Source of the DNA: Haloarcula marismortui ATCC 43049
GTDB taxonomy: Archaea > Halobacteriota > Halobacteria > Halobacteriales > Haloarculaceae
Assembly (NCBI RefSeq): GCF_000011085.1
Contig: NC_006396.1
Coordinates: 310,001 to 374,000, forward strand
Direction: 5' to 3'
DNA: 64,000 nucleotides
A program made the position numbers and the translations under genes. This document shows, piece by piece, positions 1-64,000 of the stretch. The notes below the pieces were generated by a model, which searched no databases, was not told where the DNA came from, and saw only the letters and a list, made by a program, of their open reading frames with translations. Positions within the stretch are counted from its first letter, which is position 1, and each line of letters opens with the position of its first letter.

Positions 1-1
1 C

Positions 2-403
2 GACTATCGGGTCGAAGCAACGGTTACCGTCCACGAGACACCAGAATCAGTCGATCTGGAGACGAGTGACGACCGAACAGTGCGCTATCTCCACGTCGCA
101 ACGCTCTCGTTCGACCTCGACGGCGAGTCCCGCGACCTCCATGCGTTCCGGCAGGCCGCCGACGAGTCACGGACGCTCTTTGTTCCGTTCCGGGACAAGA
201 CGACCGGGCAACAGAGCTACGACGGCGGCCGATACATGGAACTGGAACCCGACCGCGACCTGAGTGACGGCGACGAGATTACGCTGGATTTCAATCTCGC
301 GTACTCGCCATTCTGTGCCTACAGCGACACCTTCTCCTGTCCGCTCCCGCCGGAGTCAAACTGGCTCGAAACTGCGGTGACGGCCGGGGAGCGGACAGAC
401 TGA
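2..403 (+). CDS. DUF1684 family protein (5' end outside window)
   Basis: The reading frame is open from base 2, so the start lies upstream of the window; an internal GTG at 80 is unlikely to be the true start. The visible 133 residues carry DUF1684 hallmarks: a segment FVPFRDKTTGQQSYDGGRYM followed by YSPFCAYSDTFSCPLPPESN near the C-terminus. The family's biochemical role is not established; members are small soluble proteins in bacteria and haloarchaea. No signal peptide can be judged because the N-terminus is missing. The next gene follows in the same direction after 72 bp. Confidence 0.8.
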   Translation, partial: DYRVEATVTVHETPESVDLETSDDRTVRYLHVATLSFDLDGESRDLHAFRQAADESRTLFVPFRDKTTGQQSYDGGRYMELEPDRDLSDGDEITLDFNLAYSPFCAYSDTFSCPLPPESNWLETAVTAGERTD

Positions 404-475
404 GGCGTCCTTGCCGGCAGTCACGACACCAACACCAAACGAATTGTTTACACATCGCCACGACCAAGACAGTGT

Positions 476-1336
476 ATGGCAACGGCGACCCGCGACCGTC
501 CGATTCTGCAGGCCTTCCAGTACGGGTTTACGCTTTTCTCGGCGCTTTCGCTGGGTGTGATAGGACTCGGGTTCGGATCAGTCCTGCTCCTTACCATCGC
601 TTTTTCCCTGTCACTCGGCGCAGGAGTCCAGATAACCGAAGTACAGACACTGGTTCTTGGGTTGATAACGGTCCAGGGAATCGGCTGCCCGGTCATCGCA
701 TACACGTACATCAAACTCAGGCCGGTGATCAGAGCGAAGCTCCGTGAGGTATTCTCGTATGCGCCAGACACCGGAGCATTCAGTATCGGCATTTCTGTGC
801 CGAGCCTCCGTGAGGTCGGCATCGTCGTGCTGGGCTACGCCAGCGCAATGGGCGGGCTCGTAGTGGTGGCTGTCGTCATCACGGCGCTCGTCTCGATGTT
901 CGGGATAGAACCGGCAACCAATCAGGCAGCGGAGACCGGGATGGAGAACCCCGATGTCCTCCTCCTGTTGATTCCCGCCTCCTTCCTCCTCATCGGCCCG
1001 GGCGAGGAACTGCTGTTCCGCGGCGTCGTTCAGGGCCGCATCCGGGACTACTTCGGCCCGATTTCGGGCGTCGCCATTGCAAGCGTCATTTTCGCTGGCA
1101 TTCACTACCCCGCCCTCAGCGGTGGGTCGGTCACGGGGAAGCTGGTCGCGGTGAGTGCCCTCCTCATTCCATCACTCATCCTCGGCACAACCTATGAGTA
1201 CACGGACAACATCATCGTCCCGTCACTCATCCACGGTGCATACAACGCCACGCTGTTTACTGGTCTGTATGTCACCGTGAAGTTCAGTGGTGAACTCTCG
1301 TCCGCCGCGAACGTCCTCAGTAGCAGCGGGTTCTGA
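476..1336 (+). CDS. CPBP family intramembrane metalloprotease
   Basis: A 286-residue polytopic membrane protein with the CPBP (Abi/CAAX-protease-like) motifs in order: EELLFRG near residue 177, FAGIHY near 205 and HGAYN near 255. In the family the paired Glu, the Arg and the two His residues form the intramembrane active site. Several hydrophobic stretches flank them, consistent with about seven or eight membrane spans. Substrate is unknown; haloarchaea carry many paralogues. The ATG at 476 gives a normal family length. All motif residues are present, so I expect an active enzyme. Confidence 0.88.
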   Translation: MATATRDRPILQAFQYGFTLFSALSLGVIGLGFGSVLLLTIAFSLSLGAGVQITEVQTLVLGLITVQGIGCPVIAYTYIKLRPVIRAKLREVFSYAPDTGAFSIGISVPSLREVGIVVLGYASAMGGLVVVAVVITALVSMFGIEPATNQAAETGMENPDVLLLLIPASFLLIGPGEELLFRGVVQGRIRDYFGPISGVAIASVIFAGIHYPALSGGSVTGKLVAVSALLIPSLILGTTYEYTDNIIVPSLIHGAYNATLFTGLYVTVKFSGELSSAANVLSSSGF

Positions 1337-1585
1337 CCGACCCTGTCACAGCAGGGCCGTGCTGTCTGACGTTTGTAAATCATGTGGTTAGTTTACTGAC
1401 CTTTACACGCAAGGGAAGGTGACATTCGTGTTCGACAAGTATTTCTTAAATCCGGTTTTTGTGACTTTTATACTCTCTAAGACAGAATTAGCATTCTATC
1501 TATCACCCGATTTTTACCCAGAGACAGGCGATACATTGATGCTATTACTTTGAAATGACAACCCTCTTATTGCAGTTTTCGCACA
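1337..1585. other. AT-rich intergenic region
   Basis: About 250 bp of noticeably AT-richer DNA between the CPBP gene and the signalling protein, with no supportable ORF. It contains a TTTTATA stretch near 1466 that could be a TATA box; this would give the downstream gene a leader of about 90 nt. Confidence 0.4.
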
Positions 1586-3247
1586 ATGTTTAAACAGATG
1601 GCTGGTTCAGTGCGTGTCTTACATGTCGATGACGAACCGGACTTTGCCGATCTAACTGCGGCATATCTCGAGCGGACCATGGATTCACTCACCGTCGACA
1701 CCGCGATGCGGGCCGACGAGGTTATCGCGGACCGTCCGCAGGACACGTATGACTGTATCATCAGCGACTACGATATGCCTGGCATGAATGGGCTGGCGTT
1801 CCTCGAACGGATTCGCGAGGACGCACCGAAGCTTCCGTTCATTCTCTATACTGGGAAAGGCAGTGAAGAGATCGCAGCCGAAGCAATCTCCGCAGGTGTT
1901 ACGGACTATATTCAGAAGGAACCGGGAACGTCTCAGTACACGGTGCTAGCGAACCGGGTCCAAAACGCCGTCGAAGCCCGCAGAGACGAACTGCAGGTCA
2001 CGCGTGGGCACCGCGCAATGAACGCGGCTTGGGATGGCATCAGCACGCTGGACCACGAGGGCCGATTCACGTATCTGAACGACGCCTACGCGGCCACGTT
2101 CGGCTACGAGCGCGAGGAGCTTCTGGGCGACCACTGGCAGAAAATCCACTCGGCAGAGGGCCTCGAAACGGTCAATGGTGAAATCCTCCCGGCTGTCGAC
2201 GAGACCGGGACGTGGACGGGTGAGACACTGCTCGAACGCGCCGACGGGACACAGTTCATCGGCGAACACACCGTCGCGAGCATCGAAGATGACGGTGCTG
2301 TCTGCGTGGTCCGTGACCGGACTGACCGCGAAGAACTTGACAAACAACTGCGACACGAGCGCGAACGGTTCCGGCTGCTCGTCGATGCGGTCGAGAATTA
2401 CGCGATATTCCTGCTTGACCCCGACGGTCTCATCCAGTCGTGGAACGTGGGTGCAAAACAGCTCACCCAGTACGAGGAATCTGATATCCTCGGCGAGCAT
2501 GTCTCGACGTTCCACACCGAGAAACAGGTAGCCGACGGCATCCCCGAGCAACTGCTGCAAGAAGCCGAGGAGTGCGGTAAGGCCATCGACCGCGGGCTCC
2601 GGGTTCGGAAGGACGGGAGCACGTTCTGGGCCGATGTGACCGTCACGGCGCTCCAAGAAAACAGCGACGCCCGCGGCTTTGCGAAAGTGATCAAGGACAT
2701 CACGGGGCAGATCGAACGGGAGCGACAGCAGGCAATGGCCGAACGCTACCGGGAGAAACTCTACGAGATCACGAACGATTCGGATCGCCGGTTCGAACAG
2801 CGGTTAGTGGACGTGTTGGAACTCGGTGTCGAGTATCTTGATGTCGACCAGGCCCATCTCGTTGCAATCGACCCTGAGGCGGGAACGCATGAAATAATCG
2901 CCATTAGCGGCGACCCGTCTCTCACTACCCCCGGCGATATCACGTCGCTTTCCGAGACCTACTGCCGACGAACCGTCGACTCCGACGGTCTGCTCTCTAT
3001 CTACAGCGCCGAGCAGCAGGGTCTGGATGACGACCCCGCATACCAGCGGTACGGTATCGGCTGTTACCTCGGTGCGAAGATCGAAGTTGACGGTGAACTG
3101 TTCGGGACGGTCTGTTTCGTTGCTCGTGACCCCCGGTCGGGCCAGTTCAGACAGGACGAACAGGCCTTTGTCGAACTGCTCACCCGCTGGTTCAAGTACG
3201 AACTGAGCCGACGCGATGGACAGATACAGTGGCCGTTAAAAATGTGA
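1586..3247 (+). CDS. Receiver-PAS-PAS-GAF signalling protein without a kinase domain
   Basis: A 553-residue soluble protein. Residues 8-130 are a receiver domain: acidic VDDEPD at 14-19, likely phospho-acceptor Asp61 in SDYDMPG, and TGKGSEE as the switch region. Two PAS domains follow (about 135-250 and 255-375), then a GAF domain (about 390-545). The protein ends after the GAF domain with no HisKA/HATPase and no Bat-type HTH. The next gene is convergent only 68 bp away, so no kinase has been split off by a frameshift. An alternative start is Met5 at 1598. Its output route is unknown; it may act through protein contacts with a separate kinase. Confidence 0.85.
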   Translation: MFKQMAGSVRVLHVDDEPDFADLTAAYLERTMDSLTVDTAMRADEVIADRPQDTYDCIISDYDMPGMNGLAFLERIREDAPKLPFILYTGKGSEEIAAEAISAGVTDYIQKEPGTSQYTVLANRVQNAVEARRDELQVTRGHRAMNAAWDGISTLDHEGRFTYLNDAYAATFGYEREELLGDHWQKIHSAEGLETVNGEILPAVDETGTWTGETLLERADGTQFIGEHTVASIEDDGAVCVVRDRTDREELDKQLRHERERFRLLVDAVENYAIFLLDPDGLIQSWNVGAKQLTQYEESDILGEHVSTFHTEKQVADGIPEQLLQEAEECGKAIDRGLRVRKDGSTFWADVTVTALQENSDARGFAKVIKDITGQIERERQQAMAERYREKLYEITNDSDRRFEQRLVDVLELGVEYLDVDQAHLVAIDPEAGTHEIIAISGDPSLTTPGDITSLSETYCRRTVDSDGLLSIYSAEQQGLDDDPAYQRYGIGCYLGAKIEVDGELFGTVCFVARDPRSGQFRQDEQAFVELLTRWFKYELSRRDGQIQWPLKM

Positions 3248-3315
3248 ACATCTGAAACGTCTCCTTGTCGGGCGACGGCTCGCGCTGACGTACGGCCTGA
3301 TTGATAGCGGGTAGG

Positions 3316-5385
3316 TCAGTCATCGACTGCGGCTTGTTCGGGCTGTCCGGTTTCGGATCCGGAGTCGTATTTCACCTCTATGTACAGCAATGCGACGATG
3401 GTGAGTGTTGCGAGAGTTTGCACGGCAACGGTCATCGGCGCCAGTGGAGCGAACACCGCTGCTCCCGCAGCTACCAGTAACCCGGCGCGGCTCGGCAGCC
3501 TGAGTTGGCCTGAGAAATAGTTGACAATGGCGGTCACGGTGGCGACGAGACCGGTGCCCACGACGACGAACGTAATCGGTGTCGCCGGAACCGACCAGAA
3601 CAACAGACTATCGTTGACGACGAAGATGTACGGGAGAACAAACAGCGGCGCCCCGAGCACGAGCGACTTTCCGGCGGTCCGCCAGAAGTTCCCGCCTGCG
3701 ACCCGTGCCGTGACGAGGCAGGCGATGGCAACCGGCGGCGTCAGCGCCGAGAGAATTGCGAAGTAGAACACAAAGAAATGGGCAGCGAGCAGGTCGATGC
3801 CAGCCTCGGTCAGTGCTGGTGCGATCAGCAGCACGGCCGTGATGTAGGCCGCGACGGTCGGCATCCCGAGACCAAAGAGAAGCGCGGCGACCATCGCGAA
3901 CATGAGCAACAGCGCGAGCACGCCACCCGAGAGTTCAACGAGGCTGGAAGCGAACACCTGCGTGAACCCGGTGAGGTTCAACACACCGACAAAGATGTTC
4001 ATCACGCCCAGCGACACCGCGATCGGGGCTGCGTTCTCCATCCCGCGGCCCAGGCCATCCAGAGTGTCCACGAGAAAATCGCGGATCCCGTAGCCATCGC
4101 GGAAAAAGATCCCCTGAACGAACGCAGCCGGGAACGCGGACATGATCGAGAGGAAGCCTGCGTACAACGGGTCGTACAGAAGGATGACCAGTGCGTACAG
4201 GAGCACGGCCAGCGGGACCCACAGCGCGAGTCCCTCGACGATCAGGTTACGAACCGATATCTGCCCGAACGAAACAGCGGTTGTCGTCCGACCGAAGATC
4301 GCATTTAGTGCGTTTTTCCGATCCTTGTCGACCGTTTCGACGTCGGTCAGTTCGTCCTCATCAATCTCGCTTGTGAGCCCTTCCTTGATCGTCGTCATGT
4401 GGACACCGATTGCGACCGTCCCGTAGAAGAGGAGTGCCGGCAGAAATCCGACAACGATAATCCGCAGGTAGCTCGTCCCAGTTATTTCGGCCATTATGAA
4501 TGCCGCCGCACCCATGATTGGTGGCATAATCTGGCCGCCGCTGGAAGCCACCGCCTCGTAGGCCGCTGCGGTATCTCTGTCGAGCCCGTGACGCTTGAGT
4601 AACGGAATGGTAAACGCGCCCGTCGTCGCCGCATTGGCGGCCGCACTGCCATTAACCGACCCCATGCCCATGCTTGCGACCGTTGTCATCTGCGCTAACC
4701 CGGACCGGACCTGCTTGCCGATCAGCGTTCCAACCTGGACAAAATACTCCAGCGCACCGTACGCTTCCAGCAGTCCCGCAAGGATCATGAAAATAATAAT
4801 GAATGTCCCCGAAACCTCGACAATGACGCCGAAAACGCCGCTACCGAACTCAACCGTCAGGCCCTGCACGAGCCGTTCGGCCTGAACCCCGTTGTGGTTC
4901 AAAATCCCCGGGAAGTACGGGCCATACAGCGCATACGCAAGGCCAACTACCCCGACCAGCGACAGCATTGGACCGTAAACCCGCCGGCAAACATCCAACA
5001 ACAGCAGGATGAGCAACAGCCCCATGAATAAGTCGAGGTCGGTGTATATCCCGAGTTGCTCGTAGACGATGCGGTTGAAGGCGATAAAGAGGTAGCCGGC
5101 GACGACGGCCGAGAGAGCGGCCTCAAGTAGTGTCGCGTAGTTTCCGAATCGCTCCCGACGTGTCTTGGGTTCGGGTTCAAATGCGAGGACAGCCGCTCCG
5201 ACAAGCATGAAGCCGAGGTGGGCGATTTTGTGCTGGTCCTGTTCGAACGGAAACAGCTGGGTAAACCAGAGGTGATAGGCCGTCGAGGCGATTCCCAAGG
5301 CTATCAGGAACCCGTACTTGCCCATGCGTACCCGGTCGGGACCGACCCAGCCCCCGGGTGGGTTTTCCCCCGTCATGGCTGGCAT
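3316..5385 (-). CDS. TRAP transporter fused permease (DctQM-like, TAXI type)
   Basis: A 689-residue protein with many membrane spans, matching fused TRAP permeases in which the small DctQ-like subunit precedes the large DctM-like subunit. The DctM part is recognisable from the Gly/Ala-rich stretch MGMGSVNGSAAANAATTGAF and later GLGMPTVAAYI. TRAP systems import organic acids or amino acids using an ion gradient; in haloarchaea Na+ coupling is likely. The gene follows the TAXI binding protein by 36 bp in the same direction, so the two form one operon. Substrate cannot be read from sequence. Met4 is an alternative start. Confidence 0.92.
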   Translation of the reverse strand: MPAMTGENPPGGWVGPDRVRMGKYGFLIALGIASTAYHLWFTQLFPFEQDQHKIAHLGFMLVGAAVLAFEPEPKTRRERFGNYATLLEAALSAVVAGYLFIAFNRIVYEQLGIYTDLDLFMGLLLILLLLDVCRRVYGPMLSLVGVVGLAYALYGPYFPGILNHNGVQAERLVQGLTVEFGSGVFGVIVEVSGTFIIIFMILAGLLEAYGALEYFVQVGTLIGKQVRSGLAQMTTVASMGMGSVNGSAAANAATTGAFTIPLLKRHGLDRDTAAAYEAVASSGGQIMPPIMGAAAFIMAEITGTSYLRIIVVGFLPALLFYGTVAIGVHMTTIKEGLTSEIDEDELTDVETVDKDRKNALNAIFGRTTTAVSFGQISVRNLIVEGLALWVPLAVLLYALVILLYDPLYAGFLSIMSAFPAAFVQGIFFRDGYGIRDFLVDTLDGLGRGMENAAPIAVSLGVMNIFVGVLNLTGFTQVFASSLVELSGGVLALLLMFAMVAALLFGLGMPTVAAYITAVLLIAPALTEAGIDLLAAHFFVFYFAILSALTPPVAIACLVTARVAGGNFWRTAGKSLVLGAPLFVLPYIFVVNDSLLFWSVPATPITFVVVGTGLVATVTAIVNYFSGQLRLPSRAGLLVAAGAAVFAPLAPMTVAVQTLATLTIVALLYIEVKYDSGSETGQPEQAAVDD

Positions 5386-5421
5386 CGATGGGGGAGCCGG
5401 AGGAGATACGGGTAGCCCGCG

Positions 5422-6570
5422 TTACCCCTCATATTCCTCAAGTGTGGTTAGTCCGTCCTTCCACAGACCCTGTTCCTTGTAGTACTTCTCCGCGCCGGGA
5501 TGGACTGGTGCGTTCGGCGAGGGAAGTAAGAATTCCTGCGCGAAGTCCGGGCCGGCGCGCGAGAGCACCGAACTCGCTTCACGGACCGCGCCAATGTCTT
5601 CCATGACCGTGCGTACGAACTCGTAGCCCAGTTCCTCTGATACCTCGGCCGGGAAGATCGTCTCGTAGCCGACACCGACTGCCGGAATGGAGTCCATTCG
5701 AATATCCTGCCCGTCCCAGAGGCTGGCGGGCGTCTCGATATACGTGTAGGGCAGGTCGGAGTTGGCCAGATCTGACTGGTCGAACTCCCAATTGACGACC
5801 GCAACATCGGCCTGGGCGCTGGCTTCCTGCGCCCATCCGGTCAGGACCTCGCGGCTGACCCCGTAGACCATCATCATATCGAGGCGGCCGTCTGCGAACT
5901 GTGCCCCTTGATCTCCCCAGCTCATTGACTGGAGGTCGTACTTGTCCTCGACATTGTCGATCCCGGACAGTCGGAACCCGTCAAGCCCGGCAAAGAAGTT
6001 CGTCCCGCCGCGCTGGCCGAACGCCATCGATACCGATCCGTCCTGGGGAATGTCAGATACTGTCTCGATGCCCGCCAGTGCGTCGTCAGTTCGTCTGACG
6101 AGGTAATACTCCAGAGTCATGAACGGTAGCACCTGGGTCATCGTCTTACCGACTGGTTCCCCATAGGGGTCTCCCCCACTGTTCGAGCGTGCGACTGCCC
6201 AGTCAGTACTCTGGGCGACATCGATGTCTCCCTGAGCGATTAACCGAGGGTTTGCCGCGGTCCCGCCGGTGGTCTGGGCGCTCATGCTGATGTTGCTTGA
6301 CTTGTCGGAGATCAGCTGTGCCATCGCTACCCCTGATGCGTGAGTCGCTGTCTCCGGTCCCGACGTCCCAATTGTCCAGCTTGTACTGCCGCCACTGCCA
6401 TCACTCCCATCACTACCACCGCTCTCGCCGCCACTGTCGCCACCACCGCCGCCATCGCCACTACCGCTATCCCCACCACAGCCAGCGAGGCCTGCCAGGC
6501 CAGCTGTGCCGACCATTTTCAAGAAGCTACGCCGCTTGGAAACCAGACTATGTTTATCGTTCCTGAACAT
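5422..6570 (-). CDS. TAXI family TRAP solute-binding lipoprotein
   Basis: A 382-residue exported protein. The N-terminus has a Tat motif KRRSFLK (Arg13-Arg14), a short hydrophobic segment and a lipobox LAGC with Cys31, then a linker of about 30 Gly/Ser/Asp residues typical of haloarchaeal lipoproteins. The mature part has TAXI features (SWTIGTSGPETATHASG at the start and repeated GTNFFAG-like segments). It should deliver ligand to the fused permease encoded 36 bp downstream. A TATA box at 6603-6612 lies 33-42 nt before the ATG, giving a very short leader. Ligand is unknown; glutamate or other small acids are family precedents. Confidence 0.92.
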   Translation of the reverse strand: MFRNDKHSLVSKRRSFLKMVGTAGLAGLAGCGGDSGSGDGGGGGDSGGESGGSDGSDGSGGSTSWTIGTSGPETATHASGVAMAQLISDKSSNISMSAQTTGGTAANPRLIAQGDIDVAQSTDWAVARSNSGGDPYGEPVGKTMTQVLPFMTLEYYLVRRTDDALAGIETVSDIPQDGSVSMAFGQRGGTNFFAGLDGFRLSGIDNVEDKYDLQSMSWGDQGAQFADGRLDMMMVYGVSREVLTGWAQEASAQADVAVVNWEFDQSDLANSDLPYTYIETPASLWDGQDIRMDSIPAVGVGYETIFPAEVSEELGYEFVRTVMEDIGAVREASSVLSRAGPDFAQEFLLPSPNAPVHPGAEKYYKEQGLWKDGLTTLEEYEG

Positions 6571-6602
6571 TATCTAATCTACAAATATGATGTCAACCAA
6601 AC

Positions 6603-6612
6603 AATATTTAAA
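6603..6612 (-). promoter_or_regulatory. TATA box of the TAXI-TRAP operon
   Basis: On the minus strand the sequence reads TTTAAATATT, centred about 37 nt before the ATG at 6570. This spacing fits an archaeal promoter producing a nearly leaderless mRNA. Confidence 0.6.
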
Positions 6613-6945
6613 TGTTACTGCAAATACTTTTGTCGTACTGGGATCGACCGTGAGAAAATACGACGCAACCCTGAGTGAATCATTACCCCTCGAACGATAG
6701 TGGTCGCCTAACGATATTACTGAGGCTGTAAAAATGACAGACATGGGTCTACTCGATGGCCATAGTCCCGGGAGCACCGGCATCAATTATTCCTGAATAT
6801 CCGACTAACAGGGTGCAACTACGAAAATACCTGCCTCAGTGACACACTAGAGCCAATGTGGACAGTGTCAGTACTATTTCAGACGTACCCACTAACACAC
6901 TCGAAATGTACGCCCGGAACACTAACGTCCGGCATCATCCTCGGC
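6613..6945. other. Intergenic region before the structured RNA
   Basis: About 330 bp without a supportable gene. The left part is AT-rich promoter DNA of the TRAP operon. A CGAAATGTA stretch at 6902-6910, 36 nt before the structured block, resembles a weak BRE/TATA element and could drive plus-strand transcription of that block. Confidence 0.35.
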
Positions 6946-7221
6946 GGTGTGCCACGTCAGCCGGCAAACCCTCGTGCCGGGCGGGTCGCCGGATACGGCG
7001 ACCGATTGCGCGAGCGGCGTCAGCCGCGAGCGCGGGTGATTACGGCGTAATCACCGAACGCCCAGACGGTGCAACCGTCTGGCGGGTCGTTGAATAACGA
7101 CCAGATGCGGTGTGAACCGCGGTCATGTCGCGTGCCCGGGTTCTCCGGGTCGTCATTGTCCCGGTGACGGGTCTCAGCCGGGGATTAAAGGCACGCAGCC
7201 GTAGTTAGCCGGTCGCACACC
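6946..7221 (+). ncRNA. Candidate structured non-coding RNA with tandem hairpins
   Basis: No protein gene fits this 276-bp stretch, but nearly every base falls in a stem. GGTGTGC at 6946-6952 pairs with GCACACC at 7215-7221 and closes the unit. Inside, in order: 6961-6980 (6 bp), 6984-7003 (8 bp, GATA loop), 7008-7033 (4 bp, tandem GA/AG, 5 bp, GTCA loop), 7035-7055 (9 bp), 7062-7082 (9 bp), 7085-7102 (7 bp, GAAT loop), 7107-7120 (5 bp, GTGA loop), and an arm closed by 7130-7135 with 7191-7196 that includes CCCG-GTGA-CGGG at 7160-7171. Two GNRA loops and the sheared GA pairs make sense only on the plus strand. I could not match it to SRP RNA or RNase P RNA; their conserved cores are absent. 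Confidence 0.6.
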
Positions 7222-7233
7222 TAAGGGTGACGT

Positions 7234-8592
7234 TCAGACGGCGTAGTCGTCCTCGCGCAGTTGGACGTACTTGCCGTTGCGGGAGGAGAACTTCCCCCAT
7301 TTGTAAGCCAGAACCATCTTGATGCCGTTGTAGCCGCCACGGAGCGCCGCATCGGCCTTGATTCCGCGGGCGTCCATCAGGTCGTTGGCGGTCCTAAAGG
7401 CTCGGTCCCAGTCGCCGGGTCGCCAGTCCCGAACCATGTCCGCGAAGGTGACGTTCCGGAGGATTTCGTCGCCGATGGCGTCGTGCCAGGCGTCGTTGTA
7501 CCGTTCGAGGCGGTCGTTCGCGGCGAGGCGGCCGGCGATTTTTCCGGTGCGAACGGCGACGTGGTCGCCGCCCTCGTGGAACGCCGAGGTGGTCCCCATT
7601 GCCCCACCGGCCACAGCGATGCCAGCACCCACTGGGGATTCTATCGGCCGGGTCGAGGAGATGGGGTACGTTTCGGTCCCCTTCGATTTCCCGCGCTCTT
7701 CGACGAGCGGGAAGTCGTCGAGGTCGTACGCCTGAAACTCCCGTTCGAGCAGTCGCTCGATGTACTGCCGGCCCTGCGGGATGCTGTCGTCGCTCGCGTT
7801 GAGGAGGTCCCACTCGGCACTGTCGTAGGCGTCAATATCCAGCCCGATGGGCATCGTCAGACCGATGCGGGCGACGGAATTGTCGTTCGGGAAAATCCAC
7901 GGGTACGCCGTGTGACCGGGCATAATGCCCCACCAGAACTCGATGAACTCCGGTGTGAACAGCTCCTCTGGCATCCGGCGGTGCTCTTGATAGGCGATGT
8001 GGTTGACCTTGTTCGACGGCATGATATCGGCCATCGTCTGTCCGGCCGGGAGGAACTGGTCGAGCGTGCCGCCGGTGATAGTCCGCTGTGGGCCGTCGGC
8101 GAGAATCACGTACTCGGCGGCGATGTCTTCGCCGTTGGCCAGCCGGACGGTGTGTCGCGGCGAATTCCGGAGGTCTGTCTCGACGCTGGTGACGCTGACG
8201 CCGACGCGGTAGTCTGCGCCCGCGTCCGTCGCCCGCTCACGAAGCCAGTCGTCGAACCGCGCTCGATGGAAGGTAATGCCGAAGCCGTCAGCGCTGGAAC
8301 TGATACCGGTCTCGGTAAGCGTCATCTCCGTCGAGGGGCCGTAGAACTTCGCCCCGTCGAGTTCGCTCAACACCACGTCTTCGGGGAACTCCGACCGCGG
8401 GATATCCATGATGTCGAACCAGTAATCGAGCAACCCGGCGGCGTCCGTCGAGTCCGGCCCCGTCCCCTCGCGGTCGGCTCTGGGGACCCCCTTTTCGAGG
8501 AGGACGGCGTCGGCCCCGTGGTTGGCTGCAGCCTCGGCCGCCGACGACCCGGCCGGGCCACCACCCACAATGGCGACGTCTACGTGTTCCAT
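7234..8592 (-). CDS. Geranylgeranyl reductase-like FAD-dependent oxidoreductase
   Basis: A 452-residue flavoprotein. The N-terminus has the dinucleotide-binding motif GGGPAGSSAAE at residues 10-20. Mid-protein AYPWIFPNDNSVARIGL matches the Y-x-W-x-F-P motif of the geranylgeranyl reductase family, which saturates isoprenoid chains of archaeal lipids or quinones; AVAGGAMG is the second FAD contact. The specific substrate is not determinable; haloarchaea have several paralogues that act on phospholipids, menaquinone or carotenoid-like chains. The gene stands alone. Its stop lies 12 bp from the convergent structured-RNA block. Confidence 0.82.
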   Translation of the reverse strand: MEHVDVAIVGGGPAGSSAAEAAANHGADAVLLEKGVPRADREGTGPDSTDAAGLLDYWFDIMDIPRSEFPEDVVLSELDGAKFYGPSTEMTLTETGISSSADGFGITFHRARFDDWLRERATDAGADYRVGVSVTSVETDLRNSPRHTVRLANGEDIAAEYVILADGPQRTITGGTLDQFLPAGQTMADIMPSNKVNHIAYQEHRRMPEELFTPEFIEFWWGIMPGHTAYPWIFPNDNSVARIGLTMPIGLDIDAYDSAEWDLLNASDDSIPQGRQYIERLLEREFQAYDLDDFPLVEERGKSKGTETYPISSTRPIESPVGAGIAVAGGAMGTTSAFHEGGDHVAVRTGKIAGRLAANDRLERYNDAWHDAIGDEILRNVTFADMVRDWRPGDWDRAFRTANDLMDARGIKADAALRGGYNGIKMVLAYKWGKFSSRNGKYVQLREDDYAV

Positions 8593-8688
8593 ACCCGCTA
8601 CGGTGTCCCGCGCCCGCTAAAACCTATTGTCTTGCATCGAAACTGGGGTCTGACGCGCTCACCTGACTGAACTGGAACGCACTGTGCC

Positions 8689-9210
8689 CTACGACTCGGA
8701 CACTGCGTCGGCGAGTGATACGTCGTGTTGTTCCAGCCGTTCGACGGCCCGCTTGTACGCGTCGCTCTCCGCGAGTGCCGTTGCCCGTACTGCGTCAGCG
8801 ACTGTGTCTCGTCGGTCGGCAAGTCCCAGGAGTTCCCGACGTTCCGTCTCGTATTCGCACCGGCGCTGAACTGCCGAGAGTACCGACAACAGGGTATCCC
8901 GGTCGGCGGGCTTTCTGAGATACGAATCGACGGGAATGTCCAGAATATCCACGTCAGGCTTGACGCTGCTTATCATCACGACCGCAGGGGTAACTGACCG
9001 CTGTCGGAGCTTTTCGGCGACCGTTTCGCCGCTCAGTTTCGGCATCTGTCGGTCCAGCAGTACCGCATCGATTGAGTCGTCAATCCGCTGTAACCCTGTA
9101 CGGCCGTCACCGGCCTCTATAACCTCGTATTCTTCCGGAAGCCAAAGTTTGTAGAGCTGTCTATAGTCCGTATCGTCATCAATTACCGCAACGCTCGTCG
9201 GTCTCCCCAT
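8689..9210 (-). CDS. Response regulator with HalX C-terminal domain
   Basis: A 173-residue protein: receiver domain at residues 5-115 with acidic Asp11-Asp12, phospho-acceptor Asp53 in LLDRQMP and Lys in YLRKPAD, followed by a HalX domain (about 115-165), a helical module found mainly in haloarchaea. HalX has no proven DNA-binding role, so output is unclear. No kinase gene is adjacent. The region upstream is AT-rich and contains an inverted repeat that may be regulatory. Confidence 0.88.
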   Translation of the reverse strand: MGRPTSVAVIDDDTDYRQLYKLWLPEEYEVIEAGDGRTGLQRIDDSIDAVLLDRQMPKLSGETVAEKLRQRSVTPAVVMISSVKPDVDILDIPVDSYLRKPADRDTLLSVLSAVQRRCEYETERRELLGLADRRDTVADAVRATALAESDAYKRAVERLEQHDVSLADAVSES

Positions 9211-9266
9211 TCCTTCGAAGTTCTACGTTGGTCATCCTACAAATATGCTAAGATATCGGTATACTA

Positions 9267-9285
9267 TTAGTACAAATTTTACTAA
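9267..9285. promoter_or_regulatory. Inverted repeat upstream of the HalX regulator
   Basis: TTAGTA and TACTAA arms separated by 7 bases, 57-75 nt before the response-regulator start and within an AT-rich promoter region. It could be an operator, but six-base arms also arise by chance. Confidence 0.3.
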
Positions 9286-9426
9286 TCTAGACTGGTAATT
9301 CCCCCGTTCTCTAAATACTAAAATTCTAACAATATCTCCGGCGCGCGGTCACCAGACTGCCGGCACCGTTTTGAGGCCCCCGCGTGGAGCAGACGGTATG
9401 GCTCCGCACGCCACAGGAGAGGTTCA

Positions 9427-10380
9427 ATGGCCGACATCGTCGTGACGCGCTACGGCGTTCACGGAATGCCGGTCGACCAGTACGTGACAGCGCTCCGGGA
9501 ACGACTGCCGGAGTGGGATGTCGCCGTCGCAGAGACGCCCGAAGCCGAGCGGGACTTGATTGCGGATGCGACAGTTCTGACCGGCAACGATGTCTCGCCG
9601 GAACTGGTCGATACTGCCGACTCGCTGAAGCTGTTTGCAGGGACATACGCTGGATACGACCACCTCCCGCTCTCGGACCTGGCAGACCGTGACATCGCGC
9701 TCACGACGGCCTCCGGCGTCCACGGGCCGAACGTCGCCGAGAACGTCGTCGGCTCGTGGCTCGCCTTTGCCCGGGGTTTCTTCACTGCCCGTCGCCACCA
9801 GCGCGACCACATCTGGCAGTCGTTCCACACCGACGACTTCGCCGGGAGCCGCGTCTGCGTCGTCGGGCTGGGAGAAATCGGCGAAGCAATCGTCGACCGC
9901 GTGCAGGGATTCGACGTGGAGACCGTTGGCGTCCGCTACTCGCCGGAGAAGGGTGGCCCGACGGACGAGGTGTACGGCTTCGACGAGATCCACGAAGCGG
10001 TCACCGACACGGAGTACGTTGGGCTCGCCTGCCCGCTCACCGACGCGACGCGCCACCTTATTGACGCGGCGGTGTTCCGGACGATGCATCCTGACGCCGT
10101 GCTCACCAACGTGGCCCGCGGCCCAGTTGTCGATACCGACGCGCTGGTCAGTGCGCTTCAGCGCAACCACATCGGCGGCGCGGCACTGGACGTGACCGAC
10201 CCCGAACCGCTGCCCAGCGGCCATCCGCTGTGGGACTTCGAGAACGTCCTCATCACGCCACATAACGCCGGCCACACGCCGAGCTACTACGAACGGCTTG
10301 CTGATATCGTCGCCGAGAACGTCCAGAAGGCCGAGCGAACCGGCGAATGGGGCGGTCTCAGGAACCAAATCGACCTCTAG
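9427..10380 (+). CDS. D-isomer-specific 2-hydroxyacid dehydrogenase
   Basis: A 317-residue NAD(P)-dependent enzyme interconverting a 2-oxoacid and its D-2-hydroxyacid. The nucleotide-binding loop VVGLGEIGEAI lies near residues 144-154. The catalytic region includes NVARGPVVDTDAL, with the substrate Arg, the Glu in DPEPLP, and the catalytic His in PHNAGHTP near 278. Length is normal for the family. Exact substrate is unknown (glyoxylate, phosphoglycerate-like and phenylpyruvate acids are family precedents). It abuts the convergent membrane-protein gene with no spacer. Confidence 0.9.
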   Translation: MADIVVTRYGVHGMPVDQYVTALRERLPEWDVAVAETPEAERDLIADATVLTGNDVSPELVDTADSLKLFAGTYAGYDHLPLSDLADRDIALTTASGVHGPNVAENVVGSWLAFARGFFTARRHQRDHIWQSFHTDDFAGSRVCVVGLGEIGEAIVDRVQGFDVETVGVRYSPEKGGPTDEVYGFDEIHEAVTDTEYVGLACPLTDATRHLIDAAVFRTMHPDAVLTNVARGPVVDTDALVSALQRNHIGGAALDVTDPEPLPSGHPLWDFENVLITPHNAGHTPSYYERLADIVAENVQKAERTGEWGGLRNQIDL

Positions 10381-10761
10381 TCACTGCCGGCTGGCGAGAT
10401 ATCCGGCGCGGGCTTCGTACACCAGATACGAGACGACGGTCACACCGAACACGCCGCCGAGTAGGTGCGCGACTGTACCGCTCCCGAGGCTAGTGCTCCC
10501 GACGGTACCCTGCAGCAGTTCGACTACGGCCACTACCGCCGCGAGCCCAATGTACCGCCAGCGGGCCGCGACCGGAAGCGTCTCGCTATCACCTGCCAGC
10601 GCGAGATACAGGTGTGTGCCAGCCAGAACGGCGAAGTACGTAGCTGCGACGAGCACGACCGAGGCGACAGGGCCGAGCGGAACCGCCCGGAACAGGAGCG
10701 CCCAGACGAGGACGACAGCGCTCACCACCCCGATCTGAAGCTTCGTATCGCGGGAGACCAT
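10381..10761 (-). CDS. Small haloarchaeal membrane protein, unknown function
   Basis: A 126-residue hydrophobic protein with four predicted membrane spans (roughly residues 8-27, 31-55, 66-85, 90-118). I recognise no domain and see no catalytic motif. The stop codon immediately follows the stop of the convergent dehydrogenase gene. Codon bias is typical of its neighbours, so it is likely a real gene. Confidence 0.7.
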   Translation of the reverse strand: MVSRDTKLQIGVVSAVVLVWALLFRAVPLGPVASVVLVAATYFAVLAGTHLYLALAGDSETLPVAARWRYIGLAAVVAVVELLQGTVGSTSLGSGTVAHLLGGVFGVTVVSYLVYEARAGYLASRQ

Positions 10762-10852
10762 GTGTACGCAGTCGATACTGATCGTGAAAAGTGTCTACCT
10801 GGCGACCGGATCTCGGTCAGTTCCGAAAAACCGCACTCGGCGAGGCCGACCG

Positions 10853-11890
10853 TTACAGATAGCCGCGCTTGTTGAGCAGTTCGCCGTTCAGCACGCTCGC
10901 GCCCGCGGCACCGCGCATCGTGTTGTGTGCGAGGCAGTTGAACTGGACGCCGTCGGTCGTCTCGCGGAACCCGCCGACTGCGACGCCCATGCCGTCCTCA
11001 ACGTTGCGGTCAAGGCGGGGCTGTGGGCGGTCCGGTTCCTCGAACACCGTGATGAGTTTCTCCGGCGAAGACGGCAGGTCGATGCCGGTCACGGACTCCA
11101 TCGCGGCCTCGGCGTCGGCCGCAGAGATGTCCTCAGCCGTGTCGGCCCAGACGTTCTCGAGGTGGCCGTCGAGCGTCGGGATGCGGTTACAGGAGGCGGC
11201 CACGTCCATCTCGTTGAGCTGGACTTCTGCGCCGTCGAACGAGCCGAGCAGTTTGCGCGATTCGCTCTCCATCTTCTGCTCTTCGCCGCCGATGTGTGGG
11301 ATGGCGTTATCGATGATTTCCATCGACGTAACGCCGGAGTAGCCCGCGCCGGAGACGGCCTGCAGGGTCGAGACGCGCACGTCGGTCAGGTCGAACTCGC
11401 GGTCGAGGGCGGCCAGCGGCGGCACCATCGTGATCGTCGAGCAGTTCGGGTTCTTCAGGAGCGCGCCGTCCCAGCCGCGCTCGTCGCGCTGGACCTCAAG
11501 AAGGTCGACATGGTCGGCGTTGACCTCGGGGATGATGAGGGGCACGTCCTCGTCCATCCGGGCGTTCGAGGAGTTTGACGAGACTGTGTAGCCGGCTTCA
11601 CAGAACTCCGGTTCGACTTCCGCGCCGACGCTCGACGGGAGCGAGGAGAAGATGAGACCGACGTCGTCGGGCACCGAATCCGGGTCGGTGGCGCGGACTT
11701 CTAACCCAGCCACGTCCTCGGGAATCGGAGAGTTGACGCGCCACTTGGCGGCGTCCTTGTATGTTTCGCCAACGCTCGCGTCGCTGGCGGTCAGTGCTGC
11801 GATTTCGAACTCGGGGTGGGGGTCAAGCAGCTGGATAAGTCGCTGCCCGACTGCGCCAGTCGCACCGAGCACACCTACGCGTACAGTCAT
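10853..11890 (-). CDS. asd: Aspartate-semialdehyde dehydrogenase
   Basis: A 345-residue enzyme that reduces aspartyl phosphate to aspartate semialdehyde with NADPH, a branch point to lysine, threonine and methionine. The NADP motif VGVLGATGAVGQRL is at the N-terminus. The catalytic Cys is in NPNCSTITM near residue 148, and conserved GYSGVTSMEIIDNAIPHI follows, matching the archaeal/fungal-type Asd. I chose the ATG at 11890 because it places the Rossmann strand at residue 3; an in-frame start four codons upstream is possible. It is the first gene after a head-to-tail neighbour 68 bp upstream. Confidence 0.95.
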   Translation of the reverse strand: MTVRVGVLGATGAVGQRLIQLLDPHPEFEIAALTASDASVGETYKDAAKWRVNSPIPEDVAGLEVRATDPDSVPDDVGLIFSSLPSSVGAEVEPEFCEAGYTVSSNSSNARMDEDVPLIIPEVNADHVDLLEVQRDERGWDGALLKNPNCSTITMVPPLAALDREFDLTDVRVSTLQAVSGAGYSGVTSMEIIDNAIPHIGGEEQKMESESRKLLGSFDGAEVQLNEMDVAASCNRIPTLDGHLENVWADTAEDISAADAEAAMESVTGIDLPSSPEKLITVFEEPDRPQPRLDRNVEDGMGVAVGGFRETTDGVQFNCLAHNTMRGAAGASVLNGELLNKRGYL

Positions 11891-11958
11891 CGCTTGACAC
11901 ACGGCTACGGGTGGTCAAAACAGTTTGGATACGAAGCCATACCGCCGCCCTCGTCGGG

Positions 11959-12393
11959 TTACTCGTTTTCAGTGTCTTCGAACACCCATTCGATGACGCG
12001 GGCCTCGACGAGGTCCCGCTCCTCGACGTAGGGGTCGTCGCGATTCGCCAGCGCCTCCTCGGCCTCGGCGCGCATCTCCGCCTCGATGTCCGTGTGGTCC
12101 GGCTCGTCCCGAATGTCGTTCAGCAGCGCCTCGAAGTCCTCCCGGAGGTCGAAGGAGGCGCGGGCGGCGTTACACCGGGACAGCGGGCTCATCCCGGTCT
12201 CTAACACGAGGTCCCGCACCGTCTCCCAGTCGGAGCCACAGAAATAGATGGACACCTCGCCGACGATGTCCTGCCAGGCGATGGGGTCGGCGTGCTTGAG
12301 CAACGGGACCGCCCGCGGCGGCAGGTCCAGACGGGTCTTCGTGTCGGGATTCCCGCACAGACAGCAGGCTTTCTCCGTTTTCCCCGTGTACAT
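11959..12393 (-). CDS. Haloarchaeal conserved protein with N-terminal Cys motif
   Basis: A 144-residue soluble acidic protein. CCLCGN near residue 10 suggests a small metal-binding or redox site; a second pair (Cys near 52 and in SRCNAA near 74) could complete a zinc site. The C-terminal half is helical and strongly acidic. I do not recognise a family of known function. It lies between the helicase and asd, all on the minus strand, and may be cotranscribed with either. Confidence 0.75.
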   Translation of the reverse strand: MYTGKTEKACCLCGNPDTKTRLDLPPRAVPLLKHADPIAWQDIVGEVSIYFCGSDWETVRDLVLETGMSPLSRCNAARASFDLREDFEALLNDIRDEPDHTDIEAEMRAEAEEALANRDDPYVEERDLVEARVIEWVFEDTENE

Positions 12394-12447
12394 GTGCGAC
12401 AGTTGGGTCGGAGATATTTGGACCCATCGCAGTCGGACGGTGGCTCT

Positions 12448-14673
12448 CTACACCGGAATGAACTCGGGGTCCACGTCATTCAGGCGGTCGGTGTTCGAGA
12501 CGAACTGATAGAAGTCGCTGTAGAGGTCCGTACACTTCCCGTCCACGTCGTAGCGGAGCGTGTGCCAATCGGCGACAACGGCGCAGTACTGCTTCGCTCG
12601 GGTGAGCGCGACGTTTAATCGACGGGGGCCGTCGACCGGCCGCCTGAGGAACCCGACGGTCCCCTCGGCGTTGCTTCGGACGAGCGAGAGGACGATGGCC
12701 GTCCGTTCACCGCCCTGAAACGAGTCGATGGTGTCGACAGTCACCCTGTCTCCAGCGTCGGTCCGCTCTGTGAGCGTCTCGCGGATACGTGACACCTGCG
12801 CGCTGTACGGTGTGATGACGCCGATTTCGTTGGCCGGCACGTCCGACAGCAGGTCCTCAACGAGATGCGCGACAAGGCGGGCTTCGGTGGGATTGGACTT
12901 GGAGTGCCCGACGGTCTCGACCCGCCCGCCGACGTTGTACCCCTCTATCGCTGGCCGGTCGGGAAGCGGGTCGACGGCCCGCCCGTTCCGCAGCGTTCGG
13001 TCGTAGAACCGCCGGTTCGGGAAGTACGCGATGTCTCGGTGCATTCGATACTGGGTCTGTAGCTGAAGGCCAACACCGTCGTAGACGCCGCCGTCGGCGT
13101 AGAGATGCTCGAACAGCGAGTGGCCGTAGCTCGATTCTGGCGGTTCATCGCTGGCGCTGTAGGGCGGGAGCTGTCGATGGTCGCCGGCCAGCACGGCGCG
13201 GTCGGCCCGGACCAGCGGGATACACGACGCCGCGCAGGTGGACTGTGTCGCTTCGTCGAGCACGACCAGGTCAAACTCACGGGCGAGCGTGGCGGCGCTG
13301 TTGTTTGTCACCGCCACTACGTCGGCCCGTCCGGGCACGTCGCTGTAGGCGCGCCGGACAACGTCGTTTGCCGACTGGCTCGCGTTCACGCGGTCGAGCG
13401 TGTAGTCGCCGTCGCCGTGCTGGCCGTAGGCGTGCAGCGACTGCGGGTCGGCCTCGTCGCTCCTCGACGACCCCGCCACGAGGTTGTCGACGGCCTGATT
13501 CGAGTCCGCACACACCAGCACGTCCTCACCGGCCTGTGCAGCACGCCGGACGATTTCGACCAGCGTCCGCGTCTTCCCGGTCCCCGGCGGGCCGTGAATA
13601 CAGAACAGGTCGTCGGCCAGCAGCGCGTGCTCGACGGCCAGTTGCTGCTCCTGATTCAGTTCCGCGTCGAACTGGTCGCTCCGGGCGGCTGCTCCGTTTG
13701 AGAATGTTATCGGCCGGTCGCCGGCGAGCACGTCCCGGAAGCGGTGGTCGGCCAGCGAGTCAATCGCCTCCCGTTCGCGGTCAAACGGAACGGGATTGAG
13801 CACTGCTGTGAGCCCGTAGGTGGTGTCACCGTCGGTGAGTGCGCTTTCGAGCGCCGTCGCACCGTCGACCTCGGCCCAGTTCACCGCGACCCAGACCGAC
13901 CGGCCGCGGATACGCTCGACTGTCGCCGGCACCGGGAACGGGCCGTTCTCTCGGGTCCCGTCCACGTCGTGAACCAGCACCTCGTTTCCCTCGTGGATGC
14001 CAAACACCGACTCCACGACAAACGCCCAGTCGCCGTCCTGCCTGGCGGCGACATCCGCGGGCGGGTCGACGTGGAACCGGTATGTGCCGTCGTCTCGGCC
14101 CCGCGCATGGAGTTCGGGGACTGCGTCGCCACCGGCCTCGTACACCCTGTCAGGTGAGCGCCGCTCGGCGCGCTCTCGGTTTTGCCGGCGAGTCGCCTCG
14201 CGTTCGCGCTCAACGTGGGAACGCAAGCCGTCGAGCAACTCTGCAGACGGGATCGGATTTCGGGCCGGTTCGCTGTCGTCTACTGGCGAGTCGTAGGAGG
14301 GTGGGTACGTCTCCGGGACGTAGTCGGAGTGCCAGAAGCGGATCCGGTCGGCCAGCCCCGTGGCTCCGAAGGCATCCGCGTCGACGAAGTCCCGCTCGCC
14401 GTCGCGCTCGAAGACGAATATCCCGCCGTGGAGGGAGTGGTCGGTGAAGGCGACGAACTCGTCGGTGACCCGCGCCGAGTTCGGTTCGTGCAGCGGGATA
14501 CAGACCCAGTCCGCCTCGGGGTGGGCGAGTTCGTCGTGATGGCCCGCAAACTCGGCGACCGGCCGCACAGGGACGACATCGCCGTGGTCGTCGAGGGCGT
14601 CGTCGTCGGGGACACACAGCGATGCGCCGTCGAGGTCGAAGGACCCGATGACGTGGTCGAACAGGAGCGACAT
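12448..14673 (-). CDS. Superfamily 1 (UPF1/DNA2-like) helicase
   Basis: A 741-residue ATPase. Residues 1-340 form a variable N-terminal region with a beta-barrel-like segment. The motor begins with the Q-motif LNQEQQLAVEHAL, Walker A GPPGTGKT near 360, motif II DEATQ near 470, GDHRQLPP (motif III), QYRMH (motif IV), TIDSFQGGE (motif V) and VALTRAK (motif VI). This set is diagnostic of the SF1B NAM7/UPF1/DNA2 group acting on nucleic acid 5' to 3'. No Fe-S nuclease module is visible. An IS element lies 54 bp upstream of its start, probably just outside its promoter. Confidence 0.93.
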   Translation of the reverse strand: MSLLFDHVIGSFDLDGASLCVPDDDALDDHGDVVPVRPVAEFAGHHDELAHPEADWVCIPLHEPNSARVTDEFVAFTDHSLHGGIFVFERDGERDFVDADAFGATGLADRIRFWHSDYVPETYPPSYDSPVDDSEPARNPIPSAELLDGLRSHVEREREATRRQNRERAERRSPDRVYEAGGDAVPELHARGRDDGTYRFHVDPPADVAARQDGDWAFVVESVFGIHEGNEVLVHDVDGTRENGPFPVPATVERIRGRSVWVAVNWAEVDGATALESALTDGDTTYGLTAVLNPVPFDREREAIDSLADHRFRDVLAGDRPITFSNGAAARSDQFDAELNQEQQLAVEHALLADDLFCIHGPPGTGKTRTLVEIVRRAAQAGEDVLVCADSNQAVDNLVAGSSRSDEADPQSLHAYGQHGDGDYTLDRVNASQSANDVVRRAYSDVPGRADVVAVTNNSAATLAREFDLVVLDEATQSTCAASCIPLVRADRAVLAGDHRQLPPYSASDEPPESSYGHSLFEHLYADGGVYDGVGLQLQTQYRMHRDIAYFPNRRFYDRTLRNGRAVDPLPDRPAIEGYNVGGRVETVGHSKSNPTEARLVAHLVEDLLSDVPANEIGVITPYSAQVSRIRETLTERTDAGDRVTVDTIDSFQGGERTAIVLSLVRSNAEGTVGFLRRPVDGPRRLNVALTRAKQYCAVVADWHTLRYDVDGKCTDLYSDFYQFVSNTDRLNDVDPEFIPV

Positions 14674-14727
14674 CTACCCCCGAATGTGCCCTGCTGTCAT
14701 AAAACAGTACGGCCCACCTCGACCATC

Positions 14728-14740
14728 GTGTTCAGATAAG
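14728..14740 (+). repeat. Left terminal inverted repeat of the IS6 element
   Basis: GTGTTCAGATAAG, a perfect match to the complement of the right end. The transposase stop codon is inside it. Confidence 0.85.
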
Positions 14741-15367
14741 CTGATTCCATGCGAAGCTGAACGATCTGATCCAATCATCGGCTGTTTCCGCTTCGGCGTT
14801 GCTGAAACAGTTTGAGAAACAGACAGTTCGTCGTTTTATTTCTCTGAAGACACGTTCAACAGCATTCCGATTTCCATGTTTTTCGTATCTGAAATCGAAG
14901 CCATGTCGTTGACACACAGCTTGTAACGATCTGGAGCCATCGACGAGAAACACGGCGTCGTCGACGTCGTGTTTCTCAGAGAGTTCGGTGAGAAATGCAT
15001 GGGCGAGAACCTTTGTTGTAGTTGGTCTAAGCTTCGTATGAAGCAATTTGTTCGTTTGTGGATCGACAGCGGCGTACAGCCAATATCTCTCACCGTTGAG
15101 TTGGATCACAGTTTCGTCAACCGCAACGTGATCCGGTGACTGTCCATCTTTGGGCTGTAAATCTGCTTTGTGAACCCAATTATAGACAGTTGATCGAGCG
15201 CGTTGGACACCGAATATTTCAAGAACCGAGACAGTATTCGAAAGTGATAGTCCAGCCAAATGCAGCTGAATACTCAGCTTCATCAGCAGTCGCGGTGTCG
15301 CTTCTCGCTCCACAAAATCTAAGTCGATTTGGTCGATACTACCGCCGAGGCCGGCGTTTTTGGGCAT
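14732..15367 (-). CDS. IS6 family transposase
   Basis: About 211 residues with an apparently complete DDE triad: Asp in VAVDETVIQL, Asp in VFLVDGSRS and Glu in NAVERVFREIKR. The N-terminal part (LAGLSLSNTV and RARSTVYNWV) is the DNA-recognition helix region of haloarchaeal IS6 enzymes. I prefer the ATG at 15367, which gives the usual MPKN start; a GTG at 15394 would add nine residues. The stop codon lies inside the left terminal repeat. The gene looks intact. Confidence 0.9.
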   Translation of the reverse strand: MPKNAGLGGSIDQIDLDFVEREATPRLLMKLSIQLHLAGLSLSNTVSVLEIFGVQRARSTVYNWVHKADLQPKDGQSPDHVAVDETVIQLNGERYWLYAAVDPQTNKLLHTKLRPTTTKVLAHAFLTELSEKHDVDDAVFLVDGSRSLQAVCQRHGFDFRYEKHGNRNAVERVFREIKRRTVCFSNCFSNAEAETADDWIRSFSFAWNQLI

Positions 15368-15403
15368 AGACACTTCAAAATCGCCGTGCCTCACTCTTCA
15401 ATC

Positions 15404-15416
15404 CTTATCTGAACAC
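15404..15416 (-). repeat. Right terminal inverted repeat of the IS6 element
   Basis: CTTATCTGAACAC, the exact complement of the left end. It lies 37 bp upstream of the transposase start. Confidence 0.85.
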
Positions 15417-15433
15417 TACGATTAGTTTTCTCC

Positions 15434-15445
15434 AAAAGTTTATGT
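15434..15445 (+). promoter_or_regulatory. TATA region of the binding-protein gene
   Basis: CAAAAGTTTATG ends 26 nt before the ATG at 15471 and begins 18 bp beyond the IS end. The insertion therefore seems to have left this core promoter intact while replacing whatever lay upstream. Confidence 0.45.
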
Positions 15446-15470
15446 GCTATAGTAATTTACACACGCCAGT

Positions 15471-16841
15471 ATGGATTCAGGGAGAAATGGTGGTGGGCCG
15501 TCCGTCTTTAGGCGAGACCTACTCCGTTCGATTGGTGCCGCCGGGTTGGCCGGACTTGCGGGCTGTGGTGGCAGCGAGGGTGTGACAGATGGGGACGGGA
15601 CGCCGGCCCCAACTCCAGTTGGAAACTTTCCGGTATCCGGGGATTCGGTGACGTTCGGTTTCAACGTTGCTTCCTCCGGGGCGTACTCAACGGCCGGTAA
15701 GCAGGAGATACGCGGTTTCAAACTCGCGGTCAAGCACATTAACAACGGTGGTGGGTGGGTAACAAGCGAGAAGTACAATTCGCCTCTGGACGGTGACGGA
15801 CTTCTGGGCAAAGATGTCGAATTCGTTGTCGAGGACACGGGTGGAAGTTCAGATACTGCCCGAAGCAACGCACAGCGGCTTGTTGATGGTGAGGAGGTGA
15901 TTATGCTTGCTGGTGGGACATCAAGCAGTGCTGGCCTGGCAAATCAGGAGGTTGCTGCGCAGAACCAGGTTATCTACATGGCGACGATGGCTAACACGAA
16001 CTCGCTGACGGGTGCTGACTGCAACCGATACTCCTTCCGCGAGATGTTCAACAACCACATGGCGGCCGAGGCGCTGGCCCCAGCCCTCAGTGACGAGTTC
16101 GGAAAAAATGCCAATTACGTCAAGATCTTTCAGGACAACGACTGGGGTCAGACGCTCCGGGACGATATGGATGCAGCCCTCGGGAATGTCGGCTGGGCAC
16201 CTGTCTGGGATACGACTGCACAGGTCGGGACAAGCGATTATTCCCAGTACGCCGCAGACATCAAGTCGGTTGATTTCGACGTGATCGTCCTCGGGCTCGG
16301 CGGCCTCGACGCAGTAAACGCACTCAGAGCGTTCCGAGACGAGTTCCCGGAATCGAATATCGTCCTTCCGATGGCTTCGAGAGAGATTGCCGAGACCGCA
16401 GGCGGTGCGATAGAGGGCGTTATCGGAACAGTCGCCTGGAGTCGGGCGATCAACTCGCCGCTGTCTAACACCTTCCGAGAAACGTTCCGTGAGGAGTATG
16501 GCAGTTCGACGGGGTCCTCGAAATCGGCAGCCCCATCGGGGGCAGCGCACATCGCGTACACGCAAGCGTTGCAATACGCCAGCGCAGTCGAGCGGGCGGG
16601 AACGTTCAACCCGATCGATGTCATCGGAGCGCTCGAAGGACACGAGTACGACGCCGGTCTCGGACCGCAGACGCTCCGGGCCTGTGACCATCAGGCGATG
16701 CGTCAAGTACCGGTTGTAAGGGGGAAGTCAGAGATACAGCAATCCTACGGCACCTACTACGACCTGATTGGGGAGCCAGCGGATGTACAATATGCGTGCG
16801 ACAGCGGGCCAGCGGCTAACTGCTCGCTTGGAGGGAGCTAA
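15471..16841 (+). CDS. Branched-chain-type amino-acid/urea substrate-binding lipoprotein
   Basis: A 456-residue exported protein: Tat motif FRRDLLR (Arg14-Arg15), lipobox LAGC with Cys32, then a type I periplasmic-binding fold. SVTFGFNVASSGAYSTAGKQ starts the mature domain as in Leu/Ile/Val- and urea-binding proteins, and GGTSSSAGLANQEVAAQNQV is the usual ligand-loop region. No permease or ATPase genes are nearby. Instead the gene runs, with a 2-bp gap, into a membrane transducer. This arrangement resembles the BasB-BasT pair of Halobacterium, where the binding protein serves taxis rather than uptake. Ligand is unknown. Confidence 0.88.
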   Translation: MDSGRNGGGPSVFRRDLLRSIGAAGLAGLAGCGGSEGVTDGDGTPAPTPVGNFPVSGDSVTFGFNVASSGAYSTAGKQEIRGFKLAVKHINNGGGWVTSEKYNSPLDGDGLLGKDVEFVVEDTGGSSDTARSNAQRLVDGEEVIMLAGGTSSSAGLANQEVAAQNQVIYMATMANTNSLTGADCNRYSFREMFNNHMAAEALAPALSDEFGKNANYVKIFQDNDWGQTLRDDMDAALGNVGWAPVWDTTAQVGTSDYSQYAADIKSVDFDVIVLGLGGLDAVNALRAFRDEFPESNIVLPMASREIAETAGGAIEGVIGTVAWSRAINSPLSNTFRETFREEYGSSTGSSKSAAPSGAAHIAYTQALQYASAVERAGTFNPIDVIGALEGHEYDAGLGPQTLRACDHQAMRQVPVVRGKSEIQQSYGTYYDLIGEPADVQYACDSGPAANCSLGGS

Positions 16842-16843
16842 GT

Positions 16844-18766
16844 ATGAGTTCAGGAGAGACACAGATACCAGACAGTTCAGAGAACGATTCGAACGCCTCC
16901 GGTGGGATTCTGGCGACAGTCGTCCCGGATGCCATCCGGCGAAACTTCGCACTCAAATTCGGTATCGTCCTCTTTATTATGGCGCTGTCGGTTGGTCTCG
17001 TTGGCCTTGCCGCGACAGAGCAGGTCAAAAACTACACGGAACAACAGGTTCTGAGTGACTACGAAAACGCCGCCGCACAGGAAGCTGACATCCTGTCACA
17101 GTGGGTCGACCGAAACCGGCTATCGACCCAGTTCGTCTCTTCCAACGACATCTGGGCCAGTAGTGATACCGATGATATCGATATCGAACTCAACAATCGG
17201 AAAGCCGCTTTGTCCGCAGATGCTGCCGACATCCATCTGGTTGAACGCAATGCCGCCCAATCGCAAGTTGTCGCCAGCACATCTAACTCACAGGTGCTGA
17301 CCAACTCACCGCTCGAATCGACGAGCAGGGCCTGGCTTACCGGTACGAACTTCGAAACGGCAAGCGATGTCGTCGTTTCCGACGTGTACCAGACGAACTC
17401 GGGCCCGGTCGTCGGCTTTGTCAGCCCTGTCGATGCCTCGCAGAATCGGTATATCCTCATCGAATACTCGCTTGACGAGATCGCGAACTCGCTTCAGGGG
17501 AACAACAGGGCTGAAGGCGGGTTTACCCAAGTCGTCAACGGGTCGGCGGTCGTCATGATCGACGAACCCAGAGACGGGAGCCGCGGCCTCGGTGGGAATA
17601 TGCTGCAGTCATACAGCGAGAACAGTCGCGCTAACGAACCGATCAGCGAGGCGAACGACCTTCGGTCCTCGGAACAGCAATCCGGTGTCACCGCTGATAT
17701 GCCGGCAGCCGACGTGCTCAGCGAGCGCTACACCGTCGGCTACGCACCGATACAGGGGACAGACTGGGTCGTCCTCGTGCACGCGCCCAACTCCGCGGTC
17801 TTTGGCTTCGTCCAGAACGTCCAGCAGTACGGGCTCATCGGGACGGCGCTGATGGTGTTGCTCATTGCGGGCGTCGGTGCGATACTCGGATACAACACGG
17901 CAACATCGATCGACCGCCTGACCCGAAAGACGGACCAGATGCGACAGGGGAACCTCGACATCGATATCGCTACCAGTCGTATCGACAACATCGGTCGCCT
18001 GTACAGCGGGTTCGCTGATATGCGCGACGCCCTCAAAGAACAGATCAACGAGGCCGAGCGTGCACAGAAGGAAGCGGAGGTTTCCCGCGCCGAAGCCCTC
18101 GAAGTCAACAAGTACCTCCAGAAGAAGGCCGAGGAGTTCTCCGACGTGATGGAGGAGACGGCCGCTGGAAACCTCACTGAACGGATGGCGACAGACGGCG
18201 AGAACGAGTCGATGGACCGTATCGCCAGCGAATTCAACGGCATGGTCGACGAACTCGAAAAGACCATCGGCCAGCTCAACAGCTTCGCCGACGAAGTCGC
18301 GGAATCTGGAGACGTCGTTCTGTCGAGTGCGGAGTCCGTCCGTGACGCGTCCGAACAGGTCGCCGAATCGACACAGAAGATCTCCGACGACGCCTACGAC
18401 CAGAAGGACCGCCTCGCAACCATCTCCGAGGACCTCGACACCCTCGTAGACACGCTCGAAGAGTTGGAAGCGGATAATCCGGACATCGATCTGGGCGACT
18501 CGCTTGAGCGGTTCCGGACGGTGGCGACGACGCTACAGTCAGCCGCCGAAACGAGTGACCAGATGATGGCCGAAACCCAGACCGTCGCCGGCGCAGCCGA
18601 AGAGCAGGCTGCAGAGCTCAACGAAGTGTCCTCGCGAGCCGAGCAGCTCAAACGATATGCGAAACCACTCGGTGACATCCTGAACCGCTTCGAAACTGAA
18701 GCCGAGCACGAGTTCGTCTTCTCGGGCGGTCCGTCACAGAGCCTCGGAGAAGAGGAAGAGGAGTAA
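16844..18766 (+). CDS. Membrane transducer with HAMP domains and no MCP tip
   Basis: A 640-residue protein. TM1 is about residues 38-58, an extracytoplasmic Cache-like sensor spans about 60-325, and TM2 is about 329-350. A HAMP domain follows (350-405) and a second HAMP-like segment (425-480), then about 160 residues of acidic coiled coil. The conserved MCP hairpin tip, with IADQTN and LALNA-IEAAR, is absent, although Ala/Ser/Glu heptads like MCP helices flank the place it should be. Without the tip, normal CheA/CheW contact is unlikely. It sits 2 bp after a binding-protein gene and 56 bp before a coiled-coil gene. Confidence 0.82.
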   Translation: MSSGETQIPDSSENDSNASGGILATVVPDAIRRNFALKFGIVLFIMALSVGLVGLAATEQVKNYTEQQVLSDYENAAAQEADILSQWVDRNRLSTQFVSSNDIWASSDTDDIDIELNNRKAALSADAADIHLVERNAAQSQVVASTSNSQVLTNSPLESTSRAWLTGTNFETASDVVVSDVYQTNSGPVVGFVSPVDASQNRYILIEYSLDEIANSLQGNNRAEGGFTQVVNGSAVVMIDEPRDGSRGLGGNMLQSYSENSRANEPISEANDLRSSEQQSGVTADMPAADVLSERYTVGYAPIQGTDWVVLVHAPNSAVFGFVQNVQQYGLIGTALMVLLIAGVGAILGYNTATSIDRLTRKTDQMRQGNLDIDIATSRIDNIGRLYSGFADMRDALKEQINEAERAQKEAEVSRAEALEVNKYLQKKAEEFSDVMEETAAGNLTERMATDGENESMDRIASEFNGMVDELEKTIGQLNSFADEVAESGDVVLSSAESVRDASEQVAESTQKISDDAYDQKDRLATISEDLDTLVDTLEELEADNPDIDLGDSLERFRTVATTLQSAAETSDQMMAETQTVAGAAEEQAAELNEVSSRAEQLKRYAKPLGDILNRFETEAEHEFVFSGGPSQSLGEEEEE

Positions 18767-18822
18767 CCCGCCTCACTGCTCTCACCGAAACCGACTTTCG
18801 CGCTGGCGTCGTACCAGATTCA

Positions 18823-19251
18823 ATGAGCGACGACGCAGGCGATATCTCACGAGCAGAACTCGCCGAGTACTGTCGAACCCAAGCTGCGATTCTTGCGGGC
18901 CATCTGGACCAGCGCAGTGCGGAGCTTTCCGATTTACTTGCGGAGATCGAACAGGACACTGCTGATGCGCGCGCCTCATTGACTGGGGGTCCCGAACGAC
19001 CGGACGCCAGTGCGGAGGCGACTGTCGCAGACATTGAGGCCAAGCAGGAGCAAGCGCAAGCGAAACAGGCAGAACTAGACGAGTACCGAACGCTCGCTGA
19101 GGGGTATACCGATCTTGCAGAACAACTCGCCGGGGGCTCCGGCGATCTTGAGACCGTTCTGGAGTTCGAAATCGACACCGATGCGCCGACGTATTTCGAC
19201 ACCGAAACGACGATTCTGGGAGCGGCGACCGGAGAAGATGGGGACGGCTGA
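18823..19251 (+). CDS. Acidic coiled-coil protein, possible transducer partner
   Basis: A 142-residue soluble protein. Residues 8-50 and 66-105 are predicted heptad helices rich in Ala, Glu and Gln, separated by a Gly/Pro-rich turn near 56-63; a short beta-like tail follows. No known domain is recognised. It follows the transducer by 56 bp in the same direction and is probably in the same operon, which suggests a helical-bundle partner for the tip-less cytoplasmic part of that protein. This link is inferred from context only. Confidence 0.65.
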   Translation: MSDDAGDISRAELAEYCRTQAAILAGHLDQRSAELSDLLAEIEQDTADARASLTGGPERPDASAEATVADIEAKQEQAQAKQAELDEYRTLAEGYTDLAEQLAGGSGDLETVLEFEIDTDAPTYFDTETTILGAATGEDGDG

Positions 19252-19612
19252 TTTCACAGTGAACAGGCGGTTATACAGCGTCGGCTTCTGCTGACAGCCC
19301 TCACGGTGAGCCAACGCTGAATTCAAGTAGCTCGTGGGGAGAGACTGTCCTCGCCACGAAGGAGCCCGGCTCACCTCTTCCGGAGTCAGTCGACGTGCCA
19401 GCGTGAGATAGCCCGCCGTTCCCCAAGGGATTGCTCTCCAATCTGAATAGGTAGTGCTAACTCAAATTCGATATAGCCACATACAGTTTATGTGTTCCGG
19501 GTAGATCACCGAGGGTGGAGTATAGAGATTACCATCGGTAATTACGGAATGGATCACCCGCGGAAATATCAGTCAGTCAGCCCCACAGTCAGAAACCCCA
19601 GCAGGCCCGAAC
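19252..19612. other. Intergenic region, no gene seen
   Basis: About 360 bp between the coiled-coil gene and a small membrane-protein gene on the other strand. I see no supportable ORF, tRNA or long inverted repeat here. The right half is AT-richer and may hold a terminator region for both converging genes. Confidence 0.4.
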
Positions 19613-19735
19613 TTATGAATTAAACGTACGCTCGACGAGGTATTTGACCAGATAGAACCCGCCAATAAGGGTGACAGCCATGACTACCAGTACAATCGCA
19701 ATCATGAACAAAAGGACGAGTGCGTCGTTAGCCAC
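19613..19735 (-). CDS. 40-residue single-span membrane protein
   Basis: Starting from GTG at 19735, the product is 40 residues: a short N-terminus, one strong hydrophobic segment (residues 5-32) and a basic tail KYLVERTFNS. An upstream extension to 19801 would place basic, non-conserved-looking residues before the span and seems less likely. A GGAGAGTGAG stretch precedes the GTG. Function is unknown; small single-span proteins of this size are common in haloarchaea. It stands isolated in a gene-poor region. Confidence 0.45.
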   Translation of the reverse strand: MANDALVLLFMIAIVLVVMAVTLIGGFYLVKYLVERTFNS

Positions 19736-19801
19736 CGGACTCACTCTCCTGAGAGAACGCGTGTCGTCGGGAACGCATATCGCTAGCTTCAGTCTCGACA
19801 C

Positions 19802-20161
19802 GCTAATGTAGGAGGGTTTCGGTTCAGCAATATTAGTGCTCGTGAGTTATACTGGAGTCCATCTATCGGAGGTGTTTGGTGTTACGTGCGCGGAGCTGCC
19901 ACGCCGAGACAGGGTCGCTTGAAGCCAATACAAGGCTATTCTCGGTGCACTACACTCTCCGGATGATACACAAAGACAGCGAAGCGCTACGCGGGTTCTT
20001 CGATACGAACAGGTCTCGTGACGAGCCGAATACGTCAGTCACAGGATACCGAGCCCGCCGGACTTCCGTGGCAATGATCGTGATTGGCGTGTACGCAAAG
20101 GTAGCATTCGCAGCACTCATACATCGTCGAATGAGGCGAGCAGTCTGAGTCTGAGTCTGAG
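19802..20161. other. Gene-poor region, left part
   Basis: Short overlapping ORFs occur on both strands but none has convincing codon bias or a recognisable domain. A tandem of the hexamer AGTCTG (three copies) lies at 20142-20159. This DNA looks decayed or non-coding. Confidence 0.4.
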
Positions 20162-20918
20162 GTGCCGAATGGGGTCCAATTGAAAACTGATACAACCACA
20201 CCAGGCGTCTCCAGCTCGAAACCGCTGGTGACCCACATTATTCCGACGACAAGAAGCAGGCTGGACCTACGGCACGACGGGGCTGAGTGCACCTGTCGAG
20301 CGTTGCAACCCGCGACTGTTTCTGGCGAGGCACGGGACACGCTACTGGCCGACGAAATGGCGCTCCGGACATTGGTGCGCATACTCTCGTCTCCCGTACT
20401 CCACGACTGACGAGCAATACCTGTACGAAGGCTGTGAGTTGGTCCAGCGGTTCCGTAAAACGACAGAAAAGCGCCCAGTGACAGTCCAAGTTGCCCGAGA
20501 AACGGAATCGCTCGGAACCACGGAAGGCGGAGTTTTCTGGACGGCCACAGAGGCCAATGCAGTAGCGAGCGTTTCCGGCAACTGTCCCGGAAGCGGACCC
20601 GACGCCGCCACGCTCTAGAAGCGCTATGTCGCGCCCTCCTGGAACGACTGGACGAGGGCAGCGTGGACTCAGTGTCTCTCGGTGAGAAGGATGCCGGAAG
20701 TGCCTGCAGTGGGCGATGCAGGCCTGTTGACGGGGGATCAAGACCACGCTCACTGTCCGGTATGTATCAAAGGCCGAGCCGACCGTACGTTGTCAGAAAC
20801 GGTTCTGGAGTGGCACGCAAAACAGGCAGTCAAGCTGACGACGCGGCTCGTGGGATTGAGCGAGACGACCACGCCTATTTGGAGTCTACCCTTCATTGTC
20901 TCAAAGACTAGCGCATAG
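20162..20918 (+). pseudogene. Decayed coding DNA, family unknown
   Basis: GC-rich third positions suggest former coding sequence, but the frame changes repeatedly. One frame is open from the ATG at 20162 to the TGA at 20410. A second frame is open from 20231, with EQYLYEGCELVQRF-like residues, to a TAG at 20616 and then continues, with CPVCIKGRAD, to 20918. Between them a piece in the first frame (about 20600-20690, ALEALCRALLERLDEG) looks more coding-like than the frame-two reading. I interpret this as a gene with at least two frameshifts and a stop. No family could be assigned. It could instead be two short overlapping genes. Confidence 0.3.
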
Positions 20919-21477
20919 ACCGGAGTACCGTCCTGTGTGACAAGCATCTCGCGTCCGGGAACACTAGACTGGCTGAGACTCAAGAGGAAAACTGCCGCCG
21001 TTCTCCGCTGAGAGGATGCCAGCTACAGTGACACATACCACATCCGAGGGACTGTGGATGCTACGTAGCGTGGGAAGGTCAAGGAGCCAACCGAACCGTG
21101 CAGGGAAGTCAGTGAGGCCGAGCAGGTAGACAGACTGCCAGCTCCATAGGTTCGACTTCGGCGAGTAGTGGATCCTGTATAGTCTCGGACTCTCCCCGTG
21201 GTCGTTCACTGCACCAAATCGAATACTAATACCTGTTAACAGGTGGTAGTCTGCTTTCGTCCACCTGAATCTGGTTGGGCAGGCGGACCAACCAGAGAGT
21301 ACGGCGATCTGCACCTGTTTTAATATTTGTGAGTGTGTGCTTACTATCCGTCAAAATGTAGAATTTTTTGCAGTAACGCAGCAAATTCCGGTGAAATAGG
21401 GTACTACACACCCAAATAAGTGTGTTTATCTCTGAGTATGGGACTACATTGAAGTTCCCGGCGTCCGAGGGTGAAAT
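20919..21477. other. Gene-poor region, right part and promoter of the DUF5805 gene
   Basis: No convincing gene. The minus-strand ORF at 20964-21314 has no recognisable domain and poor codon bias. A perfect 14-bp palindrome ACCTGTTAACAGGT lies at 21231-21244, which is not statistically remarkable alone. The last 120 bp are AT-rich promoter DNA, with an imperfect repeat ACACAC/GTGTGT around 21405-21425. Confidence 0.35.
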
Positions 21478-21891
21478 GTGTCCAGTGACAGTGAGCGAAC
21501 GACGGTTCGGACGTACATTCCGGCCTACCAGAAAGAACAGTGGCAGGCCCACGCCGAGGAACTGGATATGAGTCAAAGCGAGTTCGTCCGGACGATGGTA
21601 CAGGCGGGTCGAAGCGGATTCGAGTCAACAGCCTCCGAGACAACTGAATCAGACGCCGCTGGGAGCAATAGTGAGGAACCCCATTCTCCGGACGCTACCC
21701 CTGGGGGTGACGGGCTGAAAGACCGGGTCCAGGAGATCCTTGCTGACGGGGACTACTACGAGTGGGACGACCTGCTCGCAGAGCTGACCGACGATATCGA
21801 GGAGCGACTCGAAGACGTACTGCAGGAACTGCAGTCAGACAACAAAGTGCAGTACAGTGGGCGACACGGGGGGTATGTTCGAGACGAATGA
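21478..21891 (+). CDS. DUF5805 protein (ribbon-helix-helix plus winged-helix-like)
   Basis: A 137-residue protein starting at GTG 21478, preceded by GAGGGTGA as a good Shine-Dalgarno match. Residues 8-45 (VRTYIPAYQKEQWQAHAEEL and following MSQSEFVRTMV) look like a ribbon-helix-helix DNA-binding unit. After an acidic, Ser-rich linker, residues 82-137 look like a small winged helix ending in GRHGGYVRDE. Its stop overlaps the start of the recombinase gene by four bases (ATGA), so the two are translated together. I infer that it assists or controls that recombinase. Confidence 0.8.
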   Translation: MSSDSERTTVRTYIPAYQKEQWQAHAEELDMSQSEFVRTMVQAGRSGFESTASETTESDAAGSNSEEPHSPDATPGGDGLKDRVQEILADGDYYEWDDLLAELTDDIEERLEDVLQELQSDNKVQYSGRHGGYVRDE

Positions 21892-22925
21892 GCACAGATA
21901 CAGCGACACCGGACGCCGAGTCGGACCCGGTCGGGTATTTCCTCGATGATATCACGTACCACGGAAAGAGCGACCGGACTCGTGCGTCCTACGAGCGCGT
22001 CCTTCGGGACTTCGAATCCTATCTGGCGGACGGCCACCAGCCCCTCCCTGTCCGAGAGGCCTCGCACCGGGACTGCATGGCATACGTCCACAGCCTCCGT
22101 GGTGATGTCGAGGAAAGCACTGTCGCGACGTATGCCTCCTATCTGCACCGGTTTTTCGCGTACATGACTCAGGTAGGCGCCTTCGAATCGAACCCGATGA
22201 CGCTGGTCATGGAGGAGATGGATGAGTCCATCAACACCGACCCGACCCGCCGGGAGATAGACCTCCAGTCGATGCGTGCGTTCGTAGACAGCGTCTCGCA
22301 CCCGCTAGAGCGAGCTATCATAGTGACACTGTTGAAGACGGGAATGCGGGCCGGCGAACTGTGTAACCTCGATATCCGTGACCTCAACCTCGAAACCCCC
22401 GGGCCCAGACCGGAGATCCCGGTCCGAGCGGGCCTCGACGGGCGTCCGGACTCATTGTTCGTCGCCTCGGACCCGGCCCGTGGCGAGGCCAGCAACGGGG
22501 AAGAACGGACCGCGTCCAACAAGCGGAAGCGGGAAACGACGATTCCAGTCGACGCCGAGCTGGCATCCGTGCTACGACGCTGGCTCGCGATTCGGCCGGA
22601 CACACAGTCCCCGGCAGCGCCGCTGTTTGTGTCTACAAGCGACAGCTGGGGAGAGCGGGTCACGCCGAACATGGTACACCACATCGTCGAATCCCACGCC
22701 CGCGAGTTCGGTTGGTACACGGACGGTGGGGGAGCCGAAGAGAACGTGACGCCGCACTACTTCCGGCACTTCTTCACGACGCATCTTCGGGACCGGACCG
22801 GCGACCGCGGCGTCGTCAAATACCTCAGAGGCGACGTGGCCCAAGACGTCATCGACACGTACACCCACGAGTGGGGGACCCGAGTCAGGGATGTATACGA
22901 GGCTGAAATCTACTCGCTATTGTAA
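21888..22925 (+). CDS. Tyrosine recombinase (XerC/D-like)
   Basis: A 346-residue site-specific recombinase. The N-terminal SAM-like core-binding domain covers about residues 15-105 and the catalytic domain about 120-345. The catalytic Arg is in TGMRAGEL near 155, the H-x-x-R motif is HYFRHFF near 290, and the likely nucleophile is the Tyr in DTYTHEW near 325. An acidic insert sits near 195-215. The ATG at 21888 overlaps the DUF5805 stop, fixing the start. No tRNA gene or paired att repeat is visible nearby, so it is more likely a resident Xer-type enzyme than the integrase of an intact provirus. Confidence 0.9.
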   Translation: MSTDTATPDAESDPVGYFLDDITYHGKSDRTRASYERVLRDFESYLADGHQPLPVREASHRDCMAYVHSLRGDVEESTVATYASYLHRFFAYMTQVGAFESNPMTLVMEEMDESINTDPTRREIDLQSMRAFVDSVSHPLERAIIVTLLKTGMRAGELCNLDIRDLNLETPGPRPEIPVRAGLDGRPDSLFVASDPARGEASNGEERTASNKRKRETTIPVDAELASVLRRWLAIRPDTQSPAAPLFVSTSDSWGERVTPNMVHHIVESHAREFGWYTDGGGAEENVTPHYFRHFFTTHLRDRTGDRGVVKYLRGDVAQDVIDTYTHEWGTRVRDVYEAEIYSLL

Positions 22926-22945
22926 TTTTTTAATCAATTGTTTAA
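22926..22945 (+). terminator. T-rich terminator after the recombinase gene
   Basis: A run of six T residues directly follows the stop codon, within an AT-rich stretch. T-runs of this kind are the usual archaeal termination signal. Confidence 0.5.
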
Positions 22946-23274
22946 CACCGTAATCGCATTCGGGATGGTCGCTGCTGAACTAATAAACTTCATAGCGCTA
23001 TATTGAATTGGGTGCGTTCTGCTTCGGATTTATGCAGTCTCAATGACTGTTTTGCTAATTGCATACGGGACAGGCGGGTTCCATGCGCCGGTTGCCCCGT
23101 GGAACGATCCTGTGGTGAAATCGGTCGAACAGTCCGCTGACAGGCACTTTCCAAACAGCAAGCCAGTGTATAGCACACCACAGACTGAGACGGGGGCAGA
23201 ACCAGAGACTGTCGGCACTAAGCGCACACACTCACATATCAGACGCTATCTGGAGGAAGGGCCATCTGGAGAAA
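22946..23274. other. Intergenic region between convergent genes
   Basis: About 330 bp with no supportable gene. A plus-strand ORF from 23043 enters the opposite-strand regulator gene and has no domain, so I discount it. Confidence 0.4.
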
Positions 23275-23991
23275 CTACTCAGGGTCCAGAAGTTTCGACT
23301 CGGCGGTTCGGAGATGTTCGAGAAGCGTCGTCTTCGAGATATCCATCTCGGCGGCGAGTTCGCGGACCGAAATCCCGCGCGGCCACTGGTAGTAGCCTGC
23401 TTCGCGGGCTGCTTCGAAGGCTCGTCGCTGAGCCGGCGTTAGCGAGTCGGTTCGCAGCCCACCCACTGACCGCTCAGTATCGCTGTCCGGCGTGACGATG
23501 GATTCGACCGACACGTCAGCGTCGGCATCAGCCTCAACAGCCTCGAGTGCGGGCTGAATCTCGGGCCGTTCGCCGGTGAAACTCACCTGCCACCGTTCGC
23601 GGCCGTCTTCGATGCGAACGGGGGCGCTGTGGACGAACCCGTGTTCAAGTAGCGTCGGACAGACCAACTCACCCGGGTCGTACTCAAGCAGGAACTGCCT
23701 GACGACGGTGCCCGGCGCATCGCGCTTGTGGCCGACACGTGCCTGAAGTTCCTGTATCTCTCCAGCGTGGGATGACGCGCGGACTGCGTCGAGACAGTCC
23801 TCGACAGCCGACTTCGTGGCACCGTACGCCGTAAACACGCCGTTGACCGATGCTGTCGGCGACTGTGCAGTCTGTTGCACCGTGTGTGCCAGGATACCGC
23901 CATCGGTGCGGTCGGTTGCTTCGATAGCCCAGCAGTTCGGGTGCCACAGGTCGAGCGTCAGTCGTGCGCCGGCGCTTTCAGTGTGACTCAT
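23275..23991 (-). CDS. Bat-type (HTH-10) transcriptional regulator
   Basis: A 238-residue regulator. The C-terminal HTH-10 domain (about 180-235) shows LTPAQRRAFEAAREAGYYQW, then ISVRELAAEMDISKTTLLEHL, the pattern of the bacterio-opsin activator family. The N-terminal 170 residues look like the beta-rich sensing domain usual in these proteins. The gene lies 42 bp downstream of the last ABC-transporter gene on the same strand with no clear promoter between, so it is probably the last gene of that operon and a candidate regulator of the arginine island. Its effector is unknown. Confidence 0.85.
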   Translation of the reverse strand: MSHTESAGARLTLDLWHPNCWAIEATDRTDGGILAHTVQQTAQSPTASVNGVFTAYGATKSAVEDCLDAVRASSHAGEIQELQARVGHKRDAPGTVVRQFLLEYDPGELVCPTLLEHGFVHSAPVRIEDGRERWQVSFTGERPEIQPALEAVEADADADVSVESIVTPDSDTERSVGGLRTDSLTPAQRRAFEAAREAGYYQWPRGISVRELAAEMDISKTTLLEHLRTAESKLLDPE

Positions 23992-24033
23992 GGGATGTGC
24001 TGAAATGATTGGTTGGGGGCCCTAAGAGAGTGG

Positions 24034-25011
24034 TCATTGTCTAGTGTGTCCGACACCGGCGGTTGCAGTGTGCGATTCGACGCGGTCCATCAGTGCTGAT
24101 GCCGACACAACGAGGGCCAGGTACAGTATTGCCACCAGCACAAACAGTTCTGTATACTGGTACGTCTCGTTAGCGAGGGTGCTTGTCCTGCCGTACAGTT
24201 CCTGAACAGTGATGAAACTCGCCAGCGAGGAGTACTTGATGAGATACACGAGTTCGTTCGTCCAACTGGGAAGCGCGAGTCGCAGACCCTGTGGAACGAC
24301 AACGTACCGTATCCCTTCGAGCTTTGAGAGCCCAATTGCGCGTGCGGCAGTCAACTGGCCGCCGTCGACCGAGTCCAGTGACGCGCGCAGATATTCGGAC
24401 TGGTAGGCGGCGCTGTTCAGCGTGAAGCTGATAACGGCGACCCAGAACGCCTGTGCTGGAATGAATCCGACACCGACCCCCGGGACGCCTCTGAGAACCT
24501 GCGTGAGTGAGGTCGCGAAGTAAAGCACGAACAACTGGGCGAGCAGCGGCGTTCCGCGGATGAGTTCAGTGTAGGATAGGGCGAGCCACCGTGCCCACCG
24601 CCCTCCGTACACGCGAACGACGCTGAGCGGGAGCGCCAGCGCGAACCCGAGACAGACACTGAAGACCGTCAGTAGGACCGTCGTCCAGATGCCATGTGCC
24701 AGCGCCGGCAGGTACGCCGTCGCGTCGGCGGCGAACCGGAGCGTCTCAGCGAACCATGCCAGCGGCGCTCCGGCGGCACCGAGCGGCGCGGCGAGCGATG
24801 CGACGGTATCCGCTGCTGTCAGGAACGGGGCCGCCGGGAGAAACGGTGTGCCACGGTCGAGTCCAAATACTCCTGCGAGAACGAAATCGGTAGTCCACCG
24901 GGCCAGAACCCAGATCCAGAACAGCGTCAGGCCGATTGTAAGTGGACGGACGGTAAAGACTGTCCCGACGCGGTCCCGGAGCGGTGATGTTGTGGATTCA
25001 GCTGTGCTCAT
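24034..25011 (-). CDS. Amino-acid ABC transporter permease (HisM/GlnP type)
   Basis: A 325-residue permease, longer than typical because of an N-terminal extension of about 100 residues with an extra hydrophobic segment. The family signature lies near residues 225-250: AARAIGLSKLEGIRYVVVPQ contacts the ATPase. About five or six spans are predicted. Its start overlaps the ATPase gene stop by four bases. It should pair with the second permease of this operon to make a heteromeric channel for polar amino acids. Confidence 0.92.
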   Translation of the reverse strand: MSTAESTTSPLRDRVGTVFTVRPLTIGLTLFWIWVLARWTTDFVLAGVFGLDRGTPFLPAAPFLTAADTVASLAAPLGAAGAPLAWFAETLRFAADATAYLPALAHGIWTTVLLTVFSVCLGFALALPLSVVRVYGGRWARWLALSYTELIRGTPLLAQLFVLYFATSLTQVLRGVPGVGVGFIPAQAFWVAVISFTLNSAAYQSEYLRASLDSVDGGQLTAARAIGLSKLEGIRYVVVPQGLRLALPSWTNELVYLIKYSSLASFITVQELYGRTSTLANETYQYTELFVLVAILYLALVVSASALMDRVESHTATAGVGHTRQ

Positions 25012-25760
25012 GCCGTTTCCTCGTGCGCGTGCAATCTGCTCAGGAACTGCTCGGTTCGGTCCGCTGTGGGGTTCTGGAACAGTTGCTCCGGTGGGCCGTG
25101 TTCGACGACCTCGCCGTCATCGAGGAACACGATGTCAGACGCGGCCGACCGGGCGAAATCCATCTCGTGACTGACCACGAGCATCGTGATGCCCTCCGCT
25201 GCGAGGTCGCGCATCACCTCAACGACCTCGCCAACGAGTTCGGGGTCGAGCGCGCTGGTTGGCTCGTCGAACAGCAGCAGTTCCGGGTCCATCGCGAGTG
25301 CGCGAGCGATGCCGACGCGCTGTTTCTGTCCGCCAGAGAGTTCGGCGGGGTATGAGTCCGCCTGCTCCAGCAATCCGACCTGTTCGAGATGCGTCCGTCC
25401 GGCGGCCTCGGCGTCAGCAGCGTCCATCCCGAGTACTTTCTTTGGCCCGAGCGTGACGTTTTCGAGCGCAGTCAGGTGCGCAAAGAGGTTGAAATCCTGA
25501 AACACCATCCCGACCTGTTTTCGCAGTTCGTTGACGTCGGTGTCTGCCCCAGTCACGTCTTCCCCGTCGAGCGCAATCCGGCCACTGTTGATCTCGGTTA
25601 GCCGATTCACACATCGGAGCAACGTGGATTTGCCCGAACCACTGGGCCCGATGAGGACCGTCACGTCGCCCTGATCCATCTCGAGGCCAACGCCTTCCAG
25701 TACTTCTTCGCTCCCGTAGGACTTGTGCAGGTCGTCGATTGAGAGTAGTGGCTGTGTCAT
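25008..25760 (-). CDS. Amino-acid ABC transporter ATP-binding protein
   Basis: A 250-residue ABC ATPase of the polar amino-acid uptake group. Walker A is GPSGSGKSTLL near 37-47, the Q-loop FQDFNLF near 86, the signature LSGGQKQRVGIARAL near 140-154, Walker B LLLFDEPTSALDPE and the switch His in VVSHEM. It overlaps both flanking permease genes by four bases, so translation is coupled. It powers uptake for the binding protein encoded upstream, most probably of arginine or ornithine given the catabolic genes alongside. Confidence 0.95.
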   Translation of the reverse strand: MTQPLLSIDDLHKSYGSEEVLEGVGLEMDQGDVTVLIGPSGSGKSTLLRCVNRLTEINSGRIALDGEDVTGADTDVNELRKQVGMVFQDFNLFAHLTALENVTLGPKKVLGMDAADAEAAGRTHLEQVGLLEQADSYPAELSGGQKQRVGIARALAMDPELLLFDEPTSALDPELVGEVVEVMRDLAAEGITMLVVSHEMDFARSAASDIVFLDDGEVVEHGPPEQLFQNPTADRTEQFLSRLHAHEETA

Positions 25761-26437
25761 GTCGTTCCCTCCGGTACCGCGTAGTAGTCGCTGAGTCTGT
25801 CGAGCGACCGGTTCGTCGCGAACGTCAGCACGAAGTAGACGAGGCTGACGGCGAGGAATATCTCGAGTGCCGCAGTCGACTGCCCGCCTTCGTAGAGGTT
25901 CTGGCCCGTCGTTAGGAGTTCGCCAATACCGATGACGATAGCGATGCTCGTGTCCTTGAGGACGATAGTAAACTCGTTCTGGAAGCCCGGAACGCTCCGG
26001 CGCAGCGCCTGCGGGACGACGACGTGCCGAATCGCTTCGAACCGGGACATTGCGACGGCGCGTGCCGCTTCCAGTTGCCCATCGTCGACGCTCTGGAGCG
26101 CACCGCGGAAGATCTGGGACTGGTAGGCGGCGCTCCGGAGTCCGAGTGCGATGGTCGCCGTGACGAACGCGCTACTGGAAACGGACAGGCCGAAGTACAG
26201 GATCATGATGATGACAAGCAGCGGCGTGCCACGAAGGACAACCCCGACCTGTTCGACCAGCCGACGGGCTCTGTCCGAGCCGTACACCTCTATCGCACCG
26301 GCCGGGAACCCGATGGCGAATCCAAGGAGAATACTGGCTACGGTAAGCGCGACGGTGACAGCTGTCCCGCCGAGCAACAGCCCCATGTTATCGACAACGA
26401 ACAGCCAGTCGGCAGTCTGGAGTAGGATTGCTGCCAT
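25757..26437 (-). CDS. Amino-acid ABC transporter permease, second subunit
   Basis: A 226-residue permease of normal family length with about five spans. The ATPase-contact loop AARAVAMSRFEAIRHVVVPQ lies near 143-162. It starts 4 bp after the binding-protein stop and overlaps the ATPase gene by four bases. It resembles the other permease of the operon in the coupling loop, as expected for a heterodimer. Confidence 0.93.
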   Translation of the reverse strand: MAAILLQTADWLFVVDNMGLLLGGTAVTVALTVASILLGFAIGFPAGAIEVYGSDRARRLVEQVGVVLRGTPLLVIIMILYFGLSVSSSAFVTATIALGLRSAAYQSQIFRGALQSVDDGQLEAARAVAMSRFEAIRHVVVPQALRRSVPGFQNEFTIVLKDTSIAIVIGIGELLTTGQNLYEGGQSTAALEIFLAVSLVYFVLTFATNRSLDRLSDYYAVPEGTT

Positions 26438-26441
26438 GGCC

Positions 26442-27230
26442 TCACTTCTGTCCGAACCACTTCTCGGTCAGGTCTCGGTACGTCCCGTCGTCCTCGACTG
26501 TGGTTAGCCCGCTGTTGAGCGCGCCCGCAAGCTCGTCGTTACCGGACTGAATCCCGAAGCCGAACTGCTCACCAGTCTCGTGGACGAACGCAGACTTGAT
26601 CGGGCGGTCTGCCACGAACGAGTTCGCGACGGGGACATCGATGATGATGACGTCGACGTTTTCGTTTAGCAAATCCTCGACGGCGAGTACGTAGTTACCG
26701 TATGCATTGTACTGCGACTCTGGAATCGTCCCCGCTTCGATGAGCTGATCCTTGATGACGGATTCACCGGTCGTCCCTTTCTGTGCCCCGACCGCTGCCT
26801 CAGAGAGGTCTTCCAGCGACGACGGTGAGAACGACCCGTTCTCCCGGACGATGATGGCCTGATTCGAACTGTAGTACGGGTCAGAGAAGTCGATGGCTTT
26901 GTCGCGTTCGTCGTTTATCGTCATGCCCGCCGCAACGACGTCGACGTTCCCGTTGTTCAGCGCTGGAATGAGTGATTTGAATTCAAGTTCTTCCCAGCCG
27001 CTCAGTTCGTACTCCGTCGCCGCGACAACGGCTTCCAGCAACTCGACGTCGAAGCCGACGAGTTCGCCGTCCTGTTTCATCTCAAACGGCGGAAAGCCCG
27101 GCGCTGTGCCCGCGGTGAGCGTCTGTGAGTCCCCGCTGTCCGACTGACAGCCAGCGACCGACAGGGTCGCGACAGTACCACCGATTGCCTGCAGATACCT
27201 CCGTCTGTCTACGCGTGCCTCTCGTGGCAT
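26442..27230 (-). CDS. Polar amino-acid substrate-binding lipoprotein
   Basis: A 262-residue exported binding protein: Tat-like DRRRYLQAIG at 8-17, lipobox SVAGC with Cys28, then the type II fold with TAGTAPGFPPFEMKQDGELV at the start and AAGMTINDERDKAIDFSDPY as the family signature. It is the first gene of the transporter operon. A TATA box at 27251-27260 lies 21-30 nt before the ATG, indicating a leaderless mRNA. Context with arginase and aminotransferase points to arginine or ornithine as ligand, though this is an inference. Confidence 0.92.
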   Translation of the reverse strand: MPREARVDRRRYLQAIGGTVATLSVAGCQSDSGDSQTLTAGTAPGFPPFEMKQDGELVGFDVELLEAVVAATEYELSGWEELEFKSLIPALNNGNVDVVAAGMTINDERDKAIDFSDPYYSSNQAIIVRENGSFSPSSLEDLSEAAVGAQKGTTGESVIKDQLIEAGTIPESQYNAYGNYVLAVEDLLNENVDVIIIDVPVANSFVADRPIKSAFVHETGEQFGFGIQSGNDELAGALNSGLTTVEDDGTYRDLTEKWFGQK

Positions 27231-27250
27231 AGTGCCACAGTCGAATCAGT

Positions 27251-27260
27251 CATATTTTAA
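27251..27260 (-). promoter_or_regulatory. TATA box of the amino-acid transporter operon
   Basis: Reads TTAAAATATG on the minus strand, preceded by CGAAATG as a plausible BRE, 21-30 nt before the start codon at 27230. Confidence 0.6.
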
Positions 27261-27289
27261 CATTTCGGTTACCGCAGAAATAGCGAGGG

Positions 27290-28612
27290 TCAGGCGGACG
27301 CGACAGGGTCTGCAACCTCGGTAAACACCGAATCGAGGATGTCGAGACAGAGTTCCAGTTCGCGCTCGGTAACGTCGAGTGGCGGGAGGAGTCGGAGAGA
27401 TTTCTGGCCACAACCGAGCGTGAGGAGGCCGTGCTGGAGCGCGGTTTCCATCACGGCGTCGCGTCGATCAGCCGTATCGAACTCCAGCGCGGTCATCAGG
27501 CCGAGGCCGCGCACGTCTTCGACCAGCGAACGGCCCGCCGAGATTTCGCGGAGCCGATCCATGAAGTACGTCCCCTTCTCGGCGGCGTTATCTAGCAGGT
27601 CGTGGTCCTCGATAGCAGCAAGAGTCAGCGCGCCGCGCATCGAGCCGAGGATGTCGCCGGCCCCCCACGTCGAGGAGAGCCGCGACGTTTCGGACGGGAA
27701 GATGTCCGACCGGGAGACGGTTGCGCCGACCCGGAGCGCTTTCGCGCTCGTGATGACATCCGGTTCGATGTCGTAGTGGTCGACGGCCCACATCTCGCCA
27801 GTGCGGCCGACTCCTGACTGGATTTCGTCGGCGATGATCGGGATATCGTGTTCCCGGCAGAGGTCGTCGACGGCCGAGAGGAACTCGGGATTCGGAACGC
27901 GATAGCCGCCTTCGCCCTGTATCGGCTCGAGGATGAGGAACGCGACTTCCTCGGGCGGGATGTGGCCGGTGTCTGCGTCGAGTTTCGAACGGAGGCGCTC
28001 GACGCCAGCCTCGGAGTACTCCACGTCGTGAATCCCGCTGATTTCGGGGAATTTCCGGCGATAGACGGATTTCGAACGGTTCAGCGAAAGCGCCCCCAGC
28101 GTCCGACCGTGGAACGCGCCGTCGAAGGTAATGCCGTACTTCGGCGTCTCGCAATTATCGTAACAGATCTTCATCGCGTTCTCGACGGCCTCGGCACCGG
28201 AGTTCGAGAGGAAGACGGTGTCGAAGTCGTACTGGCTGGTAATATCGGTCAGTTTGTCCATCAGGTGGGCAGGTCCCGGTAGCGACGTTTCGTCGGGTGA
28301 GCCGCCGGTGCTGATGTAGAAGTCCTGGCCGGCGATCTTCAGCGGGTCGACCATGTCGAACTCGTCGGCACGGTCGAGCATCTTCGGGTTGTTGTATCCG
28401 AGCGGCGACGCAGCGACGTGGCACGTGAAATCCAGCAGGACGTTGCCGTCCGCGTCTGTACAGAACGGACCGATTGCGTCCTCAGTGATGTCCCAGACGA
28501 AGTCGTACACATACGTGCTCGGCGCGGCGGTTTCGTGATGGTACTCGACCCACTCGCTGCTCTGTGGGCCAGGCATACTATCGACACATGGCTCTGCAGT
28601 ATCGCGGTCCAT
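27290..28612 (-). CDS. Class III (ornithine/GABA-type) aminotransferase
   Basis: A 440-residue PLP enzyme. NSGAEAVENAMK near 130 binds the cofactor phosphate, IIADEIQSGVGRTGEMWA is the class III signature, and the PLP lysine is in VITSAKALRVG near 285. The family transfers omega-amino groups to 2-oxoglutarate; next to arginase the likely substrate is ornithine, giving glutamate semialdehyde, but GABA or other omega-amino acids cannot be excluded. Its promoter (TATA at 28636-28642) separates it from arginase. A downstream gap of 59 bp holds the transporter promoter. Confidence 0.88.
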   Translation of the reverse strand: MDRDTAEPCVDSMPGPQSSEWVEYHHETAAPSTYVYDFVWDITEDAIGPFCTDADGNVLLDFTCHVAASPLGYNNPKMLDRADEFDMVDPLKIAGQDFYISTGGSPDETSLPGPAHLMDKLTDITSQYDFDTVFLSNSGAEAVENAMKICYDNCETPKYGITFDGAFHGRTLGALSLNRSKSVYRRKFPEISGIHDVEYSEAGVERLRSKLDADTGHIPPEEVAFLILEPIQGEGGYRVPNPEFLSAVDDLCREHDIPIIADEIQSGVGRTGEMWAVDHYDIEPDVITSAKALRVGATVSRSDIFPSETSRLSSTWGAGDILGSMRGALTLAAIEDHDLLDNAAEKGTYFMDRLREISAGRSLVEDVRGLGLMTALEFDTADRRDAVMETALQHGLLTLGCGQKSLRLLPPLDVTERELELCLDILDSVFTEVADPVASA

Positions 28613-28635
28613 GCTAGCATAATCGAAATCATCAG

Positions 28636-28642
28636 TAATAAA
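28636..28642 (-). promoter_or_regulatory. TATA box of the aminotransferase gene
   Basis: Reads TTTATTA on the minus strand, 24-30 nt before the ATG at 28612, so the mRNA is probably leaderless. Confidence 0.55.
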
Positions 28643-28706
28643 TCACTGTGTTCCGGGCCCGCGTACCGGCCGCATAACTGGGTCCTTGCTGCGGTTCGAA
28701 ACTGGG

Positions 28707-29654
28707 CTACAGGATCCGCTTGCCGAATGCGCTGGCGGCGAGTTCGGCCGCTCGCTCGCCCGTCGTGTTGCGCTGGTCGAGGATGGGGTTGACTTCGACG
28801 ACATCGAGCGAGCGCAGCACTGATTCGGCGGCGTCGCGGTCGGCGACCCGTTCCATCGCCGTATGTGCCTCCCGGTAGGTGACGCCACCCGGGACCGGCG
28901 TCCCAACGCCCGGCGCGTCATCCGGGTCAAGCCAATCGAGGTCGAGGCTCACGTGGATGTCATCGACCCCGTCAGTCGCGATATCAAGTGCCTCATCGGT
29001 GACTGAGCCGATACCCTGCTTGTCGATGTCCGCCATCGTAAAGACGGAGATGTCGCTCTCGCGGAGGACCGCTCGTTCGTCAGCATCCAGACTCCGTGCG
29101 CCGACGATGACAGTGTTCTCCTCGGCGACATTCGGGGCGGTGGCCCACGGCATCTCTGCGAAATCGCCGTAGCCGTGAGCGGCCGCAAGCGGCATCCCGT
29201 GGACGTTGCCGCTGGGCGAGGTGGTCGGGGTGTTGTAATCCCCGTGCGCGTCGAACCAGATGACGCCGAGTTCGGACGCCTGAGCCGCACCGCGCATCGT
29301 GCCCATTGCGATAGAGTGGTCACCGCCTAACACCAGCGGCACGCTCCCGTCGGCTATTTCGGTCGCCACCCGGTCAGCAAGCGTGTCGGTCATCTCCGCG
29401 ATAGCATCGAGGTACTTCGCACTGGCGTCGGCGGACGCCGGTTGGGACTGTAGCGTCGGCGGTGAAAGGTCCCCCGCGTCAGTGTAGTCGACGCCGGCCG
29501 TATCGAGCGCGGCGCTGAGGCCGCCGTAGCGAATCGCTGACGGACCCATGTCGACGCCGCGTCGGTCGGCACCGAGGGCGAACGGGACACCGAGCACCGC
29601 GACAGGTGACGTGGGACGACTGCGGTCTCGCGACTGGGTTGACTGAAGCGACAT
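28707..29654 (-). CDS. rocF: Arginase (ureohydrolase family)
   Basis: A 315-residue Mn-dependent hydrolase that cleaves arginine to ornithine and urea. The metal-binding motifs are intact: GGDHSIAMG near 110, WFDAHGDYNTP near 133 and SLDLDWLDPDDAPG near 235. Agmatinase or formimidoylglutamase share this fold, but the PSGNVHGMPLA segment and the neighbouring ornithine-type aminotransferase favour arginase. It starts 6 bp after the glutamate dehydrogenase stop, so both are in one operon. Confidence 0.9.
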   Translation of the reverse strand: MSLQSTQSRDRSRPTSPVAVLGVPFALGADRRGVDMGPSAIRYGGLSAALDTAGVDYTDAGDLSPPTLQSQPASADASAKYLDAIAEMTDTLADRVATEIADGSVPLVLGGDHSIAMGTMRGAAQASELGVIWFDAHGDYNTPTTSPSGNVHGMPLAAAHGYGDFAEMPWATAPNVAEENTVIVGARSLDADERAVLRESDISVFTMADIDKQGIGSVTDEALDIATDGVDDIHVSLDLDWLDPDDAPGVGTPVPGGVTYREAHTAMERVADRDAAESVLRSLDVVEVNPILDQRNTTGERAAELAASAFGKRIL

Positions 29655-29660
29655 CCGTTG

Positions 29661-30944
29661 TTACGGCCATAGCCCACGGGCGTTCATAGCGTCACCGATT
29701 CGCGAGAGCGCGACAATATAGGCAGCCGTTCGCCACGTGACATCGCGATCCTCGACTTCGGCCTGCAGGGCCTCCCAGGCATCGAGCATCTCGGCTTCGA
29801 GTTCGTCGTTGACTTCTTCCCGGGACCAGCTCCGTCGGTTGATGTGCTGGAGCCATTCGAAGTAGCTCACGGTGACGCCACCGGCGTTGGCGAGGATATC
29901 CGGGATGACTGGGATATTGCGTTCCTCAAACACTGTATCGGCCGCTGTCGTTGTCGGGCCGTTCGCTCCTTCGACAATAATGCTCGCCTGCACGTCCGCA
30001 GCGTTCTCCTCGGTCAGGACGTTCCCGACTGCTGCGGGAATGAGGACATCGACATCGAGTTCCAGTAGCTCGGCGTTGGATAGCTGACGTGGTGCGTCAA
30101 CAGCCCCCAGCTGGCCGTGCTCGTCACCATCGGCGGAAATGGATTCGATATCGAGGCCGGATTCGTCGTAGATACCGCCGTCGACATCGCTGACAGCGAC
30201 AACGGAGGCGCCCCAGGAATCGAGGAGGCGTGCGGCGTTCGCGCCCACAGCGCCGAAGCCCTGTACAGCCACAGTGGCTCCCTCGACGCTCCCATCGTAG
30301 TAGTCGAGTGCTTCGCGGGCAACGATAGCGACGCTTCGGCCGGGTGCCTCCTCACGGCCGTGCGTCCCGCCGACTGCCGTCGGCTTGCCGGTCACAATTC
30401 CGGGAACCGTCTCGCCTTCCTGCATCGAATACGCGTCCATGAACCAGGCGACGGTCTGCTCGTCGGTCCCCATATCGGGTGCAGGGATGTCTTTTGTCGG
30501 CCCGACGACTTCGCGTAGTTCCTCGGCGAACCGGCGGGTCAACTGCTCGGTCTCCTGTGCGTCGAGCGTCGACGGGTCGACGACGATGCCGCCCTTCGCG
30601 CCGCCGAAGGGCAGGTCCATCACCGCGCACTTCCACGTCATCAACATCGCCAGCGCCGTACACTCCTCGGCGGAGACGCTTGGGTGGTATCGCATACCGC
30701 CTTTGTATGGCCCTCGGACCTCGAAGTGCTGGACGCGATATCCGTTGAACACTTCAACACTCCCGTCTGTCCGGTGGATCGGAACGGATACCTCGACAGT
30801 TTTCGATGGGTGACGGAGCTGTTCAAGCATCCCCTCAGAAAGGTCGAGGTGTTCGGCCGCTCGCTCCAGTTGGCGGCGGGCAGTCGCGATTGGCGATTCG
30901 TCCTCGTCTGTCGCTTGCTCTGGTGGCTCCTTCTGTGTGCTCAT
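29661..30944 (-). CDS. Glu/Leu/Phe/Val-type glutamate dehydrogenase
   Basis: A 427-residue enzyme, counted from the ATG at 30944; an upstream in-frame start would add 15 non-family residues. The catalytic lysine region is [13 protein letters not shown] near 115-127, an upstream [10 protein letters not shown] binds glutamate, and [17 protein letters not shown] is the NAD(P) loop. It oxidises glutamate to 2-oxoglutarate and ammonium, regenerating the acceptor used by the aminotransferase. It is the promoter-proximal gene of the arginase operon, with a putative leader of about 120 nt. Confidence 0.93.
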
Positions 30945-31661
30945 GATTGGTTGGTAGGTTTGGCGGTGCGTACGCCCACTCGGGACCAATGGGGCGAGTA
31001 CGCTGGGTTGTTCAGCACGCTGTGTCCGTATGTACTGTCAACATCCGACGGCTGGAGTGAGACAGTGTATCGGCATCAATACTGGTATTGTTAATAAACA
31101 TTTGGGACTGTCTTCGAGGCAGATAATTTGATACTAGCAAAAGTCAACAAAAATTCCTCAAGCAGTTCTCAGGGAACAATAAGCACCTCTAATGCCCTAT
31201 CTGTAAAATACTGCCGTTAGATGGACTTGATATGCTCAATTTGAGAGGGATTACAGTATTTGCACAAAGGTGCGCCTGCTGGCACAGAGGATACTGTATG
31301 CGCGCTATATCGCGTCTAACTACCGGATAGGGTGCCGGCAACTGGTTTGAGAAAGTCAAAAACAGGCTTAGCGTCGTAGCAGCGGAGTACTGTATCGAGG
31401 TATGTCGGCGACAACGGTCCAATCTCGGAGTCTCCGGCCGTAGACCGCATACAGCCACAGCTACTCGACCCGCTGTGCTATCCTGGCAGGGCCACTAACG
31501 ATGGTACGACTGTTATTGTGGATGCCTTGCTGGAAGAATCGCCCCGACCCACCGTCACAGTAGCGTAGCCGAGATTTGAGCTATCCAAATGTTGGAGGGC
31601 GGATACTGTCGTTGGTTAGTGGTCATCGCTGACACACAGCGACGAGCGTCTGACGCCGCTG
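30945..31661. other. Intergenic regulatory region of the arginine island
   Basis: About 720 bp with no supportable gene between the dehydrogenase and the IclR gene. The left part contains a TATA-like TGTTTATTAA (minus strand, 31091-31100) with an adjoining palindrome. The centre, 31090-31330, is AT-rich. Confidence 0.45.
31077..31090. promoter_or_regulatory. Palindrome beside the gdh-arginase promoter
   Basis: CAATACTGGTATTG has perfect 6-bp arms around TG and directly abuts the TATA-like element at 31091-31100, on the downstream side for minus-strand transcription. A repressor bound here would block initiation. The IclR and HTH-10 regulators of the island are candidate binders. Confidence 0.4.
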
Positions 31662-32468
31662 TTACGTGCTCCGGTCAAACGAGGTCATTTCGAGATTGAC
31701 TTCGATGAGGTTCGCTGCCTCCATCACCATCTCAGGAATTTCGCTGTCGAAGCGGGCCCCTTTCAGACGGCTGGTCGGTGCAGTCACACTGACCGCGCCA
31801 ACAACGGTCCCATCGTTGTCCAAAATCGGCGCACCGACTGCCCGGAGGCCACGGATCTCTTCCTCGTCGTTTGTCGCGTATCCTCGCTCCTGAATTGTTT
31901 CTAGCTCGTCACAGAGCGTCTCTCGGTCCGTAATCGTGTGCTGTGTCTGTTGTGAAAGGCCTTCCCGGTCGATTATTTTCTCAACGCGCTCGTCCGGGAG
32001 ACACGAGAGGATTGCCTTCCCCGAAGCGCTGTCGTGGAGGTGTTGTGGGGCCTCCCGCAACTGGAGGTGGTAGTCCATCCCGACGGCGTGTTCGCCCCGC
32101 CGCTCGTAGATGGCGACTTCGCGGCCGTCGTTTTCGACGACCAGATGGACGTACTCACCGGACCTGTCGGCCAGTTTGTCGACTTCCTCCTGGCCGGCAG
32201 TGTAGAGCTCTGTCTCGTTGCGGACGTGTTCGCCCATCGTGACGAACCGAAAGCCAAGCTGGTACGTGTCGTTGTCCTTCGTGAGAAAGCCACAGTCGGT
32301 CAGGGTCGCAAGATACGTGTGCAGCGTTCCCTGGGAGAGTTCGATTCGCTCGCTCAGTTCCTGCAATGTCGCGCTGTTTGCCTCTTGTACGGCTTCGATG
32401 ATTTCGCAGGCGTTCTCCACGGACTGTATCCGCCGGCCCGTGTTTTGTGTGTCGGCGTCGTCGGTCAT
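31662..32468 (-). CDS. IclR family transcriptional regulator
   Basis: A 268-residue regulator. An N-terminal winged HTH (about 15-75, with ATLQELSERIELSQGTLHTYLATL) is followed by the IclR effector domain (about 90-260), including the SASGKAILSCLPDERV segment. It lies upstream of and on the same strand as the arginine island. Haloarchaeal ArcR, which controls arginine fermentation, belongs to this family, so a role in this island is plausible. A TATA box at 32491-32499 indicates leaderless transcription. Confidence 0.9.
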   Translation of the reverse strand: MTDDADTQNTGRRIQSVENACEIIEAVQEANSATLQELSERIELSQGTLHTYLATLTDCGFLTKDNDTYQLGFRFVTMGEHVRNETELYTAGQEEVDKLADRSGEYVHLVVENDGREVAIYERRGEHAVGMDYHLQLREAPQHLHDSASGKAILSCLPDERVEKIIDREGLSQQTQHTITDRETLCDELETIQERGYATNDEEEIRGLRAVGAPILDNDGTVVGAVSVTAPTSRLKGARFDSEIPEMVMEAANLIEVNLEMTSFDRST

Positions 32469-32490
32469 TACCGAGTAGAGTTGCCGTCAT

Positions 32491-32499
32491 TATTTAAAA
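32491..32499 (-). promoter_or_regulatory. TATA box of the IclR gene
   Basis: Reads TTTTAAATA on the minus strand, 23-31 nt before the ATG at 32468. Confidence 0.6.
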
Positions 32500-33007
32500 C
32501 CCAGATGTAAGCGATGAGCGGCCGGACCAACCAGCGGCCGCTGGCAACCGACACCTGTCAATACCCGACACAATAAGACTGTACGGGTACCGGTATATAG
32601 AAATACTTCGCTCGAAACATATCCAAAGTCGTGTTTTTTTAATATTACTCATGCAGATAGACAGCCTTCAGCTATCGATATCGCAATTATATCTCAATAA
32701 TCCGAGTTTGTAGATTTAGTTAGGCGCAAAAATAATCACAGATGTGCCTATTTTTGATTCAGTAGCGAATTTTGACCCTCGTATATTTTAGATGGTACGT
32801 ATTTATATCCAAATCTGATCGGTAGGTCTTGGTCCCGGAACCAGATGCTATTCCATTCCAACTGGAATTGCCGATGTACCGAGACCGCAAGACACACAGC
32901 GAACGCAACGCTCCTGTCCCGAGTGCCTTTATAAATAACCGTCCAGAACACGGTGGTGTTGACGGGTAACTAAAACACTTATTGTTGTTACTGAACGAGA
33001 GACTAGT
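32500..33007. other. AT-rich intergenic region
   Basis: About 500 bp without a supportable gene. It is clearly AT-richer than its surroundings, especially 32580-32820. A strong TTTATAAAT at 32930-32938 may be the TATA box of the plus-strand gene starting at 33008, giving a leader near 45 nt. Confidence 0.45.
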
Positions 33008-33733
33008 ATGTCAACGACGCCTGCGCAGGACGGCACGCAGTGGTTCCTGCACACATGGCGAGACCACATTCTCGAGCCGATAGAGACGGCTCTCACTGTG
33101 CTCGACGTGGAGCATACCGAGCTTGCAGCCGAGCAAGACGGGCTCGAGGACTTTCTACAGCGTCTGCGTGCCGTCGACCCCGCCCAACAGCCCTCCGCCC
33201 CCGTTGGTGCGCGAAGTCGACAGTCCGAATCTGGCCCCGTCAAAGCGCTACGGGACGCCTACGCCGACACGGTGCTGGCTGTCGACCATTACGAGTCAGT
33301 GTACGACGAATCGCTGGTCGAGAACGTCGCTATCGAGTTCGGGCCAGACTACGCAGCGCTGTTTCACCCTGAGACGAACGTCGGGTTCTCACCGCCGCTC
33401 AAACGCTCGCTGGTGGCCGCGGCTGAGCAAGCAATCGACGAACGGATCTCGCTGGACCGCGCTGTCAAAATCGAACAGGAATCGATGCAGGAGTACCACA
33501 GCAGTTTACAGGAGATCATCGAGACACTCGACAGCACAGTCGTGCCTGAGTGGTATCGCGAGACGTTCCGAAACGACGTTACAGCGCTGCTACAGGAGCG
33601 CCAAGACCAACTCCACGCAAGCGTTCACCGGTTCGAGACACACGAGTTCTGCACGTATATGTACGAAGAGCAGTTCTGGACGTATCCGGTGTTGACCAGT
33701 CTCGCGCGGCTACAGGAATCTGTGGACAGTTGA
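33008..33733 (+). CDS. Haloarchaeal helical protein of unknown function
   Basis: A 241-residue soluble protein predicted to be almost wholly alpha-helical, with heptad-like stretches at about 15-60, 135-180 and 190-225. No catalytic motif, signal peptide or membrane span is visible. It resembles haloarchaeal proteins of unknown function that occur as lineage-specific paralogues (possibly DUF7260), though I cannot confirm this. It precedes the nitrous-oxide operon by 246 bp, and that operon has its own promoter. Confidence 0.7.
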   Translation: MSTTPAQDGTQWFLHTWRDHILEPIETALTVLDVEHTELAAEQDGLEDFLQRLRAVDPAQQPSAPVGARSRQSESGPVKALRDAYADTVLAVDHYESVYDESLVENVAIEFGPDYAALFHPETNVGFSPPLKRSLVAAAEQAIDERISLDRAVKIEQESMQEYHSSLQEIIETLDSTVVPEWYRETFRNDVTALLQERQDQLHASVHRFETHEFCTYMYEEQFWTYPVLTSLARLQESVDS

Positions 33734-33890
33734 ACGAAGGCGGTCCCCAGAGCAGACAGTCGTAGGCGTCACCGAAGCGCGGTGAACTGGCCGCCGGCAT
33801 CCACCACCCAACTCGGGGAGCCCAGAGACGATTACACAGTCGTTGTATTCTGTGGCAATCGTCACGAAGAGTCACCATTCACTATTTACC

Positions 33891-33906
33891 GGCGAACATA
33901 TTCGCC
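33891..33906. promoter_or_regulatory. Palindrome upstream of the nos operon promoter
   Basis: GGCGAA-CATA-TTCGCC has perfect 6-bp arms and ends 31 bp before the TATA box of the operon, a position suited to an activator. Haloarchaeal denitrification genes are known to be controlled by NarO through a CGAA/TTCG-type semi-palindrome, but the spacing here is shorter than I recall, so the binder is uncertain. Confidence 0.35.
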
Positions 33907-33937
33907 CGGCTTCCTGCCAAATGAGAGTGCGGTTCCC

Positions 33938-33945
33938 TATATATA
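33938..33945 (+). promoter_or_regulatory. TATA box of the nos operon
   Basis: TATATATA lies 35-42 nt before the halocyanin ATG at 33980. Initiation about 25 nt downstream would give a leader of 10-15 nt. Confidence 0.65.
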
Positions 33946-33979
33946 CAGGCTGGTCTTCGAGTTGCAGCCGTGAGCTATC

Positions 33980-34492
33980 ATGGAAACGCGTAGAACATTC
34001 GTACGCGGTCTGGGTCTCGCGGCTGGAGTCGCGCTGGCTGGCTGTTCGTCGGGCGGCGGGTCCGACAGTGGCGATGACGGCGATTCGGGGAGCGGCGGTG
34101 ACGCGTCAGACGGCGGCGAGACCGAGTCCAGTGACGGCGGGAGCGGGTCCGAGTGGGCCGAGACGAGCACCGTCGAAATGACGGACGAACTGGCATACGA
34201 GCCGAAGAAAATCCAGGTCGAGTCAGGGACGACGGTCACGTTCGAGAACGTCGGTAGCATTGGCCACACGGTGACGGCCTACGAGGAGGAGATTCCCGAC
34301 GGCGCGAACTACTTCGCGTCCGGCGGGTTCGACTCCCTGCAGGCCGCGAAAGACGGCTACAGCAACGGACAGAAGGGTAATATTCCGAAAGGTGAGAGCT
34401 ACGAGGTCACGCTGGAGACGACCGGGACGTACGAGTACTACTGCATCCCCCACGAGATGAACGGGATGGTCGGCACAATCAAGGTGGTCTGA
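33980..34492 (+). CDS. Halocyanin-like blue-copper lipoprotein
   Basis: A 170-residue electron carrier. Tat motif TRRTFVR (Arg4-Arg5), lipobox LAGC with Cys22, an acidic Gly/Ser linker to about residue 55, then a plastocyanin-like domain. Copper ligands are the His in SIGHTV and the C-terminal C-x-x-H-x-x-x-x-M set in YYCIPHEMNGM. As the first gene of the nos operon, 1 bp before nosZ, it is the likely electron donor to nitrous-oxide reductase on the outer face of the membrane, replacing the cytochrome c used by many bacteria. Confidence 0.92.
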   Translation: METRRTFVRGLGLAAGVALAGCSSGGGSDSGDDGDSGSGGDASDGGETESSDGGSGSEWAETSTVEMTDELAYEPKKIQVESGTTVTFENVGSIGHTVTAYEEEIPDGANYFASGGFDSLQAAKDGYSNGQKGNIPKGESYEVTLETTGTYEYYCIPHEMNGMVGTIKVV

Positions 34493-34493
34493 T

Positions 34494-36473
34494 ATGAGTA
34501 AGCACGAAACCCCACGCGACCCGAACGAAGTCCTCGAAGAGTACGAAGAAACGCTCGACTCGGTGCTGGCGGAGGTCGAGTCCCCCGATGAGGCGACAAC
34601 GGATGACGACATCTCCCTGGGACTACCCGGCCTTTCGCTCGGTCGCCGGGACTTCATGAAAGCCGGCGTCGCCGCCGGTGCGATGGGGTCGGTGGCCGGC
34701 TGTTCAGCGTTGAGCGGCGGCGACAGCAGCGCTGGCAGCCAGTCAACGCCCTCGAGCAGCGGTGCGAGTCACACGGTCGAGCCGGGCGAACACGACGAGT
34801 ACTACGGCTTCTGGTCCGGCGGCCACTCTGGCGAACTGCGGGTCATCGGCATCCCGTCGATGCGTGAACTCACCCGTATTCCGGTGTTCAACACCGACTG
34901 TGCGTCGGGCTATGGCTTCACCGACGGCACGCAGGAGATGCTGGAGGAAGGCGGTGGCTACAGCTGGGGTGACAACCACCACCCGAACCTCTCGGAGACG
35001 GACGGCGACTACGATGGCGAGTATCTGTACGTCAACGACAAGGCCAATGGCCGCATCGCCCGCGTGAACCTCACGTACTTCGAGACGGACGCAATCACTG
35101 ACGTCCCGAACATGCAGGCCATCCACGGGTGCTGTGTCCTTTCGCCAGACACGAAGTACGTACTGGGCAACGGCGAGTTCCGCGCGCCGCTGCCAAACGA
35201 TGGGACCGACGCGAAGAACCCGGACAACTACACGTCGCTGTTCGTCGCCGTCGACCCCGACTCGATGGAGACCCAGTGGCAGGTCAAAGTCGACGGGAAC
35301 CTCGACATCGTCGACACCGGCAAAGAAGGTCGGTGGGCCATCTCCTCGGCGTACAACAGCGAGGAGGCCACCGACATTCAGGGCATGACGAAGGACGACC
35401 GGGACAACGTCAAGGCCTTCGACATCCCGGCTATTGAGCAGGCTGTCGAGAACGGCAACTACGAGGAGGTCAACGGCATCCCCGTCGTCGACGGCACGCA
35501 GGGAAGTTCGCTCAACCAGGGCGACCGCCCCGTCGTGAAGTACATTCCGACGCCGAAAAGCCCCCACTGCGTCGAGGTCGGGCCGAACGGCGACTACGCT
35601 TTCATCGCGGGGAAGCTCTCCCCGACGGTGACGATGCTCGACCTGAACGCGCTGGCCGACTCCTCCGACCCCGATGAGGTCGTCGCCGGGCGACCGCGTG
35701 TTGGGCTCGGCCCGCTTCACACCACCTTCGATGGGAACGGGCACGCCTACACGTCGCTGTTCATCGACTCTCAGACAGTCAAATGGGACATTCAGGCCGC
35801 CGTCGAGGCCGAAGAAGGGTCCGAGGACTCCATCATCGAGAAGCAGGACGTCCACTACAACCCGGGCCACATTCAGGCCCTTGAGGCGATGACGACCGAC
35901 CCGGACGGAGAGTGGCTCGTCAGCCTCAACAAGCTCTCGAAAGACCGGTTCCTCCCGGTCGGCCCCATCATGCCCGATAACGACCAGCTTATCCACATCG
36001 GGCAAGGTGAAAAAGAGATGGAACTGGTCGCGGACCATCCGGCCTACCCCGAGCCACACGACTGCGTGTTCGCCCACAAAGACAAGATAGACGCCAAGAA
36101 GGTCTACGACAAGGACGACTACGAGGAGACCTACATTACCGAGGAGGACTCGGGTGTCGAGCGCACGGGCGAGAACAGCGTCCACGTCAAGATGACGACC
36201 AAGCGCTCGGAGTTCGGCCTGCCGGACTTCACGGTTCAGGAGGGCGACGAGGTGAAACTGTCCACGACCAACATCGAGGGCGTACAGGACATCATCCACG
36301 GCGTTGCCATCCCCGAGCACGACATCAATTACGCCGTGGCGCCACAGGACACCCGGGAGGTCACGTTCACCGCTGACGACCCCGGCGTGTACTGGATCTA
36401 CTGCACGTACTTCTGTAGCGCCCTGCACTTGGAGATGCGCAGCCGGATGATCGTCGAACCGGCGGAGGGGTAG
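34494..36473 (+). CDS. nosZ: Nitrous-oxide reductase
   Basis: A 659-residue multicopper enzyme reducing N2O to N2. An N-terminal extension of about 50 acidic residues precedes a twin-arginine motif GRRDFMK (Arg51-Arg52) and a lipobox-like VAGC with Cys70. The seven-bladed propeller holding the CuZ cluster follows, with His-containing segments GDNHHPN, HGCCVLSP, PKSPHCVEVG, NPGHIQAL and PEPHDCVF. The C-terminal cupredoxin domain carries the CuA site YCTYFCSALHLEM. All copper motifs appear intact. It is cotranscribed with halocyanin and with the maturation genes downstream. Confidence 0.97.
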   Translation: MSKHETPRDPNEVLEEYEETLDSVLAEVESPDEATTDDDISLGLPGLSLGRRDFMKAGVAAGAMGSVAGCSALSGGDSSAGSQSTPSSSGASHTVEPGEHDEYYGFWSGGHSGELRVIGIPSMRELTRIPVFNTDCASGYGFTDGTQEMLEEGGGYSWGDNHHPNLSETDGDYDGEYLYVNDKANGRIARVNLTYFETDAITDVPNMQAIHGCCVLSPDTKYVLGNGEFRAPLPNDGTDAKNPDNYTSLFVAVDPDSMETQWQVKVDGNLDIVDTGKEGRWAISSAYNSEEATDIQGMTKDDRDNVKAFDIPAIEQAVENGNYEEVNGIPVVDGTQGSSLNQGDRPVVKYIPTPKSPHCVEVGPNGDYAFIAGKLSPTVTMLDLNALADSSDPDEVVAGRPRVGLGPLHTTFDGNGHAYTSLFIDSQTVKWDIQAAVEAEEGSEDSIIEKQDVHYNPGHIQALEAMTTDPDGEWLVSLNKLSKDRFLPVGPIMPDNDQLIHIGQGEKEMELVADHPAYPEPHDCVFAHKDKIDAKKVYDKDDYEETYITEEDSGVERTGENSVHVKMTTKRSEFGLPDFTVQEGDEVKLSTTNIEGVQDIIHGVAIPEHDINYAVAPQDTREVTFTADDPGVYWIYCTYFCSALHLEMRSRMIVEPAEG

Positions 36474-36503
36474 CGCCACAACCCATTTCGGAGGTGTTCA
36501 GCC

Positions 36504-37295
36504 ATGCAACGACCCACCATCGACGACTTCCGTGAGATCCGGCGGGGCCTCCCCGCGGTAGCGGCGCTGCTGTTCGTCGCGGCGCTCGCGTTCCCGATGT
36601 GGCGCATCAGCGTTGATGCGGTGCAATACCCCAGCACGACGCTCCGCGTCTCCCTGTACGCCTACCCCCACCTGACCGGGGACTTCATCGAGATGGCGCG
36701 GCTGAACCACTACGTCGGGTTCTACTTCCCCGACCCGGTGTTAGTCGAGCCGAACTTCCCCGTTGAGGAGAACGCCATCGACGTACCCGAGTGGTCGCTC
36801 GGGCCCGTCGCGTTCATCGGCGTATCACTGCTGTCAGTGTTCGTCGCCGTCGCACCGACCGTCGACAAGCTCAAGCGCGGCCTGAAATACCAGTTCGGCG
36901 GCACCGTGCTGGTGTTCACCGTGATGCTGGCCGATATCCAGTACCGGCTCTGGGAGGCCGGCCACACGCTCGACCCGGGTGCGCCGGTGATGGGCGTCGC
37001 CGGCTTCACACCGCCGCTGTGGGGGCAGTACCAGGTCGCCAACATCACCAGCGTCTCCCGGTTCGGCCTCGGCGCGTACATGGCCGCCACGGCCGTTGGA
37101 CTGCTCGCGGTTTCGTACTACTACCGCGACCAGGCGGCGACGTTCAGCGAACTCCCGGCCCGATTCCGTAACGGGCTCACCGGGCTTCCCGACGCCGTTC
37201 GGGACCGTGATGGCGACACCGACGACGAGGAGGACGCCCCGCATCACCCGACGACCACCGCGGCCGAACCTGACAAACCAGAAACCCACTCATGA
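36504..37295 (+). CDS. Nos-operon four-span membrane protein
   Basis: A 263-residue protein with four predicted spans (about 16-37, 93-114, 130-150, 188-208), an extracytoplasmic region between the first two, and an acidic, Thr/Pro-rich cytoplasmic tail. A strong Shine-Dalgarno GGAGGTG at 36490-36496 fixes the start. It lies between nosZ and nosD and overlaps nosD by four bases. Membrane proteins at this position occur in other nos clusters, mainly of clade II type, but their function is unsettled; a part in electron transfer or NosZ maturation is inferred. Confidence 0.78.
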   Translation: MQRPTIDDFREIRRGLPAVAALLFVAALAFPMWRISVDAVQYPSTTLRVSLYAYPHLTGDFIEMARLNHYVGFYFPDPVLVEPNFPVEENAIDVPEWSLGPVAFIGVSLLSVFVAVAPTVDKLKRGLKYQFGGTVLVFTVMLADIQYRLWEAGHTLDPGAPVMGVAGFTPPLWGQYQVANITSVSRFGLGAYMAATAVGLLAVSYYYRDQAATFSELPARFRNGLTGLPDAVRDRDGDTDDEEDAPHHPTTTAAEPDKPETHS

Positions 37296-38683
37296 GCCCA
37301 CTGTCCCACGATTTCGAGCGCGTGTTCGCCGTTGGTACCGCGGTCCTGCTCGTGCTGTCGGTCGTGGCTGTCGGGATGGCCAGCGCCGGCGAGGCCGACG
37401 GCACCCGCGACGACCTCGCCTTCGACCCCGACGTGCCCGACACCGGCTCGTTCACCACCCCGTCGGCCGACGGCACCGCGACGGTCGACGGCCAAACGTA
37501 CGACAGCGCGCAGGCGGCGGTCGACGCCGCAGACTCCGGCGACACCGTCACGCTCGACGGTCGTTTTAACGAGACGCTCGTCGTCAGGACGCCGAACGTC
37601 ACGCTCTCCGGGAGCGGTTCCGCGTCGACGCTGTTGCACGGTGATGGCGATGGCGATGTGCTCGCCGTCGAAGCACCGGGTGTGACCGTGTCGGATATCT
37701 GGGTCCGCAACAGCGGCTACAGCACCGCGACGAATGACGCCGCGATATTCGTCAACGCAAGCGAGGTCACTGTCCGCGACAGCCGCGTGACCGACATGAC
37801 CTTCGGCATCTGGCTTGACGGTGTCGATGACTCCGAGATACAGAACAACACCATCGTCGGCCGCGAGGAGATAACGCAGTTGACTAGACGCGGCAACGGC
37901 ATCCAGATCTGGAAGACCGAGGACAGCGTCATCCGGAACAACGACATCACCACCGTCCGGGACGGGCTCTACTTCAACTGGGCGAAAGACGTCAACGCCA
38001 GCGCGAACACGATGTGGGACCTCCGCTACGGCGTCCACTACATGTACTCGGACGACTCGCATCTGCGGGATAACACCGCCTTCGACAACGACGTCGGGTA
38101 CGCGCTGATGGTGTCGAAACACCTCGTCATTGAGGACAACGTCGCGGTCAACAACAGCGGGCAGTCCGGCCACGGTATCCTCGTCAAGAGTATCGACGAC
38201 ACGGACATCCGCGGCAACCACCTCGTCGACAACGAGAACGGGCTGTTCGTCTACAACTCCGTCAGCAACCGCATCATCGGAAACCTCGTCGTCGGCAACG
38301 ACGTCGGCGTCCACATCGCCGCGGGGAGCACCGACGGCACCGTGACCGAGAACAGTTTCATTCGCAACAACAGGCCGGTGCTCGCGGTGATGAGCGACCA
38401 GGTCCACTGGAACGAAAGCGTCGGGAACTACTGGTCCCGGGCGAACCCGACGGACGTTGATGACGACGGTGTCGGCGACACCCGCTACCAGCCGGCTGGG
38501 ACGGTCCAGCAGGTGACCGCGGAAAAGCCCGCTGCGCGGGTGTTCGCCAGTAGCCCGGCCTTCGACGCCGTTCGGCTGGCTGAGTCGTCCGTTCCAGTCG
38601 TTCAGTCGCCCGGCGTGGTCGATGCCCGCCCGCTCACCGAACCACCCCACGAGAACTGGAGGAGCTACTATGAACGTGATTGA
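37292..38683 (+). CDS. nosD: NosD, copper-site maturation protein
   Basis: A 463-residue exported protein. A signal-like hydrophobic segment covers residues 10-30. From about 65 to 380 it is a right-handed parallel beta-helix with repeated N-x-I/V-x-x-N patterns (for example SEIQNNTIVG and DTDIRGNHLVDNENG) typical of NosD and CASH-domain proteins. NosD works with the NosF-NosY ABC complex to assemble the CuZ cluster of NosZ outside the cell. It overlaps the preceding gene by four bases and nosF by 14. Confidence 0.93.
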   Translation: MSPLSHDFERVFAVGTAVLLVLSVVAVGMASAGEADGTRDDLAFDPDVPDTGSFTTPSADGTATVDGQTYDSAQAAVDAADSGDTVTLDGRFNETLVVRTPNVTLSGSGSASTLLHGDGDGDVLAVEAPGVTVSDIWVRNSGYSTATNDAAIFVNASEVTVRDSRVTDMTFGIWLDGVDDSEIQNNTIVGREEITQLTRRGNGIQIWKTEDSVIRNNDITTVRDGLYFNWAKDVNASANTMWDLRYGVHYMYSDDSHLRDNTAFDNDVGYALMVSKHLVIEDNVAVNNSGQSGHGILVKSIDDTDIRGNHLVDNENGLFVYNSVSNRIIGNLVVGNDVGVHIAAGSTDGTVTENSFIRNNRPVLAVMSDQVHWNESVGNYWSRANPTDVDDDGVGDTRYQPAGTVQQVTAEKPAARVFASSPAFDAVRLAESSVPVVQSPGVVDARPLTEPPHENWRSYYERD

Positions 38684-39677
38684 CGTCGACGACGTATCGA
38701 AAGCCTACGGCGACGTGCAGGCGCTCGATGGACTGAGTCTGTCTGTCGAACGGGGAGCTACCCTCGGCGTGTTCGGCACGAACGGGGCCGGCAAGACAAC
38801 GCTGTTCAAACTGCTTGTCGGGCTGAACCGACCGGACGAGGGGAGCGTCTCAGTCGCCGGTGCGGACCCGACCGACGGGACCGCCGTTCGCGAGCGGGTG
38901 CGATACCTGCCGGAACACGCCGGCTTCCCGCCGAGCCTGACTGGCCGCGAAATACTCAGCTTCCACGCCCGGATGCGCTCGGTACCCCGGGAGGACCGAG
39001 ACCACCACGTCGAGCGCATCCTGCACACTGTCGGACTCGCGGACGCCGCGGACCGCCGGGTCGGCGGCTACTCAAACGGAATGAACCGCCGGCTCGGCCT
39101 CGGGACGGCGCTCGTCGGCGAGCCGGCCGTGTTGATACTCGACGAACCGACCGCGGGGCTCGACCCCGACGGCATCCGGGCGTTCCACGAGGTCGTGGAA
39201 GCCCTTGCAGCCGAGACGGACGTGACTATTGTCTTCTCCTCGCACGCGCTCGGGGAGATTCAGCGGCTCTGCTCGGCGGCGGTCATCATCGCCGACGGAC
39301 AGGTGGCAACCGCGGGGCCAGTCGAGGAGCTTCGCCGCGCTGCCGCCGACGAGGTGACGGTGTCGCTGTCGCTTGCGTCCGAGGCGGCTGCAAGCGACGT
39401 GGCGACCGACCTCGGGACCTCCGAGGCAGTGTCCACCGTCAGCCGCTCCGGTGCAGACGTGACGGCACGGACCACGCCGGCTGATGCTTACGACCTCCTG
39501 ACCGCCGTTGGTGAGGGGGCCAACATCGACCGCTTCGAGGTCCGCGAGCCTGGCCTCGAAGCCGCGTTCCACGAGGCCGTCGGGGCGGATAACGGCGATG
39601 GCTCCGGCTCCGACAGCACAGCGTCGGCAGCGGCTGCGGAGGCGGCGACCGAGGACTCGGGAGGTGAGCCGGCATGA
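38670..39677 (+). CDS. nosF: NosF, ABC ATPase for nitrous-oxide reductase maturation
   Basis: A 335-residue ABC ATPase starting at the ATG at 38670, which puts the first strand (VIDVDDVSKAYG) at the N-terminus. Walker A GTNGAGKTTL is near 36-45, the signature YSNGMNRRLGLG near 133, and Walker B LILDEPTAGLDPDG near 153. After residue 220 an extra C-terminal domain ends in an Ala/Ser/Asp-rich tail. With NosY it drives NosD-dependent copper-centre assembly. Starts overlapping nosD and ends overlapping nosY by four bases. Confidence 0.93.
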   Translation: MNVIDVDDVSKAYGDVQALDGLSLSVERGATLGVFGTNGAGKTTLFKLLVGLNRPDEGSVSVAGADPTDGTAVRERVRYLPEHAGFPPSLTGREILSFHARMRSVPREDRDHHVERILHTVGLADAADRRVGGYSNGMNRRLGLGTALVGEPAVLILDEPTAGLDPDGIRAFHEVVEALAAETDVTIVFSSHALGEIQRLCSAAVIIADGQVATAGPVEELRRAAADEVTVSLSLASEAAASDVATDLGTSEAVSTVSRSGADVTARTTPADAYDLLTAVGEGANIDRFEVREPGLEAAFHEAVGADNGDGSGSDSTASAAAAEAATEDSGGEPA

Positions 39678-40618
39678 GCGAGGACGAGTCATCGACGGAC
39701 CCGGCCCCCGACGGCGGCGTCGTTTCGGTCGACGCTCCGGCTACCCGGTTGCACGACGGCGGAACCGAGGGAAGTACGGCCACGGACGCTGCCGACGAAT
39801 CGGCGCTCGCCCGGCTTGCCGACAGCAGTCTGCTGACCATCGCTCGCCGGGAGTACCGGCTGGCCGTCCGGAGCCGGTGGGCGCTCGGCGTGGCGCTGCT
39901 GTTCGGCCTCTTCACCACCGCAGTCGTCCAGTTCGGCGCGAGCTCGGTCGGCCCGGGTCGGTTTGACGCGGTGGTTGCGACTATCGCCGAACTCGGCGTC
40001 TACCTCGTCCCGCTGACCGCGCTAGCGGTCGGCTACGACGCCATTGTCGGTGCCGACGAGCGCGGGTCGCTCGAACTCATGCTCGCGCTCCCGGTCACGA
40101 AAGGCCGTGTCGTTGTCGGCACTGCCATCGGCCGGGCGGCGGTGCTGTCCGGCGCGATGTTGCTCGGCTTCGTTCCCGGCGCGCTGTTGACTGTCCGCTA
40201 CATCGGTTTCGCCAGCGTCGGCCAGTACGCGACCGTCGCCCTCGCTGCGGTGTTGACCGGCTGTGCGATGCTCGGCGTGGCGGTGCTGGTCTCGACAGTC
40301 GCACGGACGAAAACGCACGCGCTCGGTGCCGCACTGGCCATCTGGTTGTGGGTCGCGCTGTTGCACGACTTGGTGGCGCTAGGGGCCGTCGCGGGGTTCG
40401 ACCTCGGGTCCGGCGCTATCGCCGCGGCGATACTGCTCAACCCCGTGGACTGCTTCCGCGTGCTCGCACTCGCACAGGTCAACGTGGTCGCTGGCGGCTT
40501 CGGGAGCGTGCTGGCACAGGCCGGGCTGACCACGCCAATGGTCGCCGCGGGACTCGTCGCGTGGGTCGTCGTGCCCGTCGGCGTCGCCGCGAAACTCATT
40601 CAGCGGCGGCGTCTCTGA
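39674..40618 (+). CDS. nosY: NosY, ABC-2 type permease for NosZ maturation
   Basis: A 314-residue permease with six predicted spans and the ABC-2 feature DERGSLELMLALPVTKGRVV after the second span. An N-terminal extension of about 55 acidic, Gly-rich residues is not usual for bacterial NosY. It is the last gene of the operon; its stop is 2 bp from the convergent HisG-like gene. No nosL or nosR is seen in the window. Confidence 0.92.
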   Translation: MSEDESSTDPAPDGGVVSVDAPATRLHDGGTEGSTATDAADESALARLADSSLLTIARREYRLAVRSRWALGVALLFGLFTTAVVQFGASSVGPGRFDAVVATIAELGVYLVPLTALAVGYDAIVGADERGSLELMLALPVTKGRVVVGTAIGRAAVLSGAMLLGFVPGALLTVRYIGFASVGQYATVALAAVLTGCAMLGVAVLVSTVARTKTHALGAALAIWLWVALLHDLVALGAVAGFDLGSGAIAAAILLNPVDCFRVLALAQVNVVAGGFGSVLAQAGLTTPMVAAGLVAWVVVPVGVAAKLIQRRRL

Positions 40619-40620
40619 AC

Positions 40621-41517
40621 CTAAATCGACTGCAGCGCTGTTTCTTCTGGTTCCTCGAACAGACTGGCGACCCGTTCCGTCGTCTCGGTGCGCTCGTGAG
40701 CGTTTTCCAGAAGGACGGTTTCGCTAGGGAACAGCTGCTCGCCGAGTTCGAGCCCGTGGTCCCGCGCAGTCGACCCCGTAACGGTGAGGTAGACGCCGAG
40801 GCCGGTCGCCGCGATGTCTGCCTCTTCCTCGCCGCCCTCCGTGGGATACGTAAAGGAGACGCCATCGAGCGCACTCGTTCCGAGGACGGCTTCAACGAGC
40901 CGCTCGTACCGCGGTGAGATACAGAGTTCACCCTCGTAGTTGGTGACGAAATCCCGGTCGAGAGGCCCGTCCTGTGTGTCCATGACCTCCGGCGTCGCTA
41001 GCAGTGTGTGATACACTGTATCGCCCAGCCCGGTCACGACCCGTACGTCGGTGTCCAGCGGATCGATGCGGTCGTTGATCTCGTGGATGGCGGTCAGCGG
41101 TTCGTCCCGAAGCTGAACGACTTCCTCGAGCACAAGGTCGGCGCTGTCGAACCCGAGCGCAAACTCGTGTGTCCGGAGCGCCCGGAACGGTTCCTCGCGG
41201 CCGACCAGCTGGACGTCACCGTGTTCGGTCGGCACAGTGACGCTGTCGAAGACGATCCGTCGGGGCATCCCGTCGCGGTCGTCACGGAGCAGCGTATACT
41301 CTGGCTTGTATGGCGCATCGAGCGAGGAGTAATCGCTGATGCGATGGTACACGTCGGCGACCGCGTCCTGATTGCCTTTGGTGACGGCCTTCTCGTAGCG
41401 AAGCGTCGAGATGATATCGTCGGCCAGGTCGGTCGTCCCCGTGCGTCCGGCGAGTCGCTCCAGCACTGCTTCGAGGGGCCGGCCCTTGCGCGGGACGGCC
41501 ACTCTCGTCGTCGTCAT
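40621..41517 (-). CDS. HisG-like (ATP phosphoribosyltransferase fold) paralogue
   Basis: A 298-residue protein starting TRVAVPRKGRPLEAVLERL, matching the first strand and loop of HisG. Further HisG-like segments are ALGFDSADLVLEE near 118-130, DFVTNYEGELCISPRY near 187, and a PRPP-loop-like VTGSTARDHGLEL near 248, followed by ETVLLEN. The central part is divergent, so histidine biosynthesis is doubtful. It may use PRPP or a nucleotide for another reaction or have lost activity. It is followed, in transcription order, by the end of the nos operon and preceded 39 bp upstream by a coiled-coil gene on the same strand. Confidence 0.6.
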   Translation of the reverse strand: MTTTRVAVPRKGRPLEAVLERLAGRTGTTDLADDIISTLRYEKAVTKGNQDAVADVYHRISDYSSLDAPYKPEYTLLRDDRDGMPRRIVFDSVTVPTEHGDVQLVGREEPFRALRTHEFALGFDSADLVLEEVVQLRDEPLTAIHEINDRIDPLDTDVRVVTGLGDTVYHTLLATPEVMDTQDGPLDRDFVTNYEGELCISPRYERLVEAVLGTSALDGVSFTYPTEGGEEEADIAATGLGVYLTVTGSTARDHGLELGEQLFPSETVLLENAHERTETTERVASLFEEPEETALQSI

Positions 41518-41556
41518 TATGCAGGCACAGACGGGGGACCGGTAAAACGAGTTCGG

Positions 41557-42654
41557 TTAGTCGCCGCCGCCGATGACCGACGACAGCTGTTCGCGCCACT
41601 GTTTGAGCTCTTCGATCTCCGATTCGGTTTCGTTTATCCGGTCAGCGAGTTTCCCATCGTCAATCTCCTCGCGGACGGCTTCGATGTCGTCTTCGAGATC
41701 GTCAAGCTGCCCTTCGACGCTCTCGACTTCTCCGGAAAGCTCGTCGACCTTGTCGGAGGCGGACGTGGCTGTATTCGTCGCCGACTGGACCTCGTCCTGA
41801 AACCCTTCCAAGGCCTCTTCGAAGGAATTGAGGCGCTCGCCGAACTCCTGAATCATGTCCTCGCCAGTGCCGTTCTCCTCGAGGAACTCTTCGAGGGCAT
41901 CGGTGTACGCACGGAGGTCTGCAACATCGCTCTGGATGCGCTGAATCCGAGCATCATTGACGCCGCCAGTGTCGCTGTCGTCCTCAGAAACGGCGTCAAG
42001 CGCGCGCTTGAGGAGCTTCACGTCTTCGGGTGAGACGTTCTGATCGCGGATTTCCTGTGCCATCGTCGCAACGACAGCGCCGGATTGTACCTCGGAGTCC
42101 GCCGGTGCGGCGTTGCTCTCTTCGGGGGCTTCGACACTTGCGTCCGGGTTGTTCGGGTCCGAGAGGTCGAGCGTCTCGATATCCTCGTCGTCATCGTCTT
42201 CGAGACCGGGAACGCTGTCAGCGTCACCAGCGATGACGTCTCGGACAGCCTCGTCGCCGCCTCCGACGAGGTCCTCCTGGTCTTCATCCAGTGGCGGGTC
42301 CACACTCTCGATTTCGGGTTCCGTCAAGAATTTCTCGACGTCGTCGGTGCCCGTCGCACGAATGCCGTAGACAGTCGTGTAGTCGGCTTCGGCTTCAAGT
42401 TCCTTCTCGAAGGCGATCCGGTTTTCGTTGATGTCCCAGTACTCGCTGCCGTACTCGGGGTGGAAGCCCAGATCCTCGACTGCCACGTCGTCTGGAACAG
42501 TGTCGACTAGCCTGACTGTCACCGGAACGGACCGCCGCGAAGTGAGATTAAACGCTATCGCGGGCACGGGAAACTCGTCCGCCTCGAACCGCTTGGTCAC
42601 TGTCACACCATCGGCAGCGACAGTGACTTCGTCGTAGGCTTGCGAATTGCTCAT
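41557..42654 (-). CDS. Haloarchaeal protein with long C-terminal coiled coil
   Basis: A 365-residue soluble protein. Residues 5-110 form a beta-rich domain (VTVAADGVTVTKRFEADEFP at the start) ending with an EYGSEYWDINENRIAFEKEL segment. A strongly acidic, Pro/Asp-rich linker follows to about 190, and residues 225-355 are coiled coil with many Asp/Glu heptads. No known function is recognised. A TATA-like CTTTAATACT lies about 25-35 nt before the ATG. It is probably cotranscribed with the HisG-like gene 39 bp downstream. Confidence 0.72.
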   Translation of the reverse strand: MSNSQAYDEVTVAADGVTVTKRFEADEFPVPAIAFNLTSRRSVPVTVRLVDTVPDDVAVEDLGFHPEYGSEYWDINENRIAFEKELEAEADYTTVYGIRATGTDDVEKFLTEPEIESVDPPLDEDQEDLVGGGDEAVRDVIAGDADSVPGLEDDDDEDIETLDLSDPNNPDASVEAPEESNAAPADSEVQSGAVVATMAQEIRDQNVSPEDVKLLKRALDAVSEDDSDTGGVNDARIQRIQSDVADLRAYTDALEEFLEENGTGEDMIQEFGERLNSFEEALEGFQDEVQSATNTATSASDKVDELSGEVESVEGQLDDLEDDIEAVREEIDDGKLADRINETESEIEELKQWREQLSSVIGGGD

Positions 42655-42826
42655 GGTCTGTATGGTCTCAGCAATAGTATTAAAGGTACGTACCTGACCA
42701 ACATTTACGCCTTTTTTCTATACGACGGTCATTAATATAATGTGTTAGACGTAAGCTCAGTAACACGAACAGGGCGTGAGACAGGAAGGATTGATAATCC
42801 GTCTGCTCAGCACTGGCAGACCGCTT

Positions 42827-43660
42827 TCAGTCGAGGTCGTACCGATCGCCGATTTCAATGATTGAAAACGTCGAGGGATGCTCGAAGCTGTTGGCGTGGT
42901 TGTGCAGGACGGTCGGCTCCGTTGTCATTCCCTTCCACATGTCCCAGTGGGTCGGGATGAGGGTATCCAGCTGGAGTTCGTTCGCGGCTTCGATAATCAT
43001 GTTCTCGTCGTTGTACCACTGCGTTCGCGTCGGTTCGCCGGTCTCCTTGTCGTCGATCATCCCGACCGTCCCGAACGCGAGAACGCCGGCGTCAATGTCG
43101 TAGCGCTCGCCGACAGACTCGAACTCGCCGGGGCGGGCGTCGCCGCCGTGGAAGAACGTACCGGCGTCGTGTTCGAACACGTACGACACCGAGTGCTCGG
43201 CGTCGGGATCGTTGGCCGGTTCGACGTGAACTGTCAGGTCGCCGATTTCGAGCGTGTCCCCCTCCGTGACTTCGTGGAGCTGGTCGTCGGTGACGCTATA
43301 GTTCTCCAGCCACGCCTCCTCTCGGATAACGTCGTGACCACTGTCAGTCGTATAGTAGTCCGCGCCCGTCCCGGCGAGAATCGGCGCTTGTGACGGCCCG
43401 TGAACGTGGTCGGTATGCTCGTGGGTACCCAGAACCGCGTCGCACTCGGTGATGTCTTCGGGATTGAACGGCACTGGGACCATCCGGACGGTTCGCGGCG
43501 GGTCGCCCGTGCCGAGATACGGGTCGATGAAGACGGTCGTCCCGCCACTGGATTTCACGATGAAGCCGTTACAGCCCAGATACCAGATCGCCAGTCCGTC
43601 GGGTGTCGCCGACTCCACCGCACGCGGGAGCCAGTCGTCCCAATCAGATTCGACTGTCAT
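42827..43660 (-). CDS. Metallo-beta-lactamase fold hydrolase (UlaG-like)
   Basis: About 277 residues from ATG 43660 (a GTG at 43675 would add five). The fold is of the MBL/UlaG group: GCNGFIVKSSGGTTVFIDPY at the start, and the metal motif H-x-H-x-D-H as GTHEHTDHVHGP near 75. Later conserved residues are FHGGDARPGEF and IPTHWDMWKG. UlaG hydrolyses ascorbate-6-phosphate lactone, but this specificity should not be assumed; RNase- or lactonase-type activities are possible. The gene is isolated between two others of unrelated function. Confidence 0.87.
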   Translation of the reverse strand: MTVESDWDDWLPRAVESATPDGLAIWYLGCNGFIVKSSGGTTVFIDPYLGTGDPPRTVRMVPVPFNPEDITECDAVLGTHEHTDHVHGPSQAPILAGTGADYYTTDSGHDVIREEAWLENYSVTDDQLHEVTEGDTLEIGDLTVHVEPANDPDAEHSVSYVFEHDAGTFFHGGDARPGEFESVGERYDIDAGVLAFGTVGMIDDKETGEPTRTQWYNDENMIIEAANELQLDTLIPTHWDMWKGMTTEPTVLHNHANSFEHPSTFSIIEIGDRYDLD

Positions 43661-43826
43661 GTCGGGAGATGCCACGCCCGGTCGCTAAGATGTTTCGAAG
43701 ACGCCGGGCCGTCGGTCGCTGGCTGCTGTACGGATACTTCGGCCAGCAATTCGAACCGACCTCCGCAGTCGCCGATGGCTTTCGGTCGTCGTGGGGCCTC
43801 TCGCTGTCTGAGAACGGAGCCCTCGG

Positions 43827-43834
43827 TTTATTTA
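43827..43834 (+). promoter_or_regulatory. TATA box of the uspA-like gene
   Basis: TTTATTTA lies 25-32 nt before the ATG at 43859, typical of a leaderless archaeal transcript. Confidence 0.6.
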
Positions 43835-43858
43835 CCAACTGAGAGAAATACAACCTGT

Positions 43859-44308
43859 ATGTACGATCACATTCTCCTCGCCTCGGATGGAACAGAAGCT
43901 TCAACCAACGCCGAGTCCCACGCGATTTCCCTCGCAGCGGAACACGGTGCGGCCCTCCACGTGCTGTATGTCGTTGACGAGGACGTGTACACGGCCTACA
44001 GCGGTGACGAATACGTCGACGAATCGGAGGGGCCCGAGCATGGTCTCGAAGAGACGGGTCAGGAGACGCTGGCCCGGATACAGGCCGACGCGGAGGCGTC
44101 GGGCGTCGACGCAACGACGACCCTGAAACACGGACGGCCGGCCGAATCCGTCATCGAAACCGCCGACGAGGCGGACGTCGATCTGCTCGTGCTCGGGACG
44201 AAGCGGCGGCCGGCGGAGTACCGGAGTCTCCTCGGCAGCATCACCGACAAAGTGCTCAGGCTGAGCGAGCGACCAGCGGTCGTGGTGAAAACCGAAGTCG
44301 AGGAGTAA
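43859..44308 (+). CDS. Universal stress protein (UspA family)
   Basis: A 149-residue protein starting at ATG 43859, where MYDHILLASDGTEAS gives the usual family N-terminus; a longer in-frame extension upstream has no Usp similarity and runs antisense to the metallo-hydrolase. The ATP-binding motif G-x2-G-x9-G-S/T appears as LGTKRRPAEYRSLLGSITDKV near 118, with the first Gly-x-x-Gly partly degenerate (GTKRR), so nucleotide binding is not certain. Stress-related roles in the family are broad. Confidence 0.92.
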   Translation: MYDHILLASDGTEASTNAESHAISLAAEHGAALHVLYVVDEDVYTAYSGDEYVDESEGPEHGLEETGQETLARIQADAEASGVDATTTLKHGRPAESVIETADEADVDLLVLGTKRRPAEYRSLLGSITDKVLRLSERPAVVVKTEVEE

Positions 44309-44420
44309 CCCTCAGTCGGTCAAGTGTTTCGCTGACTGGCAATAGCTGTCGGCGGCATCGGCGCTCCTGACCGGCAGCTTCAGGGTCGGCGAAAAGTACA
44401 ACCGCGAAAAATACCGGGGT

Positions 44421-44819
44421 TCAGTCCTCGCAGCAACCGCCGGCTTTCTGGCCGAAGTCGACAGCCAGTTCCTCGGACACGATCTCGTTGAGTTCCTGCA
44501 GGCGCAGTTCGAGTTCGTTCTGGGCCTCAAGATAGTCGCTCATCACCGGGATGTCGTGAAGTTCCTCCTGCTTTTGCTGGACCTTCCGGAGGTCCTCCTG
44601 AGAGGCGTTCCCGGTCTGGCGGGCGAGCATGAACTCCTCGCGGATCTGCTCGAACTCCTTGATGGCCGCCTGCGCCTCGTCGTGGTTTTCGACGGCGTCT
44701 TTCGTCTCCTTGAATCGCTGGTACACCGGGAGCTCGGCGATTGCTTCGCCGAACTCTGTAGCGAGTGCCTCGACGCGGTCACCGTCGATGTCAGCGGCGG
44801 TATCGGTCTCGATACTCAT
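44421..44819 (-). CDS. YlbF/YmcA family (DUF964) helical protein
   Basis: A 132-residue all-helical protein starting at ATG 44819; an upstream in-frame extension of 27 residues has no family similarity. Residues 15-115 match the YlbF/YmcA group (ELPVYQRFKETKDAVENHDE, then EFEQIREEFM and LEAQNELELRLQELNEIVS). In Bacillus these proteins form a complex affecting RNA processing and development; the archaeal role is unknown. The C-terminus GGCCED carries a vicinal Cys pair. Confidence 0.82.
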   Translation of the reverse strand: MSIETDTAADIDGDRVEALATEFGEAIAELPVYQRFKETKDAVENHDEAQAAIKEFEQIREEFMLARQTGNASQEDLRKVQQKQEELHDIPVMSDYLEAQNELELRLQELNEIVSEELAVDFGQKAGGCCED

Positions 44820-45022
44820 CGCTATATCGTATGGACTCGGGCGGTATAGGCCTGCCGAAACCGGGTTGTTATACGCAGGACAGTGCCTCAGTGCTAGCAC
44901 AATAGGCTGCGTCTGTTACGTTGGGCAGGACCCGGAACTGTGGTTCCAGTTGCACATAGCCAGCCTTGCTCGGTCTCGATATGGCGAGCCGGAGTTATCA
45001 GTGGTTGTAATCAGCCAGAAAT

Positions 45023-45030
45023 GATATATC
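45023..45030 (+). promoter_or_regulatory. TATA box of the PAS transducer gene
   Basis: GATATATC lies 23-30 nt before the ATG at 45053, indicating a leaderless mRNA. Confidence 0.55.
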
Positions 45031-45052
45031 CTGCCCGTTGGTCCTTACAATA

Positions 45053-46369
45053 ATGGCTAAACAAGCTACAACGAGCAGACTGTTGCCGGAATCTATGGAC
45101 AACAGTGGAGAGTTCTGGCTTCACGCATTCGAATCGCTTGTGGCAGATTTACCGGAGCCGGCGTTCGTGGTCGACGCGGACGGCGATATCACGCACTGGA
45201 ACCAGGCGGTTGAAAACATCCTTGGGCTCCCGGCGAGCGAGGCTGTCGGGATGAACGCATACGACGTGTTCGGCACAGAGGGACAGGACGAGACGCTCGC
45301 CCAGGAGGTCATCAGAACCGGGGAGCCAGTCCGGGAAGACGAGTTCCGCTCCGCAGAACGACCCGACGGGACGATGGCACACGCGCGAGCGGTGGCTATT
45401 CCGCTCATGGGTCCCGGCGGGGACGCTATCGGTGCCTTAGAGCTACTGATCGATTTCAGCGATATCGTCGAACAGCGTGAGGCGCTCCAGAGCCTCCAGT
45501 CACAGATGGCGACGGACGTCGAGTCAGCGGTCGGCGAAATCGGCGACTCCGCCGCGGCCGTTACCGAGCAGTCCGACGATATCAAGCAGATGGCCGGCGA
45601 GCAGTCTGAAAACCTCGATGAGGTCCAGTCCGAGGTCTCCGGGTTCAGTGCGACTGTCGAGGAAATTGCCTCCAGTGCCGAGGAAGTGAGCAGCCAGAGC
45701 GGTGAGGCCAGGGAACTCGCCGAGGAATCCGTCGAGACAGCCGAGGAAACCATCGAACGCGTCGAAGACGCGACTGAATCCGCCGAACAGGTCGCGTCGG
45801 ACTCGACGGAACTCCGGGGCCATATCGAGGAGATCGACGAATTCGTCGAGGTGATCAACGACATCGCGGACCAGACGAATATGCTGGCGCTGAACGCCAA
45901 CATCGAAGCCGCGCGAAGCAACAGCGACAGCGACGGGTTCGCGGTCGTCGCCGACGAGATCAAGGAACTGGCCGACGAGTCCAAACAGCACGCTGACGAA
46001 GTCGAGCGCATCGTCGGGGAGGTCCGCGAGATGGCCGACAGCACCGCCGAAAACGTCGAGGAGACGACGGACGCGATTCAGCAGGCACTCACCGACATAG
46101 AGACGGTGCTAGACAACCAGCAGGCCATCGTCGACGCGACCTCGGAGACGGAACAGGGCATCGGCGAAGTCGCGGCGGCGACGGACGACCAGGCCGCAAG
46201 CGCCGAAGAAATCGCTAGCATGATCGACGAAATCGCCCAACGTGCCGCCGAGGTGTCCGAGTCCATCGACGAGCTGGCTGACGCAAACGAGACCCAGCAC
46301 CGACTGGCGCAGGACCTAGAAGAAAACGTCGAGCGGGTCGAGCGCCGACTCGCCGAGATTATGGAGTGA
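45053..46369 (+). CDS. Soluble PAS-containing chemotaxis transducer
   Basis: A 438-residue cytoplasmic transducer without membrane spans. A PAS domain lies at about 20-140 (FVVDADGDITHWNQAVENIL and DIVEQREALQ at the end). The MCP signalling domain fills 150-438 and has the conserved hairpin tip DIADQTNMLALNANIEAARS near 270, so it should engage CheA/CheW. It senses an intracellular signal such as redox or energy state. I prefer ATG 45053, which sits at leaderless distance from the TATA box, over TTG 45038. Confidence 0.92.
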   Translation: MAKQATTSRLLPESMDNSGEFWLHAFESLVADLPEPAFVVDADGDITHWNQAVENILGLPASEAVGMNAYDVFGTEGQDETLAQEVIRTGEPVREDEFRSAERPDGTMAHARAVAIPLMGPGGDAIGALELLIDFSDIVEQREALQSLQSQMATDVESAVGEIGDSAAAVTEQSDDIKQMAGEQSENLDEVQSEVSGFSATVEEIASSAEEVSSQSGEARELAEESVETAEETIERVEDATESAEQVASDSTELRGHIEEIDEFVEVINDIADQTNMLALNANIEAARSNSDSDGFAVVADEIKELADESKQHADEVERIVGEVREMADSTAENVEETTDAIQQALTDIETVLDNQQAIVDATSETEQGIGEVAAATDDQAASAEEIASMIDEIAQRAAEVSESIDELADANETQHRLAQDLEENVERVERRLAEIME

Positions 46370-46423
46370 CTGGCGCTCATCGAAACACGGGGGTTATGAC
46401 TCTCGAACGGATACAGGGGTGCA

Positions 46424-47470
46424 ATGAGTCAAGAGCGGACTGACGGCGACCTCCGGAACACTGGACTGTCGCTCAAGCACGACCGCGAGTGGGATTACGA
46501 ACTCGACCGAATCGTCGAGGCCGTCGAGGAACGCGACGCAGAGAAAGTGGGACTGCAGTTCCCCGAGGGGCTGAAGCGCCGTGGCCCGGCCGTGGCCGAT
46601 GATCTCCGCGAGGAACTGCCTGACGACGTGACGGTGTTGCTCTCGGGCCAGCCCTGCTACGGTGCCTGTGACCTCGATACGTACATGATGCGCCGGACGG
46701 ACGTGTTCGTCCACTTCGGCCACTCGCCGATGAAAGAATCGGACAAGATCATCTACGTCCCGCTGTTCTCCAACGTCGACGTCTTCCCCATCATGGAGCA
46801 GGCCCGCGAGGAACAGCTCGCCGACCCCGAAGACGACCCTGATGTGGGGCTCGTGACAACGGCCCAGCACATGAACAAGTTCGACGAAATGCGCGAGTGG
46901 CTGGAAGAGCGTGGCTACACGGTCCACACGCGGCGCGGCGACGAGCGACTGACCCACGAAGGACAGGTGCTCGGCTGTAACTACGCCAGTGCCGACGTTG
47001 ACGCCGACCAGATGCTGTATGTCGGTGGCGGGAAGTTCCACCCGCTTGGGCTGGCGATGGAGCACCCGGAGAAACACGTCGTCATCGCCGACCCCGTCAA
47101 CAACGTCGTCACCGTCGCCGACACGGAGAAGTTCATGAAACAGCGCTACGGCGCGGTCCACCGCGCGATGGACGCCGAGTCATGGGGCGTCATCTTCTGC
47201 ACCAAGATCGGCCAGGGTCGCTGGGATCAGGCCGAGGAAATCGTCGAAAACAACGAAAACGCCTACCTCATCACCATGGACGAGGTGACACCGGACCGGC
47301 TGACGAACTTCGGGATGGACGCATACGTTAACACCGGCTGTCCCCGAATCACCACCGACGACGGCCCACAGTTCAAGAAGCCGATGCTCACGCCCGGCGA
47401 GTACGAAATCGCTATCGGCGAGAAACCACTGGACTCCCTGGAGTTCGACACCTTCCACGGCACCTGGTGA
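46424..47470 (+). CDS. dph2: Diphthamide biosynthesis enzyme Dph2
   Basis: A 348-residue radical enzyme that transfers the 3-amino-3-carboxypropyl group of SAM to a histidine of elongation factor 2. The three cysteines that bind the 4Fe-4S cluster are visible: SGQPCYGAC near 77, LGCNYAS near 185 and NTGCPRI near 306. VGLQFPEGLKRR near 40 is the family N-terminal signature. Archaea use a homodimer of this single protein. Only 3 bp separate it from the next gene, a pseudo-archaemetzincin, suggesting cotranscription. Confidence 0.95.
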   Translation: MSQERTDGDLRNTGLSLKHDREWDYELDRIVEAVEERDAEKVGLQFPEGLKRRGPAVADDLREELPDDVTVLLSGQPCYGACDLDTYMMRRTDVFVHFGHSPMKESDKIIYVPLFSNVDVFPIMEQAREEQLADPEDDPDVGLVTTAQHMNKFDEMREWLEERGYTVHTRRGDERLTHEGQVLGCNYASADVDADQMLYVGGGKFHPLGLAMEHPEKHVVIADPVNNVVTVADTEKFMKQRYGAVHRAMDAESWGVIFCTKIGQGRWDQAEEIVENNENAYLITMDEVTPDRLTNFGMDAYVNTGCPRITTDDGPQFKKPMLTPGEYEIAIGEKPLDSLEFDTFHGTW

Positions 47471-47473
47471 TCC

Positions 47474-48355
47474 ATGGGCCGGAGGGTCGAAAACGAACAG
47501 CTTACAATCGCTGCCGTCGGCGCAATAGAGCGAGAGACGCTTGAACTCGCCGTAGATGCCGTCGATGAACACATCCCGCTGACGCCACGCGTTGATCATA
47601 GGCAGTTTCACACCGACGGAATCCCCGATAGCGCCCAGTCTACCGATGACAGTGATCAGTACGACGCGGTTGAGCTGGCGAAATACGTAGCCAGTGAGAC
47701 GGATGGCGGCCGAACGCTTGTTGTGACGAATCAAGATGTCTCACAAGGCCGGCGGCAGTCGCTGTTCGGAATTGGAATCCGATACGGCCGGGCATCGTTA
47801 CTCTCGACGTTCCGTCTGGGTGAGAACAAGTTCGACGACCGGGTTCGAAAACTGGCTGTCAGTGAGGTCGGGTACATGCTGGGGCTTGAGCTCTGTCCAA
47901 ACGAGCAGTGCCCGTACAGGAGAGCAGACTCAGTTGCGACGCTGGATGCGGTCGACGAGTCTCCCTGTGAGGCCTGCCAGACGAAACTTGCCGAGGCCAT
48001 CACATCTGGCGATGCGACAACGGACTCCGAGTCGGCAGAGAATAGACCCACGGAGAAATCGGTGAGCCAATCAGATAACGGACCACAAGATAGTTCGACG
48101 GATGAATTGACACACCTCCTCGCTGGCACTGCTCGCTTCTGGGTGTCAGTACTCGGCTACGGGGTCGCATTCATCGTGACGCTGCTTGTTCTGATTGGTC
48201 TGCTCGAAGAAGTCGTCGGACTCGCCATCACGGATTCAGATGCAGCTACCTGGGTCATTGTCGTCATCACTGCTGCTGTTGCATGGGTCGTCTACAGGAA
48301 CTGTCGAGCGGTTATCAAGGGACTCAGCCGTATAGTTGTCGAGAGCATCCGGTAA
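47474..48355 (+). CDS. Inactive archaemetzincin-like protein fused to a membrane hairpin
   Basis: A 293-residue protein. Residues 9-175 match archaemetzincin, including ASLLSTFRLGEN and a helix aligned with H-E-x-x-H-x-x-G-x-x-H-C. Here it reads SEVGYMLGLELC at 130-141: all three zinc His are replaced (Ser130, Tyr134, Leu140) while Glu131, Gly137 and Cys141 remain. The structural zinc Cys set is kept (Cys141, Cys146, Cys165, Cys168). A Ser/Asp-rich linker (175-215) leads to two membrane spans at about 221-243 and 255-275. It should fold but not cleave. Gene order after dph2 with a 3-bp gap suggests a shared transcript. Confidence 0.8.
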   Translation: MGRRVENEQLTIAAVGAIERETLELAVDAVDEHIPLTPRVDHRQFHTDGIPDSAQSTDDSDQYDAVELAKYVASETDGGRTLVVTNQDVSQGRRQSLFGIGIRYGRASLLSTFRLGENKFDDRVRKLAVSEVGYMLGLELCPNEQCPYRRADSVATLDAVDESPCEACQTKLAEAITSGDATTDSESAENRPTEKSVSQSDNGPQDSSTDELTHLLAGTARFWVSVLGYGVAFIVTLLVLIGLLEEVVGLAITDSDAATWVIVVITAAVAWVVYRNCRAVIKGLSRIVVESIR

Positions 48356-48356
48356 T

Positions 48357-49118
48357 CTACGCGCCGAGAAATATCTGTGCGATACCTGTCAGCCAGAGAA
48401 ACACAGCCAGCGAAATGACTGCAACGGCGATGCCGAGCAGCCCGTTTTTCGCAAGCACGAACCGTCGCTCCCGGAGCAGTTCGTCCGGATCTTGGTCGGA
48501 GAGGAAAAACAACCCATCGCGGCCAGTTAATACGAGCGGTTTCGATTGCTCCCCGGACAACGAGTTGTCCAGTTCAGCCGTCCCGTACGCATACACGGTA
48601 TCGCCGGGTTCGATGTAGGCCATCTCATAACGTCGGTCGTCACCGGCCCGCAGGTCCGGGATTTGCCAGTCGCGCTCAAAGCGCGCCAACTTGTCGTCAG
48701 GCGAGGTGTGGCTCTTGCGCTTCTCGTTCCAGCGACGGTCCTCGGAAACATGGAAGTCGAACTCCGCGTTGCAAACCCGGACTGAGCCCTCATCAGTTAC
48801 AATGTCGAACGGCACCGCTTCCGATTTGTTGACGTGTGTCCTGCTCGAATCACTTCCCGCGTCCTCAATTGTGAGTTCGTAGGCAACACATGCCTCACAG
48901 TCGTACAGTGTTCCGATATGTCGACCAGCAGGTTCGATGCGACCCCGGACTGCTGTCGGACCAGCAGCAATTGAATCGAGTTCCGAAAGCGGTGTCGTTC
49001 GAATTGCGTGCTCTTCCTCATAGCGGTCAAATCCCATCAGTATTGATCCGATTCCCCAGAGAACACCAAACCCCGAGAGCGCCAGAATACCGAGATACAA
49101 CAGAATGCCAAACAGCAT
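48357..49118 (-). CDS. GIDE-domain membrane protein (MULAN-like)
   Basis: A 253-residue protein with one span at each end (about 2-28 and 225-250) and a GIDE-type domain between. Characteristic segments are VRGRIEPAGR near 57, ACVAYELTIED near 77, and EMAYIEPGDTVYAYG near 170. In mitochondria this domain precedes a RING finger in the ligase MULAN; no RING is present here. It starts one base before the LemA stop, and GIDE and LemA genes often pair in prokaryotes. Function of the pair is not established. Confidence 0.8.
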   Translation of the reverse strand: MLFGILLYLGILALSGFGVLWGIGSILMGFDRYEEEHAIRTTPLSELDSIAAGPTAVRGRIEPAGRHIGTLYDCEACVAYELTIEDAGSDSSRTHVNKSEAVPFDIVTDEGSVRVCNAEFDFHVSEDRRWNEKRKSHTSPDDKLARFERDWQIPDLRAGDDRRYEMAYIEPGDTVYAYGTAELDNSLSGEQSKPLVLTGRDGLFFLSDQDPDELLRERRFVLAKNGLLGIAVAVISLAVFLWLTGIAQIFLGA

Positions 49119-49699
49119 CAGTTTTGAAGACGGTCACGTACGGAGAATTCCCCTTTTGCAGCCTCGTCAGCCTCAAACGAGTCACGAGGCTTGTATCCTC
49201 TATGGGCCGCGAGATACCGCTCTGGGATCTGTTGTAACAGCGCGTTGTACCGTCTCACAGTGTCGTTGTAATACTCCCGACGGTTTTCCAATCGCTGCTC
49301 GATGGTTTCGAGAGCATCGCGAACGTCATCGAATTTCTCGTCGGTCCGCAGTTCTGGCGTCTCCTCGGCAATCGAGTAGAACTCGCGGACGGATTCTCGG
49401 ATGTCAACTTGGGCCATCGCTGCCTCCGCAGGAGTGCTTGCATCAATCGCGCTCTCGCGAGCCTCAACCATGCCAGCGAGAACGTTCTGCTCCATGGACA
49501 TATATTCGTCAGCGATTTCGATGAGGTTTCCGACCTGGTCGTGACGGCGCTGAAGTAGCACTTCGACGTTCCCCCAGGCAGCGTCACAACTCTCGCGGGC
49601 CTCGACAAGATTGTCGTGTGCCCGTCGAAAGTACGAACCGATCAACCAGACAGTGAGGAGGACACAGAACCCCCCAACAATGTATCCATATAGCGTCAT
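49118..49699 (-). CDS. LemA family protein
   Basis: A 193-residue protein: an N-terminal span (residues 3-21), then a cytoplasmic or extracytoplasmic helical bundle. NLVEARESCDAAWGNVEVLLQRRHDQVGNL is the classic LemA start region, and NRREYYNDTVRRYN near 150 the C-terminal family motif. Role unknown across the family. Its stop overlaps the GIDE gene start, so the two are cotranslated. Confidence 0.92.
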   Translation of the reverse strand: MTLYGYIVGGFCVLLTVWLIGSYFRRAHDNLVEARESCDAAWGNVEVLLQRRHDQVGNLIEIADEYMSMEQNVLAGMVEARESAIDASTPAEAAMAQVDIRESVREFYSIAEETPELRTDEKFDDVRDALETIEQRLENRREYYNDTVRRYNALLQQIPERYLAAHRGYKPRDSFEADEAAKGEFSVRDRLQN

Positions 49700-49864
49700 A
49701 TTCTTTCAGGTCATCTGCCACCAACATATAATTTTACCCATCTATTCGAAGACAGAAATAGCACGGTGAACCGAAATAAAGTGTACCTTGACTGGAATAC
49801 AACTCCCAATCTTGGTGGACTCTACCTCGGCCCGCGTATCTATCAAATCAGTGTGGATAAGAAT

Positions 49865-49874
49865 CATATATGAT
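49865..49874 (+). promoter_or_regulatory. TATA region of the sensor-kinase cluster
   Basis: CATATATGAT lies 45-54 nt before the ATG at 49919, so the transcript would have a leader of about 25 nt. Confidence 0.5.
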
Positions 49875-49918
49875 AACAGAGAGCGTACAGTCTTGTAGCC
49901 TGCCACCGCACCACACGT

Positions 49919-51850
49919 ATGGCTTCTACGGAGGACACTGCTCTCTTCCGCGACGTTTTCCAGGCGAATCCGGACCCGATTATGATCCACGACGCTGACA
50001 CCGGGATAGTCGTCAGGGCTAACGAGGCAGCGGGCGCGTTGCTCGGGCGTCCCCCGGCGGATATCGTCGGGATGCACGTCGGCGAGTTTAGCCCGCCGGG
50101 GTTCTCGACAGCAGACGCAAACGCCCTGATTACGGAGGCAGCCACATCGGGGTCGGCACAGGTCGAGTGGACGACACGGGGCCCGGACGGCGAGAGCCGG
50201 CGGGTCGAAGTGTCGCTCGAACGCGCCGTCATCGGCGACACAACCCGCGTTGTGGCGTTCATTCACGACGTGACCGAGATCCGCCAACAGGAGCGCAAAC
50301 ACACTGAACGGAGCAAGCAACTCCAGACGCTGATGGAGAACCTCCCGGTCGTCGTGTTCACGCTTGACCCCGATGGCGTCTTTACGTACTCGGCCGGAAA
50401 GGGGCTGGACGGACTCGGGATAGAACCCGGCGAACTCGAAGGGATACCGGTGTATGAGGTCTATAAACAGTATCCGGAAATCATCGAGGCTGTTGAACAA
50501 GCTCTCGATGGCGAAGAGGTTCGCGTGACACAGGAGGTCAATGACCTCGTCTTCGAGACGTGGTATCGGCCGGTGTTCGACAATGACGGCGATCTAACGC
50601 AGGTGGTCAGCGTCGCCCGCGACATCACTGACCTCAAACGGCGCGAAGCACGCATCGAAACACTCAGCGAGGCGACGAACGAACTGCTGTACACCCGCAC
50701 GGAGCGCGCGGTCGCGGACACGGTGACACAGATCGCACAGCACATCATCGACCAGCCACTGGCGGCGATGTGGTCCTACAACAGCGACGACGATACCCTC
50801 TATCCGATTGGTGCAACAAGCGAGGCGGCAGACTTCGCGGCGGTGGAGACGGCGTCTGACCTCTCACCGATGGGTCCCGAAAGCGACGAAAACCGCCTGT
50901 TTCACGATGGCAGTCCGACCGTCGTCGAGGACTATCAGGCGCTGTCGAACCCATCAGCGCCCCAGGCACCGCTACGGACGGTGTTGTTTCTCCCGCTTGA
51001 GGACTATGGAATGTTGTGTATCGGTTCGCCAACTGTCGAGTCCTTCGACAGCCACGAGCGGTTCCTGCTCGAAATTCTCGCGAGCACCGGGGCCGCCGCA
51101 CTGAACCGGGTCGAACGCGAGACGCGGCTCAAGTCCAAACAGGCGGAACTGGAGCGCTCAAACGAGGCGCTCCAGCAGTTTGCTTACATCGCGTCGCATG
51201 ACCTGCAGGAACCCCTCCGGATGGTGTCGAGCTATGTCGACCTGCTGGACAGCGAATACGGTGACGACCTCGACGACGAGGCCGCCGAGTACATGGCCTT
51301 CGCTGTCGACGGGGCCCGCCGAATGCAGGAGATGGTCAATGCTTTGCTCCGGTACTCGCGGGTCGAGACAAACTCGGGTGACTTCGAGGAGACAGACCCG
51401 GAGGCGGTTCTCGACCGCACGCTGGACGCCCTGCGGATGCGAATAGAGGAGGTTGACGCGACCATCACAGCGGAGTCACTGCCACCCGTCGAAGCCGACC
51501 CCAATCAGGTCGGTCAGGTGTTTCAGAATCTGCTGGACAACGCCATTGAGTACGCCGTGGAAGCCGGCATCGAACCACGTATCGAGGTCAGCGCGGACAG
51601 AGATGACGACGATGTTGTGTTCACCGTCTCGGACAACGGGCCGGGGATTCCGGCGGCGGACCACGAGGAGGTGTTCGACATTTTCCATCGCGCTGGAGCA
51701 CACGACACGGACGGAACCGGCATCGGACTGGCCGTCTGCCAGCGAATCGTCCTGCGCCACGACGGGCGTATCTGGGTCGAACCGTCGGACAACGGCGCGA
51801 TGTTCAAGTTTACGTTGCCCGCGGTGACGGAGGTGAGCGGCGATGACTGA
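49919..51850 (+). CDS. PAS-PAS-GAF sensor histidine kinase
   Basis: A 643-residue soluble kinase. PAS domains lie at about 8-120 and 130-240, a GAF domain at about 255-395, a phytochrome-type dimerisation helix with phospho-His in [11 protein letters not shown] near 427, and the ATPase domain with [10 protein letters not shown] (N box), DNGPGIP (G1) and [10 protein letters not shown] (G2). No membrane spans, so the signal is intracellular. Its stop overlaps the next gene, a single-domain receiver, by eight bases, which makes that receiver its likely partner. No chromophore Cys is evident in the GAF domain. Confidence 0.93.
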
Positions 51851-52289
51851 GTCCAGCGAGGGGCGACCGGTAGAGATTCTACTGGCGGAGGACAATCCCG
51901 GCGATGTCAAACTGACCGAGAAAGCGCTGGAGAAGGGGAAGGTGCTGAACAATCTGCACGTGGTCAACGACGGCGTCGAGGCGCTATCGTTCCTCCGGCA
52001 AGAAGGTGAGTACGACGACGCACCGCGGCCCGACCTGTTGTTGCTCGACCTCAATATGCCACGTAAAGGGGGACAGGAGGTCCTCGAAGAAATGAAGGAT
52101 GATGAGTCGCTCCGCCGGATTCCAGTCGTCGTGCTGACCAGTTCCGAGGCGGAGGAGGACATCATCGAATCGTATGACCTCCACGCAAACGCCTACCTGA
52201 CGAAGCCGGTCGACTTCGACGGCTTCGTCGACATCGTGAGTAGCGTCGAGGAATTCTTCCTTACAGTGGTCAAGCGGCCGCCGAAATAG
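51843..52289 (+). CDS. Single-domain response regulator (Rcp1-like)
   Basis: A 148-residue receiver: acidic pair in LAEDNPGD near 16, phospho-acceptor Asp near 69 in LLLLDLNMP, Thr/Ser in [10 protein letters not shown] and Lys in YLTKPVD. The extended DNPGD and [11 protein letters not shown] segments match receivers that pair with phytochrome-like kinases. No output domain is present, so it acts as a phosphate relay or by protein binding. It overlaps the kinase gene before it and stops 2 bp before the hybrid kinase that follows. Confidence 0.93.
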
Positions 52290-52291
52290 CC

Positions 52292-53365
52292 ATGACGGAG
52301 ACGATACAGCTCGACGTGCTCCTCGTCGAGGACAACCCGGGTGACGCCCGCCTCGTCGAGCACCAGCTAAATTCGCCGGCTGTAGCGCATTTCGTCGATG
52401 ACGTGACGATTTCCCACGTCGAGTCACTGGCACCGGTCGACGAACGGTCGGGGGCAGCCTACGACGTGGTACTGCTTGACCTCGGACTCCCCGAGTCAAC
52501 AGGGCTCGCGACACTCGACCGGGCAACCGAGATAATAGAGGGGGTGCCGATCATCGTCCTCACCGGAATGCAGGACCGGGAGATGGCGGTCGAAGCGATC
52601 AACCGGGGCGCACAGGACTACCTGCCGAAAGCGGATCTGGACGGCGACCGGCTTGTGAGAGCGCTCCGGTACGCAGTCGTCAGGAGCCGTCAGCAGCGTG
52701 CCATTCAGCGCCAGACCGACCAGATGGACTTCTTCAACAGCATCCTGCAACACGACATCCTCAATGGGATGAACGTCATCCGGGCGCGGGGCGAATTCCT
52801 CGAAGAGACGCTCGACAGCGAGGAACGCGAGCACGCGTCGACAATCGTCCAGTGGAGCGACGACCTCATCGAACTCACCGAGAAGGTCCGGTCAGTGCTT
52901 GAGACCGTCACCGATGGCGACGGGCGGGACCAGGAGCACCGGGAACTACAGGCCGTCCTCGCGGACGCAGCGGACCGCGCCCGGTCGGTCAGCGACGACT
53001 GTACCGTTACGATCGATCAACAGGCGGTCACTGTCGTTGCCGACGAGTTACTCGATGACGTGTTCGGGAACCTCTTTCTCAACGCGGTCGAACACGGCGG
53101 CGACGACGTGACTATCGACGTGACGACGACGGTTGCGGACGGTACCGTGACTGTCTGTCTTGCGGACGACGGAGACGGGATTCCGAGCAGTGACGCTCGC
53201 CGCATCTTCGAGCGTGGGGAGAAGGGGTCTGAATCCGGTGGGACTGGCTTTGGCCTCTACTTCGTGGACACAATGGTCCGGAGCTACGGCGGCGACATCT
53301 GGGTCGAGGACAGCGACCTCGGCGGCGCAGCCTTCTACGTTGAACTCCCGCACGCAACTCTGTAG
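52292..53365 (+). CDS. Receiver-histidine kinase hybrid
   Basis: A 357-residue protein: receiver domain at 5-125 (DNPGDARL; phospho-Asp near 64 in VVLLDLGLP), a dimerisation helix with phospho-His in QHDILNGM near 153, and an ATPase domain with NLFLNAVEHGG, DDGDGIP and GTGFGLYFV. A receiver in front of a kinase lets the preceding single-domain regulator or kinase feed signals into it. It is soluble. Its kinase half is closely similar to that of the next gene, which suggests duplication. Confidence 0.92.
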   Translation: MTETIQLDVLLVEDNPGDARLVEHQLNSPAVAHFVDDVTISHVESLAPVDERSGAAYDVVLLDLGLPESTGLATLDRATEIIEGVPIIVLTGMQDREMAVEAINRGAQDYLPKADLDGDRLVRALRYAVVRSRQQRAIQRQTDQMDFFNSILQHDILNGMNVIRARGEFLEETLDSEEREHASTIVQWSDDLIELTEKVRSVLETVTDGDGRDQEHRELQAVLADAADRARSVSDDCTVTIDQQAVTVVADELLDDVFGNLFLNAVEHGGDDVTIDVTTTVADGTVTVCLADDGDGIPSSDARRIFERGEKGSESGGTGFGLYFVDTMVRSYGGDIWVEDSDLGGAAFYVELPHATL

Positions 53366-53461
53366 GGGTGGCCGATTGTCACATTACCATCGGTCAGCCG
53401 CATTTCAGCTTCTGAGAAACGGGTCCGAATCTTCAATTCCGGGGAGGTCGAGTCACCTGCT

Positions 53462-55021
53462 ATGGATGATCCGCTGGACGGGAACGAGGGGAGCGATTCG
53501 GACGAGCGGGATCGCTATCTCGCGGCTATGCAGGACCTCACTGCGGCGATGGCGGCCAGCGGAACCACCTTTCAGGAGCGTGTCGAGCCGGTCTTGGCCG
53601 TCGGTCGAGAGCATCTGGGGTTCCCGAACGGTCACATTGCAGTTGTCTCCGGCGACGAACACAAAGTCGTCGCCAGTAGTGGTCTGCCATCGACGATTTC
53701 ACCGGGCGTCGAACGCCCACTCTCCGAGACATACTGCAAGCACACGCTCAACGATTCCGGGATTCACATCATCACTAACGCGAGTGAATCAATGGCGGCC
53801 GACCCGGCATACAAGGAGGCCGGACTGGAAGCGTACGTCGGCACGACGCTTCGGGCGGACGGGTCGGAATACGGGACGCTGTGTTTCGTCAACGACGATG
53901 AGGCGATTTCGGAGTTCTCGGACTGGCAGGAGACGCTGCTCGAGCATCTAACGCAGTGGGTCGAAGCGGAGATTGAACGCGATATCGCTGTTGATTCACA
54001 TGAGGAGAGCCAGCGGCTGTTAGAAGCGACGTTCAATTCACCGGAGACGTTCATCGGTATTCTCGACGCGGATGGGACTCTCATCAGAGCAAACGAAACG
54101 GCGCTCGGGTTCATCGACGCTGATGCTGCGGACGTTTGCGGGGAGCCGTTCTGTGAAACGCCCTGGTGGAACCACGACGAGGCGGTCGCGAACCGGTGTC
54201 GGGAGGCCGTCGAGCGGACGAGAGCGGGTGAGACCGTCAGGTTCGAGGCCGAACACGTCGGCGCAGATGGCCAGCGTATTTCAACTTCCGTCGTGGCCCG
54301 ACCGGTAACGGCCGACGGCGTTGTTCGAAAGATAATCGTCGAGGGGACAGATATCACGGACCTCAAGCGCCGCGAAGAGCAGATGGAGTTTTTCAACAGT
54401 ATACTTAGACACGACATCCTCAACGGGATGACTGTCATCGAAGCGCGCGCCGAGACGCTTGCAGACACGCTCGACGGCGCACAGTCGAACTATGCAGAGA
54501 CGATTCTGGACTGGAGTCAGGACATCGTCGACCTCACACAGAAGGTCCGGAGCGTCCTGAACACGATGTCGGACGACGGGCTGACAGAGGCAGAGACAAT
54601 CGCCCTAGGACCGGTCGTCGAAGGGGCAACGAAAAAAGCGGCCTCGATGGACGAGGACTGCACGCTCAGGACAGACATCCATGACGATATCGAGGTCGTG
54701 GCTGACGACCTTCTCGACGATGTCGTCGGAAACATCCTGACAAACGCTGTCGAGCACGGCGGCCCAGGTACCACAATCGAGGTGACGACGGAACGTGTCG
54801 GGCCGATGGTTCACCTTCATATCGCTGACGACGGGCCCGGGATACCACCCGCAGAGCGTGATGCAATCTTCGAGAAGGGAGAGCGTGGAACCGAATCGAC
54901 AGGGACCGGGTTCGGACTCTATTTCGTCTCAGTGATGGTCGATAGCTACGGCGGCAACATTTGGGTTGAAGAAAGCGACCTCGCCGGCAGCGACTTCGTC
55001 GTTGCGCTCCCGGTAAGATAA
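53462..55021 (+). CDS. GAF-PAS sensor histidine kinase
   Basis: A 519-residue soluble kinase. A GAF domain spans about 25-175 (SETYCKHT and YVGTTLRADGSEYGTLCFV), a PAS domain about 185-300, the phospho-His helix FFNSILRHDILNGM is near 317, and the ATPase domain ends with GTGFGLYFVSVMVDSYGGN. A 96-bp gap separates it from the hybrid kinase, so it may have its own promoter. The GAF segment resembles that of the output-less REC-PAS-PAS-GAF protein near the left end of the window. Confidence 0.92.
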   Translation: MDDPLDGNEGSDSDERDRYLAAMQDLTAAMAASGTTFQERVEPVLAVGREHLGFPNGHIAVVSGDEHKVVASSGLPSTISPGVERPLSETYCKHTLNDSGIHIITNASESMAADPAYKEAGLEAYVGTTLRADGSEYGTLCFVNDDEAISEFSDWQETLLEHLTQWVEAEIERDIAVDSHEESQRLLEATFNSPETFIGILDADGTLIRANETALGFIDADAADVCGEPFCETPWWNHDEAVANRCREAVERTRAGETVRFEAEHVGADGQRISTSVVARPVTADGVVRKIIVEGTDITDLKRREEQMEFFNSILRHDILNGMTVIEARAETLADTLDGAQSNYAETILDWSQDIVDLTQKVRSVLNTMSDDGLTEAETIALGPVVEGATKKAASMDEDCTLRTDIHDDIEVVADDLLDDVVGNILTNAVEHGGPGTTIEVTTERVGPMVHLHIADDGPGIPPAERDAIFEKGERGTESTGTGFGLYFVSVMVDSYGGNIWVEESDLAGSDFVVALPVR

Positions 55022-55071
55022 CTACTGGGCATTTCCAAACGTTTTTGAATGAATCGGGCGTATCTCGGGTA

Positions 55072-55698
55072 ATGCCGACAAAGAGTGCGCTCGCCCAGCA
55101 ACTCGCCGTTGTCGCCGGGTTTGACAACCCACGGGCCAGTCTCGAACAGTACCGGACACCGCCGGACCTGGCAGCGCATCTGGTCCATACTGCAGACCTT
55201 CAGGGCGACATTCAGGGCCAGACTGTCGTCGATCTGGGCTGTGGCACCGGGATGCTGTCGTTGGGTGCAGCGTTGCGGTCACCGGCGCGGGTTGTCGGGC
55301 TGGATATCGACCCTGCGCCGTTGTCGACAGCACGCGAAAACGAACGGAAGGTCGGGTCGACGACGCCAGTGTCGTGGGTTCGAGCAGATGCCACCATGGC
55401 CCCGCTGGCACCTCCTGTCGAGGAAACCACTGTCGTCATGAATCCGCCCTTTGGCGCACAGTCGGACAATGAACACGCTGACCGACGGTTTCTCGAAACT
55501 GCCGCGTCCATCGCGGGCGTTTCGTACTCGATTCACAACGACGGAAGCCAATCGTTTGTCGAATCCTTCACTGACGACAACGGCGGCGAGGTGACCCACG
55601 CTTTCGAGACGGAGTTCGACCTGCCGCGACAGTTCGATTTCCACGAATCGGAGCGACAGGTGATTACCGCGGAAGTGTATCGCATCGACTGGACCTAG
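55072..55698 (+). CDS. METTL5-like N6-adenine methyltransferase
   Basis: A 208-residue SAM-dependent enzyme from ATG 55072 (an upstream in-frame ATG would add nine residues). LEQYRTPPDLAAHLVH is the substrate-side start, VVDLGCGTGMLSLGA near 52 binds SAM, and NPPFGAQ near 124 is the N-P-P-F catalytic motif of N6-adenine enzymes. Eukaryotic METTL5 modifies 18S rRNA; the archaeal homologue probably acts on 16S rRNA. Its stop overlaps the convergent rhomboid gene stop by four bases. Confidence 0.87.
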   Translation: MPTKSALAQQLAVVAGFDNPRASLEQYRTPPDLAAHLVHTADLQGDIQGQTVVDLGCGTGMLSLGAALRSPARVVGLDIDPAPLSTARENERKVGSTTPVSWVRADATMAPLAPPVEETTVVMNPPFGAQSDNEHADRRFLETAASIAGVSYSIHNDGSQSFVESFTDDNGGEVTHAFETEFDLPRQFDFHESERQVITAEVYRIDWT

Positions 55699-57353
55699 CT
55701 CTGCGCCGCTTGCTGGCGACGCTCCGCGATCTTGACGCGAGTGCCATCTGTCTCTGCGTACAGCCGTGAGCGGTTCCGCTCGAAGGTCAGCCCGCCGATC
55801 CGCGTCTGCGTCATATTCGCCGGAAGCGGTGCCTGCCCGACCGTTTCGTTCCCCTGTGTGACGACCACGTCGAATCCGTTCTGCCGGGCCGCGACTGTCA
55901 CGTTCCGGCCGTCGAGTATCACGTCCGCCGTCAACGGCTCCGAGGTGTATGCCGTCCGGGGCTGGCCGCCCTCGCGCCTGAGCTGGACCCGATAGACGCT
56001 GGAATTGCCGAGTACCGACCAGTCCACCCGGTTTGCGTACACCGATTCGCGCCAGGTCGGCCCGCCGACTGTGACCCGCTCCTGACCGTCGACGGCGAGC
56101 TGGCCCGGCTGGATAGCGGCGATCCAGACCTCCCGCTCTGCGCTGGCAACGATGACACCGCTTTCGTTGACGCTCGCCCCGCCCCGCTGTGTTGGGACCC
56201 AGATACCGTCGAAGTACGCGTTAGGCACGTTCTCATCGTAGGTCACTACGTAGTCTCTGACCTCGATGCCGTCTTCGGGGAGCTGGTCCGCCTGCAGGTC
56301 GACGACGTTCGTCGGGACGGCAGCGAGACTCAGTGCGCCGAGGACGACGAGCAGAACCATCACTGCGAGTGACGCCGGGCGGCGGTCGAACGACGGGCGC
56401 AAACGCCGGCCAGAACCGATGGTCGCCGCGGCGACGACGAGCGCGAGGACGAACACCAGCGCCGTCCCGGCCCAGCGGAACAGCCGAAACCGGCCGCCAC
56501 CGAGCGGGATGTACACCGCCCAGAGCCCCTGTGCGACCGCGAACACGAGCGTCGCAAAGAACACCCGCAGCGTGTCGGGGCGTTCGTCCCGACGCCACAG
56601 GAGTGCGAGTGCCACGACGACGCCTGCCAGAATGCCGATGGCGTGCCCCTGAATGGCGATGTTGGACCACCACGGCGTCACAAAGCGGGTCTGACCCGAG
56701 GCCGTCGACACCGGGTAGCGGAGCGCCGAATACAGGAGGTCGAGCACGCGGTTTCCGAGAAACGCGCCGAGAAACAGCGTCGGCCGTGTCACGAGCGCGA
56801 ACCCGGCAATGGCAAACACCACGCCGGAAAAGCCCACAATCGGCCCGATAGCGAACACCGCGGAGAACACGCCCACAACGAACATGGCGGCGGGAACGGC
56901 CAGAATTCGGGCAAACGGGTTCGTCCGAAGCGACGTGAAAGTCTGCACCCCGCGCTTGCGAGGGTAGTGTCCCCAGACGTACTCCGCGACCGTCCCGTAC
57001 ACCAGTGTGCCCATGAGGTTTCCCGTGATGTGGCCCTGACTGCCGTGGGTGAACGCGCCGGTGAGCATCCCGAACGGGTAGAAGTACGACCACGTCCGGA
57101 ACGGGGTTACAAGCGGGTTCCGTGGATGCCACCACGCGCCCTGCAGGAACAGGTACACCGCCGCGACACCCGCGATCGTCAGCAACGTTCCCCACGGGGC
57201 CCCGAGGAGTAGTCGTTCCCGCAAGCCGTCGCCAAGCCGCATATCCGAGACGCGGCAGATGGTAAGGAGGACGGCAAGCACCACGACGAGGACGACCGCT
57301 TCCTGCCACGGGAGCCACGCTGGCACGGCCGGCGTCGGCAGCGACTGCATCAT
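55695..57353 (-). CDS. Rhomboid-family intramembrane serine protease with large exported C-terminus
   Basis: A 552-residue protein. Residues 15-345 hold about eight or nine membrane spans including the rhomboid core: HGSQGHITGNLMG near 103, catalytic Ser in GFSGVVFAI near 175, and catalytic His in GHAIGILAG near 237. Residues 350-552 form a predicted extracytoplasmic beta-rich domain containing VTYDENVPNAYFDG and repeated short strands. This tail is much longer than in typical rhomboids and may present or bind substrates. It is monocistronic between convergent and same-strand neighbours. Confidence 0.85.
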   Translation of the reverse strand: MMQSLPTPAVPAWLPWQEAVVLVVVLAVLLTICRVSDMRLGDGLRERLLLGAPWGTLLTIAGVAAVYLFLQGAWWHPRNPLVTPFRTWSYFYPFGMLTGAFTHGSQGHITGNLMGTLVYGTVAEYVWGHYPRKRGVQTFTSLRTNPFARILAVPAAMFVVGVFSAVFAIGPIVGFSGVVFAIAGFALVTRPTLFLGAFLGNRVLDLLYSALRYPVSTASGQTRFVTPWWSNIAIQGHAIGILAGVVVALALLWRRDERPDTLRVFFATLVFAVAQGLWAVYIPLGGGRFRLFRWAGTALVFVLALVVAAATIGSGRRLRPSFDRRPASLAVMVLLVVLGALSLAAVPTNVVDLQADQLPEDGIEVRDYVVTYDENVPNAYFDGIWVPTQRGGASVNESGVIVASAEREVWIAAIQPGQLAVDGQERVTVGGPTWRESVYANRVDWSVLGNSSVYRVQLRREGGQPRTAYTSEPLTADVILDGRNVTVAARQNGFDVVVTQGNETVGQAPLPANMTQTRIGGLTFERNRSRLYAETDGTRVKIAERRQQAAQS

Positions 57354-57458
57354 CTGTCAGCTATTCGGGTACGGGACGGCTTATGGATGGCGGCAGGTGT
57401 CACTCCCGAACAGTGATTGAGCCACAGTCAGGAGACCGGCATAGACTGGGTCGCCGCC

Positions 57459-57878
57459 TCAGAACAGGGACAGGCCGACGGTGTACGGCCACGACGTGCC
57501 GGCTACCGCCAGCAGCGATAGCGCGCCGCCAGCGAGTGCGATGTTCTTGAGGAACTGCGTCATCTCGTCTTGCATCTGGTCGTCCGGGACCGCCCAGAAG
57601 TTGTGCATCATGACGGCGGAAGCGACGAGGAACGTCGCCAGCGCCCCGGCCGCGATGACGGGGTACGCGCCGAGGATAACGAGGACGCCGCTGACGAGGA
57701 GCAGTCCGCCGCTCCCGTAGACCGACGCCACCGGTGCCGGGAGCCCCTTTGCCTCCGCGTAGGGGGCCATCTGTCCGGCGTTCTGGAAGTGGTTCAGACC
57801 CATGAACGCAAGCACCCCGCCGAACAGGAGTCGGCCCAGCAGGAACAGCTCGCCCGCACCGGCGGACTCGAACGCCAT
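57459..57878 (-). CDS. DoxX family membrane protein
   Basis: A 139-residue protein with four predicted spans. GRLLFGGVLAFMGLNHFQNAG and PLPYAEAKGLPAPV-like residues match DoxX/DoxD-related proteins, whose roles include thiol or quinone-linked redox reactions; here the function is unknown. A strong Shine-Dalgarno GGAGGTGA precedes the start by 7 nt. It is divergent from an HxlR regulator 136 bp away and may be its target. Confidence 0.88.
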   Translation of the reverse strand: MAFESAGAGELFLLGRLLFGGVLAFMGLNHFQNAGQMAPYAEAKGLPAPVASVYGSGGLLLVSGVLVILGAYPVIAAGALATFLVASAVMMHNFWAVPDDQMQDEMTQFLKNIALAGGALSLLAVAGTSWPYTVGLSLF

Positions 57879-57956
57879 CAGTCGCTCACCTCCGGGCCAG
57901 GGGTCATTTCGCTGCGAGACTGTCGAACCGCGATTGGTGGTTTCATTACGTTACTT

Positions 57957-57972
57957 GGTTCGTATGCGAACC
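57957..57972. promoter_or_regulatory. Palindromic operator candidate between doxX and hxlR genes
   Basis: GGTTCG-TATG-CGAACC has perfect 6-bp arms. It lies 42 nt before the HxlR start and about 79 nt before the DoxX start, inside the only shared promoter region. HxlR proteins are dimeric winged-helix regulators that bind such palindromes, often autoregulating. Confidence 0.5.
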
Positions 57973-58014
57973 TATTTGTACGTTCCCGGACAAAGAAGAT
58001 ACTAGGTAGCACCG

Positions 58015-58365
58015 ATGTCATCTGAAGTATTCACTGCCGCGGACGAGGAGGAAGAAAGCGGGCCGTGTGCCGTCATCGAATCGCTAGAACAGATCGGGTC
58101 GCGCTGGCGACTTGTCGTACTCCACGAACTCCAGAACGGCGAACAGCGGTTCAACGAACTCAAACGCGCCACCGACGCTAGCTCTCGCACCCTCTCGCGG
58201 GTCCTCGACGACCTCCAAGAGATGGGCTTCGTCGACCGGCGGCTCGAAGAGGACGCCCCCGTCGCAACGTACTACCAGCTCACGCCCAAGGGCGAATCCC
58301 TCTGTCCGGTGTTCGCCGAAATCGAGGGCTGGGCCGAGGAGTGGCTGGCTGGTTGCGAGAATTAG
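58015..58365 (+). CDS. HxlR family transcriptional regulator
   Basis: A 116-residue winged-helix protein. GPCAVIESLEQIGSRWRLVV begins the domain, with the single Cys (near 23) at the position used by redox-responsive members, then NELKRATDASSRTLSRVLDDL as the recognition helix. ATYYQLTPKGESL forms the wing. Divergent from the DoxX gene, it may sense thiol-reactive or oxidising agents and control that gene; this is inferred from arrangement. Confidence 0.92.
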   Translation: MSSEVFTAADEEEESGPCAVIESLEQIGSRWRLVVLHELQNGEQRFNELKRATDASSRTLSRVLDDLQEMGFVDRRLEEDAPVATYYQLTPKGESLCPVFAEIEGWAEEWLAGCEN

Positions 58366-58411
58366 GCCGACAACGCAGACTTTTCTATCCCCCGGCCCCA
58401 TCACGTTACCA

Positions 58412-58738
58412 ATGGGAGTACGGCCACCAGCCGATAACAGTGACGAGCCAGACGTCATCGAGTTCGGTATCGCGGCACTCGACGCCCGCCTGTCGGACGT
58501 GGACATCGAGTATCCCGCGACTGCGAGGGAGGTCCGGGACGCCGCCGGACACGTCGCGGTCCCGTTCGACGCGTCGGGTCACTCGATGACGCTCTCCGAG
58601 GCGCTCGACGAGACGACCGCTACGGAGTTCGACAACGAGCAGGAGCTACTCAACGACCTCCATCCGATATTCGAACGAAAACGGGAAGCCACCAGAAACA
58701 GTATTCTCTCCCAGCTACGCGCGCTGGTCCCGTTCTAA
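58412..58738 (+). CDS. DUF5789 family protein
   Basis: A 108-residue acidic soluble protein starting at ATG 58412; a longer in-frame reading would run through the HxlR gene. Core residues ATAREVRDAAGHVAVPFD and TLSEALDETTATEFDNEQEL match the haloarchaeal DUF5789 family. Function is unknown. A strong hairpin lies 17 bp after its stop. Confidence 0.8.
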   Translation: MGVRPPADNSDEPDVIEFGIAALDARLSDVDIEYPATAREVRDAAGHVAVPFDASGHSMTLSEALDETTATEFDNEQELLNDLHPIFERKREATRNSILSQLRALVPF

Positions 58739-58755
58739 AGGAAACAGTGAAAGTT

Positions 58756-58777
58756 CCACGGGTCACCTGACCCGTGG
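58756..58777. terminator. Hairpin between convergent genes
   Basis: CCACGGGT and ACCCGTGG arms (8 bp, perfect) with a six-base loop lie between the DUF5789 stop and the convergent glycosyltransferase stop at 58787. It is placed to act as a bidirectional terminator, followed on the plus strand by GTTTACATT. It may instead be a remnant of a mobile-element end. Confidence 0.5.
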
Positions 58778-58786
58778 TCGTTTACA

Positions 58787-59833
58787 TTACTCGTCGGACT
58801 GGTGCGGAGATACCGCCGGCTCTGTCTCTGTGTCGCTATCTTCGATGCCCTCCGCGCCGCTGACCTGCTGGTCGTCAAACACGTCCGCCGGCTGACTGTG
58901 GCTCTCATGTGTGAGCTGGACAGCGATGTCCTCCAGCCGGCGCGTCTGCTCGCGGTTCACCGCCACGAGCATATCCGACAGGACGCCGAACATGAGGAGT
59001 TGGATTCCCAGCAGAATAGCAAAGGAGCCCACAACCGCAATCACCTCGTGTGAGATGCTGTTGACAACCCAGTCGTAGGCCACGTACGCGCCGAGCAGAA
59101 ACCCGACCACAGTGCTCCCGAGACCAACGCTCCCGAAGTAAAACAGCGGATTGTTTGTCTTTGCCATCTGGTACAGCGTCAGGATGATCGTCGCGCCGTC
59201 CCGGAACGGGCGAAGGTTCGTGTCGGACTCGTCCGGGCGGGGCTGATAGGTGATCGGCACCACCGCCGTCGAGATGTTGTGTTTGACACACTCGACGGCC
59301 ATCTCCGTCTCGATACCGAAGCCCGAGGCCGTCAGCGAACTCCGCTGGAAGGACTGACGCGTGAACGCGCGATAGCCCGAGAGAATATCGGTGAGGTCTC
59401 GTCCGTGGATCGTTTCGAAGGCACTGTTGATGATACGGTTGCCAACCTGATTCAGTTTCGTCATCGCTCCGGGTCGCATATCCGCAAACCGGTTTCCGAT
59501 GACGTGGTCGGCCTGGCCCGACAACAGCGGTTCGAGTAGTCTGTCCGCCTCGTCGGGTCGGTAGGTCTCGTCGCCGTCGGCCATCAGGACGTACGGCTGC
59601 TCGATGTGGCGCGTCACCGCCTCCCTGACAGCCTGTCCCTTCCCCGAGCCGGACTGTTCGACGACTCGTGCGCCGGCCGATTCGGCGCGGTCCTGTGTCC
59701 CGTCAGTCGAGCCGCCGTCAATGACGAGGATGTTGTCGAAGCCCTGCTCACGAAACCCGGACACGACCGACTCGATGGTCTCTGCCTCGTTGAATGTCGG
59801 CAACAGTATACAGACGTCGTCTCGGTCGGCCAT
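58787..59833 (-). CDS. aglJ: AglJ-like glycosyltransferase (GT2) for S-layer N-glycan
   Basis: A 348-residue enzyme from ATG 59833 (an upstream ATG adds six residues). The GT2 domain has ILLPTFNEAETIESV, the D-x-D-like ADGDETYRPDEAD near 88, and FADMRPGAMTKLNQVGNRI, followed by two C-terminal spans (about 228-250, 260-285) and an acidic tail. This matches AglJ, which adds the first sugar to dolichol phosphate in archaeal N-glycosylation. Orthology is judged from motif pattern only, so a related dolichol-phosphate sugar transferase is possible. Other glycan genes follow at 60.9-64 kb. Confidence 0.78.
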   Translation of the reverse strand: MADRDDVCILLPTFNEAETIESVVSGFREQGFDNILVIDGGSTDGTQDRAESAGARVVEQSGSGKGQAVREAVTRHIEQPYVLMADGDETYRPDEADRLLEPLLSGQADHVIGNRFADMRPGAMTKLNQVGNRIINSAFETIHGRDLTDILSGYRAFTRQSFQRSSLTASGFGIETEMAVECVKHNISTAVVPITYQPRPDESDTNLRPFRDGATIILTLYQMAKTNNPLFYFGSVGLGSTVVGFLLGAYVAYDWVVNSISHEVIAVVGSFAILLGIQLLMFGVLSDMLVAVNREQTRRLEDIAVQLTHESHSQPADVFDDQQVSGAEGIEDSDTETEPAVSPHQSDE

Positions 59834-59879
59834 TGACTCAACGTCATCCACGCGAAGGCAAATAAATGCGGGTCTGACC

Positions 59880-59987
59880 TCAGTCGTCGCGCTGCTCGCT
59901 CATGTGTTCCCAGACCTCCGCGCAGCCACAGCCGTCTTCGATGTCTGCCAAGTGCTCGTCTTCCTCGGTCTGGGATGTCGCAGTCAT
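59880..59987 (-). CDS. 35-residue Cys-containing small protein
   Basis: Starting from ATG 59987 the product is 35 residues, very acidic, with a central DGCGCAEVWEHMSEQRDD. The C-x-C pair and downstream His suggest metal binding or a redox pair. Codon use fits the neighbours and the ATG is directly preceded by a strong inverted repeat. It is divergent from the TrmB gene and 46 bp upstream of the AglJ-like gene on the same strand. Function unknown. Confidence 0.6.
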   Translation of the reverse strand: MTATSQTEEDEHLADIEDGCGCAEVWEHMSEQRDD

Positions 59988-59989
59988 GT

Positions 59990-60006
59990 TACTCACTCTG
60001 CGAGTA
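59990..60006. promoter_or_regulatory. TrmB-type operator (TACT-N8-GAGTA)
   Basis: The sequence TACT-CACTCTGC-GAGTA matches the TACT-N7/8-GAGTA motif reported for the Halobacterium sugar-responsive regulator TrmB. The arms extend to GTTACTC/GAGTAAC (59988-60008). It lies in the promoter shared by the small Cys protein and the trmB-like gene, directly before the small-protein ATG. Confidence 0.6.
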
Positions 60007-60082
60007 ACTACTTGCCGCCACCCACTAATAGATTTGGGCGCCGGGCGACGCGTTTTACATCCCGTGCCACACATGGGCGTGT

Positions 60083-60925
60083 ATGAGCGACCCTGCGGAC
60101 GTGTTCGACCTGGTTGGGCTGACCGAATACGAGGCGACGGCGCTGGAACAGTTGCTCTCGCTGGGCCGAACGACAGCCCCGAATCTCGCGGAAGCCAGCG
60201 GCATCCCCAAGGCCCGCGTCTACGGTGTGCTGGAGTCGCTGTCCGACCGCGGCTTCATCAAGCTGATACCCGGCCGCCCCAAGGAGTACCAGCCGAAATC
60301 TCCCAGCGACATCCTCGACCGGGCCGTCGAAAACCGGAAGCAGTCATACGAATCGTTCGCCGCGGACATGGACTCCTACCGCGACGCCTTCCTCGCCGAG
60401 TACGAGCCGCGGTTCGAACGCGCTAACGAGGACATCTCACCGACGGCCGAACTGTTCCATGTCGTCGACGTCGGCGAACCGAGCGAACGCGAGACCAGAC
60501 GGCTGTACGACGACGCCGATGAAACGCTTCGGGTTATTACCAATAGCTTCGCCTACCTCGACAACGTCGAGCGCGCACTGGCGGAGACACTCGACCGCGG
60601 GGTCGAAGTTAACGTTCTCTTCTTGCACCCCGATGCACTCCCACCGGAGAAAGCTGCTGTTCAGGCTGACATCGTTGACCGCCTGACGGCGGAATATCCC
60701 GCCATCGACCTGCGGTTCAGCACAGAGAAGCTCCCCTGGCGCGGCACGCTCGTCGACCCAAGTATGGATTACGACAGCGGCGAGGCGATTCTGCTGGTCG
60801 AGGAGCCGGACGTTCCCAACCATATGCGCCAGGCCGCAATTACGGACAACGGGTCGTTCGTCGCTGGGATGAAACGCTACTTCGATCTAGTCTGGGAGTA
60901 TGAGAGTGTCCAGCGGTCGAACTGA
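60083..60925 (+). CDS. TrmB family transcriptional regulator
   Basis: A 280-residue regulator. The N-terminal winged helix spans about 8-75 (LTEYEATALEQLLSLGRTTA, then LAEASGIPKARVYGVLESL). A helical linker follows, then an alpha/beta domain (about 125-270). The family controls sugar and central carbon metabolism; the effector is usually a sugar. The divergent promoter holds a matching operator, so autoregulation is likely. It sits between glycosyltransferase genes, which suggests control of sugar supply to surface glycans, though global regulation is equally possible. Confidence 0.88.
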   Translation: MSDPADVFDLVGLTEYEATALEQLLSLGRTTAPNLAEASGIPKARVYGVLESLSDRGFIKLIPGRPKEYQPKSPSDILDRAVENRKQSYESFAADMDSYRDAFLAEYEPRFERANEDISPTAELFHVVDVGEPSERETRRLYDDADETLRVITNSFAYLDNVERALAETLDRGVEVNVLFLHPDALPPEKAAVQADIVDRLTAEYPAIDLRFSTEKLPWRGTLVDPSMDYDSGEAILLVEEPDVPNHMRQAAITDNGSFVAGMKRYFDLVWEYESVQRSN

Positions 60926-60927
60926 AA

Positions 60928-62025
60928 TTACCCAACAATATCGTCGTACAGTGCGCTGTACTGCTGTGCGACGGTCCTGATCGTGTATTTTTTTTCAACT
61001 AAGTTCCGTCCTGTCTGTGCCAGCGCCTCCCGACGTGATTCGTCCGACAACAGCACCTCCAGACAGCCGGTGAGGCCGTCGACGTTGTCGACCTCATGAT
61101 ACAGCGTGGCGCCGTCGTACAGTTCTCTGAACGTCTCAATATTCGATAGCACCGTCGCGGTCTCCGCGGCCAGTGCCTCAGCGACAGCTGAGCAAAACCC
61201 CTCCCAGCGGGACGGCATTGCGAAGGCATCAACGGCCTTCGCCATAGCGTAGACGGCCCGGCGCTCGACCAGACCCGCAAAATAAACCCGCGATGTAATG
61301 CCAAGTGCCTCGGCAAGCGATTCAAGCCGTGGTCGTTCGGGTCCGTCGCCACAGATAACGAGTTCGACCGGTCGGTCGGTTCGCCTGTTCAGTTGGGCGA
61401 CGGCCCGAATCAACGTGTCCTGTGCCTTTTGTTCATAAAGCATGGCCGCGTTGCCGACGAGGAAAGCGTTGTCTGAGGGGGTGATGTCATCTGGTAGCGC
61501 AGGTGCAGTCTCGTCGATTCGGTCCATATGGACTCCGTTTGGGATTCGTCGAACTCTTCGTTTGGGTAGTATCGCTCGCTCCCAGAGAGTGAATGACTGA
61601 TAGACGCTGTCGGAGATACAGACTACACGACTGGCAAGCGGGTTGGTGACGCCATTGGCTATCCGACCCTTTCTGGTGAACCCGTCGCGGGTGTTCCCCT
61701 CGCGAGAGACGACCGGTACGTCGACGCGTCGCGCAATGACCTTCGCGAATGCCCCAGAGTGGTTGTGGTGGGCTTGGATAAGGTCGTACTCCGAAAGGAT
61801 GTCGGTAGCACGGCGGTACGTCGCCGGATCGATACCGAGCGCTGAATCCGGCGCGTCAAGGGACCGAACGTCCAGTAGCTCCTCGCCAGCAAACGGTCCT
61901 GAATCGAACCAGGTCAGGATGTCGACGGTATGATCGGTGTGCCGTGTTACCGCCGTCGCAATCTCCGCCGGGATGCTCCCTTCCCCGACCGCATTCACGA
62001 CGAAACAGATGTCCAACGAAACCAC
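60928..62025 (-). CDS. Glycosyltransferase family 4 (GT-B fold)
   Basis: A 365-residue enzyme. The N-terminal Rossmann domain covers 1-170 and the nucleotide-sugar-binding domain 185-350. RRIPNGVHMDRID near 180 and LVICGDGPERPRLE near 225 are family motifs, and the E-x7-E motif is EGFCSAVAEAL near 285. It should transfer a sugar from a nucleotide sugar with retention. It shares the minus strand with the AP-superfamily genes upstream, 42 bp apart, and is likely part of that cell-surface glycan operon. Confidence 0.9.
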   Translation of the reverse strand: MVSLDICFVVNAVGEGSIPAEIATAVTRHTDHTVDILTWFDSGPFAGEELLDVRSLDAPDSALGIDPATYRRATDILSEYDLIQAHHNHSGAFAKVIARRVDVPVVSREGNTRDGFTRKGRIANGVTNPLASRVVCISDSVYQSFTLWERAILPKRRVRRIPNGVHMDRIDETAPALPDDITPSDNAFLVGNAAMLYEQKAQDTLIRAVAQLNRRTDRPVELVICGDGPERPRLESLAEALGITSRVYFAGLVERRAVYAMAKAVDAFAMPSRWEGFCSAVAEALAAETATVLSNIETFRELYDGATLYHEVDNVDGLTGCLEVLLSDESRREALAQTGRNLVEKKYTIRTVAQQYSALYDDIVG

Positions 62026-62067
62026 GATGGTCCATCTTCGCTGAGACCGGACAAAACGGTTGTGACC

Positions 62068-63402
62068 TCAGGCGTAGCCCAGATCTTCGAGGCGCTCCAT
62101 CACTGGGTCCGAGACATCGATGTCGTCGGCATCCTCCAGATATTCGAGATCATCGACTAGTTCGTCCATCCGGTTACGGGGAGCTTCAAGCAAGGCTGTC
62201 CCGGATTCGACGAAACTCCCGTCGAAGTCCTCATACCCGTAATAGTTCTCGGCCGCAGCGATGCCATACAGCTCCCGGTCATACGTCGAGAACTCGTCGG
62301 CTTTCCCGGCGGCCTCTAGCTTTTGTTCACGCCACATGTTTAGACCAAGATACTCAGTCAGCTGCGGTTCGTGATCTACCGGTGACCGGAGGTCTCGGCC
62401 ACGACCCTCGTACCTGTCGTCCTCAACGCCAACCATCCCCAGTATCGTTCGGTGAACATCAATCAGGCTGACAATCTCTTCACGTGTCTCCACATCGTCC
62501 ATCCCCCATATTGACAGTGGAACATGGGTCAGCTCCTGATATAGGCCCAGCCCGTGGCCCCATATCCCGTTTTCACCGAGGTTCTCTCCGTGGTCGGCCA
62601 GTGTGATCACATAGTCAAACTCATCACGGAGTTCCGAAAATATAGCCTCGTACTTCTCGGAGAGATACCGTACCGAGTCGTCGTAGGCCTGTCTGATGGT
62701 TTCAGCGTATGTTTCGTCGATTGGTTCCTCTTGGACAGACTCGGCAAAGCCAGGCATCTCATCGAAATCCACTGTTTGGTACTCCTCGGGTGGCCTGTAC
62801 GGTCCATGAGCTTCCATTAGATTCATAAAAAGGAAGGCATCGTCTGCGAAGTCTGTCCCTCGAACATATGAAAGCCCCTCCTGTGCTCCGGAGTCGGACA
62901 CCGTATGGGTCCGGTATTTGATTTCTAGCCCGTGTTTAAGACTGGGGATTGTGTCACAGTCGCCCGAAAGACACGACCACAGCGCCTTCAAATAGCGCTT
63001 TGGGCCCTCATCGCGGTGTTCCCGAATGAACGCGTTCCACTCGAAGATGTTGTCGGTCGCATTGGCGTGTTTGGAGTTCCAAGAGCCGCTGTAGCTGTCG
63101 AATCCCCAGTCCCAGCCAAACTGCCGTGAAATCTGGACGTTCGCACTGAAGGCGTGGGTTTCCAGTCCCTCGCCCTGAAGTCGGCGGGCAAGCGGGGGAC
63201 TGGGCGCGGTGAACTGGTGGGAATTGGCGTTTGTTCCCGTTTCACTCGGGTAAAGGCCAGTGAACAACGAGGCGTGTGATGGGACGGTGTAATGACTCGG
63301 TGCATAGGCGTTCTCGAAGTTGGTTCCCGGAAGCCACTGGAAGTGTTTGTCGAAGGCGTCTTTCCGGAGCGTATCCAGCACAATCAGGGCGACGCTGGTC
63401 AT
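62068..63402 (-). CDS. Sulfatase-like alkaline-phosphatase-superfamily enzyme with Thr nucleophile
   Basis: A 444-residue hydrolase or transferase. Metal and catalytic motifs are LIVLDTLRKD near 8, TVPSHASLFTG near 40, and LADHGENLGENGIWGHG near 268. The position of the sulfatase Cys/Ser is Thr, and the usual Arg of C-x-P-S-R is His. It is therefore unlikely to be a formylglycine sulfatase and more like Thr-using phosphotransferases. It has no signal peptide, so it acts in the cytoplasm or at the inner face. The C-terminus ends with MERLEDLGYA, echoing the next gene. Likely modifies a glycan or lipid-linked sugar. Confidence 0.82.
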   Translation of the reverse strand: MTSVALIVLDTLRKDAFDKHFQWLPGTNFENAYAPSHYTVPSHASLFTGLYPSETGTNANSHQFTAPSPPLARRLQGEGLETHAFSANVQISRQFGWDWGFDSYSGSWNSKHANATDNIFEWNAFIREHRDEGPKRYLKALWSCLSGDCDTIPSLKHGLEIKYRTHTVSDSGAQEGLSYVRGTDFADDAFLFMNLMEAHGPYRPPEEYQTVDFDEMPGFAESVQEEPIDETYAETIRQAYDDSVRYLSEKYEAIFSELRDEFDYVITLADHGENLGENGIWGHGLGLYQELTHVPLSIWGMDDVETREEIVSLIDVHRTILGMVGVEDDRYEGRGRDLRSPVDHEPQLTEYLGLNMWREQKLEAAGKADEFSTYDRELYGIAAAENYYGYEDFDGSFVESGTALLEAPRNRMDELVDDLEYLEDADDIDVSDPVMERLEDLGYA

Positions 63403-63447
63403 ATCTAATCGGAATCACGTCGTCGGTATAAATCTCACTACGATAGG

Positions 63448-64000
63448 TTACATGTACCCGAGGTCTTCGAGTTGTGATGTCACTGTGTCGTTCCCCTTTA
63501 TGCTGAGAGAATCGCTACTTGGGCCGCTGTGATCTCGGTGACGAAGTTCCGCCTCAATTGCTCCTCGAACATCGAGAACGCTATCTATCCCCTCAACGAG
63601 ACGCGGTGACGTGCCTGCCACCATCGCCTCGTGGGTGTGGACACCGTTCTGAAGCCCATGATCGCTCACGAGGAGGAGCTCATCGTCCTCGCGTAAGTCG
63701 CTGGCCACCTCGCCGACAAAATCATCGAGTTCACTGTAGGCCTGCATCTGGAGGTTAGGCTGGTCGTAGGTAACGTGTCCGATAAGATCAAGTCCGCTCG
63801 TGTAAGCGAATATGAGGCTCTCTCGACCACCTCGGAGTGCTCTTCGTGCTCGGGCGATCCGAACCATCGACATCTCCAGACATTGTTCATAAAACGCTGC
63901 CGGGTCGGATGATGTATGGCCACCCTGAGCGCTTCCGTCACGTTCGAACAGGTCTCCGAGGCTCCGCCGAAGGCTGTGTTCTCGGTCCTCATTTTCGGGA
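63448..64000 (-). CDS. Alkaline-phosphatase-superfamily enzyme, C-terminal part (start outside window)
   Basis: The frame stays open to base 64000, so at least the N-terminal half is beyond the window. The visible 183 residues include SGLDLIGHVTYD, a metal-site segment, and LLVSDHGLQNGVHTHEAM with the D-H-G-x(n)-H pattern of phosphodiesterase-type members. It ends with VTSQLEDLGYM, a C-terminal motif shared with the adjacent sulfatase-like protein. Both are on the minus strand 45 bp apart and probably belong to one operon. Confidence 0.78.
   Translation of the reverse strand, partial: PENEDREHSLRRSLGDLFERDGSAQGGHTSSDPAAFYEQCLEMSMVRIARARRALRGGRESLIFAYTSGLDLIGHVTYDQPNLQMQAYSELDDFVGEVASDLREDDELLLVSDHGLQNGVHTHEAMVAGTSPRLVEGIDSVLDVRGAIEAELRHRDHSGPSSDSLSIKGNDTVTSQLEDLGYM

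Follow-up and report, generated by a model that had tools for sequence, protein, structure and literature searches.

A degenerate archaemetzincin with a predicted membrane hairpin

The window (the whole stretch of DNA analysed, 64,000 nucleotides of Haloarcula marismortui ATCC 43049) holds three adjoining genes next to dph2. The first, on the plus strand at 47474..48355, has its ATG 3 bp past the dph2 stop codon (47468-47470) and encodes a protein of 293 residues, AMZ-TM, which the NCBIfam model NF033823 and Foldseek identify as an archaemetzincin, membrane-anchored and, judging by its residues, catalytically dead. The two others, both on the minus strand, encode a BAM/GIDE-like protein of 253 residues (48357..49118; PF12483, E 9.3e-4) and a LemA protein of 193 residues (49118..49699; PF04011, E 7e-36). 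In a profile search NF033823 covers residues 11-172 of AMZ-TM (E 2.9e-19), while Pfam M54 scores 24.1 bits, slightly short of its cut-off of 24.4, so that routine annotation could overlook the protein. A normal archaemetzincin, AmzA, is encoded elsewhere in the same genome, and identity between AMZ-TM and haloarchaeal AmzA proteins is 28-34%.

Alignment to AmzA locates the degenerate active-site helix SEVGYMLGLELC (canonical HEVGHTLGLEHC) at 47861..47896 on the plus strand. AMZ-TM reads RKLAVSEVGYMLGLELCPNEQC here, where the normal AmzA encoded by this genome has RKEVVHEVGHTLGLEHCDNKRC, and the catalytic zinc pattern HEXXHXXGXXH is replaced by SEVGYMLGLEL. Serine, tyrosine and leucine thus stand in for the three zinc histidines of HEVGHTLGLEHC (H>S, H>Y, H>L), which bears out the claim in the preliminary description that all three catalytic zinc ligands are lost. 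The methionine of the Met-turn (CXM) is a tyrosine (CPY). The same alignment places the structural zinc site, Cys141, Cys146, Cys165 and Cys168 (CX4C-X18-CX2C), at 47894..47977 on the plus strand; its spacing, previously called nearly canonical, is in fact exactly so, being identical to that of AmzA from the same genome.

The AlphaFold model of AMZ-TM (mean pLDDT 81.6, built from 46 sequences) has the metzincin fold. Comparison with archaemetzincin structures had been proposed as the check on the assignment, and Foldseek recovers solved archaemetzincins as the top PDB matches (2x7m, E 3.8e-11; also 3zvs and 4axq), with TM scores by target of 0.82-0.87, 3zvs and 4axq giving 0.87; no mismatch was seen. 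A linker follows the domain (about residues 173-206; 47990..48091, plus strand), which evolves fast (pN/pS ~1) and is modeled with pLDDT below 50 at residues 183-206. In the C-terminal part, two long helices (residues 207-248 and 256-292; 48092..48349, plus strand) form a predicted membrane hairpin. The addition of such a two-span hairpin had been claimed, and hydropathy, with peaks at 227-245 and 256-274 (in ORF numbering, which runs one residue ahead of the protein), agrees on it with the model. By sequence and predicted fold AMZ-TM is an archaemetzincin-family protein, yet its catalytic residues do not qualify it as an M54 peptidase, and peptidase activity is expected to be absent. With the catalytic site lost and the structural zinc motif kept, the non-catalytic role suggested earlier stands as the likely reading.

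The adjoining BAM/GIDE-like and LemA genes

The GIDE-like gene is convergent with that for AMZ-TM, with 1 bp between them. PF12483 gives its product 19.1 bits, compared with a cut-off of 23.6, and matches 6 of 16 GIDE-like homologues (best E 4e-6); the assignment to GIDE is weak for the window protein, though backed by these family members. Its model (pLDDT 79) shows one long helix at each end (residues 2-41 and 211-244) and a beta-rich domain between them, so that the predicted architecture is the domain between two membrane helices that characterizes BAM/GIDE. The protein is without a RING domain, and a PDB fold search with the model gave no match. The LemA assignment is strong, with 123.7 bits for PF04011 compared with a cut-off of 26.2, and the protein matches the LemA structure 2etd in phmmer (E 8e-21); no second LemA was found in the window's genome. 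The stop codon of lemA overlaps the start of the GIDE-like gene by one base (window 49116-49120), which suggests translational coupling. From hydropathy and flanking charges (the positive-inside rule), all three proteins would face the cytoplasm, AMZ-TM with its archaemetzincin domain, the GIDE-like protein with its GIDE-like domain and LemA with its rod.

GIDE-like genes also occur in other settings. In a genome of the same genus (G010, locus L177, 3946-9838), five of them are arrayed around a single lemA with no dead archaemetzincin, and the pairing of LemA with GIDE-like proteins is therefore wider than the three-gene module. At locus L164 (G159, 4251-4988), a GIDE-like gene of intermediate similarity (E 7e-19) is adjoined by neither LemA nor a dead archaemetzincin.

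A family of dead archaemetzincins in Halobacteriales

Nearly every one of 392 sampled Halobacteriales genomes has an M54 gene. Profile searches combined with a neighborhood check found membrane-anchored M54 paralogues in at least 19 of these genomes, from several families; this count, like the 18 linked loci described below, is a lower bound, as genomes were sampled and the top few candidates in each were scored, so that an unlinked member may be missed. For G223, the GIDE-like gene served to confirm the member. Each of the 19 proteins matches NF033823 individually, and in none is HExxHxxGxxH intact. Three further Haloarcula genomes, H. sebkhae and H. japonica among them, encode a protein that is 89-90% identical to AMZ-TM with the same motif, and 15 more have other dead versions. 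Orthologues with an intact histidine triad had been named as the sign of a mere local mutation; the survey found none, and the same substitutions recur in the three other Haloarcula. Across the 19 members the catalytic motif is lost in differing ways (SE..Y..L, KQ..H..N, KQ..R, SV..T and others). The last three structural cysteines (C-X18-C-X2-C) are invariant, as is Gly249 between the hairpin helices. The first structural ligand is a cysteine in six members, apparently a histidine (an HX2C pattern) in eight, and unclear in five. The structural zinc site thus looks to be kept throughout the family, and the catalytic site gone.

Hydrolytic or metal-binding activity might persist at a rebuilt site, as the glutamate of HExxH is retained in AMZ-TM and a single histidine is left in G318, G119 and G195. 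A set of three ligands is present in no member, however, and the methionine of the Met-turn is gone from most of them; to judge from these residues, we consider a rebuilt site very improbable.

In a phylum-wide sample of 295 genomes only two reached E 1e-40, both already-known members and both Halobacteriales, and no relative of AMZ-TM was seen among plasmid records. In the best tree of M54 domains the membrane family is split around canonical AmzA, with a single clade not rejected (AU p 0.144). The KQ pair at the positions of the first histidine and the glutamate, common to G318, G119, G195, G247 and G293, and the congruent trees of the partner proteins favor the view that these dead membrane proteins arose once. 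Dead archaemetzincin paralogues without the membrane hairpin were also observed, HAVGGMFGLDRC at L073 (G299), HLVATMYLVDHC at L075 (G059) and KLMGQMLGVADC at L076 (G171), all with the four structural cysteines present. Catalysis seems to have been lost repeatedly in haloarchaeal archaemetzincins.

Linkage of the three genes

The dead archaemetzincin directly adjoins GIDE-like and lemA genes in 18 of the 19 genomes. It is convergent with the lemA-GIDE pair in most loci, and all three genes are codirectional in G119 and G195; these two gene arrangements are spread over about seven genomic contexts, grouped by common neighbors. Beyond loci so grouped, no further gene family is recurrent near the module. 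A reverse search of the 392 genomes returned, as the 18 best GIDE-like matches (E <1e-35; the next at 7e-19), the same 18 loci, and co-occurrence of the GIDE-like and dead archaemetzincin loci has a hypergeometric probability of 4e-30. The trees of the three proteins also agree, their distance matrices giving Mantel r values of 0.85-0.93 (p 2e-4). The one exception is G317, where the dead archaemetzincin is without both partners; either the partners are therefore dispensable or this locus is decaying. An oxidoreductase neighbor of the G317 locus is common to three module-bearing genomes.

A mobile cassette at the dph2 locus

The gene dph2 (46424..47470, plus strand; TIGR03682, E 8e-104) neighbors the insertion site and lies outside the module. 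The whole inserted cassette of 2.4 kb (47471..49870) is absent in close relatives between dph2 and the kinase gene at window position 49919, and in six close Haloarcula relatives that gap is tens of bases only. The limits of the cassette coincide exactly with the three genes, and its GC content of 0.52-0.58 compares with ~0.62 around it. Between the H. marismortui type and other cassette-bearing genomes, synonymous divergence is ~0.12 for AMZ-TM and the GIDE-like gene and 0.09-0.18 for lemA; in the same comparison it is ~0.40 for dph2, and DNA identity is higher within the cassette than in its flanks. The lower divergence and the peak of identity inside the cassette argue that it is younger in these species than dph2 beside it and was probably spread laterally, and recently. 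Its ends show no long repeat and no transposase-like signature. At most empty sites (L213-L218) a short terminator-like palindrome (GTTCTCA...TGAGAAC) follows dph2, and it is missing where the cassette sits; this palindrome 3' of dph2 may mark the insertion point.

These data bear on a tie between AMZ-TM and dph2, with a role in diphthamide synthesis or the control of EF-2. The preliminary description raised it from the 3-bp spacing, which is real, and in four Haloarcula co-transcription of the two genes is possible. Among the 18 regions of 16 kb examined, though, dph2 is present in those four alone and in none of the other 14; AMZ-TM is located elsewhere in other genomes, relatives carry dph2 without it, and the divergence of the cassette is far below that of dph2. 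The link to translation factors is not supported, and we give it next to no credence: the proximity of dph2 is accidental, and the gene keeps company instead with the two that follow it, those for the GIDE-like protein and LemA, which had been overlooked as its conserved partners.

Selection on the module

Purifying selection acts on lemA and on the GIDE-like gene (dN/dS ~0.13). AMZ-TM evolves faster than its partners in Haloarcula, with dN/dS of ~0.45 and a value near 1 in the linker, and in H. japonica (G028, locus L117, position 8349) a TAG codon falls four codons short of the usual end. The ratio and the early stop in this one copy allow for relaxed constraint in Haloarcula. They would also suit a copy of AmzA in decay, on its way to becoming a pseudogene, that acquired the membrane hairpin by fusion and serves no function, as would the scatter of the lost catalytic residues, which differ between members. 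The remaining evidence makes this improbable. The 19 reading frames are otherwise open across several families, with C-X18-C-X2-C, the structural glycines and the hairpin conserved, which is unexpected of a pseudogene when members have only ~15-27% identity to the window protein. Outside the linker pN/pS is below 1 in all comparisons but one, and both the linkage and the congruence of the partner trees speak against loss of function.

Discussion

AMZ-TM is probably the pseudo-protease subunit of a membrane module whose members, a dead archaemetzincin, a BAM/GIDE-like protein and LemA, are inherited together and pass between haloarchaea as one unit. On balance we also incline to see in it a laterally mobile three-protein haloarchaeal membrane machine, in which the dead archaemetzincin captures its target instead of cutting it, together with a LemA scaffold and the BAM/GIDE protein. 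The three proteins would assemble into one complex on the cytoplasmic side of the cell membrane, where LemA would serve as a helical scaffold and the GIDE-like protein would contribute a second binding domain anchored in the membrane. A metzincin holds an extended peptide in its cleft. Without its zinc site the cleft may still do so, and an adaptor, sensor or decoy is therefore its simplest use; the empty substrate cleft of AMZ-TM would then bind a peptide or a partner without cutting. The best reading of the dead archaemetzincin is that of a cytoplasm-facing adaptor or regulator. More speculatively, the job of the module could be membrane or protein quality control, or a response to stress or viruses, with the dead domain capturing or sensing a target. 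The patchy, mobile distribution is compatible both with quality control or a stress response and with virus defense.

Should the module serve in anti-virus defense or another kind of conflict, the domain of the dead protease would act as a fast-evolving sensor or bait. Its patchy presence in ~5% of genomes, the insertion of a cassette of low GC content, and the fast evolution of the dead protease beside conserved partners would all suit such a role. Against it, the PADLOC families give nothing credible (best E 0.0035, with partial, chance-like matches), no extra gene recurs among the module neighbors, and a scan of viral contigs with one family member as query found no relative. The distribution also looks partly vertical, with shared neighbors within one family. 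We therefore hold a dedicated defense role to be unlikely, and prefer the general reading of a membrane module that captures its target.

In the open-access literature we found no description of the three-gene module, and nothing relevant joining LemA with GIDE, ubiquitin ligase or haloarchaea. The biology of archaemetzincins has been called barely known (PMC3427221), the conserved function of the BAM/GIDE domain open (PMC4457424, a paper in which LemA is unmentioned), and MamQ has been described as the sole LemA protein with a known process to its name (PMC4902198). If our reading is true, the module is a natural system for reading the unknown roles of three protein families together: a compact cassette with one member of each, small, deletable and transferable as a test unit, and with the protease dead by sequence in every copy. 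AMZ-TM would also be a clear example of how a metzincin can become a non-enzyme bound to the membrane.

Comparison with known systems delimits what is particular to this module. AMZ-TM resembles AmzA (MEROPS M54; NF033823; PDB 2x7m, 3zvs and 4axq) in fold, in the Cys4 zinc motif and its spacing, and in the surrounding sequence, and differs from it in the loss of the three catalytic zinc ligands and the methionine of the Met-turn, in the added hairpin, and in its LemA and GIDE-like neighbors. BAM/GIDE proteins (MAPL/MUL1) have a domain between two membrane spans, and the RING is missing from prokaryotic members (PMC4457424); eukaryotic members have an added RING ligase domain, and the match of the window protein to the family is weak. 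CarG of Myxococcus xanthus is an inactive archaemetzincin of 170 residues that is kept as a binding partner of CarD and acts with this transcription regulator, with no membrane part described (PMC3427221, PMC4374960). AMZ-TM shares with CarG an archaemetzincin domain, inactive in CarG and predicted to be so in AMZ-TM, whereas CarG is soluble and AMZ-TM is membrane-anchored. AMZ-TM falls short of the CarG type as defined by NF033824 ('Myxo_non_zincin'), the NCBI profile for a non-proteolytic protein resembling archaemetzincins, which scores 34.1 bits on it compared with a cut-off of 250. The magnetosome gene island encodes both MamQ, of the LemA family, and MamO, a membrane-integral pseudo-protease, and magnetosome formation, a membrane-based process, requires both proteins (PMC4902198, PMC4794232); MamO activates another protease and binds metal (PMC4794232). 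MamO has a serine-protease fold, no GIDE-like protein is described there, and the system is unrelated, but the likeness to our module is a LemA protein beside a membrane pseudo-protease. By analogy, CarG and the MamQ/MamO pair are precedents for a non-cutting role of AMZ-TM.
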